Part shown: positions 1 through 61,919 of the stretch, piece after piece | How the letters are laid out: every line of letters begins with the position of its first letter | Position numbering within the stretch: the first letter of the stretch is position 1 | Source of the DNA: Gemmatimonadota bacterium | Lineage (GTDB): Bacteria; Gemmatimonadota; Gemmatimonadetes; Gemmatimonadales; GWC2-71-9 | Assembly (NCBI GenBank): GCA_003221005.1 | Contig: QHTZ01000070.1 | Location: forward strand, 1 to 61,919 | DNA length: 61,919 nt | Reading direction: 5' to 3' | The notes under the pieces: generated by a model | The model's database searches: none | What the model was told of the DNA's origin: nothing | The model's input: only the letters and a program-made list of their open reading frames with translations | Made by a program: the position numbers and the translations under genes

Positions 1-3
1 GCC

Positions 4-1278
4 GTGCGTGACGCCAGCGTCGTGATGCGCGAGGGCCGGATCGTCTGTGCGGGGCCGCGATCGGCGTGCGCTGTGCCGGCCGGGGCCGACACGGTAAGCG
101 TCGCGGGGAAGTGGATCATCCCAGGGCTGATCGACACGCATGTGCACTTCTCCCAGACGGGCTGGGTGGACGGTAGGCCCGACGCGCTCGACCTGCGCGA
201 GGCCTATCCCTACGATGAGGTCGAAGCGGAGCTGCACGCCCGCCCGGACCGGTTCTTCCGCTCCTACCTCTGCAGCGGTGTGACCTCGGTGTTCGACGTG
301 GGTGGTTATCCCTGGACGCTCGATCTCCAGGAGCGCACCGAGCGCAGCACCGCCGCGCCGCGCGTGCTCGCAGCCGCCTCCTTGCTCTCGACGGTCGATT
401 TCTGGCTGAACCTCCCCGACCAGCGGCAATTCATCTATATGGCCGACGAGGCAACGGTGCGACGCGCGGTGCGCGCCCACAAGGCGTGGGGTGCGGCAGC
501 GATCAAGGTCTGGTACATCATGCCGCCGCAGCCTCCCGATACGGCGCGGATGTCGGCGCTGGTGCACGCGGCGGGCGACGAGGCGCGGCGCGTCGGACTC
601 CCGCTCATCGTGCACGCGACCGGCTTATGGGAGGCGAAGGACGCGCTGCGGGCGGGAGCGAGCGTGCTGGTGCACTCGGTCTGGTCCGCGCCGGTGGACA
701 GCGAGTTCATCGCCCTCGCCCTGCGCCAGCAGGCCGTGTACGTACCCACGCTCATGGTCCCCGACGGCTACCGCCAAGTGGCGGTGCGCCACTTCGAGCG
801 CGAGCGGCAGCCGCTGGAATGCGTCGATCCCGCCACGCGCGCCAAAGCACTCGCGACGGACACTGTAGCCCCCGGGAAGCGACCGACCGCTGCCGTCGCG
901 GAGGAGCGCAGCGCGCGAGTGGCCCGGAACTTCGCGCAGGGGCTCGCGAACCTGAAGCGGGTGCATGATGCCGGAGTTCCGGTCGCCCTCGGCACCGACG
1001 CCGGGAATCCCCTCACGCTGCACGGCGCGTCGGTATTCATGGAGCTCGAGGCGATGCAGCAGGCCGGGCTCACGCCGCGGGACGTGCTCGTCGCCGCGAC
1101 GCGGGACGCCGCTCGGGCGCTGGGCCTGCGCGGCACCGGCACGGTGACGGCGGGGGCGATGGCGGACCTCGTCGTGCTCGACGCCGACCCACTCGCGGAC
1201 ATCAAGAACGTGCGCCGTATCGCGCTCGTCGTGCGGCGGGGTGAGATCCACCGTCGCTCGGAGCTCGAATATCGGTAG
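4..1278 (+). CDS. amidohydrolase family protein (imidazolonepropionase-like), 5' end probably beyond window
   Basis: GKWIIPGLIDTHVHF metal-binding motif, IVHATG, GTDAGNP and C-terminal GTVTAGAMADLVVLDADPL typical of amidohydrolases. Confidence 0.85.
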   Translation: MRDASVVMREGRIVCAGPRSACAVPAGADTVSVAGKWIIPGLIDTHVHFSQTGWVDGRPDALDLREAYPYDEVEAELHARPDRFFRSYLCSGVTSVFDVGGYPWTLDLQERTERSTAAPRVLAAASLLSTVDFWLNLPDQRQFIYMADEATVRRAVRAHKAWGAAAIKVWYIMPPQPPDTARMSALVHAAGDEARRVGLPLIVHATGLWEAKDALRAGASVLVHSVWSAPVDSEFIALALRQQAVYVPTLMVPDGYRQVAVRHFERERQPLECVDPATRAKALATDTVAPGKRPTAAVAEERSARVARNFAQGLANLKRVHDAGVPVALGTDAGNPLTLHGASVFMELEAMQQAGLTPRDVLVAATRDAARALGLRGTGTVTAGAMADLVVLDADPLADIKNVRRIALVVRRGEIHRRSELEYR

Positions 1279-1298
1279 GCCGCGGCGTGAGCCGCGGG

Positions 1299-1982
1299 TC
1301 AGTCGCCCGCGAGCCGCACGCCGACCTCGTCGAGATGGCGCAGCAAGTCGGCGGGGTCCTGATACACGCGGTAAGCGCCCGCGCGCTCCAGCTCCTCCTG
1401 CCCGTACCCTCCCGACAGCAGCCCCACGCTGAGCGCGCGGGCGCGTCGCGCGGCGAGCAAGTCCCACACGCTGTCGCCCACGACCACCGAGTCGGCGACC
1501 GGGACCTTGAGCCGCTCGGCCGCCGCGAGGAACAGGTCGGGGTCGGGCTTCGCATGCTTCACTTGGTCGCGGGTGATCAGGGGTGTGTCCGGAGGCACAC
1601 CCAGCATGGTGAGCGTGGGGCGCGCGCTCTCGAGGCGCCCGCTGGTCGCGATCGCCCAGGGGACCTGGACCTTGGTGAGATAGGCGAGGAGCTCTCGCGC
1701 ACCGGGGAGGGGGCGCACCTGGCTCACCTGCCGCGCGTAGGACTCGGCGTGCACGCGCAGCACGCGCGCTTCCTCGTCCGGCGTCATCCGCCGTCCGACC
1801 TCTCGCAGCAGCGCGTCGAGGAACAACCCGCCGCTCATGCCGATCCGCCGGTGGATGCGCCACACCGCGAGCTCGATCCCCGCGGCCTCGAGCGCCTCGC
1901 GCCACGCCAGCACATGCTGGTACACGCTGTCCACGAGCGTGCCGTCGAGATCGAACAGGAAGGCGGGAGCGCGCGCGCTCAT
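1299..1982 (-). CDS. HAD-superfamily hydrolase (phosphoglycolate phosphatase-like)
   Basis: [12 protein letters not shown] motif and [16 protein letters not shown]. Confidence 0.85.
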
Positions 1983-2884
1983 CCCGCGAGCTCCTGAAGG
2001 TCGGCGTCGTCGAGCTGCAGCTGGGCGGCCGCCATGTTCTCCTCGAGGTGCCGCACGCTCGCCGTCCCCGGGATCGGCAGCATCACCGGGGAGCGCCGCA
2101 GCAGCCAGGCGAGCGCCACTTGCGCGGGGGTGGCCTGGAGGCGCTTGGCAACGCGGCGGATGGCCGGGTTACCCGGTCGCAGCAACCGCGTCACCACTCC
2201 GCCGAGCGGGCCGCGCGCCTCCGTCAGGCTTCCGTCGGCGAGCGGAAACCAGGGCAGAAACGCGAGTCCCTCCCGCTCGCAGTAGTTGACCACCGCTTCG
2301 TAGTGTCGCTCCGCGAAGTTGTAGCGGTTCTGCACCGAGACAATCGGCGCCAGCCGGCGCGCCGCTTCCAGGTCAGCCACCGTGACTTCCGAGAGCCCGA
2401 TGTGCCGGATTTTCCCTGCGTCCTTCAGCCGCACCAGCGCGCCCAGCTGATCTGCGAGCGGCACCGCCCGATCAATGCGGTGCAGCTGGTACAAATCGAT
2501 CCGGTCGAGCTTGAGCCGGGCGAGGCTGCCTTCGCAGGCGGCGCGCAGGTGCGCGGGTCGGCCGTTCGGCGTCCAGCGGTTTGGGCCGGGACGCTCGAGC
2601 CCGGCCTTCGTCGCGATCACGAGCCCCGCGGGATAGGGATACAGCGCTTCAGCGATCAGCCGCTCGCTCACCGCGGGGCCGTACGAGTCGGCGGTGTCGA
2701 TGAGATTGACGCCGAGCTCAACGGCCCGGCGTAATACCGCGATCGCCTCGCGCTGGTCGCGCGGCTCGCCCCATACCCCCGGCCCGGTGATCCGCATCGC
2801 CCCGAATCCGAGCCGGTGCACGGGAAGATCGCCGCCGAGGAGGAAGGTGTGGTGTTCTGTTGCGCGGACGCCGTAGGCGCTCAT
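1979..2884 (-). CDS. aldo/keto reductase
   Basis: [41 protein letters not shown] given to 3013 but MSAYGV at 2884 is the likely start; ATGA overlap with the HAD gene. Confidence 0.88.
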
Positions 2885-3027
2885 GCCGAACAATAACAAA
2901 CTAGGTACGACTCGCGTTCCGCGCCGAGGACCGTAGCGCGCTCGCCACATGGCGGCCGGTCGGCTCGGTCGCCCAGGGTCGGCACCTGTCTTGCGGTTCC
3001 TGCGGCCGGTCATTGGAGGAGGACTCT

Positions 3028-4530
3028 ATGAGGAAGTGGCTCGCCGCCGCCGCGCTCCTGGTCACCGTCGGGGCGTGCGACACGCGGCCCGAATTAGCGG
3101 CGCCCGACCACGGCCGGGCGCTTACGCTGGGGGGCAGTTCGGGGACCGTGTTCGATCCCGCGCTGTCCGCCGCGCTCGCGACCGCAGCTCCCACGGACAG
3201 TCTCGTCGTGATCGTCAACTATGATGAAGCCGCGACCACCGGGGACGTGGTCACGAGCGCACTTCTGGTCCTCGGCGCGGGTGTGATTCAGTTCAAGCAT
3301 CTCGAGCTCGTAGCGGCGCTCGCCACGCCCGCCCAGATCTATGCCATGGCCGGGTTGAGCGGTATCCGATCCATTTACCTCAACCGCCAGCTGCGGTACT
3401 ACGGTCTCCCGTTCAGCGGCCTGCTGCTGCACGAGAGCGTTCCCACGATCCGGGCCGACGCGGTGCGGGCGATGGGCATCACAGGGAAAGACGTCGGGAT
3501 CGCGATCCTCGACTCCGGGATCGACGGGCTCTACAACCCTGACGTCCATTACCCCGAGAAGACGGTCCAGAACATCAAGATCCTCTTCAACCTCCGGGAC
3601 GTGTTCACGTTCCAGGGGTCGATCAACAGAATCATCAAGAACGGCGCCGAGCTGTTCGTCGAGAACCTGCCCAACAGCGAGACGTCAATCGGGCACGGCA
3701 CCCATGTCTCCGGAATCGCTGCCGGTCTGGGGACGGCGTCGGGTGGCTACTACACCGGCGTCGCCCCGGGGGCGAAACTCGTCGGCATCGGGGCAGGGGA
3801 CGTGCTGTTCGTGTTTTGGATCCTCGCCGGGTTCGACTACATCCTCGACCACCAGCAGGACTACAACATCCAAGTGGTGAACAACTCCTGGGGCTCGAGC
3901 GGGGCGTTCGATCCCGACGATCCGATCAACAAGGCGACGAAGACGGTGCACGATCACGGCATCACCGTCGTGTTCGCCGCCGGGAATGACGGGCCCGACG
4001 AGAACACGCTGAATCCCTACAGCGTCGCGCCCTGGGTGATCGGCGTCGCCGCGGGGTGCAAGCTCGTGAGCCCCGACCCGACGAATTCAGCGATTCACTG
4101 CGACGATCCGACCGGCCAGAACCGGCCTCCCTGGCTCGCCGATTTCTCGTCCCGTGGGATCCCGGACGACCCCCTCTATCACCCAGCGATCACCGCGCCC
4201 GGTGTGCACATCGTCTCTACTCGCGCTTCGACCGGCCTGGTGCTGAACGCGACCGACGCGCCGCACGACTTTGATTTGACGAGCACTTGTGCCCTGAGCC
4301 TGGCCTACGCGCTGTACTACACCTGCGCCTCCGGCACCTCGATGGCCACCCCACACGTGGTGGGCGTCGTGGCGCTGATGCAGGATGCGGCCGGGGGGAG
4401 CCTGACGCCCGACCAGGTACATGACATTCTCACGCAGACGGCACGCCCGCTGCCCGGGTTTGGGGAGTGGGAGGTCGGGGCGGGGTACGTCGATGCACTG
4501 GCCGCGGTGAACGCCGTGCTGGGGCGGTGA
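3028..4530 (+). CDS. S8 (subtilisin-like) serine peptidase, lipoprotein-type signal peptide
   Basis: Catalytic triad contexts AILDSGIDG, GHGTHVSGIAAG, SGTSMATPHVVG; N-terminal MRKWLAAAALLVTVGAC lipobox-like. Confidence 0.92.
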   Translation: MRKWLAAAALLVTVGACDTRPELAAPDHGRALTLGGSSGTVFDPALSAALATAAPTDSLVVIVNYDEAATTGDVVTSALLVLGAGVIQFKHLELVAALATPAQIYAMAGLSGIRSIYLNRQLRYYGLPFSGLLLHESVPTIRADAVRAMGITGKDVGIAILDSGIDGLYNPDVHYPEKTVQNIKILFNLRDVFTFQGSINRIIKNGAELFVENLPNSETSIGHGTHVSGIAAGLGTASGGYYTGVAPGAKLVGIGAGDVLFVFWILAGFDYILDHQQDYNIQVVNNSWGSSGAFDPDDPINKATKTVHDHGITVVFAAGNDGPDENTLNPYSVAPWVIGVAAGCKLVSPDPTNSAIHCDDPTGQNRPPWLADFSSRGIPDDPLYHPAITAPGVHIVSTRASTGLVLNATDAPHDFDLTSTCALSLAYALYYTCASGTSMATPHVVGVVALMQDAAGGSLTPDQVHDILTQTARPLPGFGEWEVGAGYVDALAAVNAVLGR

Positions 4531-4564
4531 AGCCGTTGGGCGGAGAGCGGGCCAGGGGGTGAGG

Positions 4565-5197
4565 TTATGGAATGCCGAGGAGCTTGTGCGTCTGGAGGCT
4601 GAGCCGCCACCGGGGATGCTCGAGACAGTAGCGTAGCGCGAGGTCGGTGTTGCGGATGCGGTCGGGCCCGTCCATCGGCTGGAGGAAGAAGTGGCAGAAG
4701 GCCAGCCCCGCGACGTTCTCGGGCGGCAGCCCTTTCTGGGGATACACCAGCTTCAGCTCCTGCCCGGAGCGCAGCACCAGCGCGGCTCCGGCCTTGGGGC
4801 TCACGCACACCCAGTCAATGCCCGGCGGCGGGAGCAGCGTGCCGTTGGTCTCGATCGCGACGTCGAATCCCGTCGCGTGCAGTGCCGCGACGAGCGGCGC
4901 GTCTAACTGCAGCAGCGGCTCGCCGCCGGTGCACACCACAAAGCGTCGCTTCGCGTCCCCGGGCCACGCCGCCGCAACCGCAGCCGCGAGCTCGCGGGCG
5001 GTCGCGAACTTTCCGCCCGCCGGTCCATCGGTGCCGACGAAGTCCGTGTCGCAGAAGTCGCACGTCGCGCTCGCGCGGTCCTCCTCGCGTCCCGACCACA
5101 GGTTGCATCCCGCGAATCGCAGGAACACCGCCGGCCGGCCCACGTTGGCGCCCTCACCCTGGAGCGTGTAGTAGATCTCCTTCACCGCGTAGCTCAT
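4565..5197 (-). CDS. queE: 7-carboxy-7-deazaguanine synthase
   Basis: [25 protein letters not shown]...[19 protein letters not shown]; likely start at 5197. Confidence 0.9.
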
Positions 5198-5910
5198 GGC
5201 GTGACACCCGCCGTCGCCCGGTAGCGGATCGGATCGCGCGCGCCCGCCTCGGCGAAGCCTTTCAGGCGGAGCAGGCACGCGTCGCACCGCCCGCATGCCT
5301 CGCCCGCGGGGGAGGGGTCATAGCAGCTCGTCGTGAGGCCGTAGTCGATTCCCAGCGACAGACCGGTCTCGATGATCTCCTTCTTCGAGAGGGAGATGAG
5401 CGGCGTGTGGATGCGCAAGCGCTGCCGGCTCTCGACACCCGCCTTGGTGGCGAGGTCGGCCAGCGCCTGAAACGCGGCGATGTACTCGGGCCGGCAATCG
5501 GGGTAGCCGCTGTAGTCGACTGCGTTCACGCCGACGAAGATGTCGCTTGCCCCCAGTACCTCCGCCCAGGCGAGGGCGAATGACAGGAAGATCGTGTTGC
5601 GGGCCGGCACGTAGGTGACCGGGATACCGTGCGCCATGTCACGGGGCGCGCGATCCTTGGGGACGGCGATGTCGTCCGTCAGCGCCGACCCGCCGAAGCG
5701 CCGCAGGTCGAAGGCGACAATCTCGTGTTGCGCCACGCGGAACGCGCGCGCCACGCGGCGCGCGGCGTCGATCTCGGCCTCGTGGCGCTGGCCGTAACGG
5801 AACGTCAGGGCGTACAGCTCGAACCCCTGGCGCGCGGCGAGGGCGAGTGTGGTGGTCGAATCGACGCCGCCGGAGAGCAGCACGACGGCCCTGGGTACCG
5901 GATGTGTCAT
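5194..5910 (-). CDS. queC: 7-cyano-7-deazaguanine synthase
   Basis: [20 protein letters not shown]-loop, C-terminal [15 protein letters not shown]; overlaps queE start. Confidence 0.93.
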
Positions 5911-5970
5911 CGCGGTGTGCCGGGCGCTCCTGGGCGGATGGCCGCCCGTTTCGTTACGTTAGCGAAGTCT

Positions 5971-6396
5971 ATGCGCGATCGCGCCCCGAAACCCATGCCC
6001 CGAGCGGAGTCGCCGCTCCCCCGGACGGGCCCGCTGCCGCGTCCCCTGAACCCTACGGCGGCGCGGGAATACCTCAAGGCCGACGCGTTTCCCGCCCCCG
6101 GCGTGCAGACGGTGACCCTCACGGCGACCGAGTTCACCTCTATCTGTCCGCGTACCGGCCAGCCCGATTTCGGGAGCGTGATCATCGAATACACGCCGCG
6201 CGAGCGCTGCCTCGAGTCCCGCTCGCTCAAGGTCTATCTCTGGTCCTATCGCGACGAGGGGGCCTTCTGCGAGAGTCTCGCGGCCCGGATCGCGGACGAC
6301 ATCGTTTACGCCATCCAGCCGCAGGCGCTGCGCGTGCAGGTCAACCAGAACGTGCGCGGCGGGATCGCGCTCCTGGCTGTGGCGGTGCGGGGTTGA
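5971..6396 (+). CDS. queF: NADPH-dependent preQ0 reductase
   Basis: TEFTSICPRTGQPDFGSVIIEYTP, ESRSLKVYLWSYRDEGAFCE. Confidence 0.93.
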   Translation: MRDRAPKPMPRAESPLPRTGPLPRPLNPTAAREYLKADAFPAPGVQTVTLTATEFTSICPRTGQPDFGSVIIEYTPRERCLESRSLKVYLWSYRDEGAFCESLAARIADDIVYAIQPQALRVQVNQNVRGGIALLAVAVRG

Positions 6397-6402
6397 ACGC
6401 GA

Positions 6403-6433
6403 AGGCGGGACCGGAAGTGGGCCGGTCCCGCCT
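6403..6433. terminator. 12-bp perfect hairpin between convergent queF and membrane protein genes (bidirectional terminator candidate)
   Basis: AGGCGGGACCGG-AAGTGGG-CCGGTCCCGCCT; no clear U tract. Confidence 0.5.
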
Positions 6434-6452
6434 CGACGCGCCGCGCGCCAGG

Positions 6453-7415
6453 TCAGACCCGAACGCTCAGCGGCTCGCCCCGCAGCTTCGCCCGCAGCGT
6501 GGGGTGGGTCGCCCAGACGTACCACCCCATCGATGCCACCGCGAGCAGGTTCGCAACCAAGGTCAGCCAGACGCCCCACGCGCCCAACGCCCACTGGGCC
6601 CCGAGCGCGAGCGCGGCCACGACCACGCCTTCGAGCACGATCGCCGTCATCACGGCGAGGAGCAGGAAGGACGGTGAGCGCTCGATCTGCTCCGCGATCG
6701 TGACGAAGACGACGCCCGCGACTGCAAAGGCGACCCCGTGCACCACCGTGTACGCCGCCACGACGCCCAGGTTGACGTGGTAGGCCCCGTGACTCGAAGC
6801 GCCGAACAGCAGCGCGGACCCGAGCGCGCTGGGCGTGGCGAACGGGTGACCGGTTACCAGATCCACGAGGAAGAACCAGACTGCGACGACGGCAGCGCCG
6901 AGCAGACCCGTGATCACGCCGCGCGTGAGCTGCGGGTATGCCTTGAGCCCGCCGAGACCGAGCGGCACCTCCGCCCGTTCAGCGCGGTGCAGGTAGGCCA
7001 TCAGGACGAGCCCCGACACCAGATTCGCGCCGATCACATGCGGCCAGGGGATCACCTCCGAGGGGGGCAGGCCACTGAGGAACAGCCCCGTGTAGAAGAC
7101 CACCTCTTGCACGACGATGCCGAAGAACAGGCCAAGGAGCAGCCGGGGCGCCGTGTGCAGTACCGACATCACCCACGCCGCACCCACGCCGAGGAGGGCG
7201 TACACTCCCAAATGGACCACGGAATACACCGCGACCGCCCGAAACGTCGGCTCAATGACGGGAGCAACGTAGAGGGCGTACGCTAGGGCAGCTGGGGTGC
7301 GGAACGGGTAGCCTGCCAAGCTGTCGAGGATGAGGAACCACAGCGCAACTACCAAACCCGCGAGGACGCCGCCGACGACGCCGTGAGCGATCAGCTCGCT
7401 ACTGGATCGTTTCAT
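6453..7415 (-). CDS. multi-pass membrane protein with two homologous halves, unknown function
   Basis: Hydrophobic segments; repeated GVVGGVLAGLVVALWFLILDSLAGYPFRTPAAL / GVITGLLGAAVVAVWFFLVDLVTGHPFATPSAL; start MKRSSSE at 7415. Confidence 0.7.
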   Translation of the reverse strand: MKRSSSELIAHGVVGGVLAGLVVALWFLILDSLAGYPFRTPAALAYALYVAPVIEPTFRAVAVYSVVHLGVYALLGVGAAWVMSVLHTAPRLLLGLFFGIVVQEVVFYTGLFLSGLPPSEVIPWPHVIGANLVSGLVLMAYLHRAERAEVPLGLGGLKAYPQLTRGVITGLLGAAVVAVWFFLVDLVTGHPFATPSALGSALLFGASSHGAYHVNLGVVAAYTVVHGVAFAVAGVVFVTIAEQIERSPSFLLLAVMTAIVLEGVVVAALALGAQWALGAWGVWLTLVANLLAVASMGWYVWATHPTLRAKLRGEPLSVRV

Positions 7416-7591
7416 CGCTTTTCCCTCCCACTTCGTTCGAGTACGCAGGGGGAGGGCTCCCCAAAACCCAGGCCGGGGTTGGGCCACAACCCCGGGCCTC
7501 CCCCGCGGGTATCATACGCCGCGATCCGGCGGGCCGCCACGCCCGGACCGGGCGGGGTGCTAACGGACGGGCGGGACAAGAGATAGGTGGG

Positions 7592-7990
7592 CTAGTCGGC
7601 GCTGGCGACTGCTCCCAGTGCGCGGCGCTGCACCTCGTCCGCGTTCACCGCGGTGAGGGCGGCGTTGTCGACTTCGCCCGTGCGGATGCGGATGACGCGC
7701 TCGATCGGCTGCACGAAGATCTTGCCGTCACCGACTTCACCCGTGCGCGCGGAGGAGAGGATCGCGTTGATCGTCGGCTCCACGAACGGCTCCGAGCAGA
7801 CCATCTCGATGCGCACCTTCTCGCGGAACTCGAGCACGAGGGTGGACCCGCGGTAGGTCTCCTGGAGCTCGCGCTCCCCGCCGTGCCCGCTCGCGCGGCT
7901 GATCGTGATGCCCGTTACTCCGGCTCGGAACAGCGCCGCCTTCACTTGAGGGAGACGCTCGGGTCTGATGACGGTCGTGATGAGCTTCAT
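7592..7990 (-). CDS. glnK: PII family nitrogen regulatory protein
   Basis: MKLITTVIRPERLPQVKAAL, GDGKIFV, RVIRIRTGE PII signatures; downstream of amtB. Confidence 0.9.
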   Translation of the reverse strand: MKLITTVIRPERLPQVKAALFRAGVTGITISRASGHGGERELQETYRGSTLVLEFREKVRIEMVCSEPFVEPTINAILSSARTGEVGDGKIFVQPIERVIRIRTGEVDNAALTAVNADEVQRRALGAVASAD

Positions 7991-8028
7991 GTTCGGTTTG
8001 TCTCCAGATAGGTGTCCGTTGCCCGTCC

Positions 8029-9546
8029 TTACGCCGCCGATGCCTTCAGTGAAACCGCCGCCGATTCGCTGAGGATCACCGCCGACGCGACATCGGGCGT
8101 GTCGGGGTAGGCGAGCGCGCCCATTTCGGGGAGGTCGAGCCCCAGCTCCTCGGCTTCGGCCGAGACGCGATGACCGCCGACCAGCACGGCAGTGATCTTG
8201 TAGGCCACGTAGGTCATCAGGCCGACTGCCACGAAGTTCGTCACCCCGCCGATCACTTCGGCCGCGAATTGGCCGGCGTCGCCGTAGAACAGTCCACGCA
8301 CCGCCCCGTTCACACCGTTCCAGCCGTCTCCGTACGTCCCGTCGGCGAGCAGGCCGAGGGAGAGGATGCCCCAGAACCCGTTGACTCCGTGCACCGAGAT
8401 TGCTCCGACCGGGTCATCGATGCGGAGCCTGCGCTCGATGAAGAAGACCGCCATGCAGACCAAGACTCCCGCTACGCCGCCGATCAACACGGCGGACGGC
8501 GCGGTGACAAAGGCACAGGGCGCCGTGATCGCCACGAGCCCGGCGAGCGCGCCGTTCGCGAGCATGGACGGATCGGGTTTGCCGTACTTGAGCCACATGT
8601 ACAGCATCGCGGTGATGCTTCCCGCGGCCCCAGCCAGCATGGTGTTGGTAGCGATCACACCGATGCGAAGATCGGACCCCGCGAGGGTCGATCCGGGGTT
8701 GAACCCGAACCACCCGAAGCACAGGATGAACGTTCCCACCAGGGCCATGGGAATATTGTGGCCCGGGATCGGGTTCGGCGTCCCGTCGGCGTTGTACTTT
8801 CCGCGGCGCGGCCCGAGCAGCGAGGCGCCGACCAGCGCGATCACGCCACCCGTCAGGTGTACGACGGACGAGCCGGCGAAGTCCACGTGCCCATGCCCGA
8901 GCCCGAGGTTCACCCCCAGCTGCGACAGCCAGCCGCCGCCCCACACCCAGTTCGCATAGACCGGGTAAATGAACGCGCCGATGAACACGCTGAACACGCA
9001 GAACGCGGCGAAGCGCCAGCGCTCCGCCATCGCGCCCGTCGGAATCGTGGCGGTCGTGTCCATGAAGACCATCTGGAACAGGAAGTACGTGAAGACCGGT
9101 GCCGCGTACGCCACGCCGGTGAGGAAGAAGCCGCTGTGGCCGAACAGCCCCCACGCCTTACCGCCCAGGTGCAGGGCGAACTCCACGTTCAGCTTGTCGT
9201 AGCCGCCGAGGGTTGTCATGGGGCCCACGCCGCCCGCCTGGATCGCGAATCCCATTACCCAGTAGCCCATCATCGCAAGGCCGTACACCATAAAGTTCAT
9301 CGCAAACGTGTGCGCCGCGTTCTTAGCCCGTGTGAAGCCGGTCTCCACCATCGCGAAGCCGGCTTGCATGAACATCACGAGGAAGCCCGTGACGAGCGTC
9401 CACACGAAGTTGATGGCGACGGTGTTCGCCGCCGCCGCGACGTTGGCGGCCTTGGCGAGCGAGTCGATGGCAGCGGGTGCTTGCGCGACGAGAGCGAGCG
9501 GGCACACCAGTCCGGGCAGGACGGCGAGCAGGGCCGAGCGTTTCAT
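8029..9546 (-). CDS. amtB: ammonium transporter
   Basis: FMQAGFAMVETGFTRAKN, DFAGSSVVHLTGGVIAL, GWFGFNPGST, DDPVGAISVHGVNGFWG; ORF to 9618, likely start MKRSALLAV at 9546. Confidence 0.93.
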   Translation of the reverse strand: MKRSALLAVLPGLVCPLALVAQAPAAIDSLAKAANVAAAANTVAINFVWTLVTGFLVMFMQAGFAMVETGFTRAKNAAHTFAMNFMVYGLAMMGYWVMGFAIQAGGVGPMTTLGGYDKLNVEFALHLGGKAWGLFGHSGFFLTGVAYAAPVFTYFLFQMVFMDTTATIPTGAMAERWRFAAFCVFSVFIGAFIYPVYANWVWGGGWLSQLGVNLGLGHGHVDFAGSSVVHLTGGVIALVGASLLGPRRGKYNADGTPNPIPGHNIPMALVGTFILCFGWFGFNPGSTLAGSDLRIGVIATNTMLAGAAGSITAMLYMWLKYGKPDPSMLANGALAGLVAITAPCAFVTAPSAVLIGGVAGVLVCMAVFFIERRLRIDDPVGAISVHGVNGFWGILSLGLLADGTYGDGWNGVNGAVRGLFYGDAGQFAAEVIGGVTNFVAVGLMTYVAYKITAVLVGGHRVSAEAEELGLDLPEMGALAYPDTPDVASAVILSESAAVSLKASAA

Positions 9547-9738
9547 GACAACTCCCGAGGTGGGGGTGGGAAAACGTGGTGTAACCAGAATTGTGCACAA
9601 ACTGCATGATAAAGTCAACAGTATACGCCAAATGGCATGAATTATGTAAATTGTGACATCAACCTTGCATTTCTTGCGCCTTCAAGGTACCATTAGGCAA
9701 TTCCGCCGCCCGGTCAGATCCTCTGCGGAGGCAACGCT

Positions 9739-11043
9739 TTGCCCAACGCTCCTGTCGATGCCGTGGCCCAGGTGATCCTGGCGCTCGCCGTCCTGCTCGC
9801 CGGGGCGAAGCTCGGCGGTCACCTCGCCGAGCGACTGGGACAGCCCGCGGTGCTGGGCGAGCTGGTCGCGGGGATCTTGGTGGGCAACCTCGACCTCGTG
9901 GGTGTGCCGTGGGTTCGCACACTCGGGAGCGACGGCACCATCGACGTCCTGGCCAAGCTCGGCGCCGTGGTCCTGCTGTTCGAGGTCGGGCTCCAATCCA
10001 CGGTGGGAGACATCCTCTCCGTTGGGGTGCGGTCGTTCGTCGTCGCAGTGCTGGGGGTGGTCACGCCGTGGGTGCTGGGGTGGGGCGTCGGCGCGCTCGC
10101 ATTGCCCAACGCTTCCCCTTACGTCCACGCCTTTCTGGGCGCTACGCTCACGGCCACGAGCGTCGGGATCACGGCGCGCGTCCTCAAGGACCTTGGGCGC
10201 GCGCAGTCGGCGGAGGCCCGCATCATCCTGGGCGCCGCAGTCATCGACGACGTGCTGGGGCTCGTGATCCTCGCCGTGATCGGGAGCGTAATCGCGGCGG
10301 CCAATCTCGGGACGGGGCTCTCCTACGGGCAGGTGGCCGCGGTGCTCTTCAAGGCGCTCGCGTTCCTGGTCGGCGCGCTCGCCGTCGGAGCGGTGTTCTC
10401 CCCGCGGCTGTTCGCGCTCACCGCGCGGCTGCGCGGTCAAGGCACCCTGCTCACGACCGCGCTGGTGTTCTGCTTCCTCCTCGCCTACCTCGCGTCGGCC
10501 GTCGGGCTCGCGCCGATCGTGGGCGCCTACGCGGCGGGACTAGTGCTCGAGGAGGCGCACTCGCAGAAGCTGGAAGAGCTGGTTCGGCCCATCGGGACGT
10601 TGCTCGTGCCCGTCTTCTTCGTCGTGATGGGCACGCGCGTGCGCCTCGAGGCGTTCGCGCATACGGAAATCCTGGGTCTCGCGACGCTGCTCACGGTGGC
10701 GGCGATCGTGGGCAAGCAGGCGTGCGCCCTGGGCGGGCTCGGCGCTCCCCTGAACCGGCTCGCGATCGGTCTCGGCATGATTCCCCGAGGCGAAGTGGGC
10801 CTGATCTTCGCCAACCTGGGCCTCGGGCTCACGCTGCACGGCGTGCCCGTCATCGACGAGCGGGTGTTCTCGGCCGTCGTGCTGATGGTCGTCCTGACGG
10901 CACTGGTCACGCCGCCGGCCCTCAAGTGGAGTCTGGCGCGCGCGCCGCGACGTGCTCACGCCGCGGTCGCTGCAACGCAAAACGTGCAGGTTGTGCAACA
11001 GTTCAAAGGCAGCTTTGCAGTGAGCGACGGGAGTACCACTTGA
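9739..11043 (+). CDS. cation:proton antiporter (Kef/CPA2 type)
   Basis: GELVAGILVGNLDLVG, LFEVGLQS, GAYAAGLVLEE, MIPRGEVGLIFA. Confidence 0.88.
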   Translation: MPNAPVDAVAQVILALAVLLAGAKLGGHLAERLGQPAVLGELVAGILVGNLDLVGVPWVRTLGSDGTIDVLAKLGAVVLLFEVGLQSTVGDILSVGVRSFVVAVLGVVTPWVLGWGVGALALPNASPYVHAFLGATLTATSVGITARVLKDLGRAQSAEARIILGAAVIDDVLGLVILAVIGSVIAAANLGTGLSYGQVAAVLFKALAFLVGALAVGAVFSPRLFALTARLRGQGTLLTTALVFCFLLAYLASAVGLAPIVGAYAAGLVLEEAHSQKLEELVRPIGTLLVPVFFVVMGTRVRLEAFAHTEILGLATLLTVAAIVGKQACALGGLGAPLNRLAIGLGMIPRGEVGLIFANLGLGLTLHGVPVIDERVFSAVVLMVVLTALVTPPALKWSLARAPRRAHAAVAATQNVQVVQQFKGSFAVSDGSTT

Positions 11044-11079
11044 GCCAGCGCCGATTGGGTCTCAACTGGCAGAGTTTGC

Positions 11080-11108
11080 TTGACGTCGTACCGGACGCGG
11101 GGTACCTT
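11080..11108 (+). promoter_or_regulatory. predicted sigma70-like promoter of glnA1
   Basis: TTGACG-17 nt-TACCTT. Confidence 0.4.
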
Positions 11109-11193
11109 CCCGCGTGCCCGCAGTCCCTTGTGCCCGCAGGCCGTAGCCTGACCAACCCTGGAGCGACTTGATCCGCCGGAGGACCAGTTTTCT

Positions 11194-12663
11194 ATGACTG
11201 CAACAGCCAAACCAACCGCCACGCCACACGCCAAGGGCGCATCCGCGCCCGCCGACGTGATTCGCCGGGCGCGCGAGCACGGGGTGCAGGTCGTGGACCT
11301 GCGCTTCACCGACCTGCCCGGAACCTGGCAGCACTTTTCGATTCCGCTGGGGGAGCTGACCGAGGATCTGTTCGCGGAGGGGATCGGGTTCGACGGGTCG
11401 TCCATCCGGGGATTCCAGGCGATCAACGAGAGCGACATGCTGCTCTTCCCCGACGCGGGGAGCGCGTTCGTGGACCCCTGTCTCGAGGTGCCGACGCTGT
11501 CGCTCACCTGCGACGTCAAGGATCCTGTGACCGGGGAGCCCTATTCGCGCGACCCGCGCTACGTGGCCCAGAAGGCCGAAGGGCATCTCGGGAAGACGGG
11601 CATCGCCGACACGGCGTACTACGGGCCGGAGGCCGAGTTCTACATCTTCAACTCGGTGCGCTTCGATCAGAACGCGCACGAGGGCTACTACCACGTCGAC
11701 TCCGAGGAAGGGATCTGGAACTCGGGGCAGGACGGCAACGGCACCCCCAACCTGGGGCACCGGCCGCGCCATAAGGAAGGCTACTTCCCGGTACCGCCGA
11801 CCGACCGTCTGCAGGACCTTCGCTCCAAGATCATGCTCGCCATGATCGCCGCCGGGGTCGAGGTCGAGGTGCACCACCACGAGGTGGGCACGGCCGGTCA
11901 AACGGAGATCGACATGCGGTTCAAAACGCTCACGCGCATGGCCGATCAGATGATGATCTACAAGTACGTGGTGAAGAACGTGTGCCGCCAGAACGGCTAC
12001 ACGGCCACGTTCATGCCCAAGCCGCTGTTCGGGGACAACGGCTCCGGGATGCACGTCCACATGAGCTTGTGGAAGGACTCGAAGCCCTTGTTCTTCGACG
12101 CGAAGGGGTACGGTCTGATCTCCGATACGGCGCGCTGGTACATCGGAGGGCTCATCAAGCATTCACCGGCCCTGCTCGCCTTCGCGGCACCGACGACGAA
12201 CAGCTACCGGCGGCTGGTGCCGGGGTACGAGGCGCCGATCAACCTGATCTACTCGCAGCGCAACCGCTCGGCGATCTGCCGCATTCCCGTGTATTCCAAG
12301 TCGCCCAAGGCGAAGCGCGTCGAGTACCGGGCCCCGGACCCCTCGTGCAACCCGTATCTCACGTTCGCGGCGCTGTTGATGGCCGGGCTCGACGGCGTCA
12401 AGAACAAGATCGAGCCGCCCAAGCCGATGGACGTGGACCTCTACGAGCTGGAGCCGGAGGAGCGCAAGCATGTGAAGAACACGCCGGGCTCGCTCGCGGA
12501 CACGTTGGCGGCGCTCGAGGCCGATCATGCGTTCCTGCTGGAGGGCGGGGTGTTCACGCCGGACGTGATCGAGACCTGGCTCAGCTACAAGCGGACGAGA
12601 GAGGACGATCCGGTACGGCTGCGGCCACATCCCTACGAGTTCTTCCTGTACTACGACGTGTGA
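11194..12663 (+). CDS. glnA: type I-beta glutamine synthetase
   Basis: [26 protein letters not shown]-like adenylylation-site context ([12 protein letters not shown]), [12 protein letters not shown]-terminus. Confidence 0.93.
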
Positions 12664-12674
12664 AGCGAGGAACT

Positions 12675-12702
12675 GAGGCGGCCGGGAAGCTCCGGCCGCC
12701 TC
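12675..12702 (+). terminator. 11-bp hairpin between the two glutamine synthetase genes (terminator or processing stem)
   Basis: GAGGCGGCCGG-GAAGCT-CCGGCCGCCTC, ends 7 nt before the second ATG. Confidence 0.55.
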
Positions 12703-12709
12703 TTGTGCC

Positions 12710-14062
12710 ATGACCGCGACCGCGGAAAAGACGACCGGAGCGACGAAGAAGGAGATCCTCAGTCTCTGCCGCGAGCAGGGCGTAGCGTTCCTGCGGCTGC
12801 AGTTCACCGACATCCTTGGCGTCAACAAGAACTTCGAGGTGCCTGAGAGCCAGTTCGACAAGGCCCTCTCGGGCGACATCCGCTTCGACGGCTCGGCGAT
12901 CGAAGGCTTCGTCCGGATCGAAGAGTCGGACATGGTGCTCAAGCCCGATCTCGACACCTTCCGGGTGCTCCCCTCCGACGAGCCGGGCGGGCGGGTGGCG
13001 CGGCTGCTGTGCGACATCTACAACCCCGATGGCTCCCCCTTCGCCGGCTGCCCCCGGCAGACCCTCAAGCGGCAGATCGCGCGGGCTGCGGCGCTCGGCT
13101 ACGAAGTAATGATCGGCGTCGAGGCCGAGTTCTACATCTTCCAGCTGGACGCGGACGGCAAGCCCACCACGCGCACCCACGACAGCGGCGGCTACTTCGA
13201 CCTGACGCCGGTCGACAAGGCCGAGGAGATCCGGCGGCTGATCGTGCGCGACCTCGTGTCGATGGGTTTCGAGGTCGAGGGGGGGCACCACGAGGTCGCA
13301 CCCGGTCAGCACGAGATCGACTTCCGCTACGCCGGGGCGCTCGACACGGCGGACAACCTGGCGACCTTCAAGTTCGTCGTGCGCAACGTCGCGTACCGCC
13401 ACGGCTACCTCGCCACGTTCATGCCGCAGCCGATCTTCGGTCAGGCCGGCTCTGGCATGCACACCAGCCATTCCCTGTTCCGGCAGGGGAAGAACGCGTT
13501 CTACGAACGGAAGGCGCAGTGGGAGCTGTCCAAGGTCGCCCTCCAGTACATCGGGGGACTGCTGAAGCACGCCCGCGGCTTTTGCGCCGTCACTAATCCG
13601 CTGGTCAACAGCTACAAGCGCCTGGTGCCGGGCTACGAGGCGCCGGTGCACGTCGCCTGGTCGATGCGCAACCGCTCTCCGCTGATCCGCATCCCCGAGC
13701 GCCGCGAGGTGGGCACGCGCTGCGAGGTGCGCATGCCCGACCCCGCGGCCGATCCCTACCTCTCGCTCACCGTGCAGATCGCCGCCGGCCTGGATGGCGT
13801 CGAGCATGAGTTCACGCCGCCCGACCCGGTCAACAAGAACATCTTCGAGATGAGCTACCGCGAGCGGCGCCACTTCCGCATCGACGACCTCCCCCGGGAC
13901 CTGCACGAGGCGCTCGAGTACCTCGAGAAGGACGAGGTTGTCCGGGCCGCCCTCGGCGACCACATCTACGAGCGGTTCATCGAGGCGAAGCAGCGGGAGT
14001 GGCAGGAGTACATCGGGCGCGTCAGTGAGTGGGAGCTGGAGCGATACCTCGGGCTGTACTGA
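12710..14062 (+). CDS. type I-alpha-like glutamine synthetase (second copy)
   Basis: RFDGSAIEGFVRIEESDM, FMPQPIFGQAGSGMH, NKNIFEMSYRER; alpha-type C-terminal region IEAKQREWQEY. Confidence 0.92.
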   Translation: MTATAEKTTGATKKEILSLCREQGVAFLRLQFTDILGVNKNFEVPESQFDKALSGDIRFDGSAIEGFVRIEESDMVLKPDLDTFRVLPSDEPGGRVARLLCDIYNPDGSPFAGCPRQTLKRQIARAAALGYEVMIGVEAEFYIFQLDADGKPTTRTHDSGGYFDLTPVDKAEEIRRLIVRDLVSMGFEVEGGHHEVAPGQHEIDFRYAGALDTADNLATFKFVVRNVAYRHGYLATFMPQPIFGQAGSGMHTSHSLFRQGKNAFYERKAQWELSKVALQYIGGLLKHARGFCAVTNPLVNSYKRLVPGYEAPVHVAWSMRNRSPLIRIPERREVGTRCEVRMPDPAADPYLSLTVQIAAGLDGVEHEFTPPDPVNKNIFEMSYRERRHFRIDDLPRDLHEALEYLEKDEVVRAALGDHIYERFIEAKQREWQEYIGRVSEWELERYLGLY

Positions 14063-14074
14063 ACAACTACAAAT

Positions 14075-14179
14075 GCGTGGTGCGTAGTACGTGGTTGCCA
14101 GCGGTCCCGGACGCCGTCGCGCGGCTCCGTTGGGACTTGTTCCGCCGGATGCAACCACGCACCACTCACCTATATTTTT
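14075..14179 (+). terminator. long imperfect hairpin plus T-rich tail after glnA2
   Basis: GCGTGGTGCGTAGTACGTGGTTGC ... GCAACCACGCACCAC followed by TATATTTTT. Confidence 0.5.
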
Positions 14180-14203
14180 CCTGCCGACACTATGTCGTCA
14201 CCA

Positions 14204-15364
14204 TCAATACAGGTACGCGACACTAAGCGCGAAGCTCACCTGCCCGTCCTTGCCATTGAACACCTGAAAGCTCGAGTGATCGTAGCGCACTTCTGGTCGC
14301 ACCAGCGCGTTGGGCCAGCTTTTCACGTTCAGGGTGCCCGTCAGGCTCCACAGCTTGTGGGCGGCGGTGCTCAGCAACCCGAATGCGCCCGACGTGCGCG
14401 CGGTTTGCGCGTCATTGAGATAGTCCGCGCGGCCGGCGAAGTTGACTTTGGGTGAGAGGTCGACCGCAAGCCAGCCGCCCACCGCCCACCAGGTCGCGTC
14501 CTGGGTCGGATCGGGGAGGGCCGCGTTCGCCTTCTCTTTCCCCCAGTCACCCTGAATCCATACTGAGGCCTTGCTTCCCATCTTCTGGTTGAGCAGGACA
14601 TCGATCCCGTAGCGGGACGCGTTACTGTTTGGCTCCTGCGCCCCCACGTACCCGACGATGCCGAGGGCGGTGTTGGCGGACGTCAGGCCGAGCCGGCCCA
14701 TGAAGTCTTTGTTCCCGTTGGTGACGACGACGCGGTCCCACCCGTTGTCGATCCGGAGCTCGATGTCGGCGCTGCTCGAGAACTTGTAGTCCAGCTCGAG
14801 ACCGGTGGCGGTGAAGTTCTCGACGTAGATGAACTGGTTACCCTCCGACCAGTTCGGGTTCACCACGTCTTCGATGACTTCTAGGCCCATCATGGTCACG
14901 AACTTGCCGGCCTTGAACTGGATGCCGTTGCCGTTCGCGGTCGGCAGGTTCAGGGTGACGTACAGCTGCGTGATTTCCCCGTCCGTCCCCACGTTGAAGC
15001 CGCTCGCCCCGCTGCCGCTCGAGTGGAGGACCTCCGCGTTTTGACCCAGCAGTACGTCGGCATGAACGCCCGCGTCCACCTTCTTAGCATCAAAGGGACG
15101 GTCGGCCGTCAGCTTCAGCGCGTTCAGGGTGAAGGCGTTGGAGTAGCGGTCGTACAGCCTGCCGAGGATTGTGTTGGGAGGGACGGCCTCCGTCGAATAG
15201 GCGTAGGATGCCTCGACGTACCCGCTGAGCTTGAAGCTCGGCGGTGGCGCGGGGGCGGGGGCGGGGGCGGGGGCAGCCGGCGGAGCCTGTCCGGCGAGGG
15301 GCGCGGCCACGGCGCCGAGCCAAGCGAGGCTGAGCGCGCTGACCATACGGAGTGGGGGCGGCAT
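14204..15364 (-). CDS. outer-membrane beta-barrel porin
   Basis: Signal peptide, Pro/Ala linker, FKLSGYVEASYAYS start and alternating beta-strand pattern ending in ...SLSVAYLY-type terminal aromatic. Confidence 0.75.
   Translation of the reverse strand: MPPPLRMVSALSLAWLGAVAAPLAGQAPPAAPAPAPAPAPPPSFKLSGYVEASYAYSTEAVPPNTILGRLYDRYSNAFTLNALKLTADRPFDAKKVDAGVHADVLLGQNAEVLHSSGSGASGFNVGTDGEITQLYVTLNLPTANGNGIQFKAGKFVTMMGLEVIEDVVNPNWSEGNQFIYVENFTATGLELDYKFSSSADIELRIDNGWDRVVVTNGNKDFMGRLGLTSANTALGIVGYVGAQEPNSNASRYGIDVLLNQKMGSKASVWIQGDWGKEKANAALPDPTQDATWWAVGGWLAVDLSPKVNFAGRADYLNDAQTARTSGAFGLLSTAAHKLWSLTGTLNVKSWPNALVRPEVRYDHSSFQVFNGKDGQVSFALSVAYLY
15251..15274. repeat. (GGGGGC)4 hexanucleotide repeat encoding the Pro/Ala linker of the porin
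   Basis: Direct reading; four perfect units. Confidence 0.9.
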
Positions 15365-15605
15365 GGCGGTCCTCAGTAAGGAGAAGTGATCGCGCGACGG
15401 AGCGGATAGCTCACCTCGCGCAGGTATGTTAACCCTGCAGTTGCAGTAGTGTCAAGTGTTTTGTGCATTTTTTGCACCACCTTGGCGTTACCATGCATAC
15501 TTTGGCACATGACGAATCGGAGGCAAGTTATTATTGTGCATGTGATGCGCATATTCGATATCACGCTTGCACTTCAGCCCCGCGGGAATGCCCCTTGGGC
15601 CGGGG

Positions 15606-15633
15606 TTGACGGCCTGCGTGCCCTGGTTAGTAT
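15606..15633 (+). promoter_or_regulatory. predicted promoter upstream of truncated cimA
   Basis: TTGACG-16 nt-TAGTAT. Confidence 0.4.
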
Positions 15634-15642
15634 GGCCGGACT

Positions 15643-15717
15643 ATGGTGAATGTCCACCGCGTCAGCTCGCCGATCAGCACGATCGCGATTTGTCCGCCCC
15701 GAGAGGCGGTGTGCTGA
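15643..15717 (+). CDS. candidate Ile/Val leader peptide MVNVHRVSSPISTIAICPPREAVC
   Basis: Short ORF 10 nt after a -10 element; ISTIAI segment; positioned before an isoleucine-pathway gene. Confidence 0.35.
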   Translation: MVNVHRVSSPISTIAICPPREAVC

Positions 15718-15728
15718 CGCTCGGCTAA

Positions 15729-17273
15729 GAGACGTTCCCGACCAGTCAGTGCCCCGGGACCCAGCGCGAAGGGCTCTCGCTCTCCGTCGAGGACAAGGTA
15801 AAGATCGCCCGCCGCCTGGATGAGCTGGGGATCTATTATCTCGAGGGCGGCTGGCCGGGGTCGAATCCGAAGGACGCCGAGTTCTTTCGTCGCATCCCCA
15901 CTGCGGGGCTGCGCCGGGCCAAGGTCGCGGCGTTCGGCATGACGCGCCGGGCGGGCGGCCGTGCGGAAGACGACGCCAACCTGCGGGCGCTGGTGGAGGC
16001 GGAGACGCTGGTCGTGACGCTCGTGGGCAAGACGTCCGCCCTCCATGTGGAGCGCGTGCTCGAGACGAGCCGCGACGAGAACCTCCGCATGATCGGCGAC
16101 AGTGTCGGCTACTGCAAGCGCCTGGGCCGGGAAGTGATCTACGACGCCGAGCACTTCTTCGACGGGTGCCGCCTCGACCTGGAGTACGCGCACGCCACCG
16201 TGCGCGCCGCGGCGGACGCGGGTGCCGACTGCGTGGTGCTATGCGACACCAACGGGGGCGAGCTCCCCGAGGTCGTCGAGCAGCGAGTGCGCGACGTGCG
16301 CTCGCGGGTTGCCACGCCTCTCGGGATCCACACGCATAACGACTCGGGGCTCGCGCTCGCGAACGCCCTTGCGGCGGTCAAGGCCGGCTGCGTGCACGTG
16401 CAGGGAACGATCAACGGCTACGGCGAGCGCTGCGGTAACATGGATCTGATCCCCCTCATCGCCACGCTGCAGTGCAAGCTCGGGTACAACGTGCTGCCGC
16501 CCGCTCAGCTGGGCTGCCTCACCGAGGTAGCGCACTTTGTCGCGGCGGTCGCGAACCTGAACCCCGATCCCCATCAGCCGTACGTCGGCCGCAGCGCGTT
16601 CGCGCACAAGGGCGGCATCCACGTCGCCGCCGTCGCCAAGGTCGCGGAAAGCTATCAGCACATTGATCCCGTGCTCGTTGGCAACGAGATGCGGGTGGTC
16701 GTGAGCGAGCTGGCGGGCCGCCGCAACATCACGATGCGCGCCGAGGCGTTGGGTTTGCGAGTCGGCGTCCCCGAGGCAGGGCTGCTCCAGCGCATCAAGG
16801 AGCTGGAGCACGCCGGGTTCCAATTCGACGGGGCGGAGGGATCGTTCGAGATGCTGGTGCGGCGCTCCGCCCCGGATTACAAGCCGCCGTTCGAGTTACT
16901 CGGCTTTACCGTGCTCGTCGACGAGGCGAATGGGGCGGGGGTCAAGGCGCAGGCGACGGTGAAGCTGCGCGTGGGCGACGAGGTGGTGCACACCGCGGCG
17001 GAGGGGGCGGGGCCGGTGAACGCCCTGGACTGCGCCGTCCGGAAGGGGCTGCTGCCGCATTATCCCGAGCTCGCGGACGTGCGGCTCGTGGACTACAAGG
17101 TTCGGATCGTGGACGAGCACCTGGGCACCGCTGCGAAGCCGCGTGTGGTGCTCGAGTCGGCGCGCGGCTCGGAGCGCTGGAGCACGGTGGGGTGCTCGGA
17201 GAACATCATCGAGGCGAGCTGGCAGGCGCTCAAGGACAGCCTCGAGCTGCCGCTGCTCAGGGCGCGGGGCTAG
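15729..17273 (+). pseudogene. cimA: citramalate synthase (2-isopropylmalate synthase family), N-terminal segment missing
   Basis: In-frame similarity begins at GTQREGLSLSVEDKVKIARRLDELGIYYLEGGWPGSNPKDAEFF (15756 on); expected YDTTLRD is absent and TAA at 15726 closes the frame upstream; no ATG/GTG/TTG until 15939. Confidence 0.75.
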
Positions 17274-17276
17274 GGG

Positions 17277-19357
17277 TCAGTCCGTCGCGGCTTCGGCGGC
17301 GGGGGCGGCGTGGGCCTCCTTGAACTTGATCGGCTCGGCCCAGAACCCGGCGCAGAAGTCGCCGAACGCGCGCGCCCGGTCCAAGATCTCGCGCGCGGCC
17401 GCCTCTCCCGGCTCCGCGCGCTTCAGGCGCGCGAACTCCCCTGACAATTCGCTCCACGAGCCGCCGGTCTGTCCGGAGAGCACGAAGATGTTTTCGAACT
17501 CCCACAGCGCCTGCTCCGGTGTGAACGGGTCCACCAGCCGGCGATAGAGCGGGACCCGCGCGGCGGCCGCCGCCGCCTCGTACCCGGCGAAGATCGCGGC
17601 GCCGAACTCCTTGTGCGCGAAGTACGCCTCGGCGCGTGCCCCCAGTCCTGATAGAAGGAGGGGTCCGCTTCGAACGTCGGCACGGAGCGCAGCGGCTCGA
17701 GGGCCTCCTTGAGACGCGCCTCGCCCAAACGCGCCATGCACGCAGTGAAGTCCTCGCCGTCCTGCCGCTCACTCTCGAACAGCCCGAGCAAGGTCTGCAA
17801 CACCCTGACGCAGTTCTTCGCGGGATACTTGCCCATCACTTCGCCGATCTGCGCCCGGTCGAGGCCGATCCGGCCGCCCACGAACAGGAGGTACGAAGGC
17901 ACCGTGCGCTTATCCTCGGTCATGGCCGCGCTGTGAAAGCCGACGTCGGCGACGGCGTGCTGGGCGCAGCCGTTCGGGCATCCGGAAATCTTGATCCTGA
18001 GGGTACGCGCCAGCTCGCGATATTGCGCGAGCTCACCCCCGTCCTCGAGCGCGGCCGAGAGCGCCGAGCCGAGGCCCTTCGCCGAAGCGATGCCGAGACG
18101 GCACGTGTCGGCTGCGGGGCAGGTGGTGATGTCCTCGATCGTCTCGGCGCCGGGATCGCCGAGCTCGATGCTGCGGAGGGCGTCGTATAGGTCGGGCAGC
18201 TCGTCCTCGCGCACCCAGGGCAGATAGAAATTCTGGTCGACCGCAATGCGTGCCTCGCCCGCCGAGTAGCGCCGCACGACCTCGGCGAGCTTGCGGAGCG
18301 GATCGCTCAGGATGTCCCCTAACCGCAGCCGGACGTTGACACCCTTCAGTCCCGGGATCTTGTGGGGCACCACGGAGTCGCGGTACCAGCGACGGTATTC
18401 GGGCCGCTCGGTGCGCGGATCGCGCACCGGGAGTCCGGCACGCGGCGGAACCTCGAAGGGCTGGTGAACCTCCTGTACATCCTCGGGCGGGAAGGGGATC
18501 GGACCGACGTGCTGGCGCTCGAGATCGAGCGCTTCGCGAAACCGCGGCCACCCCATGGCCTGCACCAGGAACTTCATGCGCGCCTTCATACGGGACTTGC
18601 GCTCGCCGTAGCGGTCGAATACCCGCAGGATGGCGGCGGCGAAGTTGTACATCTCCTCGACTGGGAGGAAGTCGGTGTACTCGTGCGACAGCATCGGCGC
18701 CCCGCCCATCCCGCCCGCGACCTGGATCTTGAAGCCGCGCCGCTCACGGCCGTCATCGGAACGGACCTGCGCGATGAACCCGATGTCGTGCAGCCGTACG
18801 GCCGAGTGGTCCTCGGTGCAGCCTTCGAAGGTGATCTTGAATTTCCGCCCCAGCACTTGGTTGTGGTCGTTGCGCACGAGATAGCGGAACAGGGCGTGGG
18901 CGTAAGGGGCGACGTCGAACACCTCGGTGGGCGACGTCCCCGAGCGGTAGCAGGCGGTGATGTTGCGGACGGTGTTGCCGCACGCCTCGCGCGTCGTGAT
19001 GCCCGCCGCCGCGAGGAAGCGCATGAGGTTCGGCGCTTCTTCGAGCTTGAGGTAATAGATCTGCACGTCTTCGCGCGTGGTCAGGTGCAGGAATCCCGAG
19101 CCGAAGCGTTCGGCAGCGTCAGCCAAGGTGACGAGCTGGTCGGCTGAGAGGACGCCTCCCGGGATCTTGATGCGCTGCATCTGCACGCCTTCCTGGCGCT
19201 GGGCGTACGTGCCGAACTGCAGCCGCAGCTTCTGCATCTTGACTTCGCCCAGCTCGCCCCGGCGGTACTGCTTGATCTCCTCTTCGTAGAGATCGAGCTC
19301 CGCCGCGATGTGGTCAGGGAGCGGTGCGGTAGGTGCGACGCGATCGATCGCGGTCAT
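17277..19357 (-). pseudogene. assimilatory sulfite reductase (ferredoxin type) split by a +/-1 frameshift near 17639-17643
   Basis: Frame 1 (17423..19357) has TCRLGIASAKGLG and KISGCPNGCAQHAV siroheme/4Fe-4S motifs; the C-terminal continuation ARAEAYFAHKEFGAAIF... is in ORF 17277..17741. Confidence 0.85.
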
Positions 19358-19370
19358 AGATCCAGTTCCT

Positions 19371-20792
19371 TCAGGCTTCGATGAGCACTTCGGCGTGCGC
19401 AGCGGCGAGCTTCCCCAGCCGCTCCCGCACGGTGACCACTTCCCCTACCACCAAGGTGGCCGGGGACTCGAGGCGCGCCTCGCGCGCCAGGGCCTCGATC
19501 GTGGCGAGCGTGCCGACCACGGCACGCTCCTCGGGGAGCGTGGCGCTCGCGATCACCGCGGCGGGCGTGTCGGGCCTCGCGCCGTGGGCGAGGAGCCGGG
19601 CGGTGATGTGGGACAGCCCCCGCAACCCCATCAGAAACACGAGGGTGGGGATGCGTGCCAGCGCGTTCCAATCGAGGTCCGACTCCCCTTCACATTCGTG
19701 CCCTGCGGCCACGGCAAACGCCGAGGCAAACCGGCGGTGTGTGACCGGGATCCCCACCGCTCCGGGAGCGGCGATAGCCGAGCTGACCCCCGGAATCACC
19801 TCGAATGGAACGCCGGCGGCGTGCAGCGCCTCGCCCTCTTCGGCGCCGCGGCCGAACACGAACGGATCGCCCCCCTTGAGCCGCGCCACCACCCGTCCCT
19901 GACGCGCCAGCGCGATCAGGACGTCGTTCGTCTTCTCCTGGTCGATCGAGTGCCCGTCGGCCCGCTTGCCGACGAAAATCCGCTCGGCCCACGGCGCCGC
20001 CCGCTCCACGAGCGCGGGATGCACGAGGCGGTCGTACACCACGACGTCCGCAGTGCGCAGCACCTCGAGCCCGCGCACGGTGACCAGCCCCGGATCGCCG
20101 GGCCCGGCGCCCACGAGGTACACCATCCCACGCGGCGGCGACTCTGCCACGTCGCCCGACGCCGCGCGCGCCACGAGCTCGTCGATCCGCCGGCGGGCGC
20201 CCGCGACGTCGCCACGGCGCACGTACTCCACCGCGTCCGAGTCCACGATCTCGTACCACAAGCGCGTGCGCACTTTCTGATCGGGGACGCGCGCCGCCAC
20301 GGCGGGCCGCAGCTCGCCCAGCAGATCAAGGAACTCGGCGTCCGCCCGGCCGATCAGCGCCCGGATACGCTCGCGCAACCGCACCGCGAGCGCCGGGCTC
20401 TTCCCGGCGGTGGAGACGGCGACCGCGATGTCTCCCGCCCGGTGGATCGCGGGAGCGATGAAGCTGCAGTGAGGGAGGTCGTCCACGGCATTGAGGAGGA
20501 TGCCGCGCTGCTCCGCTTCCGCCCAGACGTCCGCGTTAGCACTCCGATCGTCGGTCGCCGCGATCGTGAGGAAAGCGCCCTCGAGGTCGCCGCGCTGATA
20601 TGCGCGCCGCCGCACCGCGATCGCCCCGGTCGCTGCCAGATCCTCGAGCTTCCAGGTAAGCTCGGGGCTCACCACCGTCACGCGCGCTCCTGCCTCCAGC
20701 AGCCCTACGACCTTCTGCTCCGCGATAGCGCCGCCGCCCACGACGACGGCGTGCCGCCCCTGGAGGTTCAGGAACACCGGATAGAAGCTCAT
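19371..20792 (-). CDS. cysG: siroheme synthase (precorrin-2 dehydrogenase fused to uroporphyrinogen-III C-methyltransferase)
   Basis: FLNLQGRHAVVVGGGAIAEQKVVGLL and VYLVGAGPGDPGLVTVRG, RLKGGDPFVFGRG. Confidence 0.93.
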   Translation of the reverse strand: MSFYPVFLNLQGRHAVVVGGGAIAEQKVVGLLEAGARVTVVSPELTWKLEDLAATGAIAVRRRAYQRGDLEGAFLTIAATDDRSANADVWAEAEQRGILLNAVDDLPHCSFIAPAIHRAGDIAVAVSTAGKSPALAVRLRERIRALIGRADAEFLDLLGELRPAVAARVPDQKVRTRLWYEIVDSDAVEYVRRGDVAGARRRIDELVARAASGDVAESPPRGMVYLVGAGPGDPGLVTVRGLEVLRTADVVVYDRLVHPALVERAAPWAERIFVGKRADGHSIDQEKTNDVLIALARQGRVVARLKGGDPFVFGRGAEEGEALHAAGVPFEVIPGVSSAIAAPGAVGIPVTHRRFASAFAVAAGHECEGESDLDWNALARIPTLVFLMGLRGLSHITARLLAHGARPDTPAAVIASATLPEERAVVGTLATIEALAREARLESPATLVVGEVVTVRERLGKLAAAHAEVLIEA

Positions 20793-21472
20793 ACCTTCAC
20801 CGTGAAGGTGTGGAGACCGCATTCGGTCTTGCCCATGCCGCTCCAGCGGCCCGCCCGCTCCGGCTCGCCCGGCCGCGTGGCCCGGGTGCACGGCCAGCAT
20901 CCGATGCTCGTGAACCCCTGGTCCAGGAGCGGGTGGTAGGGAATGTCCTGCTCCCGGATGTAGCGCCACACGTCGTCGCGCGACCACCCCGCGAGGGGGA
21001 ACACCTTGACGATGGGGTGCCCGTTCGCCTGGTGGTACTCGAGGATGTCGAGGCCGGCCCGGGTGTCGCCCTGGTCACTGCGCACCGCGCTGATCCAGGC
21101 GTCAAAGCCCCCGAGCGCGCGCTGCAGCGGCTCGACCTTGCGGATCCAGCAGCAGTGGTCGGGATCGGTGCGGTACAAGGGGCCCGGGTCAGTGGCCGGC
21201 CGCAGCTCGACCAGGTTGAGCCCGTATCGCTCGGCGAACTGATCCTTGAACGCTAGGGTCTCGGGGAAGTGGAAGCCGGTCTCGAGGAAGAGCACCGGGA
21301 CCCTGCGGTCGATGCGGCTCAGCATGTGCGCCAGCACGACGCCGCCGCCCCCAAAGCTCACGGTCAGCGCCGCGCGCTCCGGGAACGTGGCGACGGTCCA
21401 GGCCACGATCCTCTCGGGCGTCACGCCGCGCAGTTCCGCCGCTCGCTCCCGCACCGCTGCTGCGTTAAGCAT
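20789..21472 (-). CDS. cysH: adenylylsulfate (APS) reductase, Fe-S type
   Basis: SFGGGGVVLAHML, LETGFHFPET, CC...GCWPCTRA and GKTECGLH cysteine motifs. Confidence 0.92.
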   Translation of the reverse strand: MLNAAAVRERAAELRGVTPERIVAWTVATFPERAALTVSFGGGGVVLAHMLSRIDRRVPVLFLETGFHFPETLAFKDQFAERYGLNLVELRPATDPGPLYRTDPDHCCWIRKVEPLQRALGGFDAWISAVRSDQGDTRAGLDILEYHQANGHPIVKVFPLAGWSRDDVWRYIREQDIPYHPLLDQGFTSIGCWPCTRATRPGEPERAGRWSGMGKTECGLHTFTVKV

Positions 21473-21565
21473 CAGCTAGCTCCATCCTCCCTCATTCCGT
21501 TCGTTTGCGGCCGTTTGTCCGGCCCTTCAGGGCACGGGACGAAGCTGCGGCGACGTCGGGATCTT

Positions 21566-21576
21566 CCCCCCCCCCC
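21566..21576. repeat. 11-nt C homopolymer (G11 in the cysH mRNA leader)
   Basis: Direct reading. Confidence 0.9.
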
Positions 21577-21613
21577 AAAAACACGAGCCCGCTTCCGATC
21601 GCGGGAAGCGGGC
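21577..21613 (-). terminator. Rho-independent terminator (attenuator) in the cysH leader
   Basis: Minus strand GCCCGCTTCC-CGCGATCG-type loop-GGAAGCGGGC then TCGTGTTTTT. Confidence 0.8.
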
Positions 21614-21646
21614 CCGATGCGCGTTGCACTCGTCAGCTACTCGTCC

Positions 21647-21757
21647 TTACGTCCGATTGCCTCCGGACAGTGCGCCGCCACCGTGTCCGCTCCCCAGGGA
21701 GCGAGCACACATACAGCAGGCCTTACAACACACGGTTGTGGCGCAGGTACGAGGCAT
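21647..21757 (-). CDS. cysteine-rich leader peptide MPRTCATTVCCKACCMCARSLGSGHGGGALSGGNRT
   Basis: Cys codons at positions 5,10,11,14,15,17; between a promoter and a terminator upstream of cysH. Confidence 0.8.
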   Translation of the reverse strand: MPRTCATTVCCKACCMCARSLGSGHGGGALSGGNRT

Positions 21758-21786
21758 TGATCCGGTTCTAAAGTGGCTGAGGGGGA

Positions 21787-21815
21787 ACGCTATCACGGAA
21801 GGGGGATGGTGTCAA
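21787..21815 (-). promoter_or_regulatory. predicted promoter of the cysH leader
   Basis: Minus strand TTGACA-17 nt-TAGCGT. Confidence 0.6.
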
Positions 21816-21874
21816 CGTTGCTGGCTCGCGGCCATCGTGATGTAGCGCACACAAGGGTCGCGGGCGGGGCGTGC

Positions 21875-21903
21875 TTGACAGCCCTGCGGGGGCTTCGTAA
21901 GGT
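21875..21903 (+). promoter_or_regulatory. predicted promoter of the lysine operon
   Basis: TTGACA-17 nt-TAAGGT. Confidence 0.5.
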
Positions 21904-22094
21904 GGGGGACCATATGCAACCGCTCCGTCGCTTCTCCCCGCTTACCCGTCCCGGCAGCCGCCAGCTGATGGCCCGCCGAAAGCGGGTGTGTGCCCTCCGT
22001 TAGCCGGTTCTTTCGCTCCTAGTCGTAGTTTTCAGAAGCCTAGAGTAGAGTGCGGGTGCGCCATGGCACCCGCCGCCGGGATTCGAGGTCTCAC

Positions 22095-24440
22095 GTGACG
22101 GGACGTCCCACATCTGGAGAGCCGACACCGTCCACGGTGCTCAAGTTCGGGGGCACCTCGGTCGAGGATGCCGCCGCCTTCGAGCGGCACCGCGACGTAG
22201 CTCGCCGCCTGCTCGACGCGGCGGCGGCCGCGCGGTTCGACAGCGAGCTCGCCCGTGCCCGCGAGGAGCTCGACCGCCTGCTCGAGCGCGTGTCGCGCGA
22301 GCGGGCCGCTCTCCCCGCGCTCCGGGATGAGATGGCCTCCTACGGGGAGCGCATCTCGGCGTCGCTGCTCGCGGGCGTGCTCGCCGCCCGCGACCTGCCG
22401 GCGGTCTGCGTCGATGCGCGCTGCTGCATCGTGACGAACGAACTGGCGGGGCGTGCGGACCCTGACATCCCGGAGACGGAGCGCCGCACCCGCGCCGAGC
22501 TCGGGCCGCTGCTCGCGGACCGGCGCATCCCGGTGCTCGGCGGCTTCATCGCCGCGTCGCGGAACGGTGTGACGACCACGCTCGGGCGCGGTGGCTCGGA
22601 CTACACGGCGGCGCTCGTCGGCGCGGCGCTCGACGCCGAGGAGATCCAGATCTGGACCGACGTGTCGGGTGTGATGACCGCCGACCCGCGCGTGGTCCCG
22701 AATGCCCGCACCATCCCCACCCTGTCGTACGCCGAAGCCTCGGAGCTTGCGTACTTCGGCGCCAAGGTGCTGCACCCCAAGAGCATCCAGCCAGCGCTGG
22801 CACGCGGGATCCCGGTGCGGATCGTGAATTCGCGCGCGCCGCGGGACGCCGGCACCGTTGTGGCGGCCGAGGCCGAGCTGTGGCCGGGGACGGTCAAGTC
22901 GATCGCGCACAAGACCGGCATCACGGTCCTCCAGATCACGTCGGCGCGCATGCTCGGCGCCTACGGGTTCCTGCGCGCCCTGTTCGAGGTGTTCGACCGC
23001 CACAAGATGCCGGTGGACGTGGTGACCACCTCCGAGGTGAGCCTGTCGCTCACGGTGGAGGACGGCGCCGGGCTCCCCGCGGTCGTGAACGAGCTCGAGA
23101 CGCTGGGCGAGGTCCGGGTGGAGCCGCGCCGCGCGATCATCTGTGTGGTGGGCGAGGGCCTGCGCACCACGCCCGGCATCGCGGCGCGCGTGTTCGAGAC
23201 GATTCGCGACATCAACGTCTCGCTCATCTCCCAGGGAGCGTCGCGGGTGAACCTCACGTTCATCGTGGACGACGGCCAGGCGCGGGAAACGGTGACGCGC
23301 CTGCATGCCGCGTTGCTCGAGGGGGTTGCAGTCGGGCGGTCAGACCGTCGGGCAGCCGGACGGGGAAGGCGTAAGCGGTCCGACCGTCCGACGGTCCGAC
23401 CGTCCGACCGTTGGACCGCCGTCGAGCTGGCGCGCCGCCTCATCGACATCCCCTCGATCTCTGGCGAAGAGGAGGCGGTCGCCCGATTCCTGAAAGGGCA
23501 TTTGGAGCGGCTGGGCTACAGAGTCGAGCTGCTTGAGTCAGCGCCGGGGCGCCCCGGCCTGTTCGCCACGACCGGCGCTGCGCCGCGCATCGTCTTCTGC
23601 ACCCACCTCGACACCGTGCCACCGTTCTTCGCGTCGTCCGAGGACGACGAATTCGTGTACGGGCGCGGTGCCTGCGACACGAAGGGGATCCTCGCCGCGC
23701 AGCTCGCCGCGGCGGAGCGGCTGCGCGCCGCGGGGATCACCGAGCTGGGGCTGCTGTTCGTGGTGGACGAAGAAAAAGGAAGCATCGGCGCGCGTGCGGC
23801 GAACGGTCACCCCGACGCGCGCGACTGCCGCTGGCTGATCGTCGGCGAGCCGACGGAAAACAAGCTCGCGATCGGCTCCAAGGGCTCGCTGCGGTTGGCG
23901 CTCCGGGCGGAGGGCACCGGCGGACATTCGGCGTATCCCGAGCGGGGCCGGTCCGCGATCCACACCCTGCTCGACGTGCTCGGCGACGTGCGGGCGGTCG
24001 CGTGGCCCACGGACGCCTACTTCGGCGAGACGACGTGCAACGTCGGCATCATCAGCGGTGGCGTGGGCGCGAACGTAATCGCCCCCGACGCCCGCGCTGA
24101 GCTGCACGTTCGCCTCGTCACCGATGCGGCGCCGGTGCGCGAGCTGCTCGAGCGCGCCGTGGCCGGCCGCGCGAAGATTGAATACTTGAGCGCCACGCCC
24201 CCTGTGCGCCTCGCCGCGGTGCCGGGGTTCGAGCAGTGCGTGGTCGGCTTCACCACCGACGTGCCGCACCTCTCGAACTGGGGCACACCGCTGCTGCTCG
24301 GCCCCGGCTCGATCCACGATGCCCACACCGCGGGGGAGCGGATCGCCAAGGCCGAGCTCGAGCGCGGGGTGGAGCTGTACGAGCGGCTGGCTCGCCGCTT
24401 GTACGCGGAGCCGTCGACCGCCGTGCGGACAGCACCGTGA
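22095..24440 (+). CDS. aspartate kinase fused to DapE/ArgE-family (M20) deacylase
   Basis: VLKFGGTSVED, GRGGSDYTA, ACT region FIVDDGQA; then FCTHLDTVPPF, DTKGILAAQ, DEEKGSIGA, GTGGHSAYPE; ORF to 22050, GTG at 22095 likely. Confidence 0.88.
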   Translation: MTGRPTSGEPTPSTVLKFGGTSVEDAAAFERHRDVARRLLDAAAAARFDSELARAREELDRLLERVSRERAALPALRDEMASYGERISASLLAGVLAARDLPAVCVDARCCIVTNELAGRADPDIPETERRTRAELGPLLADRRIPVLGGFIAASRNGVTTTLGRGGSDYTAALVGAALDAEEIQIWTDVSGVMTADPRVVPNARTIPTLSYAEASELAYFGAKVLHPKSIQPALARGIPVRIVNSRAPRDAGTVVAAEAELWPGTVKSIAHKTGITVLQITSARMLGAYGFLRALFEVFDRHKMPVDVVTTSEVSLSLTVEDGAGLPAVVNELETLGEVRVEPRRAIICVVGEGLRTTPGIAARVFETIRDINVSLISQGASRVNLTFIVDDGQARETVTRLHAALLEGVAVGRSDRRAAGRGRRKRSDRPTVRPSDRWTAVELARRLIDIPSISGEEEAVARFLKGHLERLGYRVELLESAPGRPGLFATTGAAPRIVFCTHLDTVPPFFASSEDDEFVYGRGACDTKGILAAQLAAAERLRAAGITELGLLFVVDEEKGSIGARAANGHPDARDCRWLIVGEPTENKLAIGSKGSLRLALRAEGTGGHSAYPERGRSAIHTLLDVLGDVRAVAWPTDAYFGETTCNVGIISGGVGANVIAPDARAELHVRLVTDAAPVRELLERAVAGRAKIEYLSATPPVRLAAVPGFEQCVVGFTTDVPHLSNWGTPLLLGPGSIHDAHTAGERIAKAELERGVELYERLARRLYAEPSTAVRTAP
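23377..23412. repeat. imperfect 8-bp tandem repeat (unit CCGACCGT) inside the aspartokinase-DapE ORF
   Basis: GGTCCGACCGTCCGACGGTCCGACCGTCCGACCGTTGG read directly. Confidence 0.85.
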
Positions 24441-25165
24441 AGCTCGCGTTCTTCGGGAACGGGCGCATGGGGCGCGCCGTCGTCGAGCGGGCCCGCGACG
24501 CCGGTCACGACGTCGGCGTCGTGGTGACATCGCGGGACGCGAAGGCCAGCGGGGACGAGCTCGCGGCGAAGCTGCGGGGCCACGACGCTGCGATCGACTT
24601 CTCCGTCGCCGCTGCCGTGCTGACGCACGTGGCGGCGTGCGCGCGGGCGGGGGTGCCGCTCGTGGAGGGCACGACGGGTTGGCAGGGGCAGGAAGCAGAG
24701 GCGCGGCGCCTGGTCGAGGAACGGGGGGGCGCCATGGTGTACGGGGCAAACTTCTCTTTAGGTGTGAACCTGTTTTATCGGCTGGTGGACCGCGCCGGGC
24801 AGCTGTACCGCGGCCTGCCAGCGTACGAGGCGTATATAGAAGAGGCGCACCACGCCAAGAAGCGCGACGCCCCGTCGGGCACGGCCCTCGAGCTGCGCCG
24901 GCTGCTGGCGCAACGGCTCGGCCGTGAGGTGCCGGTGGCCAGCACGCGCGCAGGCCATATTCCGGGCGTGCACCGGGTGGGCTTCGACTCCGCGGCGGAC
25001 GAGATCCTCTTGATTCACACCGCCCGCTCGCGCGACGGTTTCGCGGCGGGGGCGCTCGCCGCCGCCCGCTGGCTCGCCAGCCCCGGGAGTGGGAAACGCG
25101 GCGTGCACGCCTTCGGCGACGTGCTGGATGATATCCTGGAGATGGAAAGGACGGGCAAGCCATGA
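24437..25165 (+). CDS. dapB: 4-hydroxy-tetrahydrodipicolinate reductase
   Basis: GNGRMGRAVVE, EGTTGW, ANFSLGVNLF, EAHHAKKRDAPSGTA; GTGA overlap. Confidence 0.92.
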   Translation: MKLAFFGNGRMGRAVVERARDAGHDVGVVVTSRDAKASGDELAAKLRGHDAAIDFSVAAAVLTHVAACARAGVPLVEGTTGWQGQEAEARRLVEERGGAMVYGANFSLGVNLFYRLVDRAGQLYRGLPAYEAYIEEAHHAKKRDAPSGTALELRRLLAQRLGREVPVASTRAGHIPGVHRVGFDSAADEILLIHTARSRDGFAAGALAAARWLASPGSGKRGVHAFGDVLDDILEMERTGKP

Positions 25166-26085
25166 CCATGCGCACAGACTGGCTCCGGGGGTGCGGGACG
25201 GCGCTCGTCACGCCGTTCGCGGCGGACGGGAGGGTGGACGAGGCGCGCATGCGCGCGCTGGTGGAGCGACAGCTCGCCGGAGGAGTGAAGCTGCTCGTCC
25301 CCTGCGGCACGACCGGCGAAGCGATGACGATGACGCCGGAGGAGCAGACGCGCGTCATGCGGATCGCGGTCGAGACGGCGCGCGGCCGCGCGCGCGTACT
25401 CGCCGGGGTGGGGAGCAATTCGACGGCGGTGACGGTCGAGCGGGCGCGGGCCGCGCGGGCGGCTGGCGTGGACGGCGTGCTGGTGGTCGCGCCGTATTAC
25501 AACAAACCGACCCAGGCGGGGCTCATCGCGCACTTCAAGGCTGTGGCGGATGGAGTGGCGGGGCTGCCCGTCGTGCTCTATAACGTCCCCGGCCGCACGT
25601 CCTCCAACATCCAGGCGCCGACGGTCCTGACGCTGGCGCGCGAGGTAGAGACGATCGCCGGTATCAAGGAGGCCTCGAACGACCTCACCCAGATCATGGC
25701 GATTCTGCGCGAGCGCCCGCAGGGATTCAGGGTGCTCTCAGGCGACGACGCGGTGACCCTCCCGCTCATCGCGCTCGGTGCGGACGGGATCATCTCGGTG
25801 GTCTCGAACGAGGTGCCCGATTTGATGGCCCGGATGGCCGAGCTCGCGTTGCAGGGAAACTGGACAGCGGCCCGCGAGCTGCACTACAGGCTGCTGCCGC
25901 TCATGGAGGCGAACTTCATCGAGTCCAACCCTGGGCCGGTGAAGGCGGCGATGGCGCTCATGGGGCTGCTCGAGGACCAGCTGCGGCTGCCGCTGGTGCC
26001 GGTGCAGGAGAAGACGCGAGCGCGCCTGCGGGAAGTGCTCCAGGAGCTCGGGGTACTCCAGCGGCCGGCCCATGTCGCTGCGTGA
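25162..26085 (+). CDS. dapA: 4-hydroxy-tetrahydrodipicolinate synthase
   Basis: [50 protein letters not shown]. Confidence 0.95.
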
Positions 26086-26908
26086 GCGAATCGAGGCGCT
26101 CGCCGCCGCCACCCGGAGCAGTTACGGGGACGGCGAGCGGACGACGTTCGCCGAATTTCGCGCGGCGCTCTCTTCCGGCGCAGTGCGGGCCGCCGAGCGG
26201 GGGAAGGATGGCGCCTGGCGCGCCAACGCATGGGTCAAGCAGGGCATCCTGCTCGGCTTCCGTATGGGCGCGCTCACCGACCTCTCGGTGGACGGCACGT
26301 TCCGGTTCTTCGACAAGGACACATTCCCGGTCCGCGGCACCACGGTCGCCGACCGGGTGCGGATCGTTCCCGGAGGCTCGACCATCCGCGACGGGGCGTA
26401 CGTGGCGCCCGGCGTCGTGTGCATGCCCCCGATGTACGTGAACGTGGGCGCCTACGTGGATGAGGGGACGCTGATCGACAGCCATGCGCTCGTCGGCTCG
26501 TGCGCGCAGATCGGGCGGCGGGTGCATCTCTCGGCTGCGGCGCAGATCGGCGGCGTGCTCGAGCCCGTGGGCGCGCTCCCCGTGATCATCGAGGATGACG
26601 TGCTGGTGGGCGGCAACTGCGGCGTGTACGAAGGGACGATCGTGCGGGAGCGCGCCGTTCTCGCCCCCGGCACGATCCTCACGGGTTCGACACCCGTCTA
26701 CGACCTGGCGCGCGAGCGGGTGTACCGGAGGCCCAGCGCCGGCGGCGTTCTCGAGATCCCGGCGGGGGCGGTCGTAGTGCCCGGGGCCCGCGCGGCGAAG
26801 GGCACACTCGCGAATGCGGAGGGCTTGTCGCTGTACGCGCCGGTGATCGTGAAATACCGGGACGAGCGCACCGACGCGGCGACCCTGCTCGAGGAGGCGC
26901 TGCGGTGA
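26072..26908 (+). CDS. dapD: 2,3,4,5-tetrahydropyridine-2,6-dicarboxylate N-succinyltransferase
   Basis: Hexapeptide repeats [61 protein letters not shown]. Confidence 0.92.
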
Positions 26909-28065
26909 GCGGGTTCCAGCCGGCGCGGCGGCTGCGCGGCATCGAGAAGACGGCGATCCGCGAGTTCTTCGACCGCGCTCCCGCGGGGAGCATCAACCTG
27001 GGCCTCGGCGAGCCCGATCTCCCGACGCCCGACGTCGTGCGCCAGGCCGCGGTCCGCGCGATTCAGGACGAGCGGAACGGCTACACGACGCACGCGGGCC
27101 TCGTCGCACTGCGGGAGCGGGTGGCCGGCGAGTATCCATCGCTGGGCGCTGGACCCGACCGTGTGATCATTACCGCGGGCTCGCAGGAGGCGCTCTACCT
27201 CGCCCTCACGACGCTCGTGGACGACGGCGACGAGGTGCTCCTCCCGGACCCGGGGTTCGTCGCCTATCCGACCATCGTACGGATGGCGGGTGGCCGGCCG
27301 GTGTTCTACCGCCTGCCCGCGGCGGGTGACTTCGAGCTGGACTTGGACGACTTCCGCAAGAAAGTTTCGCGGCGCACGAAGGTGGTCGTGTGCATCAGCC
27401 CCTCGAACCCGACCGGGCGCGCGCTCACGGCGCGGGATCTCGAGGGGATGGCCCGGGCGCTCGAAGGCAGCGGTGCCCTCGTCGTGAGTGATGAGATCTA
27501 CCGGGAGCTCTACTTCGGGGACGCGCGCCCCCCCTCGATCGCCGACCATTATCGGGGCACGGTCGTCATGAGCGGGCTATCGAAATCGATGAGCATGACG
27601 GGCTGGAGGCTCGGATGGCTGTGCGGCCCGCCGGAGGTGGTGCGCAGCGCGCTTGTCTTGCACGGCTACGTGACGACGTGCGCCTCCACGATCTCGCAGA
27701 AGGCGGCGCTCGCGGCATGGACGCCGGAGGCGGGGGCGGCCCGGGAGGCCATGCGCGGCACGTTCCGCAGGCGGCGTGACCATCTGCTCGAGCTCGTTGG
27801 CCGGACGCTGGGCCTGCGGGCAGTCAAGCCAGATGGCGCGTTCTACACGATGGTGGACGTCGCGCCCTACGGCGCGTCGCAGCGCGTCGCAGAGACGTTA
27901 CTCGAGCACCGAGTGATCACGGTGCCGGGCGCGACGTTCGGCTCGGAAGCCGAGGGGTTTTTGCGGCTCTCCTTCTGTGCGGAGGAGGGCGCGCTCACGG
28001 AAGGCGTGCGTCGCATCGCGGCGGCGCTCGCCCAGCTGAAGCCGCGTCAGGAGCTGCCGGTATGA
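26905..28065 (+). CDS. class I/II aminotransferase (probably succinyldiaminopimelate aminotransferase by context)
   Basis: [43 protein letters not shown] lysine motif. Confidence 0.88.
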
Positions 28066-29105
28066 CGAAGCAGATCCGGGTGGGCATTCTCGGCGCCACA
28101 GGGACGGTGGGACAGCGCTTCGTGCAAATGCTCGAGGGACACCCGCAGTTCAAGGTGACGGCGTTGGCCGCCTCCGACCGCTCTGTGGGGAAGACGTACG
28201 CCGAGGCGTGTCCATGGCGGCTGCCAGGCGAGATGCCCTCGAGCGTGCGCGCGCTCGCACTTCAGCCACCCCGGCCGCCGCTCGACTGTGACGTGATCTT
28301 CTCGAGTCTTCCTGGAGACGTGGCCCGGGAAGCTGAGGGTTGCTTCGCCGCCGCGGATTTTCCCGTTATTACCAATTCGTCATCGTATCGGATGGACGCG
28401 GACGTCCCGCTGCTCGTGCCGGAGGTGAACGCCGAGCACCTGGGCATGCTCGACGGCCGCAAGGAGCAGGGCTTCATCGTCACCAACCCCAACTGCTCGG
28501 CGATCGGCATCGCGCTCGCGCTCGCGCCGCTGCATCGAGCATTCGGCGTCGAAGCCTGCGTGGTGACGACGCTGCAAGCGATCTCGGGCGCGGGCTATCC
28601 CGGCGTCTCCGCGATGGACATCACGGACAACGTCTTCCCGTTCATCGCGAGCGAGGAAGAGAAGATCGAGCGCGAGACGCAGAAGATCCTCGGCACCCTG
28701 CGCGGCGGCGCGATTGAGCCGGCGCCGTTCCCCCTCAGCGCGCAGTGCCACCGCGTGAATGTGCAGGACGGCCACCTCGCGGCGATTCGGGTCAAGCTCG
28801 CCCGGAAGGCGGATATCGCGGCGGTGCGCGCGGCGTTCGCGGCGTTCACGGGCGTCCCCCAGCAGCTCAAGCTGCACACGGCGCCGGAGCGGCCGATCGT
28901 GGTGCGAGACGAGCCCGACCGCCCGCAGCCGCGGCTCGATCGGGACGCAGGAGGCGGGATGAGCGTCACCGTGGGGCGGCTGTTCCCGGATCGGGTGCTC
29001 GACTACCGCTTCGTGGTGCTGAGTCACAACACGATTCGGGGTGCGGCGGGAGCGGCGATTTTGAATGCCGAGCTGCTGGCGGCGAGGGGGTACGTCAGAA
29101 GCTAG
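28062..29105 (+). CDS. asd: aspartate-semialdehyde dehydrogenase
   Basis: GILGATGTVGQRFVQ, TNPNCSAIG, QAISGAGYPG, HNTIRGAAGAAILNAELL. Confidence 0.95.
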   Translation: MTKQIRVGILGATGTVGQRFVQMLEGHPQFKVTALAASDRSVGKTYAEACPWRLPGEMPSSVRALALQPPRPPLDCDVIFSSLPGDVAREAEGCFAAADFPVITNSSSYRMDADVPLLVPEVNAEHLGMLDGRKEQGFIVTNPNCSAIGIALALAPLHRAFGVEACVVTTLQAISGAGYPGVSAMDITDNVFPFIASEEEKIERETQKILGTLRGGAIEPAPFPLSAQCHRVNVQDGHLAAIRVKLARKADIAAVRAAFAAFTGVPQQLKLHTAPERPIVVRDEPDRPQPRLDRDAGGGMSVTVGRLFPDRVLDYRFVVLSHNTIRGAAGAAILNAELLAARGYVRS

Positions 29106-29228
29106 TTCTCCGCCTTCGCCCAACTCGCAACAAAACTGTAGCGTGGTTGCCAGCACCTGTTGCCGGTCGCTTGCCCCACCGTGTGGCGGGACATAGTGTA
29201 GGCGGGTCCCCAACGGAACTCGGCGTCT

Positions 29229-32183
29229 GTGCCCGCGCATCTTGAGGGCCTCAGGATCGCCCTCGCCGACCGGTACATGGTTGAGCGCGAACTCGGCCAT
29301 GGCGGAAATGCGGTCGTCTATCTCGCCCGAGATCTCAGACACCCCCGGCAGGTCGCCATCAAGGTGCTCTCACCGGAGCTAGCGCAGTCGGTCCAGACGG
29401 AACGGTTTCTCCGGGAAATCGAGATCGCGGCGGGGCTCACCCACCCAAACATCCTCCCGCTCTACGACTCGGGCGAGGCGGATGGCTTCCTCTACTACGT
29501 CATGCCCTATGTTGAAGGTGCGTCGCTGCGCATTCGTCTGATCCGCGAACGGCAACTCTCGCTCGACGAGGCGCTGCAGCTTGCCGGCGAGGTAGCAGAC
29601 GCGCTCAGCTACGCCCACAGCCATGACGTGATCCACCGCGACATCAAGCCGGAGAACATCCTCCTGAGCAGCGGTCATGCGTTGGTTGCCGACTTTGGGA
29701 TCGCGCGAGCGATTACCGCAGCCGGCGGCGATCGGTTGACCCAGACCGGGCTCATCGTCGGTACCCCTGGGTACATGAGCCCGGAGCAGGCGGCGGGCAG
29801 TGAGCAGCTGGATGGCCGGAGCGACATCTATAGCCTCGCTTGCGTGCTGTACGAGATGCTGGGCGGTGAGCCGCCGTATACCGGTCCGACACCGCAGGCC
29901 ATCCTCGCGCGGCAGCTCGTCGGCGAGATCCGCTCGCTCGTTCCGCTGCGCTCTAGCGTGACACCGCGGTTCGATCGAGTGATCCGCCGCGCGCTTGCCC
30001 CCGCGCCTGCCGACCGGTACCCGACCGCGCAGGCGTTCGCCGCGGCGGTCGCGGACGCCCAGCGCCCTGCGCAATGGGGTCTTCGGGTCCCGCGCCGTGG
30101 GGCGCTAGCGGGTGCAGTCGCGGTGGGCTTCGTGCTCGCGGGCCTCTGGCTCGGGATGCGATCCCTGGGCGGCGGCGTTCGGGACCCCCGGCTTGGGCTC
30201 GCGGTTTTTCCGTTCCGGGCGTCGAGCCCTGGTGCGCGAGACTGGTCCGAAGCGCTGCCCGACCTGCTGGCAACCGCCCTCGAGGGGACCCCGGGCGTCC
30301 GCGTGGCCGACCCGTGGTCGCTGTGGCGTCCCCTGCGGCCGTCGCGCGGAGCGGTCGCGGAGAGTCCCGACCGGGTCGATGCCGAGCGCCTGGCAGCGCG
30401 AGCCGGTGCGGGGCGCTTCGTGCTCGGGTCGGTCACGCAGGTGGGCGGCCGGCTTGAGCTGAACGTCCGCGTCTACCGCGCTGGCTTAGTGGAATCGCTG
30501 CACCCGTTCGCCGCCACGGCGCCGGCGGAGAGCCTCGCAACACTGGTCCAGCGAGTAGCGGTGGAGATCGTAACCCGCGTGTGGGAGCGTGAGCGGATTC
30601 CCGGCGTCCCGCGCATCGAAAGCTATGCGACCCGCTCGGTGGACGCCCTCAAGGCGTATCTCCAGGCTAAACAAGCGATGCGCCGCGGGCTCGTGGACTC
30701 GGCGGAAGCGGCGATCGATCGCGCCCTCGCGCTCGATTCGACGTTCTCGCTCGCCCTTGTTGAGGCGACGCGCATCAAGTCATGGGCGCAGCACATACGA
30801 GGGCAGCCGTACGCCGGGCTCTTGGAGCTCGCCCAGCGCGCCGTCCGCTACAGCGACTCGCTCGACGAGCGCAATCGACTACGGGCCCGAGCGATGCTTG
30901 CGTCCGTTCGCACCGATGGGGTCGCGACTGCGGAGGCTCTCGGGCGCATCCTGCAGCGCGACAGCACTGATCTCGAGGCATGGGAGCTCCTCGCCTACTG
31001 CGACCTCGTCTATGGCTGGCAGTATGGTGAAGGAGCGCCGGAGGCCGAGGTCGCGAACGAGCATGTCCTGGTCCTCGATTCGACCGATGCGCCGGCGCTC
31101 GCGCGTGCCGCCCATCTCGCCGCGTCCAGCGAGGACGCCGGCCGCGTGCGCCGAGAAATCGAGCGGTTGAGCCGTGCCGACACCACGAACAGCCTCGTGC
31201 GCGGGGGGCTGTGGAGTTTACGCGCGCTGGCCGCGAGCGACGCGGACTTTCCCACGTTTGCTGACAAGGTCTCCGGGACACCTCCCGCGGAGTGGATACA
31301 GGTGCTGCGCGAGCTGCGTGCCCATCGGCCCGACCGCGCGGAGCTGCTGCTCGACCGGGTGCGCCGGGCGGCAGGCCCTGGGTTCCCGACCCGGGTGGCG
31401 ATCGGCGCCTCTGCGCAGGTTGCCGTCGCCGAGGGGCGGCTGCGGCAGGTGGACTCGGCCCTGCGAGCGGGGGCATACCGGGAGAACCCCGGATTCGAGC
31501 GGCGGCTGGACTGGTTCCTCCTCGCGTCTGCGATTGCGGGAATCTCGGACAGCGACGTGACTCGGCGGGCTGTCGCGTCGCTAACGGACTACGTGCGCCC
31601 CGAGTCCGCGCTCGCGCACCTCGAGAGTCGTCCGGTCGTCTTCATGGGCTGGGCGGTCGCAGCGTACCACGCCATGTTCGGGGACACCAGCCTCGCGCGC
31701 CGATGGTACCAGGCGTTCGCCACGTTGCCCGCGGGGAGCATGCCGTGGGACTACCGCGGTTCGCTGCGCGGCGATATCGCCGCTCGGCTGGCGGTGCGTC
31801 GCGGCGATCCGCGAGGTGCACTACCGTCGGCTCAACGAGCGTACCGACTCTGGGAAGACCACGACCAGAGTCAACTCGAGGGCCAGCCTGAGCCCGCGAT
31901 GCGGTTGCATCTGGCGTTGCTGCTTCGGATGACGGGTCGACCAGACAGCGCCGCGGCGCTGCTGCGTTCGCTCGTGCCGCCGACGACGTGGATGGGGTTC
32001 ATCACGGCACGCGCGTCTCTCGAGCTGGGAGAGATCGCCGCGGATCGGGGGGACCTCGCGGCGGCGATCCACTACTACCGTGGAGCGCTGGCGCTGTGGG
32101 AGCGGGGCGGACCCGAGGTGGCGGAATGGCGCCGGCGGGCCCAGGCGGCGCTGCGGCGCGTCGTACAGGAGCCGGGAGACTGA
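29229..32183 (+). CDS. serine/threonine protein kinase with C-terminal TPR-like region
   Basis: YMVERELGHGGNAVVYLARD, VIHRDIKPENILL, DFGIARA, GTPGYMSPEQAAG. Confidence 0.92.
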   Translation: MPAHLEGLRIALADRYMVERELGHGGNAVVYLARDLRHPRQVAIKVLSPELAQSVQTERFLREIEIAAGLTHPNILPLYDSGEADGFLYYVMPYVEGASLRIRLIRERQLSLDEALQLAGEVADALSYAHSHDVIHRDIKPENILLSSGHALVADFGIARAITAAGGDRLTQTGLIVGTPGYMSPEQAAGSEQLDGRSDIYSLACVLYEMLGGEPPYTGPTPQAILARQLVGEIRSLVPLRSSVTPRFDRVIRRALAPAPADRYPTAQAFAAAVADAQRPAQWGLRVPRRGALAGAVAVGFVLAGLWLGMRSLGGGVRDPRLGLAVFPFRASSPGARDWSEALPDLLATALEGTPGVRVADPWSLWRPLRPSRGAVAESPDRVDAERLAARAGAGRFVLGSVTQVGGRLELNVRVYRAGLVESLHPFAATAPAESLATLVQRVAVEIVTRVWERERIPGVPRIESYATRSVDALKAYLQAKQAMRRGLVDSAEAAIDRALALDSTFSLALVEATRIKSWAQHIRGQPYAGLLELAQRAVRYSDSLDERNRLRARAMLASVRTDGVATAEALGRILQRDSTDLEAWELLAYCDLVYGWQYGEGAPEAEVANEHVLVLDSTDAPALARAAHLAASSEDAGRVRREIERLSRADTTNSLVRGGLWSLRALAASDADFPTFADKVSGTPPAEWIQVLRELRAHRPDRAELLLDRVRRAAGPGFPTRVAIGASAQVAVAEGRLRQVDSALRAGAYRENPGFERRLDWFLLASAIAGISDSDVTRRAVASLTDYVRPESALAHLESRPVVFMGWAVAAYHAMFGDTSLARRWYQAFATLPAGSMPWDYRGSLRGDIAARLAVRRGDPRGALPSAQRAYRLWEDHDQSQLEGQPEPAMRLHLALLLRMTGRPDSAAALLRSLVPPTTWMGFITARASLELGEIAADRGDLAAAIHYYRGALALWERGGPEVAEWRRRAQAALRRVVQEPGD

Positions 32184-32188
32184 GTCAC

Positions 32189-32668
32189 CTATCGGTCGGG
32201 GCCGTCCGGCCTCCCGCCGGCCTGGTCTCTCGCACTCACGCGGGACACCTTTACGATCGACCACCCGAGGTCGCTGACCATCTGCACGAGCTTCGCGAGC
32301 TGCTGGAAGTCCGCCGGCTTCGTCATGAAGGCATCTGCAGCCCGAGCGGCCAGACGCTCCTGCTCGCTATCGGATGCGGTGAGGACGACGACCGGAAGGT
32401 CCCGCAAGCCCGGATCCTTTCGGATGGACACGAGCACATCTCGCCCGTCCAGCTTTGGGAGATTGAGGTCGAGGAGAACCGGATCTGGGCGCGGGGCTTC
32501 CTGGTACGGGGCTTGGTGTCGCAGGAACGCCAGAGCCTCGACCCCGTCCCGCACGATCCAGATGCGGTTCTGTAATTTTGCGCGCTCGAGGCCCCGCAGC
32601 GTGAGTGCGATGTCCCCTTCGTTGTCCTCCACCAGGAGAATGGCGATGGGACTCGAGCCGCTGGCCAT
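32189..32668 (-). CDS. response regulator receiver protein (Rcp1-like)
   Basis: AILLVEDNEGDIALTLRGLE, DPVLLDLNLPKLDGRDVL, VVLTASDSEQE; likely start MASGSSP. Confidence 0.88.
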   Translation of the reverse strand: MASGSSPIAILLVEDNEGDIALTLRGLERAKLQNRIWIVRDGVEALAFLRHQAPYQEAPRPDPVLLDLNLPKLDGRDVLVSIRKDPGLRDLPVVVLTASDSEQERLAARAADAFMTKPADFQQLAKLVQMVSDLGWSIVKVSRVSARDQAGGRPDGPDR

Positions 32669-32746
32669 GTCACCGATATTAGAGCGTCCGAATCGGAGTC
32701 TCAAGATCCAGGGGAGCGGCGATTCTGAATGCCGAGCTGGGGGTTC

Positions 32747-35209
32747 TCAGACCGGGCTTGACACCCGGCGATCGTCGCGTCGGAGGTCGAGCACCTCGCG
32801 CACCTTCCGAGTCAATACGTCGGGCCCAAAGGGCTTTTGCAGGAAGGCGACACCCGGCTTCAGCAGTCCTTGGTGCACGATCGACGCGTCGGGATAGCCG
32901 GACACGTAGAGCACCTTCATCTCGGGGCGGGTAGGCGCGAGCAGCAGCGCGACTTCGTGGCCATGCATGCCAGGCATGACGACGTCCGTGACCAGCAGGT
33001 GGATCGATCCCGTGTGGCGCTCCGCTAATCGCAGTGCTTCATGGCCGCTCGCCGCGGCGAGCACCACATAGCCGGCGGACTCGAGCATCCGCTGGGTGAG
33101 CCGGCGCACGTCGTCTTGGTCTTCGACGAGCAGAATGACTTCCGACCCGCGGAGTGGTGCCATCGCGACGTCCTGCACAGCGACCGTCTCCGGCGCGCGG
33201 CCGACCCGGGGTAGATAGATCTTGAACGTCGTCCCGTGGTCCGGTTCGCTGTACGCCCAGATGTAGCCACTACTCTGTTTGACGATCCCGTAGACCGTGG
33301 CGAGGCCAAGGCCGGTGCCCTCGCTCGGCGGTTTGGTCGTGAAGAACGGCTCGAACAGACGCGCCTGAGTCGCCGCGTCCATTCCAACGCCGGTGTCGCT
33401 CACCGCCAGCAAGACGTATGGCCCCGGCCGCGCCGGAACGTGGCGGTCGGCGTAGCCTCCGTCCAGTTCGACGTCGGTGGTTTCGATGGTGACCACGCCG
33501 CCCCGCGGCATCGCGTCGCGTGCGTTCACCACCAAGTTCAGGATAACCTGTTCCAGCTGGCTGGGGTCGGCGCGCACTGCCCCCAAGGCGGGCGCCAGCG
33601 CGGTGCGGAGCTCGATGTCTTCCCCGATGAGCCGCCGGAGCAGCTGCTCCGCCTCAATGACGAGTGCGTTCACGTCGACCACGCGCGGCTCGAATACCTG
33701 CTGTCGGCTAAAGACTAGTAGCTGACGGGTAAGCCCCGCAGCGCGCTGCGCGGCCCTGCGAATCTCGTCCACATCATCGTGCACGTGCGAGCCCGGGACG
33801 AGGTCCGTGAGCAGCAGCTCGCTCGTGCTGAGGATTGCCGTCAGGATGTTGTTGAAGTCGTGCGCGATCCCTCCCGCCAGCCGCCCGATCGCCTCGAGCT
33901 TCTGCGACTGCCGGTACTGGACCTCGAGCTGCCGCATTTCGGTCAGGTCGGCCGCTATCGACAGCATGCCGGCAACCTGTCGCCCAGCGCCGTATAGCGG
34001 CGCGACCGACAAGCTGATGCTGACCGGGAAACCGTCTCTCCGCCGGTGGGTGACCTCAGCCCCTTTCACCGCCTCGCCGCGGAGTACGCGCGCGCGCACC
34101 GTGTGATCCTCGGCGTCTCCGTCCTGCGGCAGCGTCGGGAGCGGGCCACCCACGACCTCGGCCGCCCGCCAGCCATACAGGGCTTCCGCCGCCGGATTCC
34201 AGGTGAGGACATTGCCAGCCCGATCGAGCGCGTAAATCGCGAGCGGCGAGCTCTGAATGACCGCCTGGAGTTGCTCGTGGGCGTCCCGCAGGGCCGTCTC
34301 CGAGCGCCTGCCCTGCGCCGCGACGGCGCCGAGGGTCAGCCCCGTCACCGCAAGCACGCCGATGTACAACAAGAGCACTACGGCGGTACTCGGCAGCGTC
34401 TGCATCGCGAACGGTCCCCCGCCACGCGCCGCGTGGCCGACGGCGAGCAGCGCCACGACGAGCGTGGTCAGTGACGCCCCCCGGGGCCCGATCCGGAGCG
34501 CAGCCCCGATCACCAGAGGGAACAACAGATAGGGGTACTCCGTGTGGGGCAGGAATGACGCGGGGAACAGTCGTCCGAGGACGAGTTCCGCAATGAGAAT
34601 AGCGCCGCCCGCGAACAGAACCAGCTCTCCGGTGGGGCGGCGAGCAACGAACCCGTCCGAGGGCGTCGCCCACGAGAGCACCAGGGGCGCAACCACCAGG
34701 GCACCGAGGTAATCACCGCCCCACCACAGCCCCACGGCGGACCCAAAATCGCTGTGAGGCGGCAACGCACGGGTCAGCCACAGCGTGGTGACACCGATGC
34801 CGGCGCTCGCCAGCGCACTCAGCGGTCCTGCGATGAGAACGAGGGTCCGCACGGCGACAGGCTGATCGAGGGCAACGCGGTGCTGGCCCGCCACTCGACG
34901 CATCAGGTACGCACCCAAAACGGCTTCCGCCGTGTTCCCGGCCGCAATGCCTGTCGCTGCGATCAGTGGAACAGCAGTCGTGGCGTTGGCGAGAAACGCC
35001 CCGCAGAAGATCGCGGGCCAGTACTGCGAGCCGAGCAGTAGGAGTGACGCCAGCGCGAGACCGGTCGGCGGCCAAACCGGGGAGATGGACTCACCGATCA
35101 CCGCATACTGCAGGCCGACTCGCGCCACTACGAAATACGCCGCCGCGAGCAGTGCTGCCTTGGTCACCCAAGGCAACGCCGGAAGCCGCACCGATTTGAG
35201 GTTCATGAA
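32747..35209 (-). CDS. MASE1-PAS-HisKA-HATPase-REC hybrid histidine kinase
   Basis: SPVWPPTGLALASLLLLG MASE1, GRLAGGIAHDFNNILTAI, GTGLGLATVYGIVKQ, VTDVVMPGMHG; ORF to 35245. Confidence 0.9.
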   Translation of the reverse strand, partial: FMNLKSVRLPALPWVTKAALLAAAYFVVARVGLQYAVIGESISPVWPPTGLALASLLLLGSQYWPAIFCGAFLANATTAVPLIAATGIAAGNTAEAVLGAYLMRRVAGQHRVALDQPVAVRTLVLIAGPLSALASAGIGVTTLWLTRALPPHSDFGSAVGLWWGGDYLGALVVAPLVLSWATPSDGFVARRPTGELVLFAGGAILIAELVLGRLFPASFLPHTEYPYLLFPLVIGAALRIGPRGASLTTLVVALLAVGHAARGGGPFAMQTLPSTAVVLLLYIGVLAVTGLTLGAVAAQGRRSETALRDAHEQLQAVIQSSPLAIYALDRAGNVLTWNPAAEALYGWRAAEVVGGPLPTLPQDGDAEDHTVRARVLRGEAVKGAEVTHRRRDGFPVSISLSVAPLYGAGRQVAGMLSIAADLTEMRQLEVQYRQSQKLEAIGRLAGGIAHDFNNILTAILSTSELLLTDLVPGSHVHDDVDEIRRAAQRAAGLTRQLLVFSRQQVFEPRVVDVNALVIEAEQLLRRLIGEDIELRTALAPALGAVRADPSQLEQVILNLVVNARDAMPRGGVVTIETTDVELDGGYADRHVPARPGPYVLLAVSDTGVGMDAATQARLFEPFFTTKPPSEGTGLGLATVYGIVKQSSGYIWAYSEPDHGTTFKIYLPRVGRAPETVAVQDVAMAPLRGSEVILLVEDQDDVRRLTQRMLESAGYVVLAAASGHEALRLAERHTGSIHLLVTDVVMPGMHGHEVALLLAPTRPEMKVLYVSGYPDASIVHQGLLKPGVAFLQKPFGPDVLTRKVREVLDLRRDDRRVSSPV

Positions 35210-35314
35210 CGCCGCAATCTCTACCACGGCGTTCCGGTGTGCCAACAGATACGGCGCCGCACCGAGTCATCGTGCGCCGAGCGAGCCGGGCGGAGTCTTA
35301 CCCCGCTCGCCCCG

Positions 35315-36181
35315 TTACGCCTTCTCGGAGGTGCGAAAATGGAGGGGGTCCCTGAGGTTCTGCAACTCCCTATAGTAATAGAGGGCCGTGGGCCGCTTGC
35401 CGTTGAACCGCAGCCGCTTGAGAAACGCCAGCTCCTCTTCGGTTGCCGTGCCGCTGAGAGAAGCATCCTGCAGAAACTGTTTGAGCCCGGACCCTGCGAC
35501 ACCGGGCTGCTCGGGCCCCCGCTCGACGAACTCGAACCGCTTCACGAGTCCGGACGCCACGCGTTGGCTCAAGACGATGTCCAGCCCGAACGTCGCGAGG
35601 TCCATGTCCCAGAACTCAATCAGGGGGTTCAAGAACGAGACGCAGTTCTCCGCGGAGATGTGGAAGATATCGGTGTCGAGGAACTCGAGCACTACGACGC
35701 GCATCTCCTCGTAGCTCCGTCCGCCGAGCTGCGCCACCATGCGGAGCCAGTACTTGTTGTCCAATTCTTGACCCGCGACCTCCTTTGCCACGTCCAGCAA
35801 TTTCTGGGTGACGAGACGTTCGAGCTCGCCAAAGGGCTGGGTCTCGAAGATCGCGCGGATGTGTTTTGCCTTGTCGGGTTTGCATTTGCGCAAGACCAAC
35901 TCGCGGACTTCCCGAAACAGCGGCGTGGCTGGGTCGCCCAGTTCTCGCTTCAGCTCCTCTTTGCGCTGCAGATCCGCCAGCTTCGCCAGCTCCCCGCGCG
36001 GCAACCGCAGGAACTTGTCCATCCTACCGTAAATGTCCGTGCGGTTTGGTGCGGGGGGCGCCTTCCGTCGCGTCAGCAGCTGCGAGATGTAGGAATCCGT
36101 CACCTGGGCGGCGCGGGCGAGGTCGCGCTGCTCCAACCCGAGCTCCTCCAACCGCTGCCGGATCACCAACGGAACGTCCAC
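35315..36181 (-). CDS. XRE-family helix-turn-helix regulator with conserved C-terminal domain
   Basis: LEQRDLARAAQVTDSYISQLLTRRKAPP HTH; FNGKRPTALYYYRELQNLRDPLHF C-terminus. Confidence 0.75.
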   Translation of the reverse strand: MDVPLVIRQRLEELGLEQRDLARAAQVTDSYISQLLTRRKAPPAPNRTDIYGRMDKFLRLPRGELAKLADLQRKEELKRELGDPATPLFREVRELVLRKCKPDKAKHIRAIFETQPFGELERLVTQKLLDVAKEVAGQELDNKYWLRMVAQLGGRSYEEMRVVVLEFLDTDIFHISAENCVSFLNPLIEFWDMDLATFGLDIVLSQRVASGLVKRFEFVERGPEQPGVAGSGLKQFLQDASLSGTATEEELAFLKRLRFNGKRPTALYYYRELQNLRDPLHFRTSEKA

Positions 36182-36234
36182 GAGACTCCTCCTGCGGTGC
36201 TTGACGAGATTTCGATCAACTCAATATGTGTACT

Positions 36235-36270
36235 TGACAGGTATAGTACAACCAACATACGTTCCTGTCA
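36235..36270. promoter_or_regulatory. inverted-repeat operator candidate between xre and infA
   Basis: TGACAGG-22 nt-CCTGTCA in an AT-rich intergenic patch. Confidence 0.45.
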
Positions 36271-36388
36271 GTTGACCACCAATGGTTAACTGCAGCGCAG
36301 TGTGTCGAGCGGGTCGGTTCGAAGGAGGGGCGGCATAGGTCCGCCCTCCTTGCGGTTGACGAGTAGCGACTTTCACGCAGGGGAAGCG

Positions 36389-36607
36389 ATGGCCAAGGAA
36401 GCAGCGATCGAGATCGACGGGACCGTGGAGCAGGTGCTGCCCAACACGATGTTCCGCGTCCTCCTCACCAATGGTCACCATGTGCTCGCCACCATCGCGG
36501 GCAAGATGCGGCGCTTCCGGATCCGGGTGCTCGCCGGCGACCGGGTGACCCTCGCGGTGTCCCCCTACGACCTCACGCGCGGACGCATCACCTTCCGCCA
36601 CAAGTGA
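36389..36607 (+). CDS. infA: translation initiation factor IF-1
   Basis: [72 protein letters not shown]. Confidence 0.95.
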
Positions 36608-36608
36608 A

Positions 36609-37545
36609 TCACACGAGGCTCCGCAGCACGAACCAGACGTTCGCCGGCCGCTCGGCGAGACGCCGCATGTACCAGGCAAACCACGCGCTGCCGTAGCTGA
36701 TCAGAACCCGGACCACCACGCCCGCGGCGGCAAGCGCGCGCTGCTCGGCTGGCCTGATCCCATAGAGCATGTGGACCTCGTACGCTCCCCGGGGAAGGCC
36801 CCGCACCCGGGCGCGCGCGGCGATCTGCGCGATGAGGTTGCCGTCGTGTGTTCCGAAGACCGGGCTCGCCTCCCAGCGCGTCGCCCGCTCGAGCAGCTCC
36901 GCGGCGAGCGCCCCAAAGCTCGCGTCCACGTCGCGCTTCCTCGGGTACGCGACGGCGGGCGGCTCGTTGTACGCGCCTTTCACCAGGCGAATGGCGGGGC
37001 GCAGCGGCCACAGACTCTCGAGGTCGGCGGGGGTGCGGCGGAGATATGCCTGGAGGCACACGCCGACGTTGTCGTGCGCCGCGCACGCGCGGCGAAACAG
37101 CTCGAGCGTGATGTCCACGTAGCGCGACTCCTCCATGTCGATCCACACGAAGGAGCCGGTCTCGCCGGCGCGGCGCGCGAGGTCGTGCAGGTACCGCGCA
37201 CAAGCCTCGCGGTCCACGTCGAGGCCGAGGTGTGTGAGCTTGACGGAGAGCTGTGCTGGGAGGGGAAGCCCGCGCTCGCGCATCCGGTCGAGCGCGGCGC
37301 GATAGCGGTCGCGCACGGCGGCGGCTTCTGCGGGGCTCGTCACCTGCTCACCCAGCTCAGTGAGCAGCGCCCCGATGCCGGACTTGGCGAGCTCAGCTGC
37401 TGCGTCGAGCGCCGCCGTCGGGTCTTCTCCCGGGAGGAACCGCCGCACCGCGCGGCGCAGAAACGCCCGGTGCCGGAGCTGGCTCGCGAGCCAGGCGCTG
37501 CGCGACGCGCGGAGCAGCAGGCGGCGGGCGACAGCCGTGCTTACA
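36609..37545 (-). CDS. proline dehydrogenase
   Basis: LSVKLTHLGL, VWIDMEES, RLVKGAY, FGTHD; start approximate, ORF annotated to 37757. Confidence 0.88.
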
Positions 37546-37966
37546 CCGCCGCTTGCAGCTCTACGCCGACCCGCCGGTCCACCCCGCCGCGGCGCTCGAT
37601 CGCGCTCGTTCCCACGAGGACCGCCGAGCGGCGCCGTTCGGGGAGTTGCCGGCGCTCGGCCACGGGCCGTCCGTTCGCCGTGGCCTGCGCCACGACTTTG
37701 CCCCCGATCACCTCGGGTGGCAGGGGCCGGAACGAGCCCCATTCCTCTCGGAACCATTCGCCCGCGAGTGCGGCGGCGGCGCTCGCCCCTTCAGCCGTCT
37801 CGAACAACCCCAGCGCCGCAAGCACACTCTCCTCCGCGGCAATCAGATAGCAGGCGGCGAACCCAGGAATGGCGCGAACCAGCGGTAGGAACCACTTCTC
37901 GGCGTAGCGCGCCGCCTGCTCCATGGTCCCGAGTCGCACTCGGTACCTGCGGATCACTGCGTGCAT
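37541..37966 (-). CDS. small ABM-like domain protein with Arg-rich tail
   Basis: MHAVIRRYRVRLGTMEQAARYAEKWFLPLVRAIPGFAACYLI; tail VAERRQLPERRR...RRGGVDRR. Confidence 0.6.
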   Translation of the reverse strand: MHAVIRRYRVRLGTMEQAARYAEKWFLPLVRAIPGFAACYLIAAEESVLAALGLFETAEGASAAAALAGEWFREEWGSFRPLPPEVIGGKVVAQATANGRPVAERRQLPERRRSAVLVGTSAIERRGGVDRRVGVELQAAV

Positions 37967-38148
37967 GAGCCCCCCAGTCGTTGACCTCATCAGTCGCAGC
38001 TTCCATACCCGGAAGCGGCCAGAAATCGCCCGCGCCTGCGTCTTAGAGCGGCGCGCGGACTGTGGCAACCACGCAACGTGTCGGTTGGCAAGGGCTCCGG
38101 ACCGACTTCGATATGCTGCACCTCAACGATAACCCCTGCGAGCCCATC

Positions 38149-38781
38149 TCAGCCACCCGCCACGACCGGGTTTCGTAGTACGCCGACCTCCGCGATCTCC
38201 ACCTCGACGACATCACCGGGCACGAGCGGCCCGACGCCGGCAGGCGTGCCCGTCGCGATCAGATCCCCGGGCTCGAGGGTCATCACCTGCGAGATGTAAG
38301 CGACGAGCGTCGGCATCCCGAACACCATGTCGCGCGCCCGGCCGTGCTGGCGTAGCGCGCCGTTCACGCGGCACCGCACCTCGAGCTCCTCGAGGCGGCC
38401 GGGGTCGATCGGCACTACCCGGGGTCCGATCGGGCAGAAGGTGTCGAACCCCTTGGCGCGGGTCCACTGCTCGTCGCTCCGCTGCAAGTCCCGCGCGGTG
38501 ACGTCGTTCACACAGGTGATCCCCGTTATTGCCGCTCGCGCCTCGGCGTCCGTGGCACGGCGTAGGCGCCGTCCGATGACGACGCCAATCTCACCTTCAT
38601 GCTCAACCCGTGCGGACTCGGGGGGTAGCACGATCGCCTCGCCGTCGCCGATCACCGACGACGGCGGCTTCAGGAAGATCAGCGGCTCCTTGGGGACCGC
38701 GCTGCCGAGCTCGGCCGCGTGGAGCGCGTAGTTGCGGCCGACCGCCACGATCTTCCCTGGCGACATGAATCCCGGCTTCAC
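38149..38781 (-). CDS. fumarylacetoacetate hydrolase family protein
   Basis: IVAVGRNYALHAAELG, FLKPPSSVIGDGEAI, EHEGEIGVVIG, GDLIATGTPAGVGPL. Confidence 0.9.
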   Translation of the reverse strand: MKPGFMSPGKIVAVGRNYALHAAELGSAVPKEPLIFLKPPSSVIGDGEAIVLPPESARVEHEGEIGVVIGRRLRRATDAEARAAITGITCVNDVTARDLQRSDEQWTRAKGFDTFCPIGPRVVPIDPGRLEELEVRCRVNGALRQHGRARDMVFGMPTLVAYISQVMTLEPGDLIATGTPAGVGPLVPGDVVEVEIAEVGVLRNPVVAGG

Positions 38782-38854
38782 GTGTCACCCCTCCCCTCCG
38801 CAGCCGATTGTGCCCTGGGCTGGTCAGGAGACTCGGGGCGGGTCACATTTCGGC

Positions 38855-39076
38855 ATGTCCACAGCATCCGACCGCCGCCGCCCCAGCGAGCGCCGCCGCC
38901 AGTCCAAGCGGCGCAGTGGGCTCGACCGCCGGCGCCGTCAGCGGCGCCAGGAATTTATCCCCGTCGTCACCGAGCGACGGGTCGTGGCCGAGCGCCGGCT
39001 GGGCGAGGAGCGGCGCCGGCGGCCGGAGCGGCGTGGCTGGGGTGAGCGGCGGGTGATCGAAGACTGGATCGGCTGA
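38855..39076 (+). CDS. small Arg-rich protein (ERR/DRR repeat) translationally coupled to proC
   Basis: MSTASDRRRPSERRRQSKRRSGLDRRRRQRRQEFIPVVTERRVVAERRLGEERRRRPERRGWGERRVIEDWIG; TGATG overlap. Confidence 0.55.
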   Translation: MSTASDRRRPSERRRQSKRRSGLDRRRRQRRQEFIPVVTERRVVAERRLGEERRRRPERRGWGERRVIEDWIG

Positions 39077-39885
39077 TGGACCGGCGCGTCGCCGTCCTCG
39101 GCACTGGCAAGATCGGCGGGATCCTGCTGCAAGGGTTGCTCAAGGCCGGCCTATCTCCCCAGCACGTTTTTCCCACGGTCCGTCGCGCCGAGCGCGCGAC
39201 GGCGCTCGCAAAACAGCTCTCCATCCCGGTCGGCACCGATAACCGCGCCGCCGCGCGCCAGGCGGAGATCATTCTCCTGTGCGTGAAGCCGCAGACCGTG
39301 CGGGAAGTGCTGGAGGAGATCCGGCCGGAGGTGACTCCCGACAAGCTGCTCGTCTCGGTGGCCGCGTCGGTCTCCACCGCCTACATGGAGGACGTCCTCC
39401 AGGGCCCGATCCCCGTGGTGCGCGCGATGCCCAACACGCCGTGCGTCGTGGGCGCCGGGATGACGGGCCTCTGCAAGGGGAAGCACGCGACGCAGACGCA
39501 GCTCGAGACCGCGCGGCAGTTCTTCGATACCGTGGGCCGGACAGTCCTGGTGGAGGAGAAGCACATGGACGCGGTGACGGGACTGTCGGCGAGCGGTCCG
39601 GCGTTCGTCTATATCATCCTCGAGTCGCTGGCGGAGGCGGGCGTCAAGGTCGGGCTCCCGCGCGACGCGGCGACGTTGCTCTCGGCGCAGACGCTCCACG
39701 GCGCCGCCCGGGTCGCGCTCGAGACGGGAGATCACCCCGCGCAGCTGAAGGATGCCGTCACGACTCCCGCCGGCTGTACCATCGACGGCATCATGGAGCT
39801 CGAGGACGGGAAGCTGCGGGTGACCTTGATCAAAGCCGTGGTGAAGGCCACCGAGCGGGCGAAGGAGCTCATCCTCGAGCGCTGA
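39076..39885 (+). CDS. proC: pyrroline-5-carboxylate reductase
   Basis: VLGTGKIGGILLQGLL, RAMPNTPCVVGAGMTG, LSASGPAFVYIILESLAEAGVKVGLPR, TTPAGCTIDGIMELE. Confidence 0.94.
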   Translation: MDRRVAVLGTGKIGGILLQGLLKAGLSPQHVFPTVRRAERATALAKQLSIPVGTDNRAAARQAEIILLCVKPQTVREVLEEIRPEVTPDKLLVSVAASVSTAYMEDVLQGPIPVVRAMPNTPCVVGAGMTGLCKGKHATQTQLETARQFFDTVGRTVLVEEKHMDAVTGLSASGPAFVYIILESLAEAGVKVGLPRDAATLLSAQTLHGAARVALETGDHPAQLKDAVTTPAGCTIDGIMELEDGKLRVTLIKAVVKATERAKELILER

Positions 39886-41188
39886 GGACGCGCGCGATCT
39901 CGGCCACGCGCGCCTCGATCTCGATCGGCGGGTTGGCGTGTGGCGGCGGGGGAGGCGTGCCCGAGTGGTACCGCGTGATCGCGTCGGGGTCCTTGAGGAT
40001 GTGACCCGTCAGGACCGCCACGAGGCGGTCGCCGCGCCGGATCACTCCCTTGTTGATCAGCTGCCGGGCGCCGGCCACGCTCGCGGCACTCGCCGGCTCG
40101 CACCCGACGCCTGAGGCGTCCACCACCGCCTTCGCCTCGAGGATCTCCGCGTCGCTCACCGCGGTGACCACGCCGTCCGTCTCGCGGATCGCCGTCACCG
40201 CCCGGTCGTAGGACGCCGGGTTGCCGATGCTGATCGCGGTGGCGACGGTGTGCGCCTCGACGCGGTGCCGGCGCGCGAACCCTTCGGCGAAGCTCAGCGC
40301 GAACGGCGCCGCGCCTTCCGCCTGCACCGCAGCGAGCCGCGGCACCCGCCGGATGAGTCCCCACTCGCGCGCTTCGCGTAGCGCCTTCCCGAACGCGGCC
40401 GTGTTCCCGAGGTTGCCGGCCGGCACGAGAATCCAGTCGGGGGGCTCCCAGCCGAGCTGCTGGAGCAGCTCGAGCACGATCGTCTTCTGGCCCTCCACCC
40501 GGAAGGGATTGATAGAGTTGAGCAGGTAGACGCCCAGCTGCTCGCTCGCCTTGAGCGCTAGGTCGAGGCAGGTGTCGAAGTCGCCCGGAACGACGAGCGT
40601 GCGGGCGCCGTAGGCGAGGAGCTGGGTGAGCTTGCCCAGGGCGACCCGCCCCTTCGGCACCAACACCAGCGCGGGGAGTCCCGCCAGGGCGGCGTACGCG
40701 GCGAGTGAGGCCCCGGTGTTCCCCGTCGATGCGCAGGCCACGGCCGTGGCGCGGACGCGCCGCGCGTGCGTCACGCCAACCGTCATCCCGCGATCCTTGA
40801 ACGAGCCGGTGGGATTGTGCCCTTCGTGTTTGAGGAGCAGCGTCGTCGCCCCCGCCCATTGCGCGACCGACGGGCGCGCGAGCAGCGGGGTGTTGCCCTC
40901 CGGATAGCTCAGGACGTCGTCGCCCGCGCTCGGCAGCACGAGCTCGCGGAACCGCCACACTCCCGAGTAGAACGGGCCGGCCCGGGTACCGCAGCGCGCG
41001 TCGAGGAGGGCGCGCAGCGCCATGCCCGTCGCCGCGGGCGGCGGATGCCGGATCTCGAGGAGGCCCGTGCAGTTCGGGCAGCGCTGCCGCGGATCGGTCT
41101 CGGCGAGCTCGTGGCCGCACGCGGCGCAGCGCTGCCGGCTCGCCGCCGGTGGGGAGGGAGAGGGGGGGGCCCGGTCGGCGACGGTCAT
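39869..41188 (-). CDS. thrC: threonine synthase
   Basis: EGNTPLLARP, HEGHNPTGSFKDRGM PLP lysine, STGNTGASLAAYA. Confidence 0.93.
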   Translation of the reverse strand: MTVADRAPPSPSPPAASRQRCAACGHELAETDPRQRCPNCTGLLEIRHPPPAATGMALRALLDARCGTRAGPFYSGVWRFRELVLPSAGDDVLSYPEGNTPLLARPSVAQWAGATTLLLKHEGHNPTGSFKDRGMTVGVTHARRVRATAVACASTGNTGASLAAYAALAGLPALVLVPKGRVALGKLTQLLAYGARTLVVPGDFDTCLDLALKASEQLGVYLLNSINPFRVEGQKTIVLELLQQLGWEPPDWILVPAGNLGNTAAFGKALREAREWGLIRRVPRLAAVQAEGAAPFALSFAEGFARRHRVEAHTVATAISIGNPASYDRAVTAIRETDGVVTAVSDAEILEAKAVVDASGVGCEPASAASVAGARQLINKGVIRRGDRLVAVLTGHILKDPDAITRYHSGTPPPPPHANPPIEIEARVAEIARVLSARG

Positions 41189-43698
41189 GTGGCCGCGAGC
41201 TTGAGGACGTCGTTGAGAATGCCGCCGGCCGTGACCGCGGGCCCCGCGCCCGGTCCCGTGATCACCAGCGGATTCGTCTTGTAGCGCCGCGTCGTGAAGA
41301 TGAACTGGTTGTCGGTCCCGTTGAGCGACGCGAGCGGGCTCGACGTGTCCACCACCACGAGCCCCACGCGGATGCGCCGCGGGGTCACGGTGCAGCGGTA
41401 GCGAAGCACCCCGCCGCTCTCGCGCGCCTCGAGCACGCGCCGCTGCCACGGCTCGTCGTACTCTTCGAGACGCCGCAGGAACTCCTCAAGTGGCAGCCGC
41501 TTCGCGGGCGCGGGGACGAGGGACTCGATTTCGATATCAGCGAGCTCGCCCGGGAAGCCGAGCAGCCGGCCCAGGATTAGCGCCTTGCGGGCGACGTCCG
41601 TTCCCGACAGATCGTCGCGCGGATCGGGCTCGGGGTATCCCTTCGCGATGGCGCCGCGCAGCGCCTCGGAGAAGCGGCGCCCGCGCCCCATCTCGCCGAA
41701 CAGGTAGCCGAGCGTGCCGGAGGGACACCCCTCGATCTTGGACACCCGGTCCCCGGACTCCGCCAGCTTGTAGTACGTGTCGATGATCGGGAGGCCGGCG
41801 CCCACGGTGGTTTCGTGCAGCAGGCGGCGGCCGCGCTCCGCGGCGAGCGCGGTGAGCTCGTCGTACAGCTTGCGGTGCGCGGTGAGCGGGCGCTTGTTCG
41901 CAAGCACGAGGTGCATCCCCGCCGCGAGCGCGCGCTTGAGGGTGGCGCTCGTGTCGTCGGCCGTCACATCGACGAGCACCGGGTTCGCCAGGGCGTGTCG
42001 CGCCGCGAAGTCCACGGCCTCATCGGCGGTGCCGCGGCGCCCCCCCCCGGCCGCCGCCTTGGCGAGCGAAACCCCCTTTCCCTTGCCGGCGGCGAGCGCC
42101 GCGAGCCGGCGCGGCGAAAGGCCGCGCGCGTCGAACACGAAGCCCGAGCGGTCCACCACGCCGACCACCTTGAGCTCGACTGGCTTCCGGCGGAGCTTCG
42201 CGATCATCGCGGCGAGCACGCGCCCGATCTGGCCAAAGCCGAGCAGCACCACGTCGGTGCGCTCGGAGTGGGTCACGGCCCCGCCGCCCAGCTTGTCGAG
42301 CTGGAACGCCGCGTGCACCAGGCGCTGCGCGCGCACTACTTCCTTCGCCGCCACCACGACCGACAGGTTCAGCTCCGAGGAGCCCTGTGCGATCGCGATG
42401 ACATTGATCCCGCCAGAAGCCAGCGCCGTGAAGGTCTTCGCGGCGATGCCCGGTGTACCCGCCATCCCGAGCCCGACCACCGCGAAGGTGGCGACGCCCC
42501 CCTGGATCTCCACGCCGTCGATCTCGCGGCGCGCGATCTCGTCGCGAAACACTTCCAACAGGCCGGCACGCGCGCGCTGCGCGCTCGCCTCCGGCACGCT
42601 GAAGCAGATCGAGTGCTCGGACGATGCCTGGCTGATCAGAGAGACCGACACGCCCTGCTGGTGCACCGCCGCGAAGGTGCGCGCCGCGATGCCGGGGATG
42701 CCGAGCATGCCGTTGCCGGTGACGGTGACGAGCGCCTGTCCGCTGACGGCAGACAGGGCCTTCACCGGATGGGCGCGCAGCGTGCGGCGCCGCGAGATCT
42801 CGGTGCCGCGGGCACCGGGATCGGCGAACGGCCGGATGCGGATGGCGAGGCTCCGTCCCCCGACCGGAATGAGGGCGCGGGGGTGGAGCACCTTCGCGCC
42901 GTAATAGGCGAGCTCGGCCGCCTCGCGCTGGTGCAGCTGCGGGATGACGCGGGCATCCGGCACCACGCGGGGGTCCGCGGTGAGGATCCCCGGGACGTCC
43001 TTCCAGAGCGAGACCTCACGCGCGCCGAGCGCCCGTCCCAACACCGTGGCCGTGAGGTCCGATCCGCCGCGGCCGAGCGTGGCGAGCTCGCCGTCGGGCG
43101 TCGCCGCCAGGAAGCCCGCCACGACCGGCACGACGCCTTTCGCCAGGAGCGGGGCAAGCAGCTTCTTGGCGCTGCGATCCGTGAGCGCGAGGTTGGGCGA
43201 GGCGTGGCCGAAGGTCGCGTCCGACTTGATCACTTCGAGGGCCTCCACCAGGGCGACTGGGCAGCCGGCCTCGTCGAGGCCGGCGGAGATGAGGTGCGCG
43301 CTCAGGCGCTCCCCCCGCGACACAAGGTAGTCGCTGGTCCGCGGCGTGAGCTCCCGGACGAGACCCAAGCCCGTCGCGACCTTTTCGAGCTCGGCGAACG
43401 CTTCTTCGATCAGGCGGAGCGCCTCCTTGCGCCGGTGCGCGCCCGAGAGCAGCGCTTGCGCGGCCGCGGCATGACGCTCGCGCAGCGCCGCGGTCGCCGC
43501 GCGTACCGCCGCGTTCTCGCCGCGCACCCCGCGCGCCGCGATGTCGAGCAGCGCGTCGGTGACGCCGGCGAGGGCCGACACGACCACCACTACCGGCGCG
43601 GGCCGCTGCGCCTGGATGATGGCGACGGCGCGCGCGATGGCGGGCCCATCGGCGAGGGAGGCGCCGCCGAACTTGTGGATCTGCGGGACGCGACGCAT
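41185..43698 (-). CDS. thrA: bifunctional aspartokinase/homoserine dehydrogenase
   Basis: HKFGGASLADG, GRGGSDLTAT, ACT repeats, then VLLGFGQIGRVLAAM, TVGAGLPIIDTY, GTLGYLF. Confidence 0.93.
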   Translation of the reverse strand: MRRVPQIHKFGGASLADGPAIARAVAIIQAQRPAPVVVVVSALAGVTDALLDIAARGVRGENAAVRAATAALRERHAAAAQALLSGAHRRKEALRLIEEAFAELEKVATGLGLVRELTPRTSDYLVSRGERLSAHLISAGLDEAGCPVALVEALEVIKSDATFGHASPNLALTDRSAKKLLAPLLAKGVVPVVAGFLAATPDGELATLGRGGSDLTATVLGRALGAREVSLWKDVPGILTADPRVVPDARVIPQLHQREAAELAYYGAKVLHPRALIPVGGRSLAIRIRPFADPGARGTEISRRRTLRAHPVKALSAVSGQALVTVTGNGMLGIPGIAARTFAAVHQQGVSVSLISQASSEHSICFSVPEASAQRARAGLLEVFRDEIARREIDGVEIQGGVATFAVVGLGMAGTPGIAAKTFTALASGGINVIAIAQGSSELNLSVVVAAKEVVRAQRLVHAAFQLDKLGGGAVTHSERTDVVLLGFGQIGRVLAAMIAKLRRKPVELKVVGVVDRSGFVFDARGLSPRRLAALAAGKGKGVSLAKAAAGGGRRGTADEAVDFAARHALANPVLVDVTADDTSATLKRALAAGMHLVLANKRPLTAHRKLYDELTALAAERGRRLLHETTVGAGLPIIDTYYKLAESGDRVSKIEGCPSGTLGYLFGEMGRGRRFSEALRGAIAKGYPEPDPRDDLSGTDVARKALILGRLLGFPGELADIEIESLVPAPAKRLPLEEFLRRLEEYDEPWQRRVLEARESGGVLRYRCTVTPRRIRVGLVVVDTSSPLASLNGTDNQFIFTTRRYKTNPLVITGPGAGPAVTAGGILNDVLKLAAT

Positions 43699-44633
43699 CA
43701 CGCGACCTCGTACCCGCTGACGGGCCGCGTCACGCGGAATGTCTCGACGGTCACGCCTATGCCACGCCACGCCTGCGCCATGGCGGCTTCCACCGCGGGA
43801 GCGCGCTCGGCGGAGGCCACGGCCACGAGCGTGGAGCCTGAGCCGGAGAGCGTCGCGCCGAACGCGCCCGCCGCCCGGGCCGCGGCTGTCACTTCGTCGT
43901 ATCCGCGGACCAGCGCCCGCCGATGCGGTACGTGCAGCACGTCGTCCAGGCCTGCGGCGAGCAGCGCGGCGTCGCCCCGTGCGAGCCCCTGCACGAGCGC
44001 TGCGCTGCGAGCGGCGGCTACTACCGCAGTGCGGTGCGGCACGGTCGCGGGGAGCACCGCGCGCGCGCGCTCGGTCGCGAGCGTGAAGTCGGGTACGGCG
44101 AACACCAGCACCAGTGACCGATGCAGCTCGAGCGGTGTGAAGAGCAGCCCACCCGCGGCTCCCGCGCCGGGTCCCCCTCCTTGCAGCACGAGCATGACCC
44201 CGCCCCATACCGATGGGGCGACGTTGTCCGCGTGGCCCTCGATCGCAGCGCAGAGCGTGGCGAGCGCCGTATCGTCCAAGTCCAACTGGCACAGGGCGCG
44301 GGCGGTTACGGCGCCCGCGACCACGGCGGCCGCCGAGGAGCCGAGCCCTCGGCCGATCGGGATGTCGGAGCTCGCCTCCAGCACGACGCCCGACGGGGGC
44401 TCGCGACCCGCCGCGCGGCACGCGCGCTCGAAGCCGCGGTACAGCAGGTCATCCTCCGGGGGGCCGGTGAGTGACGCAAGCGCGCCGCTCCGCTCGAGAC
44501 GGAGCCGGCCCTGGGGCGCGTCGCGCCGCGCCGCGACCCGGATCCAGCGGTCCACCGCGATGCCGACGCAGTCGAACCCCGACCCGAGGTTGGCTGTGGA
44601 CCCCGGGACCCGTACGGTTGCGCTGGCGCTCAT
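43698..44633 (-). CDS. thrB: homoserine kinase
   Basis: ATVRVPGSTANLGSGFDCVGIAVD, IPIGRGLGSSAAAVVAG. Confidence 0.94.
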   Translation of the reverse strand: MSASATVRVPGSTANLGSGFDCVGIAVDRWIRVAARRDAPQGRLRLERSGALASLTGPPEDDLLYRGFERACRAAGREPPSGVVLEASSDIPIGRGLGSSAAAVVAGAVTARALCQLDLDDTALATLCAAIEGHADNVAPSVWGGVMLVLQGGGPGAGAAGGLLFTPLELHRSLVLVFAVPDFTLATERARAVLPATVPHRTAVVAAARSAALVQGLARGDAALLAAGLDDVLHVPHRRALVRGYDEVTAAARAAGAFGATLSGSGSTLVAVASAERAPAVEAAMAQAWRGIGVTVETFRVTRPVSGYEVA

Positions 44634-44679
44634 GAGGGGGCGACGCTGCCCAGAAAAGAGGAAGCTCGATTGGCGGCGT

Positions 44680-44709
44680 AAGTTACCGGGGCTGGGAATC
44701 GAGCGTCAA
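44680..44709 (-). promoter_or_regulatory. predicted thr operon promoter
   Basis: Minus strand TTGACG-18 nt-TAACTT. Confidence 0.45.
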
Positions 44710-44770
44710 GCAGTCGCGCCAGCCTCGAAACCACCCGGTCAGGCGGGCTGGTCCCACCAGGATGGGTTGG

Positions 44771-44799
44771 TTGACACTGGGGGCGCCCCGCCGTAACCT
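44771..44799 (+). promoter_or_regulatory. predicted leu/ilv operon promoter
   Basis: TTGACA-17 nt-TAACCT. Confidence 0.6.
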
Positions 44800-44864
44800 C
44801 GTGTGCGTAGGTTGTAGCGAGATTTGAGGTTGCCACATCCTGACATGGGACTCGCGAACCGGGT

Positions 44865-44957
44865 ATGAGCGTGCTCGTCGTCCTCAGCCTCCTGCTGGTG
44901 CTCCTGCTGCTGGGAACCATTTCCCAGGAGGAGTCTGCGGCGCGCGCGACGGGGTAG
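44865..44957 (+). CDS. Leu/Val-rich leader peptide MSVLVVLSLLLVLLLLGTISQEESAARATG
   Basis: 9 Leu, 4 Val and 1 Ile in 30 codons; between promoter and terminator upstream of leuA. Confidence 0.8.
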   Translation: MSVLVVLSLLLVLLLLGTISQEESAARATG

Positions 44958-44993
44958 CATGAGTCGCTGAAGTCAGGAAAACAGCACAGTCCC

Positions 44994-45027
44994 AACGCCG
45001 CGGACCCCGATAGGCCGCGGCGTTTTT
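44994..45027 (+). terminator. Rho-independent attenuator terminator upstream of leuA
   Basis: AACGCCGCGG-ACCCCGATAGG-CCGCGGCGTTTTT. Confidence 0.92.
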
Positions 45028-45047
45028 CGTCCGAGGAGAAACCAGGA

Positions 45048-46601
45048 ATGGAACGAGACGTCGTCATTTTCGACACGACTCTGCGGGACGGCGAGCAGGC
45101 GCCGGGCAACTCCATGACGCCCGAAGAGAAGCTGCGGCTGGCCCGCCAGCTGGATGTGCTCGGTGTCGACGTCATCGAGACCGGGTTTCCGGCCGCCTCG
45201 GACGGTGACTTCCGGGGGGTGCGGGGGGTGGCGCAGGAGGTGCGGCGGCCGGTCATCGCGGCGCTCGCCCGCTGCCACGAGCGCGACATCGACCTCGCCG
45301 GCGAGGCGCTGCGCCCGGCCGAGCGGTCCCGCGTCCACGTGTTCATCGCGACCTCCGACATCCACCTGCAGCACAAGCTGCGGATCGATAAAGACGAGTG
45401 TCTCGAGCGGGCGCGCGCTTCGGTGCGGCGGGCGCGGCAGTTCACGAACGACGTGGAGTTCTCCGCCGAGGACGCGAGCCGCAGCGACCTCGACTTCCTG
45501 TGCCGCATCGTCGAGGCGGCGATCCAGGAGGGAGCGACCACGATCAATCTCCCGGACACCGTGGGCTATGCGATGCCCTCCGAGTATGGCGCCATGTTCC
45601 GGAGGGTGCGGGAGCGGGTGCCGAACAGCGACAAGGTGGTGTTCAGCGCGCACTGCCACGACGACCTGGGGCTCGCCGTGGCGAACTCGCTCGCGGCGAT
45701 CGACGCGGGCGCGGGGCAGGTCGAGTGCACGGTCAACGGCATCGGCGAGCGGGCCGGGAACGCCGCCCTCGAGGAGATCGTGATGGCGGGGCACGTGCGC
45801 CCGCAGGCCGTCGCGTTCCGCTGCCGCATCAACACCCGCGAGATCTTCCGCACGAGCCAGCTCCTCTCCCACGTCACCGGCGCGTTCCCCCAGCCGAACA
45901 AGGCGGTCGTCGGGCGCAATGCATTCGCGCACGAGGCGGGGATTCACCAGCACGGCGTGATGCAGAACGGCCTCACCTACGAGATCATCCGGCCCGAGAC
46001 GGTGGGCGTCCCGCGCTCTACCCTCGTGCTCGGCAAACACTCCGGGCGGCACGCGCTGGAGCGCCGGTACCGCGAGCTGGGCTATGAGCTCGACGAGCCG
46101 ACGCTCGAGTGGCTGTATCGCGAGTTCACGTCACTCGCCGACCGCAAGCAGGAGATCCTGGACGAAGACCTGCTTGCGCTGCTGCACGAGAGCTTCCACG
46201 ACGCGCCCGAATCGTATCAGCTCACGTACCTTAAGGTGCTGTGCGGGACGGTGTCCGCCACCGCGGACGTCACGCTGACGGGCCCCTGGATGCGGGAGCG
46301 GAGCCTGAGCGGCACCGGCAACGGCCCGATTGCGGCCGCGTTCGCCGCGATCAGCTCGATCGTCGAGCGGCAGATCGAAGTGCTGAACCTGTCGCTCCAG
46401 TCGGTCACGCCGGGGCGTGACAGCGTGGGGCACGTTTTCCTCCAGGTGAGAATCGACGGCAAGACCCTCACCGGACACGGAGCGTCGACCGACGTCGTCG
46501 AGGCGAGCGCGCGCGCCATGGTGCACGCGCTCAACAAGGCGAACTTCGCCGACCGGCTCGAGGATAAGTCTCTCAACAACGTGTACCTGTGGGGGGTGTG
46601 A
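45048..46601 (+). CDS. leuA: 2-isopropylmalate synthase
   Basis: FDTTLRDGEQAPGNSM, HCHDDLGLAVANSL, NGIGERAGNA. Confidence 0.95.
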   Translation: MERDVVIFDTTLRDGEQAPGNSMTPEEKLRLARQLDVLGVDVIETGFPAASDGDFRGVRGVAQEVRRPVIAALARCHERDIDLAGEALRPAERSRVHVFIATSDIHLQHKLRIDKDECLERARASVRRARQFTNDVEFSAEDASRSDLDFLCRIVEAAIQEGATTINLPDTVGYAMPSEYGAMFRRVRERVPNSDKVVFSAHCHDDLGLAVANSLAAIDAGAGQVECTVNGIGERAGNAALEEIVMAGHVRPQAVAFRCRINTREIFRTSQLLSHVTGAFPQPNKAVVGRNAFAHEAGIHQHGVMQNGLTYEIIRPETVGVPRSTLVLGKHSGRHALERRYRELGYELDEPTLEWLYREFTSLADRKQEILDEDLLALLHESFHDAPESYQLTYLKVLCGTVSATADVTLTGPWMRERSLSGTGNGPIAAAFAAISSIVERQIEVLNLSLQSVTPGRDSVGHVFLQVRIDGKTLTGHGASTDVVEASARAMVHALNKANFADRLEDKSLNNVYLWGV

Positions 46602-46605
46602 CGCC

Positions 46606-48288
46606 ATGAGCGAAGTCCTCACGGGCGCGCAGATCCTGTGTCGCGAGCTGGTCGCGGCCGGGGTGGACGTCATCTTCGGCTACCCGGGCGGTGCGATCAT
46701 GCCGTTCTACCATGCGCTCCCCGAATACCCCGGCCTGCGCCACGTCCTCGTGCGGCACGAGCAGGCGGCGGCGCACGCGGCGGACGGCTACGCGCGGGCG
46801 AGCGGCCGGGTGGGCGTGTGCGTCGCGACGTCGGGCCCCGGGGCGACCAACCTCGTCACCGGACTCGCGACGGCGCACATGGACTCCTCGCCCGTGCTCG
46901 CCATCACGGGCCAGGTGGGGCGTCCCATGATCGGGCGCGACGCCTTCCAGGAGACCGACGTCATCGGGCTCACGCTCCCGATCACCAAGTACAACCACCT
47001 GGTGCAGGACATCTCCGAGCTGGCCGCCATCGTTCGTGAAGCCGTGGCGATCGCGCGGGACGGCCGGCCCGGTCCGGTGCTAATAGACGTCCCGAAGGAC
47101 GTGCAGAACCAAAAGGCCGCGTACACGCCGCCCGAGGGCAAGGCCGCCGCGCCCGCGCCGGTCCCGCCCCTCGCACAGGGCGTGGACGAGGCAGCGCGGC
47201 TGATCGCGGAGGCCGAGCGCCCGCTCCTCATGATCGGACACGGCGTCATCCTGAGTGGCGCCTACGCTGAGGTGCGGGCGCTCGCCGAGAAGACGGGGAT
47301 TCCCGTGATCACCACGCTGCTCGGCATCAGCGCGTTCCCCGAGTCGCACCCGTTGCACCTCGGCATGCCGGGGATGCACGGCGAAGTGCACGTCAACCGC
47401 GCGATCCAGCACGCCGACCTTATCGTGGGAATTGGGCTGCGGTTCGACGACCGCGTCACCGGCAACCTCGCCGCGTTCGCGCCGCGCGCCAAGATCGTCC
47501 ACGTCGAGCTCGACCGCGCCGAGGTCGGTAAGAACGTCCCGGTGGCAGTGGGCATTGTCGGAGACGCGCGCCAGATCACGCAGCGCCTGGTCGAGGCCGT
47601 CCGCCCCCGGACCTGCGAGGCATGGGTGGCCGAGATCCGCGGCTTCGTGCGCCCGCGGGCCGAAGCCTTCAGCGGCGACCTCTCCCCCGAGGCGATCCTC
47701 GCCTCCATCTACGAGGCCACGGGTGGAAGTTGCACGATCGTGACCGACGTGGGCCAGCACCAGATGTGGGTCGCCAAGCACTACCCCTACCAGCGGCCGA
47801 ACACGCACATCACGTCGGGAGGTCTGGGCACGATGGGCTTCGCCGTGCCGGCAGCGATGGGCGTGCATCTCGCGCGTCCCGGGGAGCTGGTCTGGGCGAT
47901 CTCGGGCGACGGCGGGTTCCAGATGAACATGGCCGAAATCGCGACCATGGTGCAGGAGGGGCTGTCGGTGAAGATGGCAATCTTCAACAACGGCTACCTC
48001 GGCATGGTGCGCCAGTGGCAGCAGTTCTTTCATGAGAAGCGCTACTCGTGCACCCCGATCTGGAGCCCCGACTACGTGAAGCTGGCCGAGGCGTACGGCA
48101 TCGCCGGCTGGCGGGTGGAGAACCGTGGGCAGCTCGACGACGTGGTGCGACGCGCGAACGCGACGCCCGGTCCGGCGCTGGTCGAGTTCGTGATCGCGCA
48201 GGAGGCGAACGTGTACCCGATGATCCCGCCCGGCGGCTCCCTCTCCGAGCCGATCGAAGCGCAGCCCGCCGCCACGCCCGCGCGCTAA
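46606..48288 (+). CDS. ilvB: acetolactate synthase large subunit
   Basis: IFGYPGGAIMPFYHAL, HEQAAAHAADGYARASG, GDGGFQMNMAEIAT. Confidence 0.95.
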   Translation: MSEVLTGAQILCRELVAAGVDVIFGYPGGAIMPFYHALPEYPGLRHVLVRHEQAAAHAADGYARASGRVGVCVATSGPGATNLVTGLATAHMDSSPVLAITGQVGRPMIGRDAFQETDVIGLTLPITKYNHLVQDISELAAIVREAVAIARDGRPGPVLIDVPKDVQNQKAAYTPPEGKAAAPAPVPPLAQGVDEAARLIAEAERPLLMIGHGVILSGAYAEVRALAEKTGIPVITTLLGISAFPESHPLHLGMPGMHGEVHVNRAIQHADLIVGIGLRFDDRVTGNLAAFAPRAKIVHVELDRAEVGKNVPVAVGIVGDARQITQRLVEAVRPRTCEAWVAEIRGFVRPRAEAFSGDLSPEAILASIYEATGGSCTIVTDVGQHQMWVAKHYPYQRPNTHITSGGLGTMGFAVPAAMGVHLARPGELVWAISGDGGFQMNMAEIATMVQEGLSVKMAIFNNGYLGMVRQWQQFFHEKRYSCTPIWSPDYVKLAEAYGIAGWRVENRGQLDDVVRRANATPGPALVEFVIAQEANVYPMIPPGGSLSEPIEAQPAATPAR

Positions 48289-48294
48289 GCCGCG

Positions 48295-48576
48295 ATGCAG
48301 GCGTCCCACGCGGTGTCGGTGCTGCTCGACGACGATCTGCTCGCGTTCAACCGGGCCATCGGGGTGGTGCGCCGCCGCAACCTGCCGGTGCAGGGTATCA
48401 CAGTCGGCCCCAGCGGGCAGGCCGGCGTGCTGCGGCTGGCCTTTTTCATGCAGGCGGACGACGCGAACGCGATGCGGCTGTTGCGCCAGCTCGAGAAGGC
48501 GCACGGCGTCCATAGCGTCACGGTGACCCCTGTATCGTCCCCATCCCTCACCCACCCATCGGAGGCCGTGCTATGA
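48295..48576 (+). CDS. ilvN: acetolactate synthase small subunit-like ACT protein (short)
   Basis: ACT-like [31 protein letters not shown] between ilvB and ilvC. Confidence 0.75.
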
Positions 48577-49649
48577 CCACACCCACCGTTCGCGCTTTCT
48601 ACGATAGCGACGCTGATCGCCGCCGGCTGAACGGCCGCGTCATTGCGGTCATCGGATACGGCAGCCAGGGCCACGCCCATGCGCTCAACCTGAAGGAGAG
48701 CGGGGCGAAGGTCATGGTGGGCCTGCGACCGGACGGCGCCTCCTGGCAGCGGGCCGTCGCGGCCGGGCTCGACGTACGCCCCATGGCCGAGGCCGCGGCG
48801 GCCGCCGACATCATCATGATGCTCGTGCCCGACCAGGAAGCGCGTGCCTTGTACGAGTCGGCAGTGGCCCCGGCGTTGCGGCCCGGGAAGACGCTCATGT
48901 TCGCCCACGGCTTCAACGTGCACTTTAAAGAGATCGTGCCGCCGGCCGGGGTCGACGTCTCGATGATCGCCCCCAAGTCGCCGGGGCACCTGGTGCGGAG
49001 CGAGTACGAGGCGGGGCGGGGCGTGCCTGCGCTCGTCGCGGTGCATCGCGACGCGAGCGGTCACGCACTTGAGGATGCGCTCGCCTACGCGGCCGGGATC
49101 GGCTGCACCCGCGCGGGCGTGCTCGAGACCACGTTTCGCGAGGAGACCGAGACGGATCTGTTCGGCGAGCAGGCTGTGCTGTGCGGCGGGGTGACCGCGC
49201 TCATCAAGGCGGGCTTCGACACGCTCGTCGATGCCGGGTATTCCCCCGAGCTCGCCTATTTCGAGTGCCTGCACGAGCTGAAGCTGATCGTGGACCTTAT
49301 GTACCGGGGCGGGATGAAGTTCATGCGCTACTCGATCAGCGACACCGCGGAATACGGCGACTACACGCGCGGCCCCCGGATCATCACCGACGAAGTTCGC
49401 GAGGAGATGGTGCAGATCCTCGCCGAGATCCAGAGCGGCAGTTTCGCCCGCGAGTGGATCCGCGAGAGCCGCGAAGGGAGCAAGCGCTTCCAGGCGCTGC
49501 GCAAGAGTGAAAACGAGCATCTGGTGGAGCGCGTGGGCGCGAAGCTCCGCGCCATGATGCCCTGGTCGGAGGAGGGTAAGGCGCGGGCGGCCGGCAAGGG
49601 TGCCGAGACGGATCGACCCGCCCCCGCCACCACCACCGCCGCGCGATGA
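48573..49649 (+). CDS. ilvC: ketol-acid reductoisomerase
   Basis: [50 protein letters not shown]. Confidence 0.96.
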
Positions 49650-51130
49650 CCCCGCGGACGCTGTTCGAAAAGGTGTGGGACGCCCACAGCGTGCACCGGC
49701 TGCCGGAAGGGCCGGTGCTCTTGTACGTGGATCTCCATCTGGTGCATGAGGTCACCTCGCCCCAGGCATTCGGCGGGCTGCGCCGGGCGACGCGCCGCGT
49801 GCGGCGGCCCGACCTCACGCTCGCCACGGTGGATCACAACGTCCCCACGGGCGACCGAGCGCTGCCGATCGACGACCCGGTGTCGGCGCGCCAGCTCGAC
49901 GCGCTGTCCGCCAACGCGGGCGAGTTCGGGATCGAGCTGTTCGATCTCCGCTCGCCGAACCAGGGCATCGTGCACGTGATCGGGCCCGAGCTCGGCGCCA
50001 CGCAGCCGGGCATGGTGATCGTATGCGGCGACTCGCACACGTCGACGCACGGTGCGTTCGGCGCCCTCGCCTTCGGAATCGGGACGAGCGAGGTCGAGCA
50101 CGTCCTCGCGACGCAGTGCCTGGTGATGTCGCAGCCACGGACCTTCGAGGCGCACTTCACCGGCCGCCTGGCGCCCGGCGTGACCGCGAAAGACCTCATC
50201 CTCGGCTTCATCGGACGCATCGGTACCGCGGGCGCGACGGGGCACGTGATCGAGTACACTGGTGACGTGATCCGCGCCTTCTCGATGGAAGAGCGGATGA
50301 CCGTGTGCAACATGTCGATCGAGGCGGGGGCCCGCGCCGGGATGATCGCGCCCGACGAGACCACGTTCACCTACCTCGCCGGTCGGCCGCGCGCTCCCGC
50401 GGGCGCGGCATGGACGCGCGCCGTCGAGACGTGGCGCCAGCTGCGCAGCGACCCCGGTGCCGTATACGACACCCGCGTGAGCATCGACGCCTCGACCCTC
50501 GCGCCGCAGGTCACCTGGGGCACGAGCCCGGGCATGGTCACCGACGTCAGCGGCCGGGTGCCCGACCTCGCCCAGTTCCAGACTGACGCCGAGCGGAGCG
50601 CGGTGCGCCGCGCGCTCGCCTACATGGATCTCGCGCCCGGCACGCCGCTCGCGGGGCTGCGCATCGACCGGGTGTTCCTGGGGTCGTGCACCAACGCGCG
50701 GATCGAGGATCTCCGCGCCGCGGCGCGGGTGCTGCGGGGGAAGCGCGTCGCCCCCACCGTGCACGCGATGGTGGTCCCGGGGTCGCAGCAGGTGAAGGTG
50801 CAGGCGGAGCACGAGGGGCTCGACCGCCTGTTCCGTGAAGCGGGGTTCGAATGGCGGAACGCGGGGTGCTCGATGTGCCTCGGCATGAACGCCGATATCC
50901 TGCGGAGCGGCGAGCGCTGCGCGTCCACGTCCAACCGCAACTTCGAAGGTCGTCAGGGCCGCGGCGGGCGCACCCATCTCATGAGCCCGGCGATGGCCGC
51001 GGCGGCGGCGGTCGCAGGGTGCATCGTGGACGTGCGGGAGTGGGACCTTGCTGCCGTGCCCCCGCTCGAGCCTCACCCCCTCGCTCCCCCTCTCCACGTT
51101 GTGGAGAGGGGGAAGGGGGGTGAGGTCTGA
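49646..51130 (+). CDS. leuC: 3-isopropylmalate dehydratase large subunit
   Basis: [65 protein letters not shown]. Confidence 0.95.
51071..51125. repeat. full palindromic GC-rich repeat at leuC 3' end
   Basis: CCTCACCCCCTCGCTCCCCCTCTCCAC-GTT-GTGGAGAGGGGGAAGGGGGGTGAGG. Confidence 0.85.
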
Positions 51131-51744
51131 TGGAGCCGTTCGTCCGCCACAGCGGCAAGGCCGTCGCCCTGCCGCGCGACAACGTCGACACGGATCAGAT
51201 CATCCCCAAGCAGTTCCTCAAGGGGGTGGAGCGCACCGGCCTCGGCCCGGCGCTGTTCTACGACTGGCGCTATGGCCCCGATGGCACGCCGAACCCCGAC
51301 TTCGAGCTCAACCGGAGCTCCGCGCAGGGCGCGAGCATTCTGATCACCGGCGCCAATTTCGGCTGCGGCTCCTCGCGCGAGCACGCGGCCTGGGCGCTCG
51401 AGGACGCCGGGTTCCGCGCGATCCTGGCGCCCTCGTTCGCGGACATCTTCTTCGCGAACTGCTGCCAGAACGGGTTGCTCCCCGTCCGCCTGCTGCCGCA
51501 GGAGATCGACGAGCTGTTCCGTCGCGTGCAGGCGGCGGGCGGCGATTACGCGTTGACGATCGACCTCGAGGCGCAGGGTGTGGAAGACGGGCACGGCTTT
51601 CGCACCCAATTCGGCATTGATTCCTACCGTCGCGAGATGCTGCTCCGCGGTCTCGACGAGATCGGGCGTACCCTGCTCGAGGAATCCCGCATCGCCGCGT
51701 TCGAGCGCCGCCGCGCCATAGGGACCGCCGGGCCCGTCGCGTGA
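51130..51744 (+). CDS. leuD: 3-isopropylmalate dehydratase small subunit
   Basis: DNVDTDQIIPKQFLK, GANFGCGSSREHAAWAL. Confidence 0.95.
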   Translation: MEPFVRHSGKAVALPRDNVDTDQIIPKQFLKGVERTGLGPALFYDWRYGPDGTPNPDFELNRSSAQGASILITGANFGCGSSREHAAWALEDAGFRAILAPSFADIFFANCCQNGLLPVRLLPQEIDELFRRVQAAGGDYALTIDLEAQGVEDGHGFRTQFGIDSYRREMLLRGLDEIGRTLLEESRIAAFERRRAIGTAGPVA

Positions 51745-52856
51745 CGCAGTTCACGATCGCGGTCCTGCCCGGTGACGGCATCGGGCCCGAGGTGACCGCG
51801 GAGGCCGAGCGTGTCCTGCGCGCGGCCGCGGACCGTTTCGGGATCGGGCTTGCCCTGCCGCACTACCCGGTCGGCGCCGGGGCGGTGACCGCCGCGGGGA
51901 GTCCGCTCCCCGCCGACACGCGCGCCGCGGTCATCAAGGCCGACGCCGTGCTGCTCGGCGCCGTCGGCGACCCGGCGCTCGACAGCGCGCCGCGCGAGCT
52001 CAAGCCCGAGACCGGGCTCCTCGCGCTGCGCTCGCTCCTGGGCGTCTACGCGAACCTCCGCCCGGTTTCGATCCACCCCGCGCTCGCCGGTCACTCCCCC
52101 CTCCGCCCCGACCGCTTGCACGGCGTCGACCTGCTCATCGTGCGGGAGCTCACCGGCGGACTGTACTACGGCGAGCCGCGCGGGAAGAACGCGGTCGTGG
52201 CGGTGAACACGCTCAGGTATTCGGTCGCGGAGATCGAGCGCGTAGCGCGCGTGGGGTTCGAGTCGGCCCGCCGCCGCCGGCGGATGCTCACCTCCGTAGA
52301 CAAGGCCAACGTCCTCGAGGTGTCGCAGCTGTGGCGCGAGACCGTCACACGCGTGGGACGCGAGTTTCCGGATGTCCGCCTGGAGCACCTGTACGTGGAC
52401 TACGCGGCGATGCGACTCGTGGCCGAGCCCGCGGCGCTGGATGTGGTTCTCACCGAGAACATGTTCGGCGACATCCTGAGCGACGAAGCGGCGGTGCTGG
52501 TGGGATCCCTGGGGATGCTGCCCTCGGCGTCGCTCGGCGCGGGGCCTGGGTTATTCGAGCCGATCCACGGCTCCGCGCCGGGGATCGCCGGGCAGGGGAT
52601 CGCGAACCCGATCGGCGCGATCGCGTCCGTGGCGATGCTGCTGCGCTACGGACTGAAGCTGGCGGAGCCGGCGGATGCCGTGGAGGCCGCGATCCGAGCG
52701 GTGCTGGACGCAGGGGGCCGCACCAAGGACATCGCGGGGCCGGGGGAACCGGCGCTCGGGACGCAGGAGATGGGGGAGCGGATCGCGAAGGTCGTGCGCT
52801 CGACACCGCTGGCGCGTTCCCGCTCTCCGCGTCGCGGAGAGGGGGTCAGGGGGTGA
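51741..52856 (+). CDS. leuB: 3-isopropylmalate dehydrogenase
   Basis: VLPGDGIGPEVTAEA, RELTGGLYYGEPRG, TENMFGDILSDEAAVLVGSLGMLPSASLG. Confidence 0.95.
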   Translation: MTQFTIAVLPGDGIGPEVTAEAERVLRAAADRFGIGLALPHYPVGAGAVTAAGSPLPADTRAAVIKADAVLLGAVGDPALDSAPRELKPETGLLALRSLLGVYANLRPVSIHPALAGHSPLRPDRLHGVDLLIVRELTGGLYYGEPRGKNAVVAVNTLRYSVAEIERVARVGFESARRRRRMLTSVDKANVLEVSQLWRETVTRVGREFPDVRLEHLYVDYAAMRLVAEPAALDVVLTENMFGDILSDEAAVLVGSLGMLPSASLGAGPGLFEPIHGSAPGIAGQGIANPIGAIASVAMLLRYGLKLAEPADAVEAAIRAVLDAGGRTKDIAGPGEPALGTQEMGERIAKVVRSTPLARSRSPRRGEGVRG

Positions 52857-52890
52857 GGCCTAGTCGCGGAGAGGAGGTCAGGGGGTGAGG
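52821..52890. repeat. two adjacent half-copies of the palindromic repeat between leuB and ilvD 3' ends
   Basis: CGCGGAGAGGGGGTCAGGGGGTGAGG and CGCGGAGAGGAGGTCAGGGGGTGAGG. Confidence 0.85.
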
Positions 52891-54557
52891 TCCGTGACCG
52901 CGCCGAGGCTCGCGCTCGAAACCAGCTTCGCGTACTTCGCGAGCACCCCCGAGGTGTAGCGCGGCGCGGGCGGCTTCCATCGCCCCCGCCGGCGGGCGAG
53001 TTCCGTGTCGCTCACGTCGAGCTGCAGCACCCGCCGCTCGGCATCGATCGTGATAGGGTCGCCCTCCTGTACAAGCGCAAGCGTTCCACCCACCGCCGCC
53101 TCGGGCGCCACGTGGCCGACCACCAGGCCGTACGTCCCCCCCGAAAACCTGCCATCCGTGATGAGGCCGACTGAATCGCCCAACCCCGCGCCGACGATCG
53201 CCGATGTGGGCGACAGCATCTCGCGCATGCCAGGCCCGCCCTTTGGGCCCTCGTAGCGGATCACCACCACGTCGCCCGCCTTGATCCGGCCCGCGAGGAT
53301 CGCCTCGAGGCATGCTTCCTCGGAGTCGAACACGCGCGCCGGCCCGCTCATGCGGAGCCGCTTCGCGCCGCTGATCTTCGCCACGCCCCCCTCGGTCGCC
53401 AGGTTGCCGCGCAGCACCGTGATGTGGCCTTGCGCATACACCGGCCGGTCCCAGGGGCGAATCACGTCCTGGTCCCTGCGTGGCTCTCCCGGGACGTCGC
53501 GGAGGACGTCCGCGATCGTTTGGCCGGTGACCGAGAGGGCGTCGCCGTGCAACGCGCCATGCGCCAGCAGCACCTTCATGACCTGCGGGATCCCGCCGGA
53601 GCGATGCAGGTCCGTGGCTACGAAACGCCCCGAGGGCTTCAGGTCGCACAGCACGGGGACGCGGGGCCGCAGCGCCTCGAAGTCGTCCAGGGTGAGGGAC
53701 ACGCCGGCCGCGCGCGCGATCGCGAGCAGGTGCAGCACGGCGTTGGTCGAGCCGCCGATGGCCATGGCGACGGCGATGGCGTTCTCGAACGCCTTACGGG
53801 TGAGGATCTGTCGCGGCCGCAGGTCGCGGCGTACCGCGTCCACGAGCACCTGCGCCGAGCGCGCCGCGCTCTCGGCCTTCTCGGCGTCCTCGGCGGCCAT
53901 CGTGGACGAGTAGGGGAGGCTCATCCCCATCGCCTCGAAGATCGACGACATGGTGTTCGCGGTGAACATCCCGCCGCACGACCCGGCCCCGGGGCACGCC
54001 CGGCGCTCCACCTCGAGCAGCTCCGCGTCGCCGATCTTGTGGGCGCTGTGCTCCCCCACGGCTTCGAATACGCTGACGACCGTCAGATCGCGCCCGTCGT
54101 AATGGCCGGGCTTGATCGTGCCGCCGTACACGAAGACGGCGGGGATGTTCATGCGCGCGATCGCGATCATCGCGCCCGGCATGTTCTTGTCGCATCCTCC
54201 CACCGCGAGCAGGCCATCCATGCATTGGGCGTTGCAGGCGGTCTCGATCGAGTCGGCGATCACTTCGCGCGACACGAGCGAGTACTTCATCCCCACCGTC
54301 CCCATCGAGATCCCGTCGCTCACCGTGATCGTGCCGAACATCTGCGGCATCACGCCCGCGGCCTTGAGCGCCGCCTCGGCGCGGTGGGCCAGCCCGTCGA
54401 GCCCCAGGTTGCAGGGCGTGATGGTGCTGTAGGCGTTGGCGATGCCGACGATCGGCTTGTCGAAGTCCCGGTCGCCGAATCCCACGGCCCGCAGCATCGC
54501 CCGGTTCGGGGAGCGCTGTATTCCCTGCGTGATGAGGCGGCTGCGCAGCTCCGTCAT
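52878..54557 (-). CDS. ilvD: dihydroxy-acid dehydratase
   Basis: [50 protein letters not shown]. Confidence 0.95.
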
Positions 54558-54567
54558 GCGGTCGGCC

Positions 54568-55764
54568 CTATTTCAGCAGCATGTCGTGGGGGCGCGCTTC
54601 TCCCGTGGCGAAGTGCTCGAAGTCGACGTCGAACTTGGGATCGAGCGACATGCCGCCGGGCCCCACGTTGATCAGCCGCACGCGGTACGGCACCTTGCCG
54701 TCGAGGTTCGAGAGCAGGGAGTTGCTGATGTAGAGCCGGCGATTGTCCGGGGTCAGCTTCATCATCTGCGCCTGCGGCACCTGGACCGTGCTCACCAGGG
54801 TGGGCTTGGCCGGGTTGGAGATGTCGTACTGCTGCACCGCGCCCGCGCCGAACAGTGAGACGAACAGGAACTTGTTGTCGTACGAGATCCGCATGTCCGC
54901 GGGGATCGAGCCGTCGGCGAGCTGGAGCACGCGGCTGAACGCGAGCTTGCCCTCCTTCACCTCCCAGTACCACACGCTGTTGCCGAACGCGCAGTTGATG
55001 AAACCGCCGCGCGCGGCAGGCCCGTGCAGCCAGCGGACCTCGAGCGGCGCTTTGTCGAGGTGTGCTTCTTGGAGAACCTTTCCCGTTGTGAAGTCCCAGC
55101 CTACGACCTCGTCGCCCACCTGATCCATCGGCGCCGGCCCCTTCATGATGCTGTGGGGATGCGCCCAGCTCGACGTGACCATGCGATTCACCTCGGGCTT
55201 CACACCCACGTCGTACATGTACTCCGGGGCGGGCATCGCCTGCAGGAAGTTGCCGTCGTTATCGAGCTTGACGACCGCGCCCGGGGCGCCGCCGTCCTTG
55301 CCGCCGAGCATTGCCACCATCACGCCGCCGGGGACGGCGTAGAACGTGTGCGGGCCCGAATAGCCGGTCGTTGCGGCGAGGTCGGGGACGGTGCGGGTGA
55401 GCCGCGGGTGCCGCGGATCGGTCTTCACGTCGTAGATGAAGAGGCGGTTCGAGAACAGACCGCCCGCGAAGATGCGGCCGGCGTCCGCCGTGTAGCCGAA
55501 GTGGTGCGCCTCGTTGGCCGTCGAGCCCGTGGGAGCGGTCGCGATCACGGTCGCGTAGGTCGGCGACTTGGGATCGGCATCGATCACCGCGAGAAAGTCA
55601 GGATCCTTCCCGTCGGCGTCGCTCGTCCATACGTAGAGCAGTGACTCGTGCTGGTCCGGGCGCAGGTTCTGCACGAACACCGATTCATCGGATGAGCCCG
55701 CGGGGACCGGGGCGGCGGTCCAGAACGGGATCGCGGCGAGCAAGACTGCGACGCTGGCTTTCAT
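54568..55764 (-). CDS. selenium-binding protein/methanethiol oxidase family protein, secreted
   Basis: [58 protein letters not shown]-terminal signal peptide. Confidence 0.78.
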
Positions 55765-55885
55765 GGGGAAACCTCAGGTCAAGGGTGGCGTGGAGGCAAC
55801 GTCGCGTGGGGCGCCGCCTGGGTCAAGTGTGCGCGCCGCGGCTCCTAGCCGATCCCGCATCGGCGCGCTAAAATCGCCGAGCCTC

Positions 55886-58582
55886 ATGCCCTCGCTCCGA
55901 CGCGCGACGACGCTCAGCGCGGCCGCCTTTCTGGCGGCGGCTGCGCTCCCCGCGCAGCAGCCCGCCACGGCGGACACGGCGGCGCCGCGGGATTCGCTTA
56001 CGCGCTTCCTCGACGCCTTCACCTATCGCAACCTCGGCCCCGCGGCGTACAGCGGTCGCGTGACCGCGCTCGCCGTGGCCGGGCCGCCGAGCGTTGCACC
56101 CAAGACCATCTACGTGGGCGCCGCGGGCGGCGGGATCTGGAAGACCTCGAACGGCGGCATCACCTGGCAGGCGATCTCGGAGGGCCTCGGCGTCCAGACG
56201 ATCGGCGACCTCGCCGTCGCGCCGTCCGATACCAACGTCGTCTGGGCTGGGACGGGCGAGCGGAACAGCCTTCGCTCGCAGTGGTGGGGCGATGGCGTGT
56301 ACAAGTCCACGGATGGCGGCAAGAAGTGGACAAACATGGGCCTCGGCGACTCCCGCGCCATCGGCCGGATCGTCATCCATCCCACGAATCCCGACATCGT
56401 CTACGTCGCTGCGCTCGGCCACCTGTGGGGACCCAATCGAGATCGGGGCGTCTACCAGACGACGGACGGCGGCAAGACGTGGCGCAAGATCCTCTTCGTC
56501 GACGACACGACGGGGTTCGTGGACCTGGCGATGGATCCCTCGAACCCCGCGGTGCTGTACGCGGCCGCCTGGCACCGGCTGCGGTGGGGTGGCCCGTACA
56601 TGCAGGGCGTGGGCGCGGGGAGCGGGATCTACAAGACCACGGACGGCGGCAAGACGTGGAAGAAACTCACGGATGCGGGGCTCAAGAATGGCCTCCCGTC
56701 GGATCGCATGGGGCGCATCGGGCTCGCCATCTCGACGCGCGATCCCAAGATCGTCTACGCCATGATCCAGGTGGACCGCGGCGTCACCGATCCCGCGCAG
56801 GGCCGCTTCGGCGGCGTGTTCCGCTCCGACGACGCCGGCGCGACCTGGACGCAGGTGAACGACCTGCAGGCAGTGCCGCACTATTACTACGACGAGATCC
56901 GGGTGGATCCCACGAACTCGGACCACGTGTTCGTGGCGGCGTCGCCGCTGCTCGAGAGCAAGGACGGCGGCAAGAGCTTCGCGCGCGACTCACTCCCCCG
57001 GGTGCACGTGGACAACCACGCGCTGTGGATCAACCCCGCGGACCCCGCCCACCTGATCCTCGGCAACGACGGCGGCGTCTACGTGACGCGCGACGGCGGG
57101 AAGGCGTGGGAGCACATGACGCTCCCCCTCGGTCAGTTCTACACCGTGATCGTGGACAGCTCGGTGACGCCCTACCAGGTGTGCGGCGGGTTGCAGGACA
57201 ACGGGGTATGGTGCGGTCCGAGCCGCACGCGCGACACCGTCGGGATCACTGATGCCGACTGGTACCCGGTGAACGGCGGGGACGGGATGTGGGTCCAGAT
57301 TCCGCCGCACGACCCCTTCACGATCTACTCAGGCTGGCAGTACGGGCACGTCTCGCGGTTCGACCTGCGCAGCTGGAAGCGCGACGAGATCACGCCCCTG
57401 GCGCTCGATGCGGGGCGGGACTCGGGCTACCCCTTCACGTGGGGTTGGACGACGCCGCTGCTGCTCTCGTCGCACGATTCGACTGTGCTGTATGTCGGGG
57501 CGAACCACCTGATCCGAACGCGGCACCGCGGCGAGGACTGGGAAGTCCTGGGACCGGACATGACGCGGGCGAACCGCGAGCATCCGGCGCCCGAGACCGG
57601 CCACACGAGCTACCACGCCGTGTTCGCGATCGCGGAAAGCCCACTCTCGGGGGACGTGCTCTGGACAGGCTCCGACGACGGGCTCGTGTGGCTGACGCGG
57701 GACGGGGGAAAGACCTGGGCGAACCTCACCGCGAACTTCGCCAAGGACGCGCCTACGGAATGCTGGGTCGGTGCGATCGCGGCGTCGTTCCACGCGCCCG
57801 GCACTGCATTTGTGACGTTCGACTGTCACTTTCGCGACGACTACCGGCCGCACGTGTACCGCACCGACGACTTCGGGAGAACCTGGATCGCGATCGATCA
57901 GGGGCTGCCGCCCGCGGCGGGGAGTCTCACGATCTTCGCCGATCCAGTGAATCCCCGGCTGCTGTGGCTGGGTACGGCTACGGGAGTGCAGGTGACCGTG
58001 GACGGCGGCAAGCGGTGGCGCCGCTTCGGAAAGGGCCTGCCGCCCGTGCCGGTCGAGTGCCTCGCGCTCGCCTTCCGCGCCCGGGAGCTGGTCCTCGCGA
58101 CGCACGGGCGTGGCATATGGGTGGCGCCGATCGGTCCGCTCGAGGAGCTGTCGGACACGTTGCTCGCGGAGCCGGCCCATCTCTTCCAGGTGCCCACGGC
58201 GTACCAGTACCGGCGCAGCGACACGTATCCGGAGTTCGGGAGCCGACCGTTCGTCTCCCCCAATCCCGCCAAGGGGGCCCTGATCAACTACTACTTGCGA
58301 GAGGCGCAGTCCGAGGCGGTGAAGCTCCTCGTCACGACGGTCGCGGGGGACAGCGTGAAGCAGCTCACAGGCCCCGGGTACGCGGGACTCCAGCGAGTGA
58401 CGTGGGACTTGTCGCGCGACCGGGCGCGGCCGCGCGAGAAGGGCGGGCCGACCGATCAGGCGGAGCTGAAGCAAGTGCTCCCCGGCGAATACGTGGTCCA
58501 CCTGACGGTGGGGAAGGCCAAGCTCGAACGCCGGATCGTGGTCGAGGACTGGCCGGCCGATCGGCTGGGGCGCATTCGCTAG
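55886..58582 (+). CDS. secreted BNR/Asp-box (sortilin/WD40-YVTN-like) repeat protein
   Basis: Repeated TDGGKTWxK motifs; signal peptide MPSLRRATTLSAAAFLAAAALPAQ. Confidence 0.85.
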   Translation: MPSLRRATTLSAAAFLAAAALPAQQPATADTAAPRDSLTRFLDAFTYRNLGPAAYSGRVTALAVAGPPSVAPKTIYVGAAGGGIWKTSNGGITWQAISEGLGVQTIGDLAVAPSDTNVVWAGTGERNSLRSQWWGDGVYKSTDGGKKWTNMGLGDSRAIGRIVIHPTNPDIVYVAALGHLWGPNRDRGVYQTTDGGKTWRKILFVDDTTGFVDLAMDPSNPAVLYAAAWHRLRWGGPYMQGVGAGSGIYKTTDGGKTWKKLTDAGLKNGLPSDRMGRIGLAISTRDPKIVYAMIQVDRGVTDPAQGRFGGVFRSDDAGATWTQVNDLQAVPHYYYDEIRVDPTNSDHVFVAASPLLESKDGGKSFARDSLPRVHVDNHALWINPADPAHLILGNDGGVYVTRDGGKAWEHMTLPLGQFYTVIVDSSVTPYQVCGGLQDNGVWCGPSRTRDTVGITDADWYPVNGGDGMWVQIPPHDPFTIYSGWQYGHVSRFDLRSWKRDEITPLALDAGRDSGYPFTWGWTTPLLLSSHDSTVLYVGANHLIRTRHRGEDWEVLGPDMTRANREHPAPETGHTSYHAVFAIAESPLSGDVLWTGSDDGLVWLTRDGGKTWANLTANFAKDAPTECWVGAIAASFHAPGTAFVTFDCHFRDDYRPHVYRTDDFGRTWIAIDQGLPPAAGSLTIFADPVNPRLLWLGTATGVQVTVDGGKRWRRFGKGLPPVPVECLALAFRARELVLATHGRGIWVAPIGPLEELSDTLLAEPAHLFQVPTAYQYRRSDTYPEFGSRPFVSPNPAKGALINYYLREAQSEAVKLLVTTVAGDSVKQLTGPGYAGLQRVTWDLSRDRARPREKGGPTDQAELKQVLPGEYVVHLTVGKAKLERRIVVEDWPADRLGRIR

Positions 58583-58641
58583 GAGTGACCTCGCTCCCGG
58601 CGATCTTCAGGACGTGAACCTTCATCTCGTGGTGGTGTAGC

Positions 58642-58998
58642 ATGGCGCCGATGCTGCGGCACTCTCGGCTCACCCGCGCGCTGTGGCTCGCCTGCGCCCT
58701 GATGCAGCTCTCGCTGCCGGGGGCGGCAGCGTGGGCCGACGCGCTCACGGATGTGACACCGGTCGGTCCGGGGTCGACGCATTTCGAGTCCCAGACGACC
58801 GGCTCGTGTCCGCGACTCCATCCGCCGGACTGCGCCCTCTGCCATTTCCTCACCGCTCCGCGGACCACCGCCGAGCGCGTCTCATTCGCCCTTGACTTCA
58901 CCGCCGGTCGCGCCTGGCACCCAGCCGCTCGAGCAATCGCCAATAGCGCCAGCCGGCTGTCGCATCCCCAACCCAGAGCACCGCCGCTTCTCTCCTAG
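58642..58998 (+). CDS. small secreted hypothetical protein with CALCHF motif
   Basis: Signal-peptide-like N-terminus; HPPDCALCHFLTAPR; directly upstream of a TonB receptor. Confidence 0.45.
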   Translation: MAPMLRHSRLTRALWLACALMQLSLPGAAAWADALTDVTPVGPGSTHFESQTTGSCPRLHPPDCALCHFLTAPRTTAERVSFALDFTAGRAWHPAARAIANSASRLSHPQPRAPPLLS

Positions 58999-59110
58999 CA
59001 TCCCGCGCCTCTGCGGGAGCCGCTCCAGACCACTGATCCGCCGCGTCACCGGGCTCGAGTCGAGCCGGGGTCGCGGCCGACCGTACACGGCTCAGTTCAG
59101 GAGAGATCGC

Positions 59111-61447
59111 ATGCTCTCATCGTGGAAGTCCTATTTCCCGGGGGCCACGCTGCTCGTGGCCGCCGTACTCGCAGGTTGTCCCCTCGTTGCCCTGCCCATG
59201 CGCCCCCCTCCGACGGGGGACATCGCCGGCACCGTGGCCGATAGCACGACCGGAAAGCCCCTGCCCGGTGGCGAGATCCGGGTGATGCAGAACGGGAGCG
59301 TCGTCGCCACAGCCGTCACCGACGCCTTCGGCCGCTTCATCATCCACAACCTCGCGGCGGGCGACTACGCCGTGGAAATCCGCTACCTCGGCTACCATGC
59401 CGTGACGCGCCACACGACTCTGGGGCAGACCGAGGCTCAAGTCGCGATCGACTTCAGGCTCGTGCCGATCCCGATCAACCTCGAAGCGGTCGAGGTGCGA
59501 GCGGCGGTCCCGCTCGCCGTGGACACGCGGACGGGCAATCAGATCTTCAAGCAGAACGACTACCACGGCGCGCCCACGAATACGACGTCCCAGATTCTCC
59601 AGCAGTCGATCGTCGGTGCGGCGCGCGCGCCCACCGGCGAGGTCCACATCCGCGGCCAGCACGCCGAGTACACCTACTACGTCGACGGCGTCCCCGTCCC
59701 CTCCGGGATTTCGGGCAGCCTGAACGAGTTGTTCGATCCGGAGGTGGTGAACCAGATCGACTTCCAGACCGGCGGCTGGGACGCCGAGTACGGGGGCAAG
59801 AACGCCGCCGTCGTCAACGTCAACACGCGCATCCCCACCGGCGGCTTGCACCTGGACGCCTCGAATTACAACGGGTCGTTCGCAGCTCAGGGCCAGTCCG
59901 TCAACGTGAGCACCAACGCCGGCAAGTTCGGATTCTTTGCCTCGGGAGCGCGCCAGGCCACCGACATGCGGCGCGAGCCCGTGGTGTTCGACACGCTACG
60001 CAACACGGTGGAAAACTTCCACAACGACGGCACGGACCTGTTCGGGTTCGCGAAGGTGCAGTACGTCCCCTCCAACCGGGACGTGGTCAGCCTCGACGTG
60101 AATCGCTCGCGTACCCGGTTCGCCGTTCCGTTCGACTCGGTCGAGGGGATCATCGACGATCATCAGCAGGACGTGAACGGCTTCGCGAACCTCGGCTGGC
60201 GCCACCGGTTCGGCGAGGCCGCCGCGGTGGAAGCGGGGTCATCCGAGCTGTTCGCTGGGGTATTCTTCCGCGACGGCAGCCTCACCTACACGCCCGGCCC
60301 GACCGACGAGCCGTCCTTCACCTTCTATCCCGACACCACCCCCTATAACCTGAGCGAGGACCGGGATTTCCACACGCTAGGCGTCAAGGTCGACTACCTG
60401 CTCCGCCCCCACCACGGCCTGGAATTCAAGCTCGGCACCCTTTCGTCGGTCACGCGCGGGCACGAGGATTTCGAAACAGCGGACTCGGCCGGCAACCCGG
60501 GCCCCGCGTCCACCTCGAAGCTCTCGGGCAGCGACGTCGGCGTGTACGCCCAGACCGCCGTCGCGCCGTCGGACCAGTGGGAGCTTCGCACCGGCGTGCG
60601 CTTCGACAATCACAACGCGCCGTTCGCGGGGAACCAGAGCCAGGTGAGTCCCCGCGTGAAGCTGAGCTTCTTCCCCGACCCAGCGAACACGTTCTGGGTG
60701 TACTACGCCCGGCTGTTCGTCCCCACGAACGTGGAGGACCTGCGCGCGATCACCAGCGTGGCGGATTCGGGCGTGGTGGCCGAGCCCACCCTCCCCGAGC
60801 GTGACCACTTCTTCGAGGTCGGGTACGTGCACCGCTTCCCATTCGGAGTGGTCACCAAGCTGTCCGGGTACTACAAGCGGAGCACACCCGGGATCGACGA
60901 CAACACCGTGCCGGGGTCGGCGATCGTCACGTCGGTCAACATCGAGCAGGTTCGCATCACGGGCGTCGAGGCCGTGGTCGAGATCCGTCCCCCTGGGCCC
61001 GTCTCCGGTTATGTGAACGTCGCCCTCAATCATGCGTACGGCTTCGGCAAGATCACCGGCGGCTTCTTCCCCGCCGAGCCGCCATCGGGGTACTTCGACC
61101 TCGACCACGACCAGCGGCTCTCGGGAGCCGGGAGCCTCGTGTACTCGAGCCGCGGCCTGTACCTCTCGGCCACGGGGATCTACGGGTCCGGCCTGACCAA
61201 CGGCAACGACACCGCTTCCTACAACACCGGGCTGCTCGACTTCAATAAGGATGCCCATGTGTCGCCGAGCTTTATACTCAACGCGAGCGCTGGTTACGCG
61301 CTGGCGCTGGGCGGCGCCGTGGTCCGGCCTCAGGTCTACGTGGAGAACGTGTTCGACAAGAAGTACCTGTTGAAGGGTGCGTTCTTCAGCGGCGCGTCGG
61401 TGGGGCGGCCGCGCACGGTGCAGGTGCGGCTCAATATCGGCCTTTAG
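59111..61447 (+). CDS. TonB-dependent receptor with carboxypeptidase-regulatory-like N-terminal domain
   Basis: DIAGTVADSTTGKPLPGGEIRV, plug IRGQHAEYTYYVDGVPVPSGISG, C-terminal YVENVFDKKYLLKGAFFSGASVGRPRTVQVRLNIGL. Confidence 0.9.
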   Translation: MLSSWKSYFPGATLLVAAVLAGCPLVALPMRPPPTGDIAGTVADSTTGKPLPGGEIRVMQNGSVVATAVTDAFGRFIIHNLAAGDYAVEIRYLGYHAVTRHTTLGQTEAQVAIDFRLVPIPINLEAVEVRAAVPLAVDTRTGNQIFKQNDYHGAPTNTTSQILQQSIVGAARAPTGEVHIRGQHAEYTYYVDGVPVPSGISGSLNELFDPEVVNQIDFQTGGWDAEYGGKNAAVVNVNTRIPTGGLHLDASNYNGSFAAQGQSVNVSTNAGKFGFFASGARQATDMRREPVVFDTLRNTVENFHNDGTDLFGFAKVQYVPSNRDVVSLDVNRSRTRFAVPFDSVEGIIDDHQQDVNGFANLGWRHRFGEAAAVEAGSSELFAGVFFRDGSLTYTPGPTDEPSFTFYPDTTPYNLSEDRDFHTLGVKVDYLLRPHHGLEFKLGTLSSVTRGHEDFETADSAGNPGPASTSKLSGSDVGVYAQTAVAPSDQWELRTGVRFDNHNAPFAGNQSQVSPRVKLSFFPDPANTFWVYYARLFVPTNVEDLRAITSVADSGVVAEPTLPERDHFFEVGYVHRFPFGVVTKLSGYYKRSTPGIDDNTVPGSAIVTSVNIEQVRITGVEAVVEIRPPGPVSGYVNVALNHAYGFGKITGGFFPAEPPSGYFDLDHDQRLSGAGSLVYSSRGLYLSATGIYGSGLTNGNDTASYNTGLLDFNKDAHVSPSFILNASAGYALALGGAVVRPQVYVENVFDKKYLLKGAFFSGASVGRPRTVQVRLNIGL

Positions 61448-61456
61448 ACGAAACAA

Positions 61457-61481
61457 CCCCCCACCGCGAGGCGGTGGGGGG
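61457..61481. terminator. bidirectional terminator hairpin
   Basis: CCCCCCACCGC-GAG-GCGGTGGGGGG between convergent genes. Confidence 0.8.
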
Positions 61482-61504
61482 CTCTAATTTCCGGGCTCCT
61501 GATT

Positions 61505-61919
61505 TCAGCCCTGGATGAGGATCAGGAACCTCGAGCCGGTCCAGAACCGATCCGGGTTCGCGATCTTGAGGCTGCCGCTGACGTGACCACCGTCGTCCGG
61601 CGGCGTCGCGAGGCCTTCCAGGTCCTGCCGCGATGCGATGCGGTAGGACTTGTCGCTCCCAGGAAGCGGGATCTCCGTCACCACGCGCTTGTTGATCGGC
61701 GTGAAGTCGTGCGGATCGAGCCGGCGCGCCGGGACCAGGATCTGCCCCAGCTTGGCAAAGATGAGCGGGAAGCGGCTGCCGCCCTCCTGCACCACGATCC
61801 CGCGGTGCATCAACTCGTCCCGCGTGCCGATGACGTAGTACACCGTGTTGTTCACTTCCTTGAGCTGGTTCACGGTGTCCGTCAGGGCCACGTTCGTCGC
61901 GGTCAACTGGTTGATCTGG
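61505..61919 (-). CDS. hypothetical protein, C-terminal part (truncated by window end)
   Basis: Open to window edge; coiled-coil-like QLTATNVALTDTVNQLKEVNNTVYYVIGTRDELMHRGIV. Confidence 0.65.
   Translation of the reverse strand, partial: QINQLTATNVALTDTVNQLKEVNNTVYYVIGTRDELMHRGIVVQEGGSRFPLIFAKLGQILVPARRLDPHDFTPINKRVVTEIPLPGSDKSYRIASRQDLEGLATPPDDGGHVSGSLKIANPDRFWTGSRFLILIQG

Follow-up and report, generated by a model that had tools for sequence, protein, structure and literature searches.

The DNA analyzed here, referred to as the window, is a stretch of 61,919 nucleotides from a member of the Gemmatimonadales, the same order as Gemmatirosa kalamazoonesis (G174) although a different family. 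The question that it raises is what controls the operon cysH-cysG-sulfite reductase on its minus strand, which is separated from an oppositely directed aspartokinase gene by a leader. In this leader a preliminary description, made from the letters of the sequence, had recognized a promoter, a small open reading frame (sORF) rich in cysteine codons, and an intrinsic terminator that could pair in alternative ways. Based on the comparative data presented below, we propose that the leader is very probably a cysteine-codon, ribosome-mediated transcription attenuator of this operon.

The leader and the operon behind it

The elements on which the proposal is built, and the genes that they would control, are as follows.

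21787–21815, minus strand: putative promoter TTGACA-17-TAGCGT, with TTGACA at 21810–21815, TAGCGT at 21787–21792, and a 17-nt spacer
near 21779–21781, minus strand: predicted transcription start, about 22–24 nt ahead of the sORF
21647–21757, minus strand: leader sORF of 36 codons with six Cys in the first 17, recognized from the sequence and from relatives with a Cys-rich sORF at the same place
21707–21745, minus strand: Cys codon block, codons 5–17 (TGC, TGT, TGT, TGC, TGT, TGT), the proposed stall region
21697–21703, minus strand: region 1, CGCTCCC, the 5' arm of the protector hairpin 1:2
21687–21695, minus strand: region 2, GGGGAGCGG, the partner of region 1 or region 3
21603–21611, minus strand: region 3, CCGCTTCCC, the antiterminator partner and part of the 5' arm of the terminator
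21577–21616, minus strand: intrinsic terminator 3:4, with the stem at 21584–21616 and TTTTT at 21577–21581, kept in all aligned leaders
20789–21472, minus strand: cysH, (P)APS reductase, with which the controlled operon begins (NF002537, E 1.3e-73; TIGR00434, E 1e-59)
19371–20792, minus strand: cysG, siroheme synthase, whose start overlaps the cysH stop (NF007922 above cut-off, E 7.6e-137)
17423–19357, minus strand: third gene, a NirA/sulfite-reductase-type hemoprotein (NirA family, E 1.6e-76, below cut-off; assimilatory sulfite reductase, E 1.6e-42)

The promoter, the sORF, and its count of cysteines had been given exactly in the preliminary description, and regions 1, 2, and 3 as well as the terminator with its T run lie where it had placed them on the minus strand. 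The –10 hexamer TAGCGT shares three of six bases with the consensus, which is why the promoter is absent from the promoter-scan list; TTGACA-17-TAGCGT or TAGCCT is found upstream of the leaders of genus g13, relatives of the window organism, and TTGACA-17-TAAATA upstream of the g4 and g7 leaders. The sORF translates to MPRTCATTVCCKACCMCARSLGSGHGGGALSGGNRT, in which codons 5, 10, 11, 14, 15, and 17 specify Cys. No Shine-Dalgarno sequence was seen ahead of it, and its ATG lies 29 nt from the predicted –10. In g4, g7, and g13 the start codon mostly follows the predicted –10 hexamer by 6–12 nt, so that many sORFs of these relatives are probably leaderless. The terminator stem comprises 13 pairs, 10 of them G-C; the terminator is located about 105 nt before cysH, and the sORF stop codon lies 37 nt past region 2.

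A scan of both strands of the 62-kb window for Cys-rich sORFs with a terminator behind them returned, besides this site, a single weak one that is unrelated. The cysteine codons of the leaders are TGT in 185 and TGC in 88 cases (68% TGT) versus 9 and 42 in the genes of the window (18% TGT), a large contrast, although the leaders are non-independent samples. The leader as a whole folds only moderately better than its shuffles (z = –1.82), because the DNA is of high GC content, and folding of this weak significance was therefore dropped as an argument. An Rfam search of the leader region gave no family above its gathering score, SAM-II (RF00521) included.

The leader is present as a single copy in its own genome (G000, 141 contigs), according to an RNA model search, and the cysS and cysK-like loci of that genome carry no Cys leader. 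The window CysH shares the motifs CCxxRK and CxxC with APS reductases, and no match to an adenylylsulfate kinase (apsK) gene was obtained in G000; on these two grounds the enzyme may reduce APS directly. Elsewhere in the window, the stretch 44865–45047 (plus strand) holds a Leu/Val-rich sORF of 30 codons, MSVLVVLSLLLVLLLLGTISQEESAARATG, and behind it a terminator that begins at 44995; leuA, which has a LeuA_dimer domain, follows directly at 45048. This stretch is a probable leucine attenuator, and with such a Leu-rich leader and terminator before leuA in the same window, attenuation probably serves two or more pathways in this organism.

Occurrence across the class

CysH was found in 31 genomes in the order search and in 18 more in the phylum search, all of one class; three of these (G040, G204, and G379) were set aside for upstream sequence that was too short. 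In 45 of the remaining 46 genomes, a Cys-rich sORF with a T-run terminator heads the sulfate-assimilation operon, and the single exception, G255, has a SAM-II riboswitch in place of the Cys leader. None of 15 cysH loci outside the class has a Cys-rich sORF with terminator upstream. A strand control gave 42 sense versus 3 antisense matches, in 275 kb each. The first genes behind the leaders, as identified by profile search, are cysH, cysC, CysI, NirA, CysD, or TauE, all with sulfur functions.

Near relatives share the leader itself. Eight genomes of the family, with CysH proteins that are 73–76% identical, have the same leader ahead of cysC-cysH, consisting of a TTGACA promoter, an sORF of 32–37 codons with TGT-rich Cys codons, a hairpin of the CGCTCC..GGAGCG type, and then CCCGCTTCC..GGAAGCGGG with a T run. 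Genus g13 has a second leader type directly before cysH, with an ACCC motif and a different terminator (GCCCGCAGG..CCTGCGGGC TTTTT), in which the ORF ends in ..CCCM..TT*. In other families and orders, most CysH-positive genomes carry further leader types that cannot be aligned. The weakest case is that of Gemmatirosa, where the TGC codons alternate and the end of the sORF already forms part of the terminator; a tblastn search of plasmids with the Gemmatirosa CysH gave no match. In family f6 the leader lies 2–5 kb ahead of cysH, and from its position we infer that it heads the same operon. Separately, in Nitrospirillum (L015) an sORF, MACTCSCTPTCCASPCPTAS, is located at –2133 relative to cysH, and no terminator was found behind it.

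Several lineages combine such units. A SAM-II riboswitch (RF00521) with terminator directly precedes the Cys leader in L058 (3760–3831), L059 (5903–5974, minus strand), and L068 (1882–1952), the last of which is Gemmatirosa kalamazoonesis; in all three, riboswitch and Cys leader stand in series before a cys operon. Another Gemmatimonadales genome has a lone SAM-II before cysH with no detectable Cys leader (L064, 1907–1980, minus strand). Two units of Cys-rich sORF plus terminator stand in series before the same sulfur operon in L095, L098, and L102, and L094 also has two, with a gene in between. A covariance model built from 13 leaders recovered the window, its relatives, and extra copies of the leader before sulfite reductase genes (L115, L116, L121, and L122) and a NirA-like gene (L118), these labels being taken from reading the translations, as well as before a Porin_O_P gene (L117) and a SusC-like TonB-receptor gene (L119), which suggests that the latter two genes serve the uptake of sulfur compounds. 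A leader heads nearly every sulfate-assimilation operon of the class, and additional ones precede genes for sulfite reductase, porin, and TonB receptor. We consider it reasonably probable that the class uses Cys-codon attenuation as a general switch of its sulfur regulon, and that certain lineages place two Cys attenuators, or SAM-II and a Cys attenuator, in series, so that methionine/SAM and cysteine status must both permit transcription.

Alternative pairings and the proposed switch

The pairings 2:3 and 3:4 both require region 3, and 1:2 and 2:3 both require region 2, so that they are mutually exclusive. Over 21 homologous leaders, 94.7% of the cells of the antiterminator 2:3 are paired, versus 42–65% when the arms are slid. 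Pair 43:165 is G-C in 15, A-U in 5, and G-U in 1 of these leaders, and pair 44:164 occurs as G-U, G-C, or A-U; the covariation score of 2:3 was reached by 4 of 500 shuffles, which do not remove kinship. The protector 1:2 is paired in 93.6% of cells over the 21 leaders, three of its pairs show changes in both partners, and it is broken in a few relatives; it should be noted that leader alignment A3 was made against a model containing 1:2 and 3:4. Covariation is modest in the close homologues because the pairing arms hardly vary, and the 13 closest leaders give it little power. The preliminary description had made its case depend beforehand on conservation of the Cys codons and pairings, and sORF, protector, antiterminator, and terminator are all kept in relatives.

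Beyond the alignable set, the leaders mostly keep an arm of their own that is complementary to their terminator, such as CGCGGCCGG with CCGGCCGC, CCCGGTGG with CCACCGG, and CGGGGCGGG with CCCGCCCCG. Shuffle tests of 2:3 in single leaders, in high-GC RNA, were mostly non-significant individually, and tests across clades were therefore used. For 18 clades, grouped by eye from their terminator arms and compared without phylogenetic correction, the own region had a mean fractional rank of 0.27 among foreign regions on the arm (z –3.4, Wilcoxon p 0.002). The 2:3 pairing is weak in g13.

In the proposed mechanism, the sORF would be translated and the leader would respond to cysteine through the ribosome. 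When Cys-tRNA is short, the ribosome would stall on the Cys codons and mask region 1, region 2 would capture the emerging region 3, the terminator would come too late, and the operon would be transcribed. When Cys-tRNA is plentiful, the ribosome would advance over region 2, or 1:2 would re-form behind it, and region 3 would then pair with region 4 to end transcription before cysH. With the sORF stop codon so far beyond region 2, in the cysteine-replete state region 2 must lie under the translating ribosome, or else 1:2 must form anew behind it. We modeled the stall with a ribosome that covers the RNA as far as 9 nt beyond the A-site codon, on a transcript that ends after region 3. In this masking model, a stall at any Cys codon gives a 2:3 probability of 0.75–0.99, and stalls at codons 18, 19, 20, and 21 give 0.84, 0.53, 0.17, and 0, respectively. 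In the full-length RNA, the terminator 3:4 is favored at equilibrium even with a stalled ribosome (P34 0.87–0.98), and read-through must therefore be kinetic, decided during transcription. Conversely, in ribosome-free RNA up to region 3, 2:3 is favored over 1:2 (0.98 versus 0.01), so that equilibrium does not explain termination in untranslated RNA. As 2:3 thus prevails without a ribosome until region 4 is made, the low-expression state needs either ongoing translation or a 1:2 hairpin that forms fast.

Three other explanations of the locus have to be weighed against attenuation. If the Cys-rich sORF encoded a functional small protein, for example a metal-binding one, with a terminator that only ends its transcript, then the conserved position and Cys content of the sORF would follow. 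We regard this as very unlikely, however, as leader types differ freely in non-Cys residues, length, start, and Cys count, and what stays invariant in homologues is the stretch behind the Cys codons that pairs in the RNA, third positions included; moreover, the 3' part mostly offers the terminator-complementary arm in a sequence that differs by clade, and the leaders precede sulfur genes. Hardly credible is a metabolite-binding riboswitch that drives the terminator beside an incidental sORF: SAM-II does precede cys operons in some relatives, but the window leader has no Rfam match above the gathering score and it is the Cys codons that otherwise unalignable leaders have in common.

The remaining explanation accepts a response to cysteine and assigns it mainly to translational coupling or Rho, as is thought for the mycobacterial polycysteine leaders, with the hairpin in a secondary role. 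Mycobacterial cys leaders do have Cys runs with no terminator (PMC1262725), and in Gemmatirosa (L068) the hairpin shares sequence with the end of the sORF and is near the start of cysH. In the window, however, the terminator has a strong stem and a T run well before cysH, a layout that recurs in nearly all relatives, and the conserved pairing involves the terminator arm. We therefore think this explanation unlikely, and ribosome-mediated attenuation at the terminator is the reading that we carry forward.

Significance and relation to known systems

To our knowledge, regulation in the Gemmatimonadota has been little studied. A rule at the level of sequence, which delimits the sulfur regulon and predicts charged tRNA-Cys as its signal, can be tested directly; the tandems of SAM-II and Cys attenuator would act on a single operon as a natural RNA gate with two inputs; the class-wide, unalignable leaders with kept 2:3 complementarity form a good data set on attenuator evolution; and the leaders supply sORFs of a type that gene callers tend to miss. 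Our literature search found no paper on leader-peptide attenuation in Gemmatimonadetes, which is no proof of absence. The kind of control proposed here, ribosome-mediated transcription attenuation with Cys codons, is known, and its use in this phylum and pathway is undescribed as far as our searches reach. What is new is the class-wide use, the tandem double attenuators, the SAM-II and Cys tandems, and the additional leaders ahead of genes for sulfite reductase, porin, and TonB receptor.

A precedent is uORFC-8-2 (PMC8632094), which stands before cysS in Rhodobacterales and joins a Cys leader to an intrinsic terminator. The preliminary description had regarded a terminator/antiterminator version as not commonly annotated in the lineage of the window, and uORFC-8-2 gives a Cys leader with terminator this precedent elsewhere. 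Both kinds of leader have a tandem-Cys sORF followed by a hairpin and U run, and for uORFC-8-2 ribosome-mediated attenuation by Cys-tRNA has likewise been proposed. They differ in that uORFC-8-2 precedes a cysteinyl-tRNA synthetase gene in alphaproteobacteria and has two tandem Cys codons, mostly UGC, in stem 1, whereas the Gemmatimonadota leaders precede sulfate-assimilation operons and have about 3–8 Cys codons, mostly UGU. The window leader lies outside uORFC-8-2, being upstream of cysH in Gemmatimonadales in a genome whose cysS lacks a Cys leader. In mycobacteria, leader ORFs with Cys runs and no conserved terminator hairpin have been predicted for cys operons (PMC1262725), and polycysteine leaderless sORFs are functional according to Canestrari et al. 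2020, as cited in PMC9094748. The Gemmatimonadota leaders resemble these in placing a Cys-run sORF ahead of cys operons, with a leaderless start predicted in g4, g7, and g13, and differ in having an antiterminator as well as a strong intrinsic terminator. Given the distance from its predicted –10 to the ATG, the sORF of the window is probably not leaderless.

The window leader also shares its plan with the attenuators of enterobacteria. The trp, his, and leu attenuators have control codons, a protector 1:2, an antiterminator 2:3, and a terminator 3:4 before biosynthetic genes. The same parts are found here, namely a Cys-rich leader ORF, a protector 1:2 adjoining the control codons, an antiterminator that excludes the terminator, and a terminator between the ORF and the first structural gene. 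The trp-type geometry of the preliminary description is borne out in its alternative pairings and departs from the exact trp layout in the sORF stop, which lies past region 2 and not between regions 1 and 2. The system further differs from trp, his, and leu in the amino acid, which is cysteine, and in the relatives of the window, where a second attenuator follows the first or a SAM-II riboswitch stands in front.
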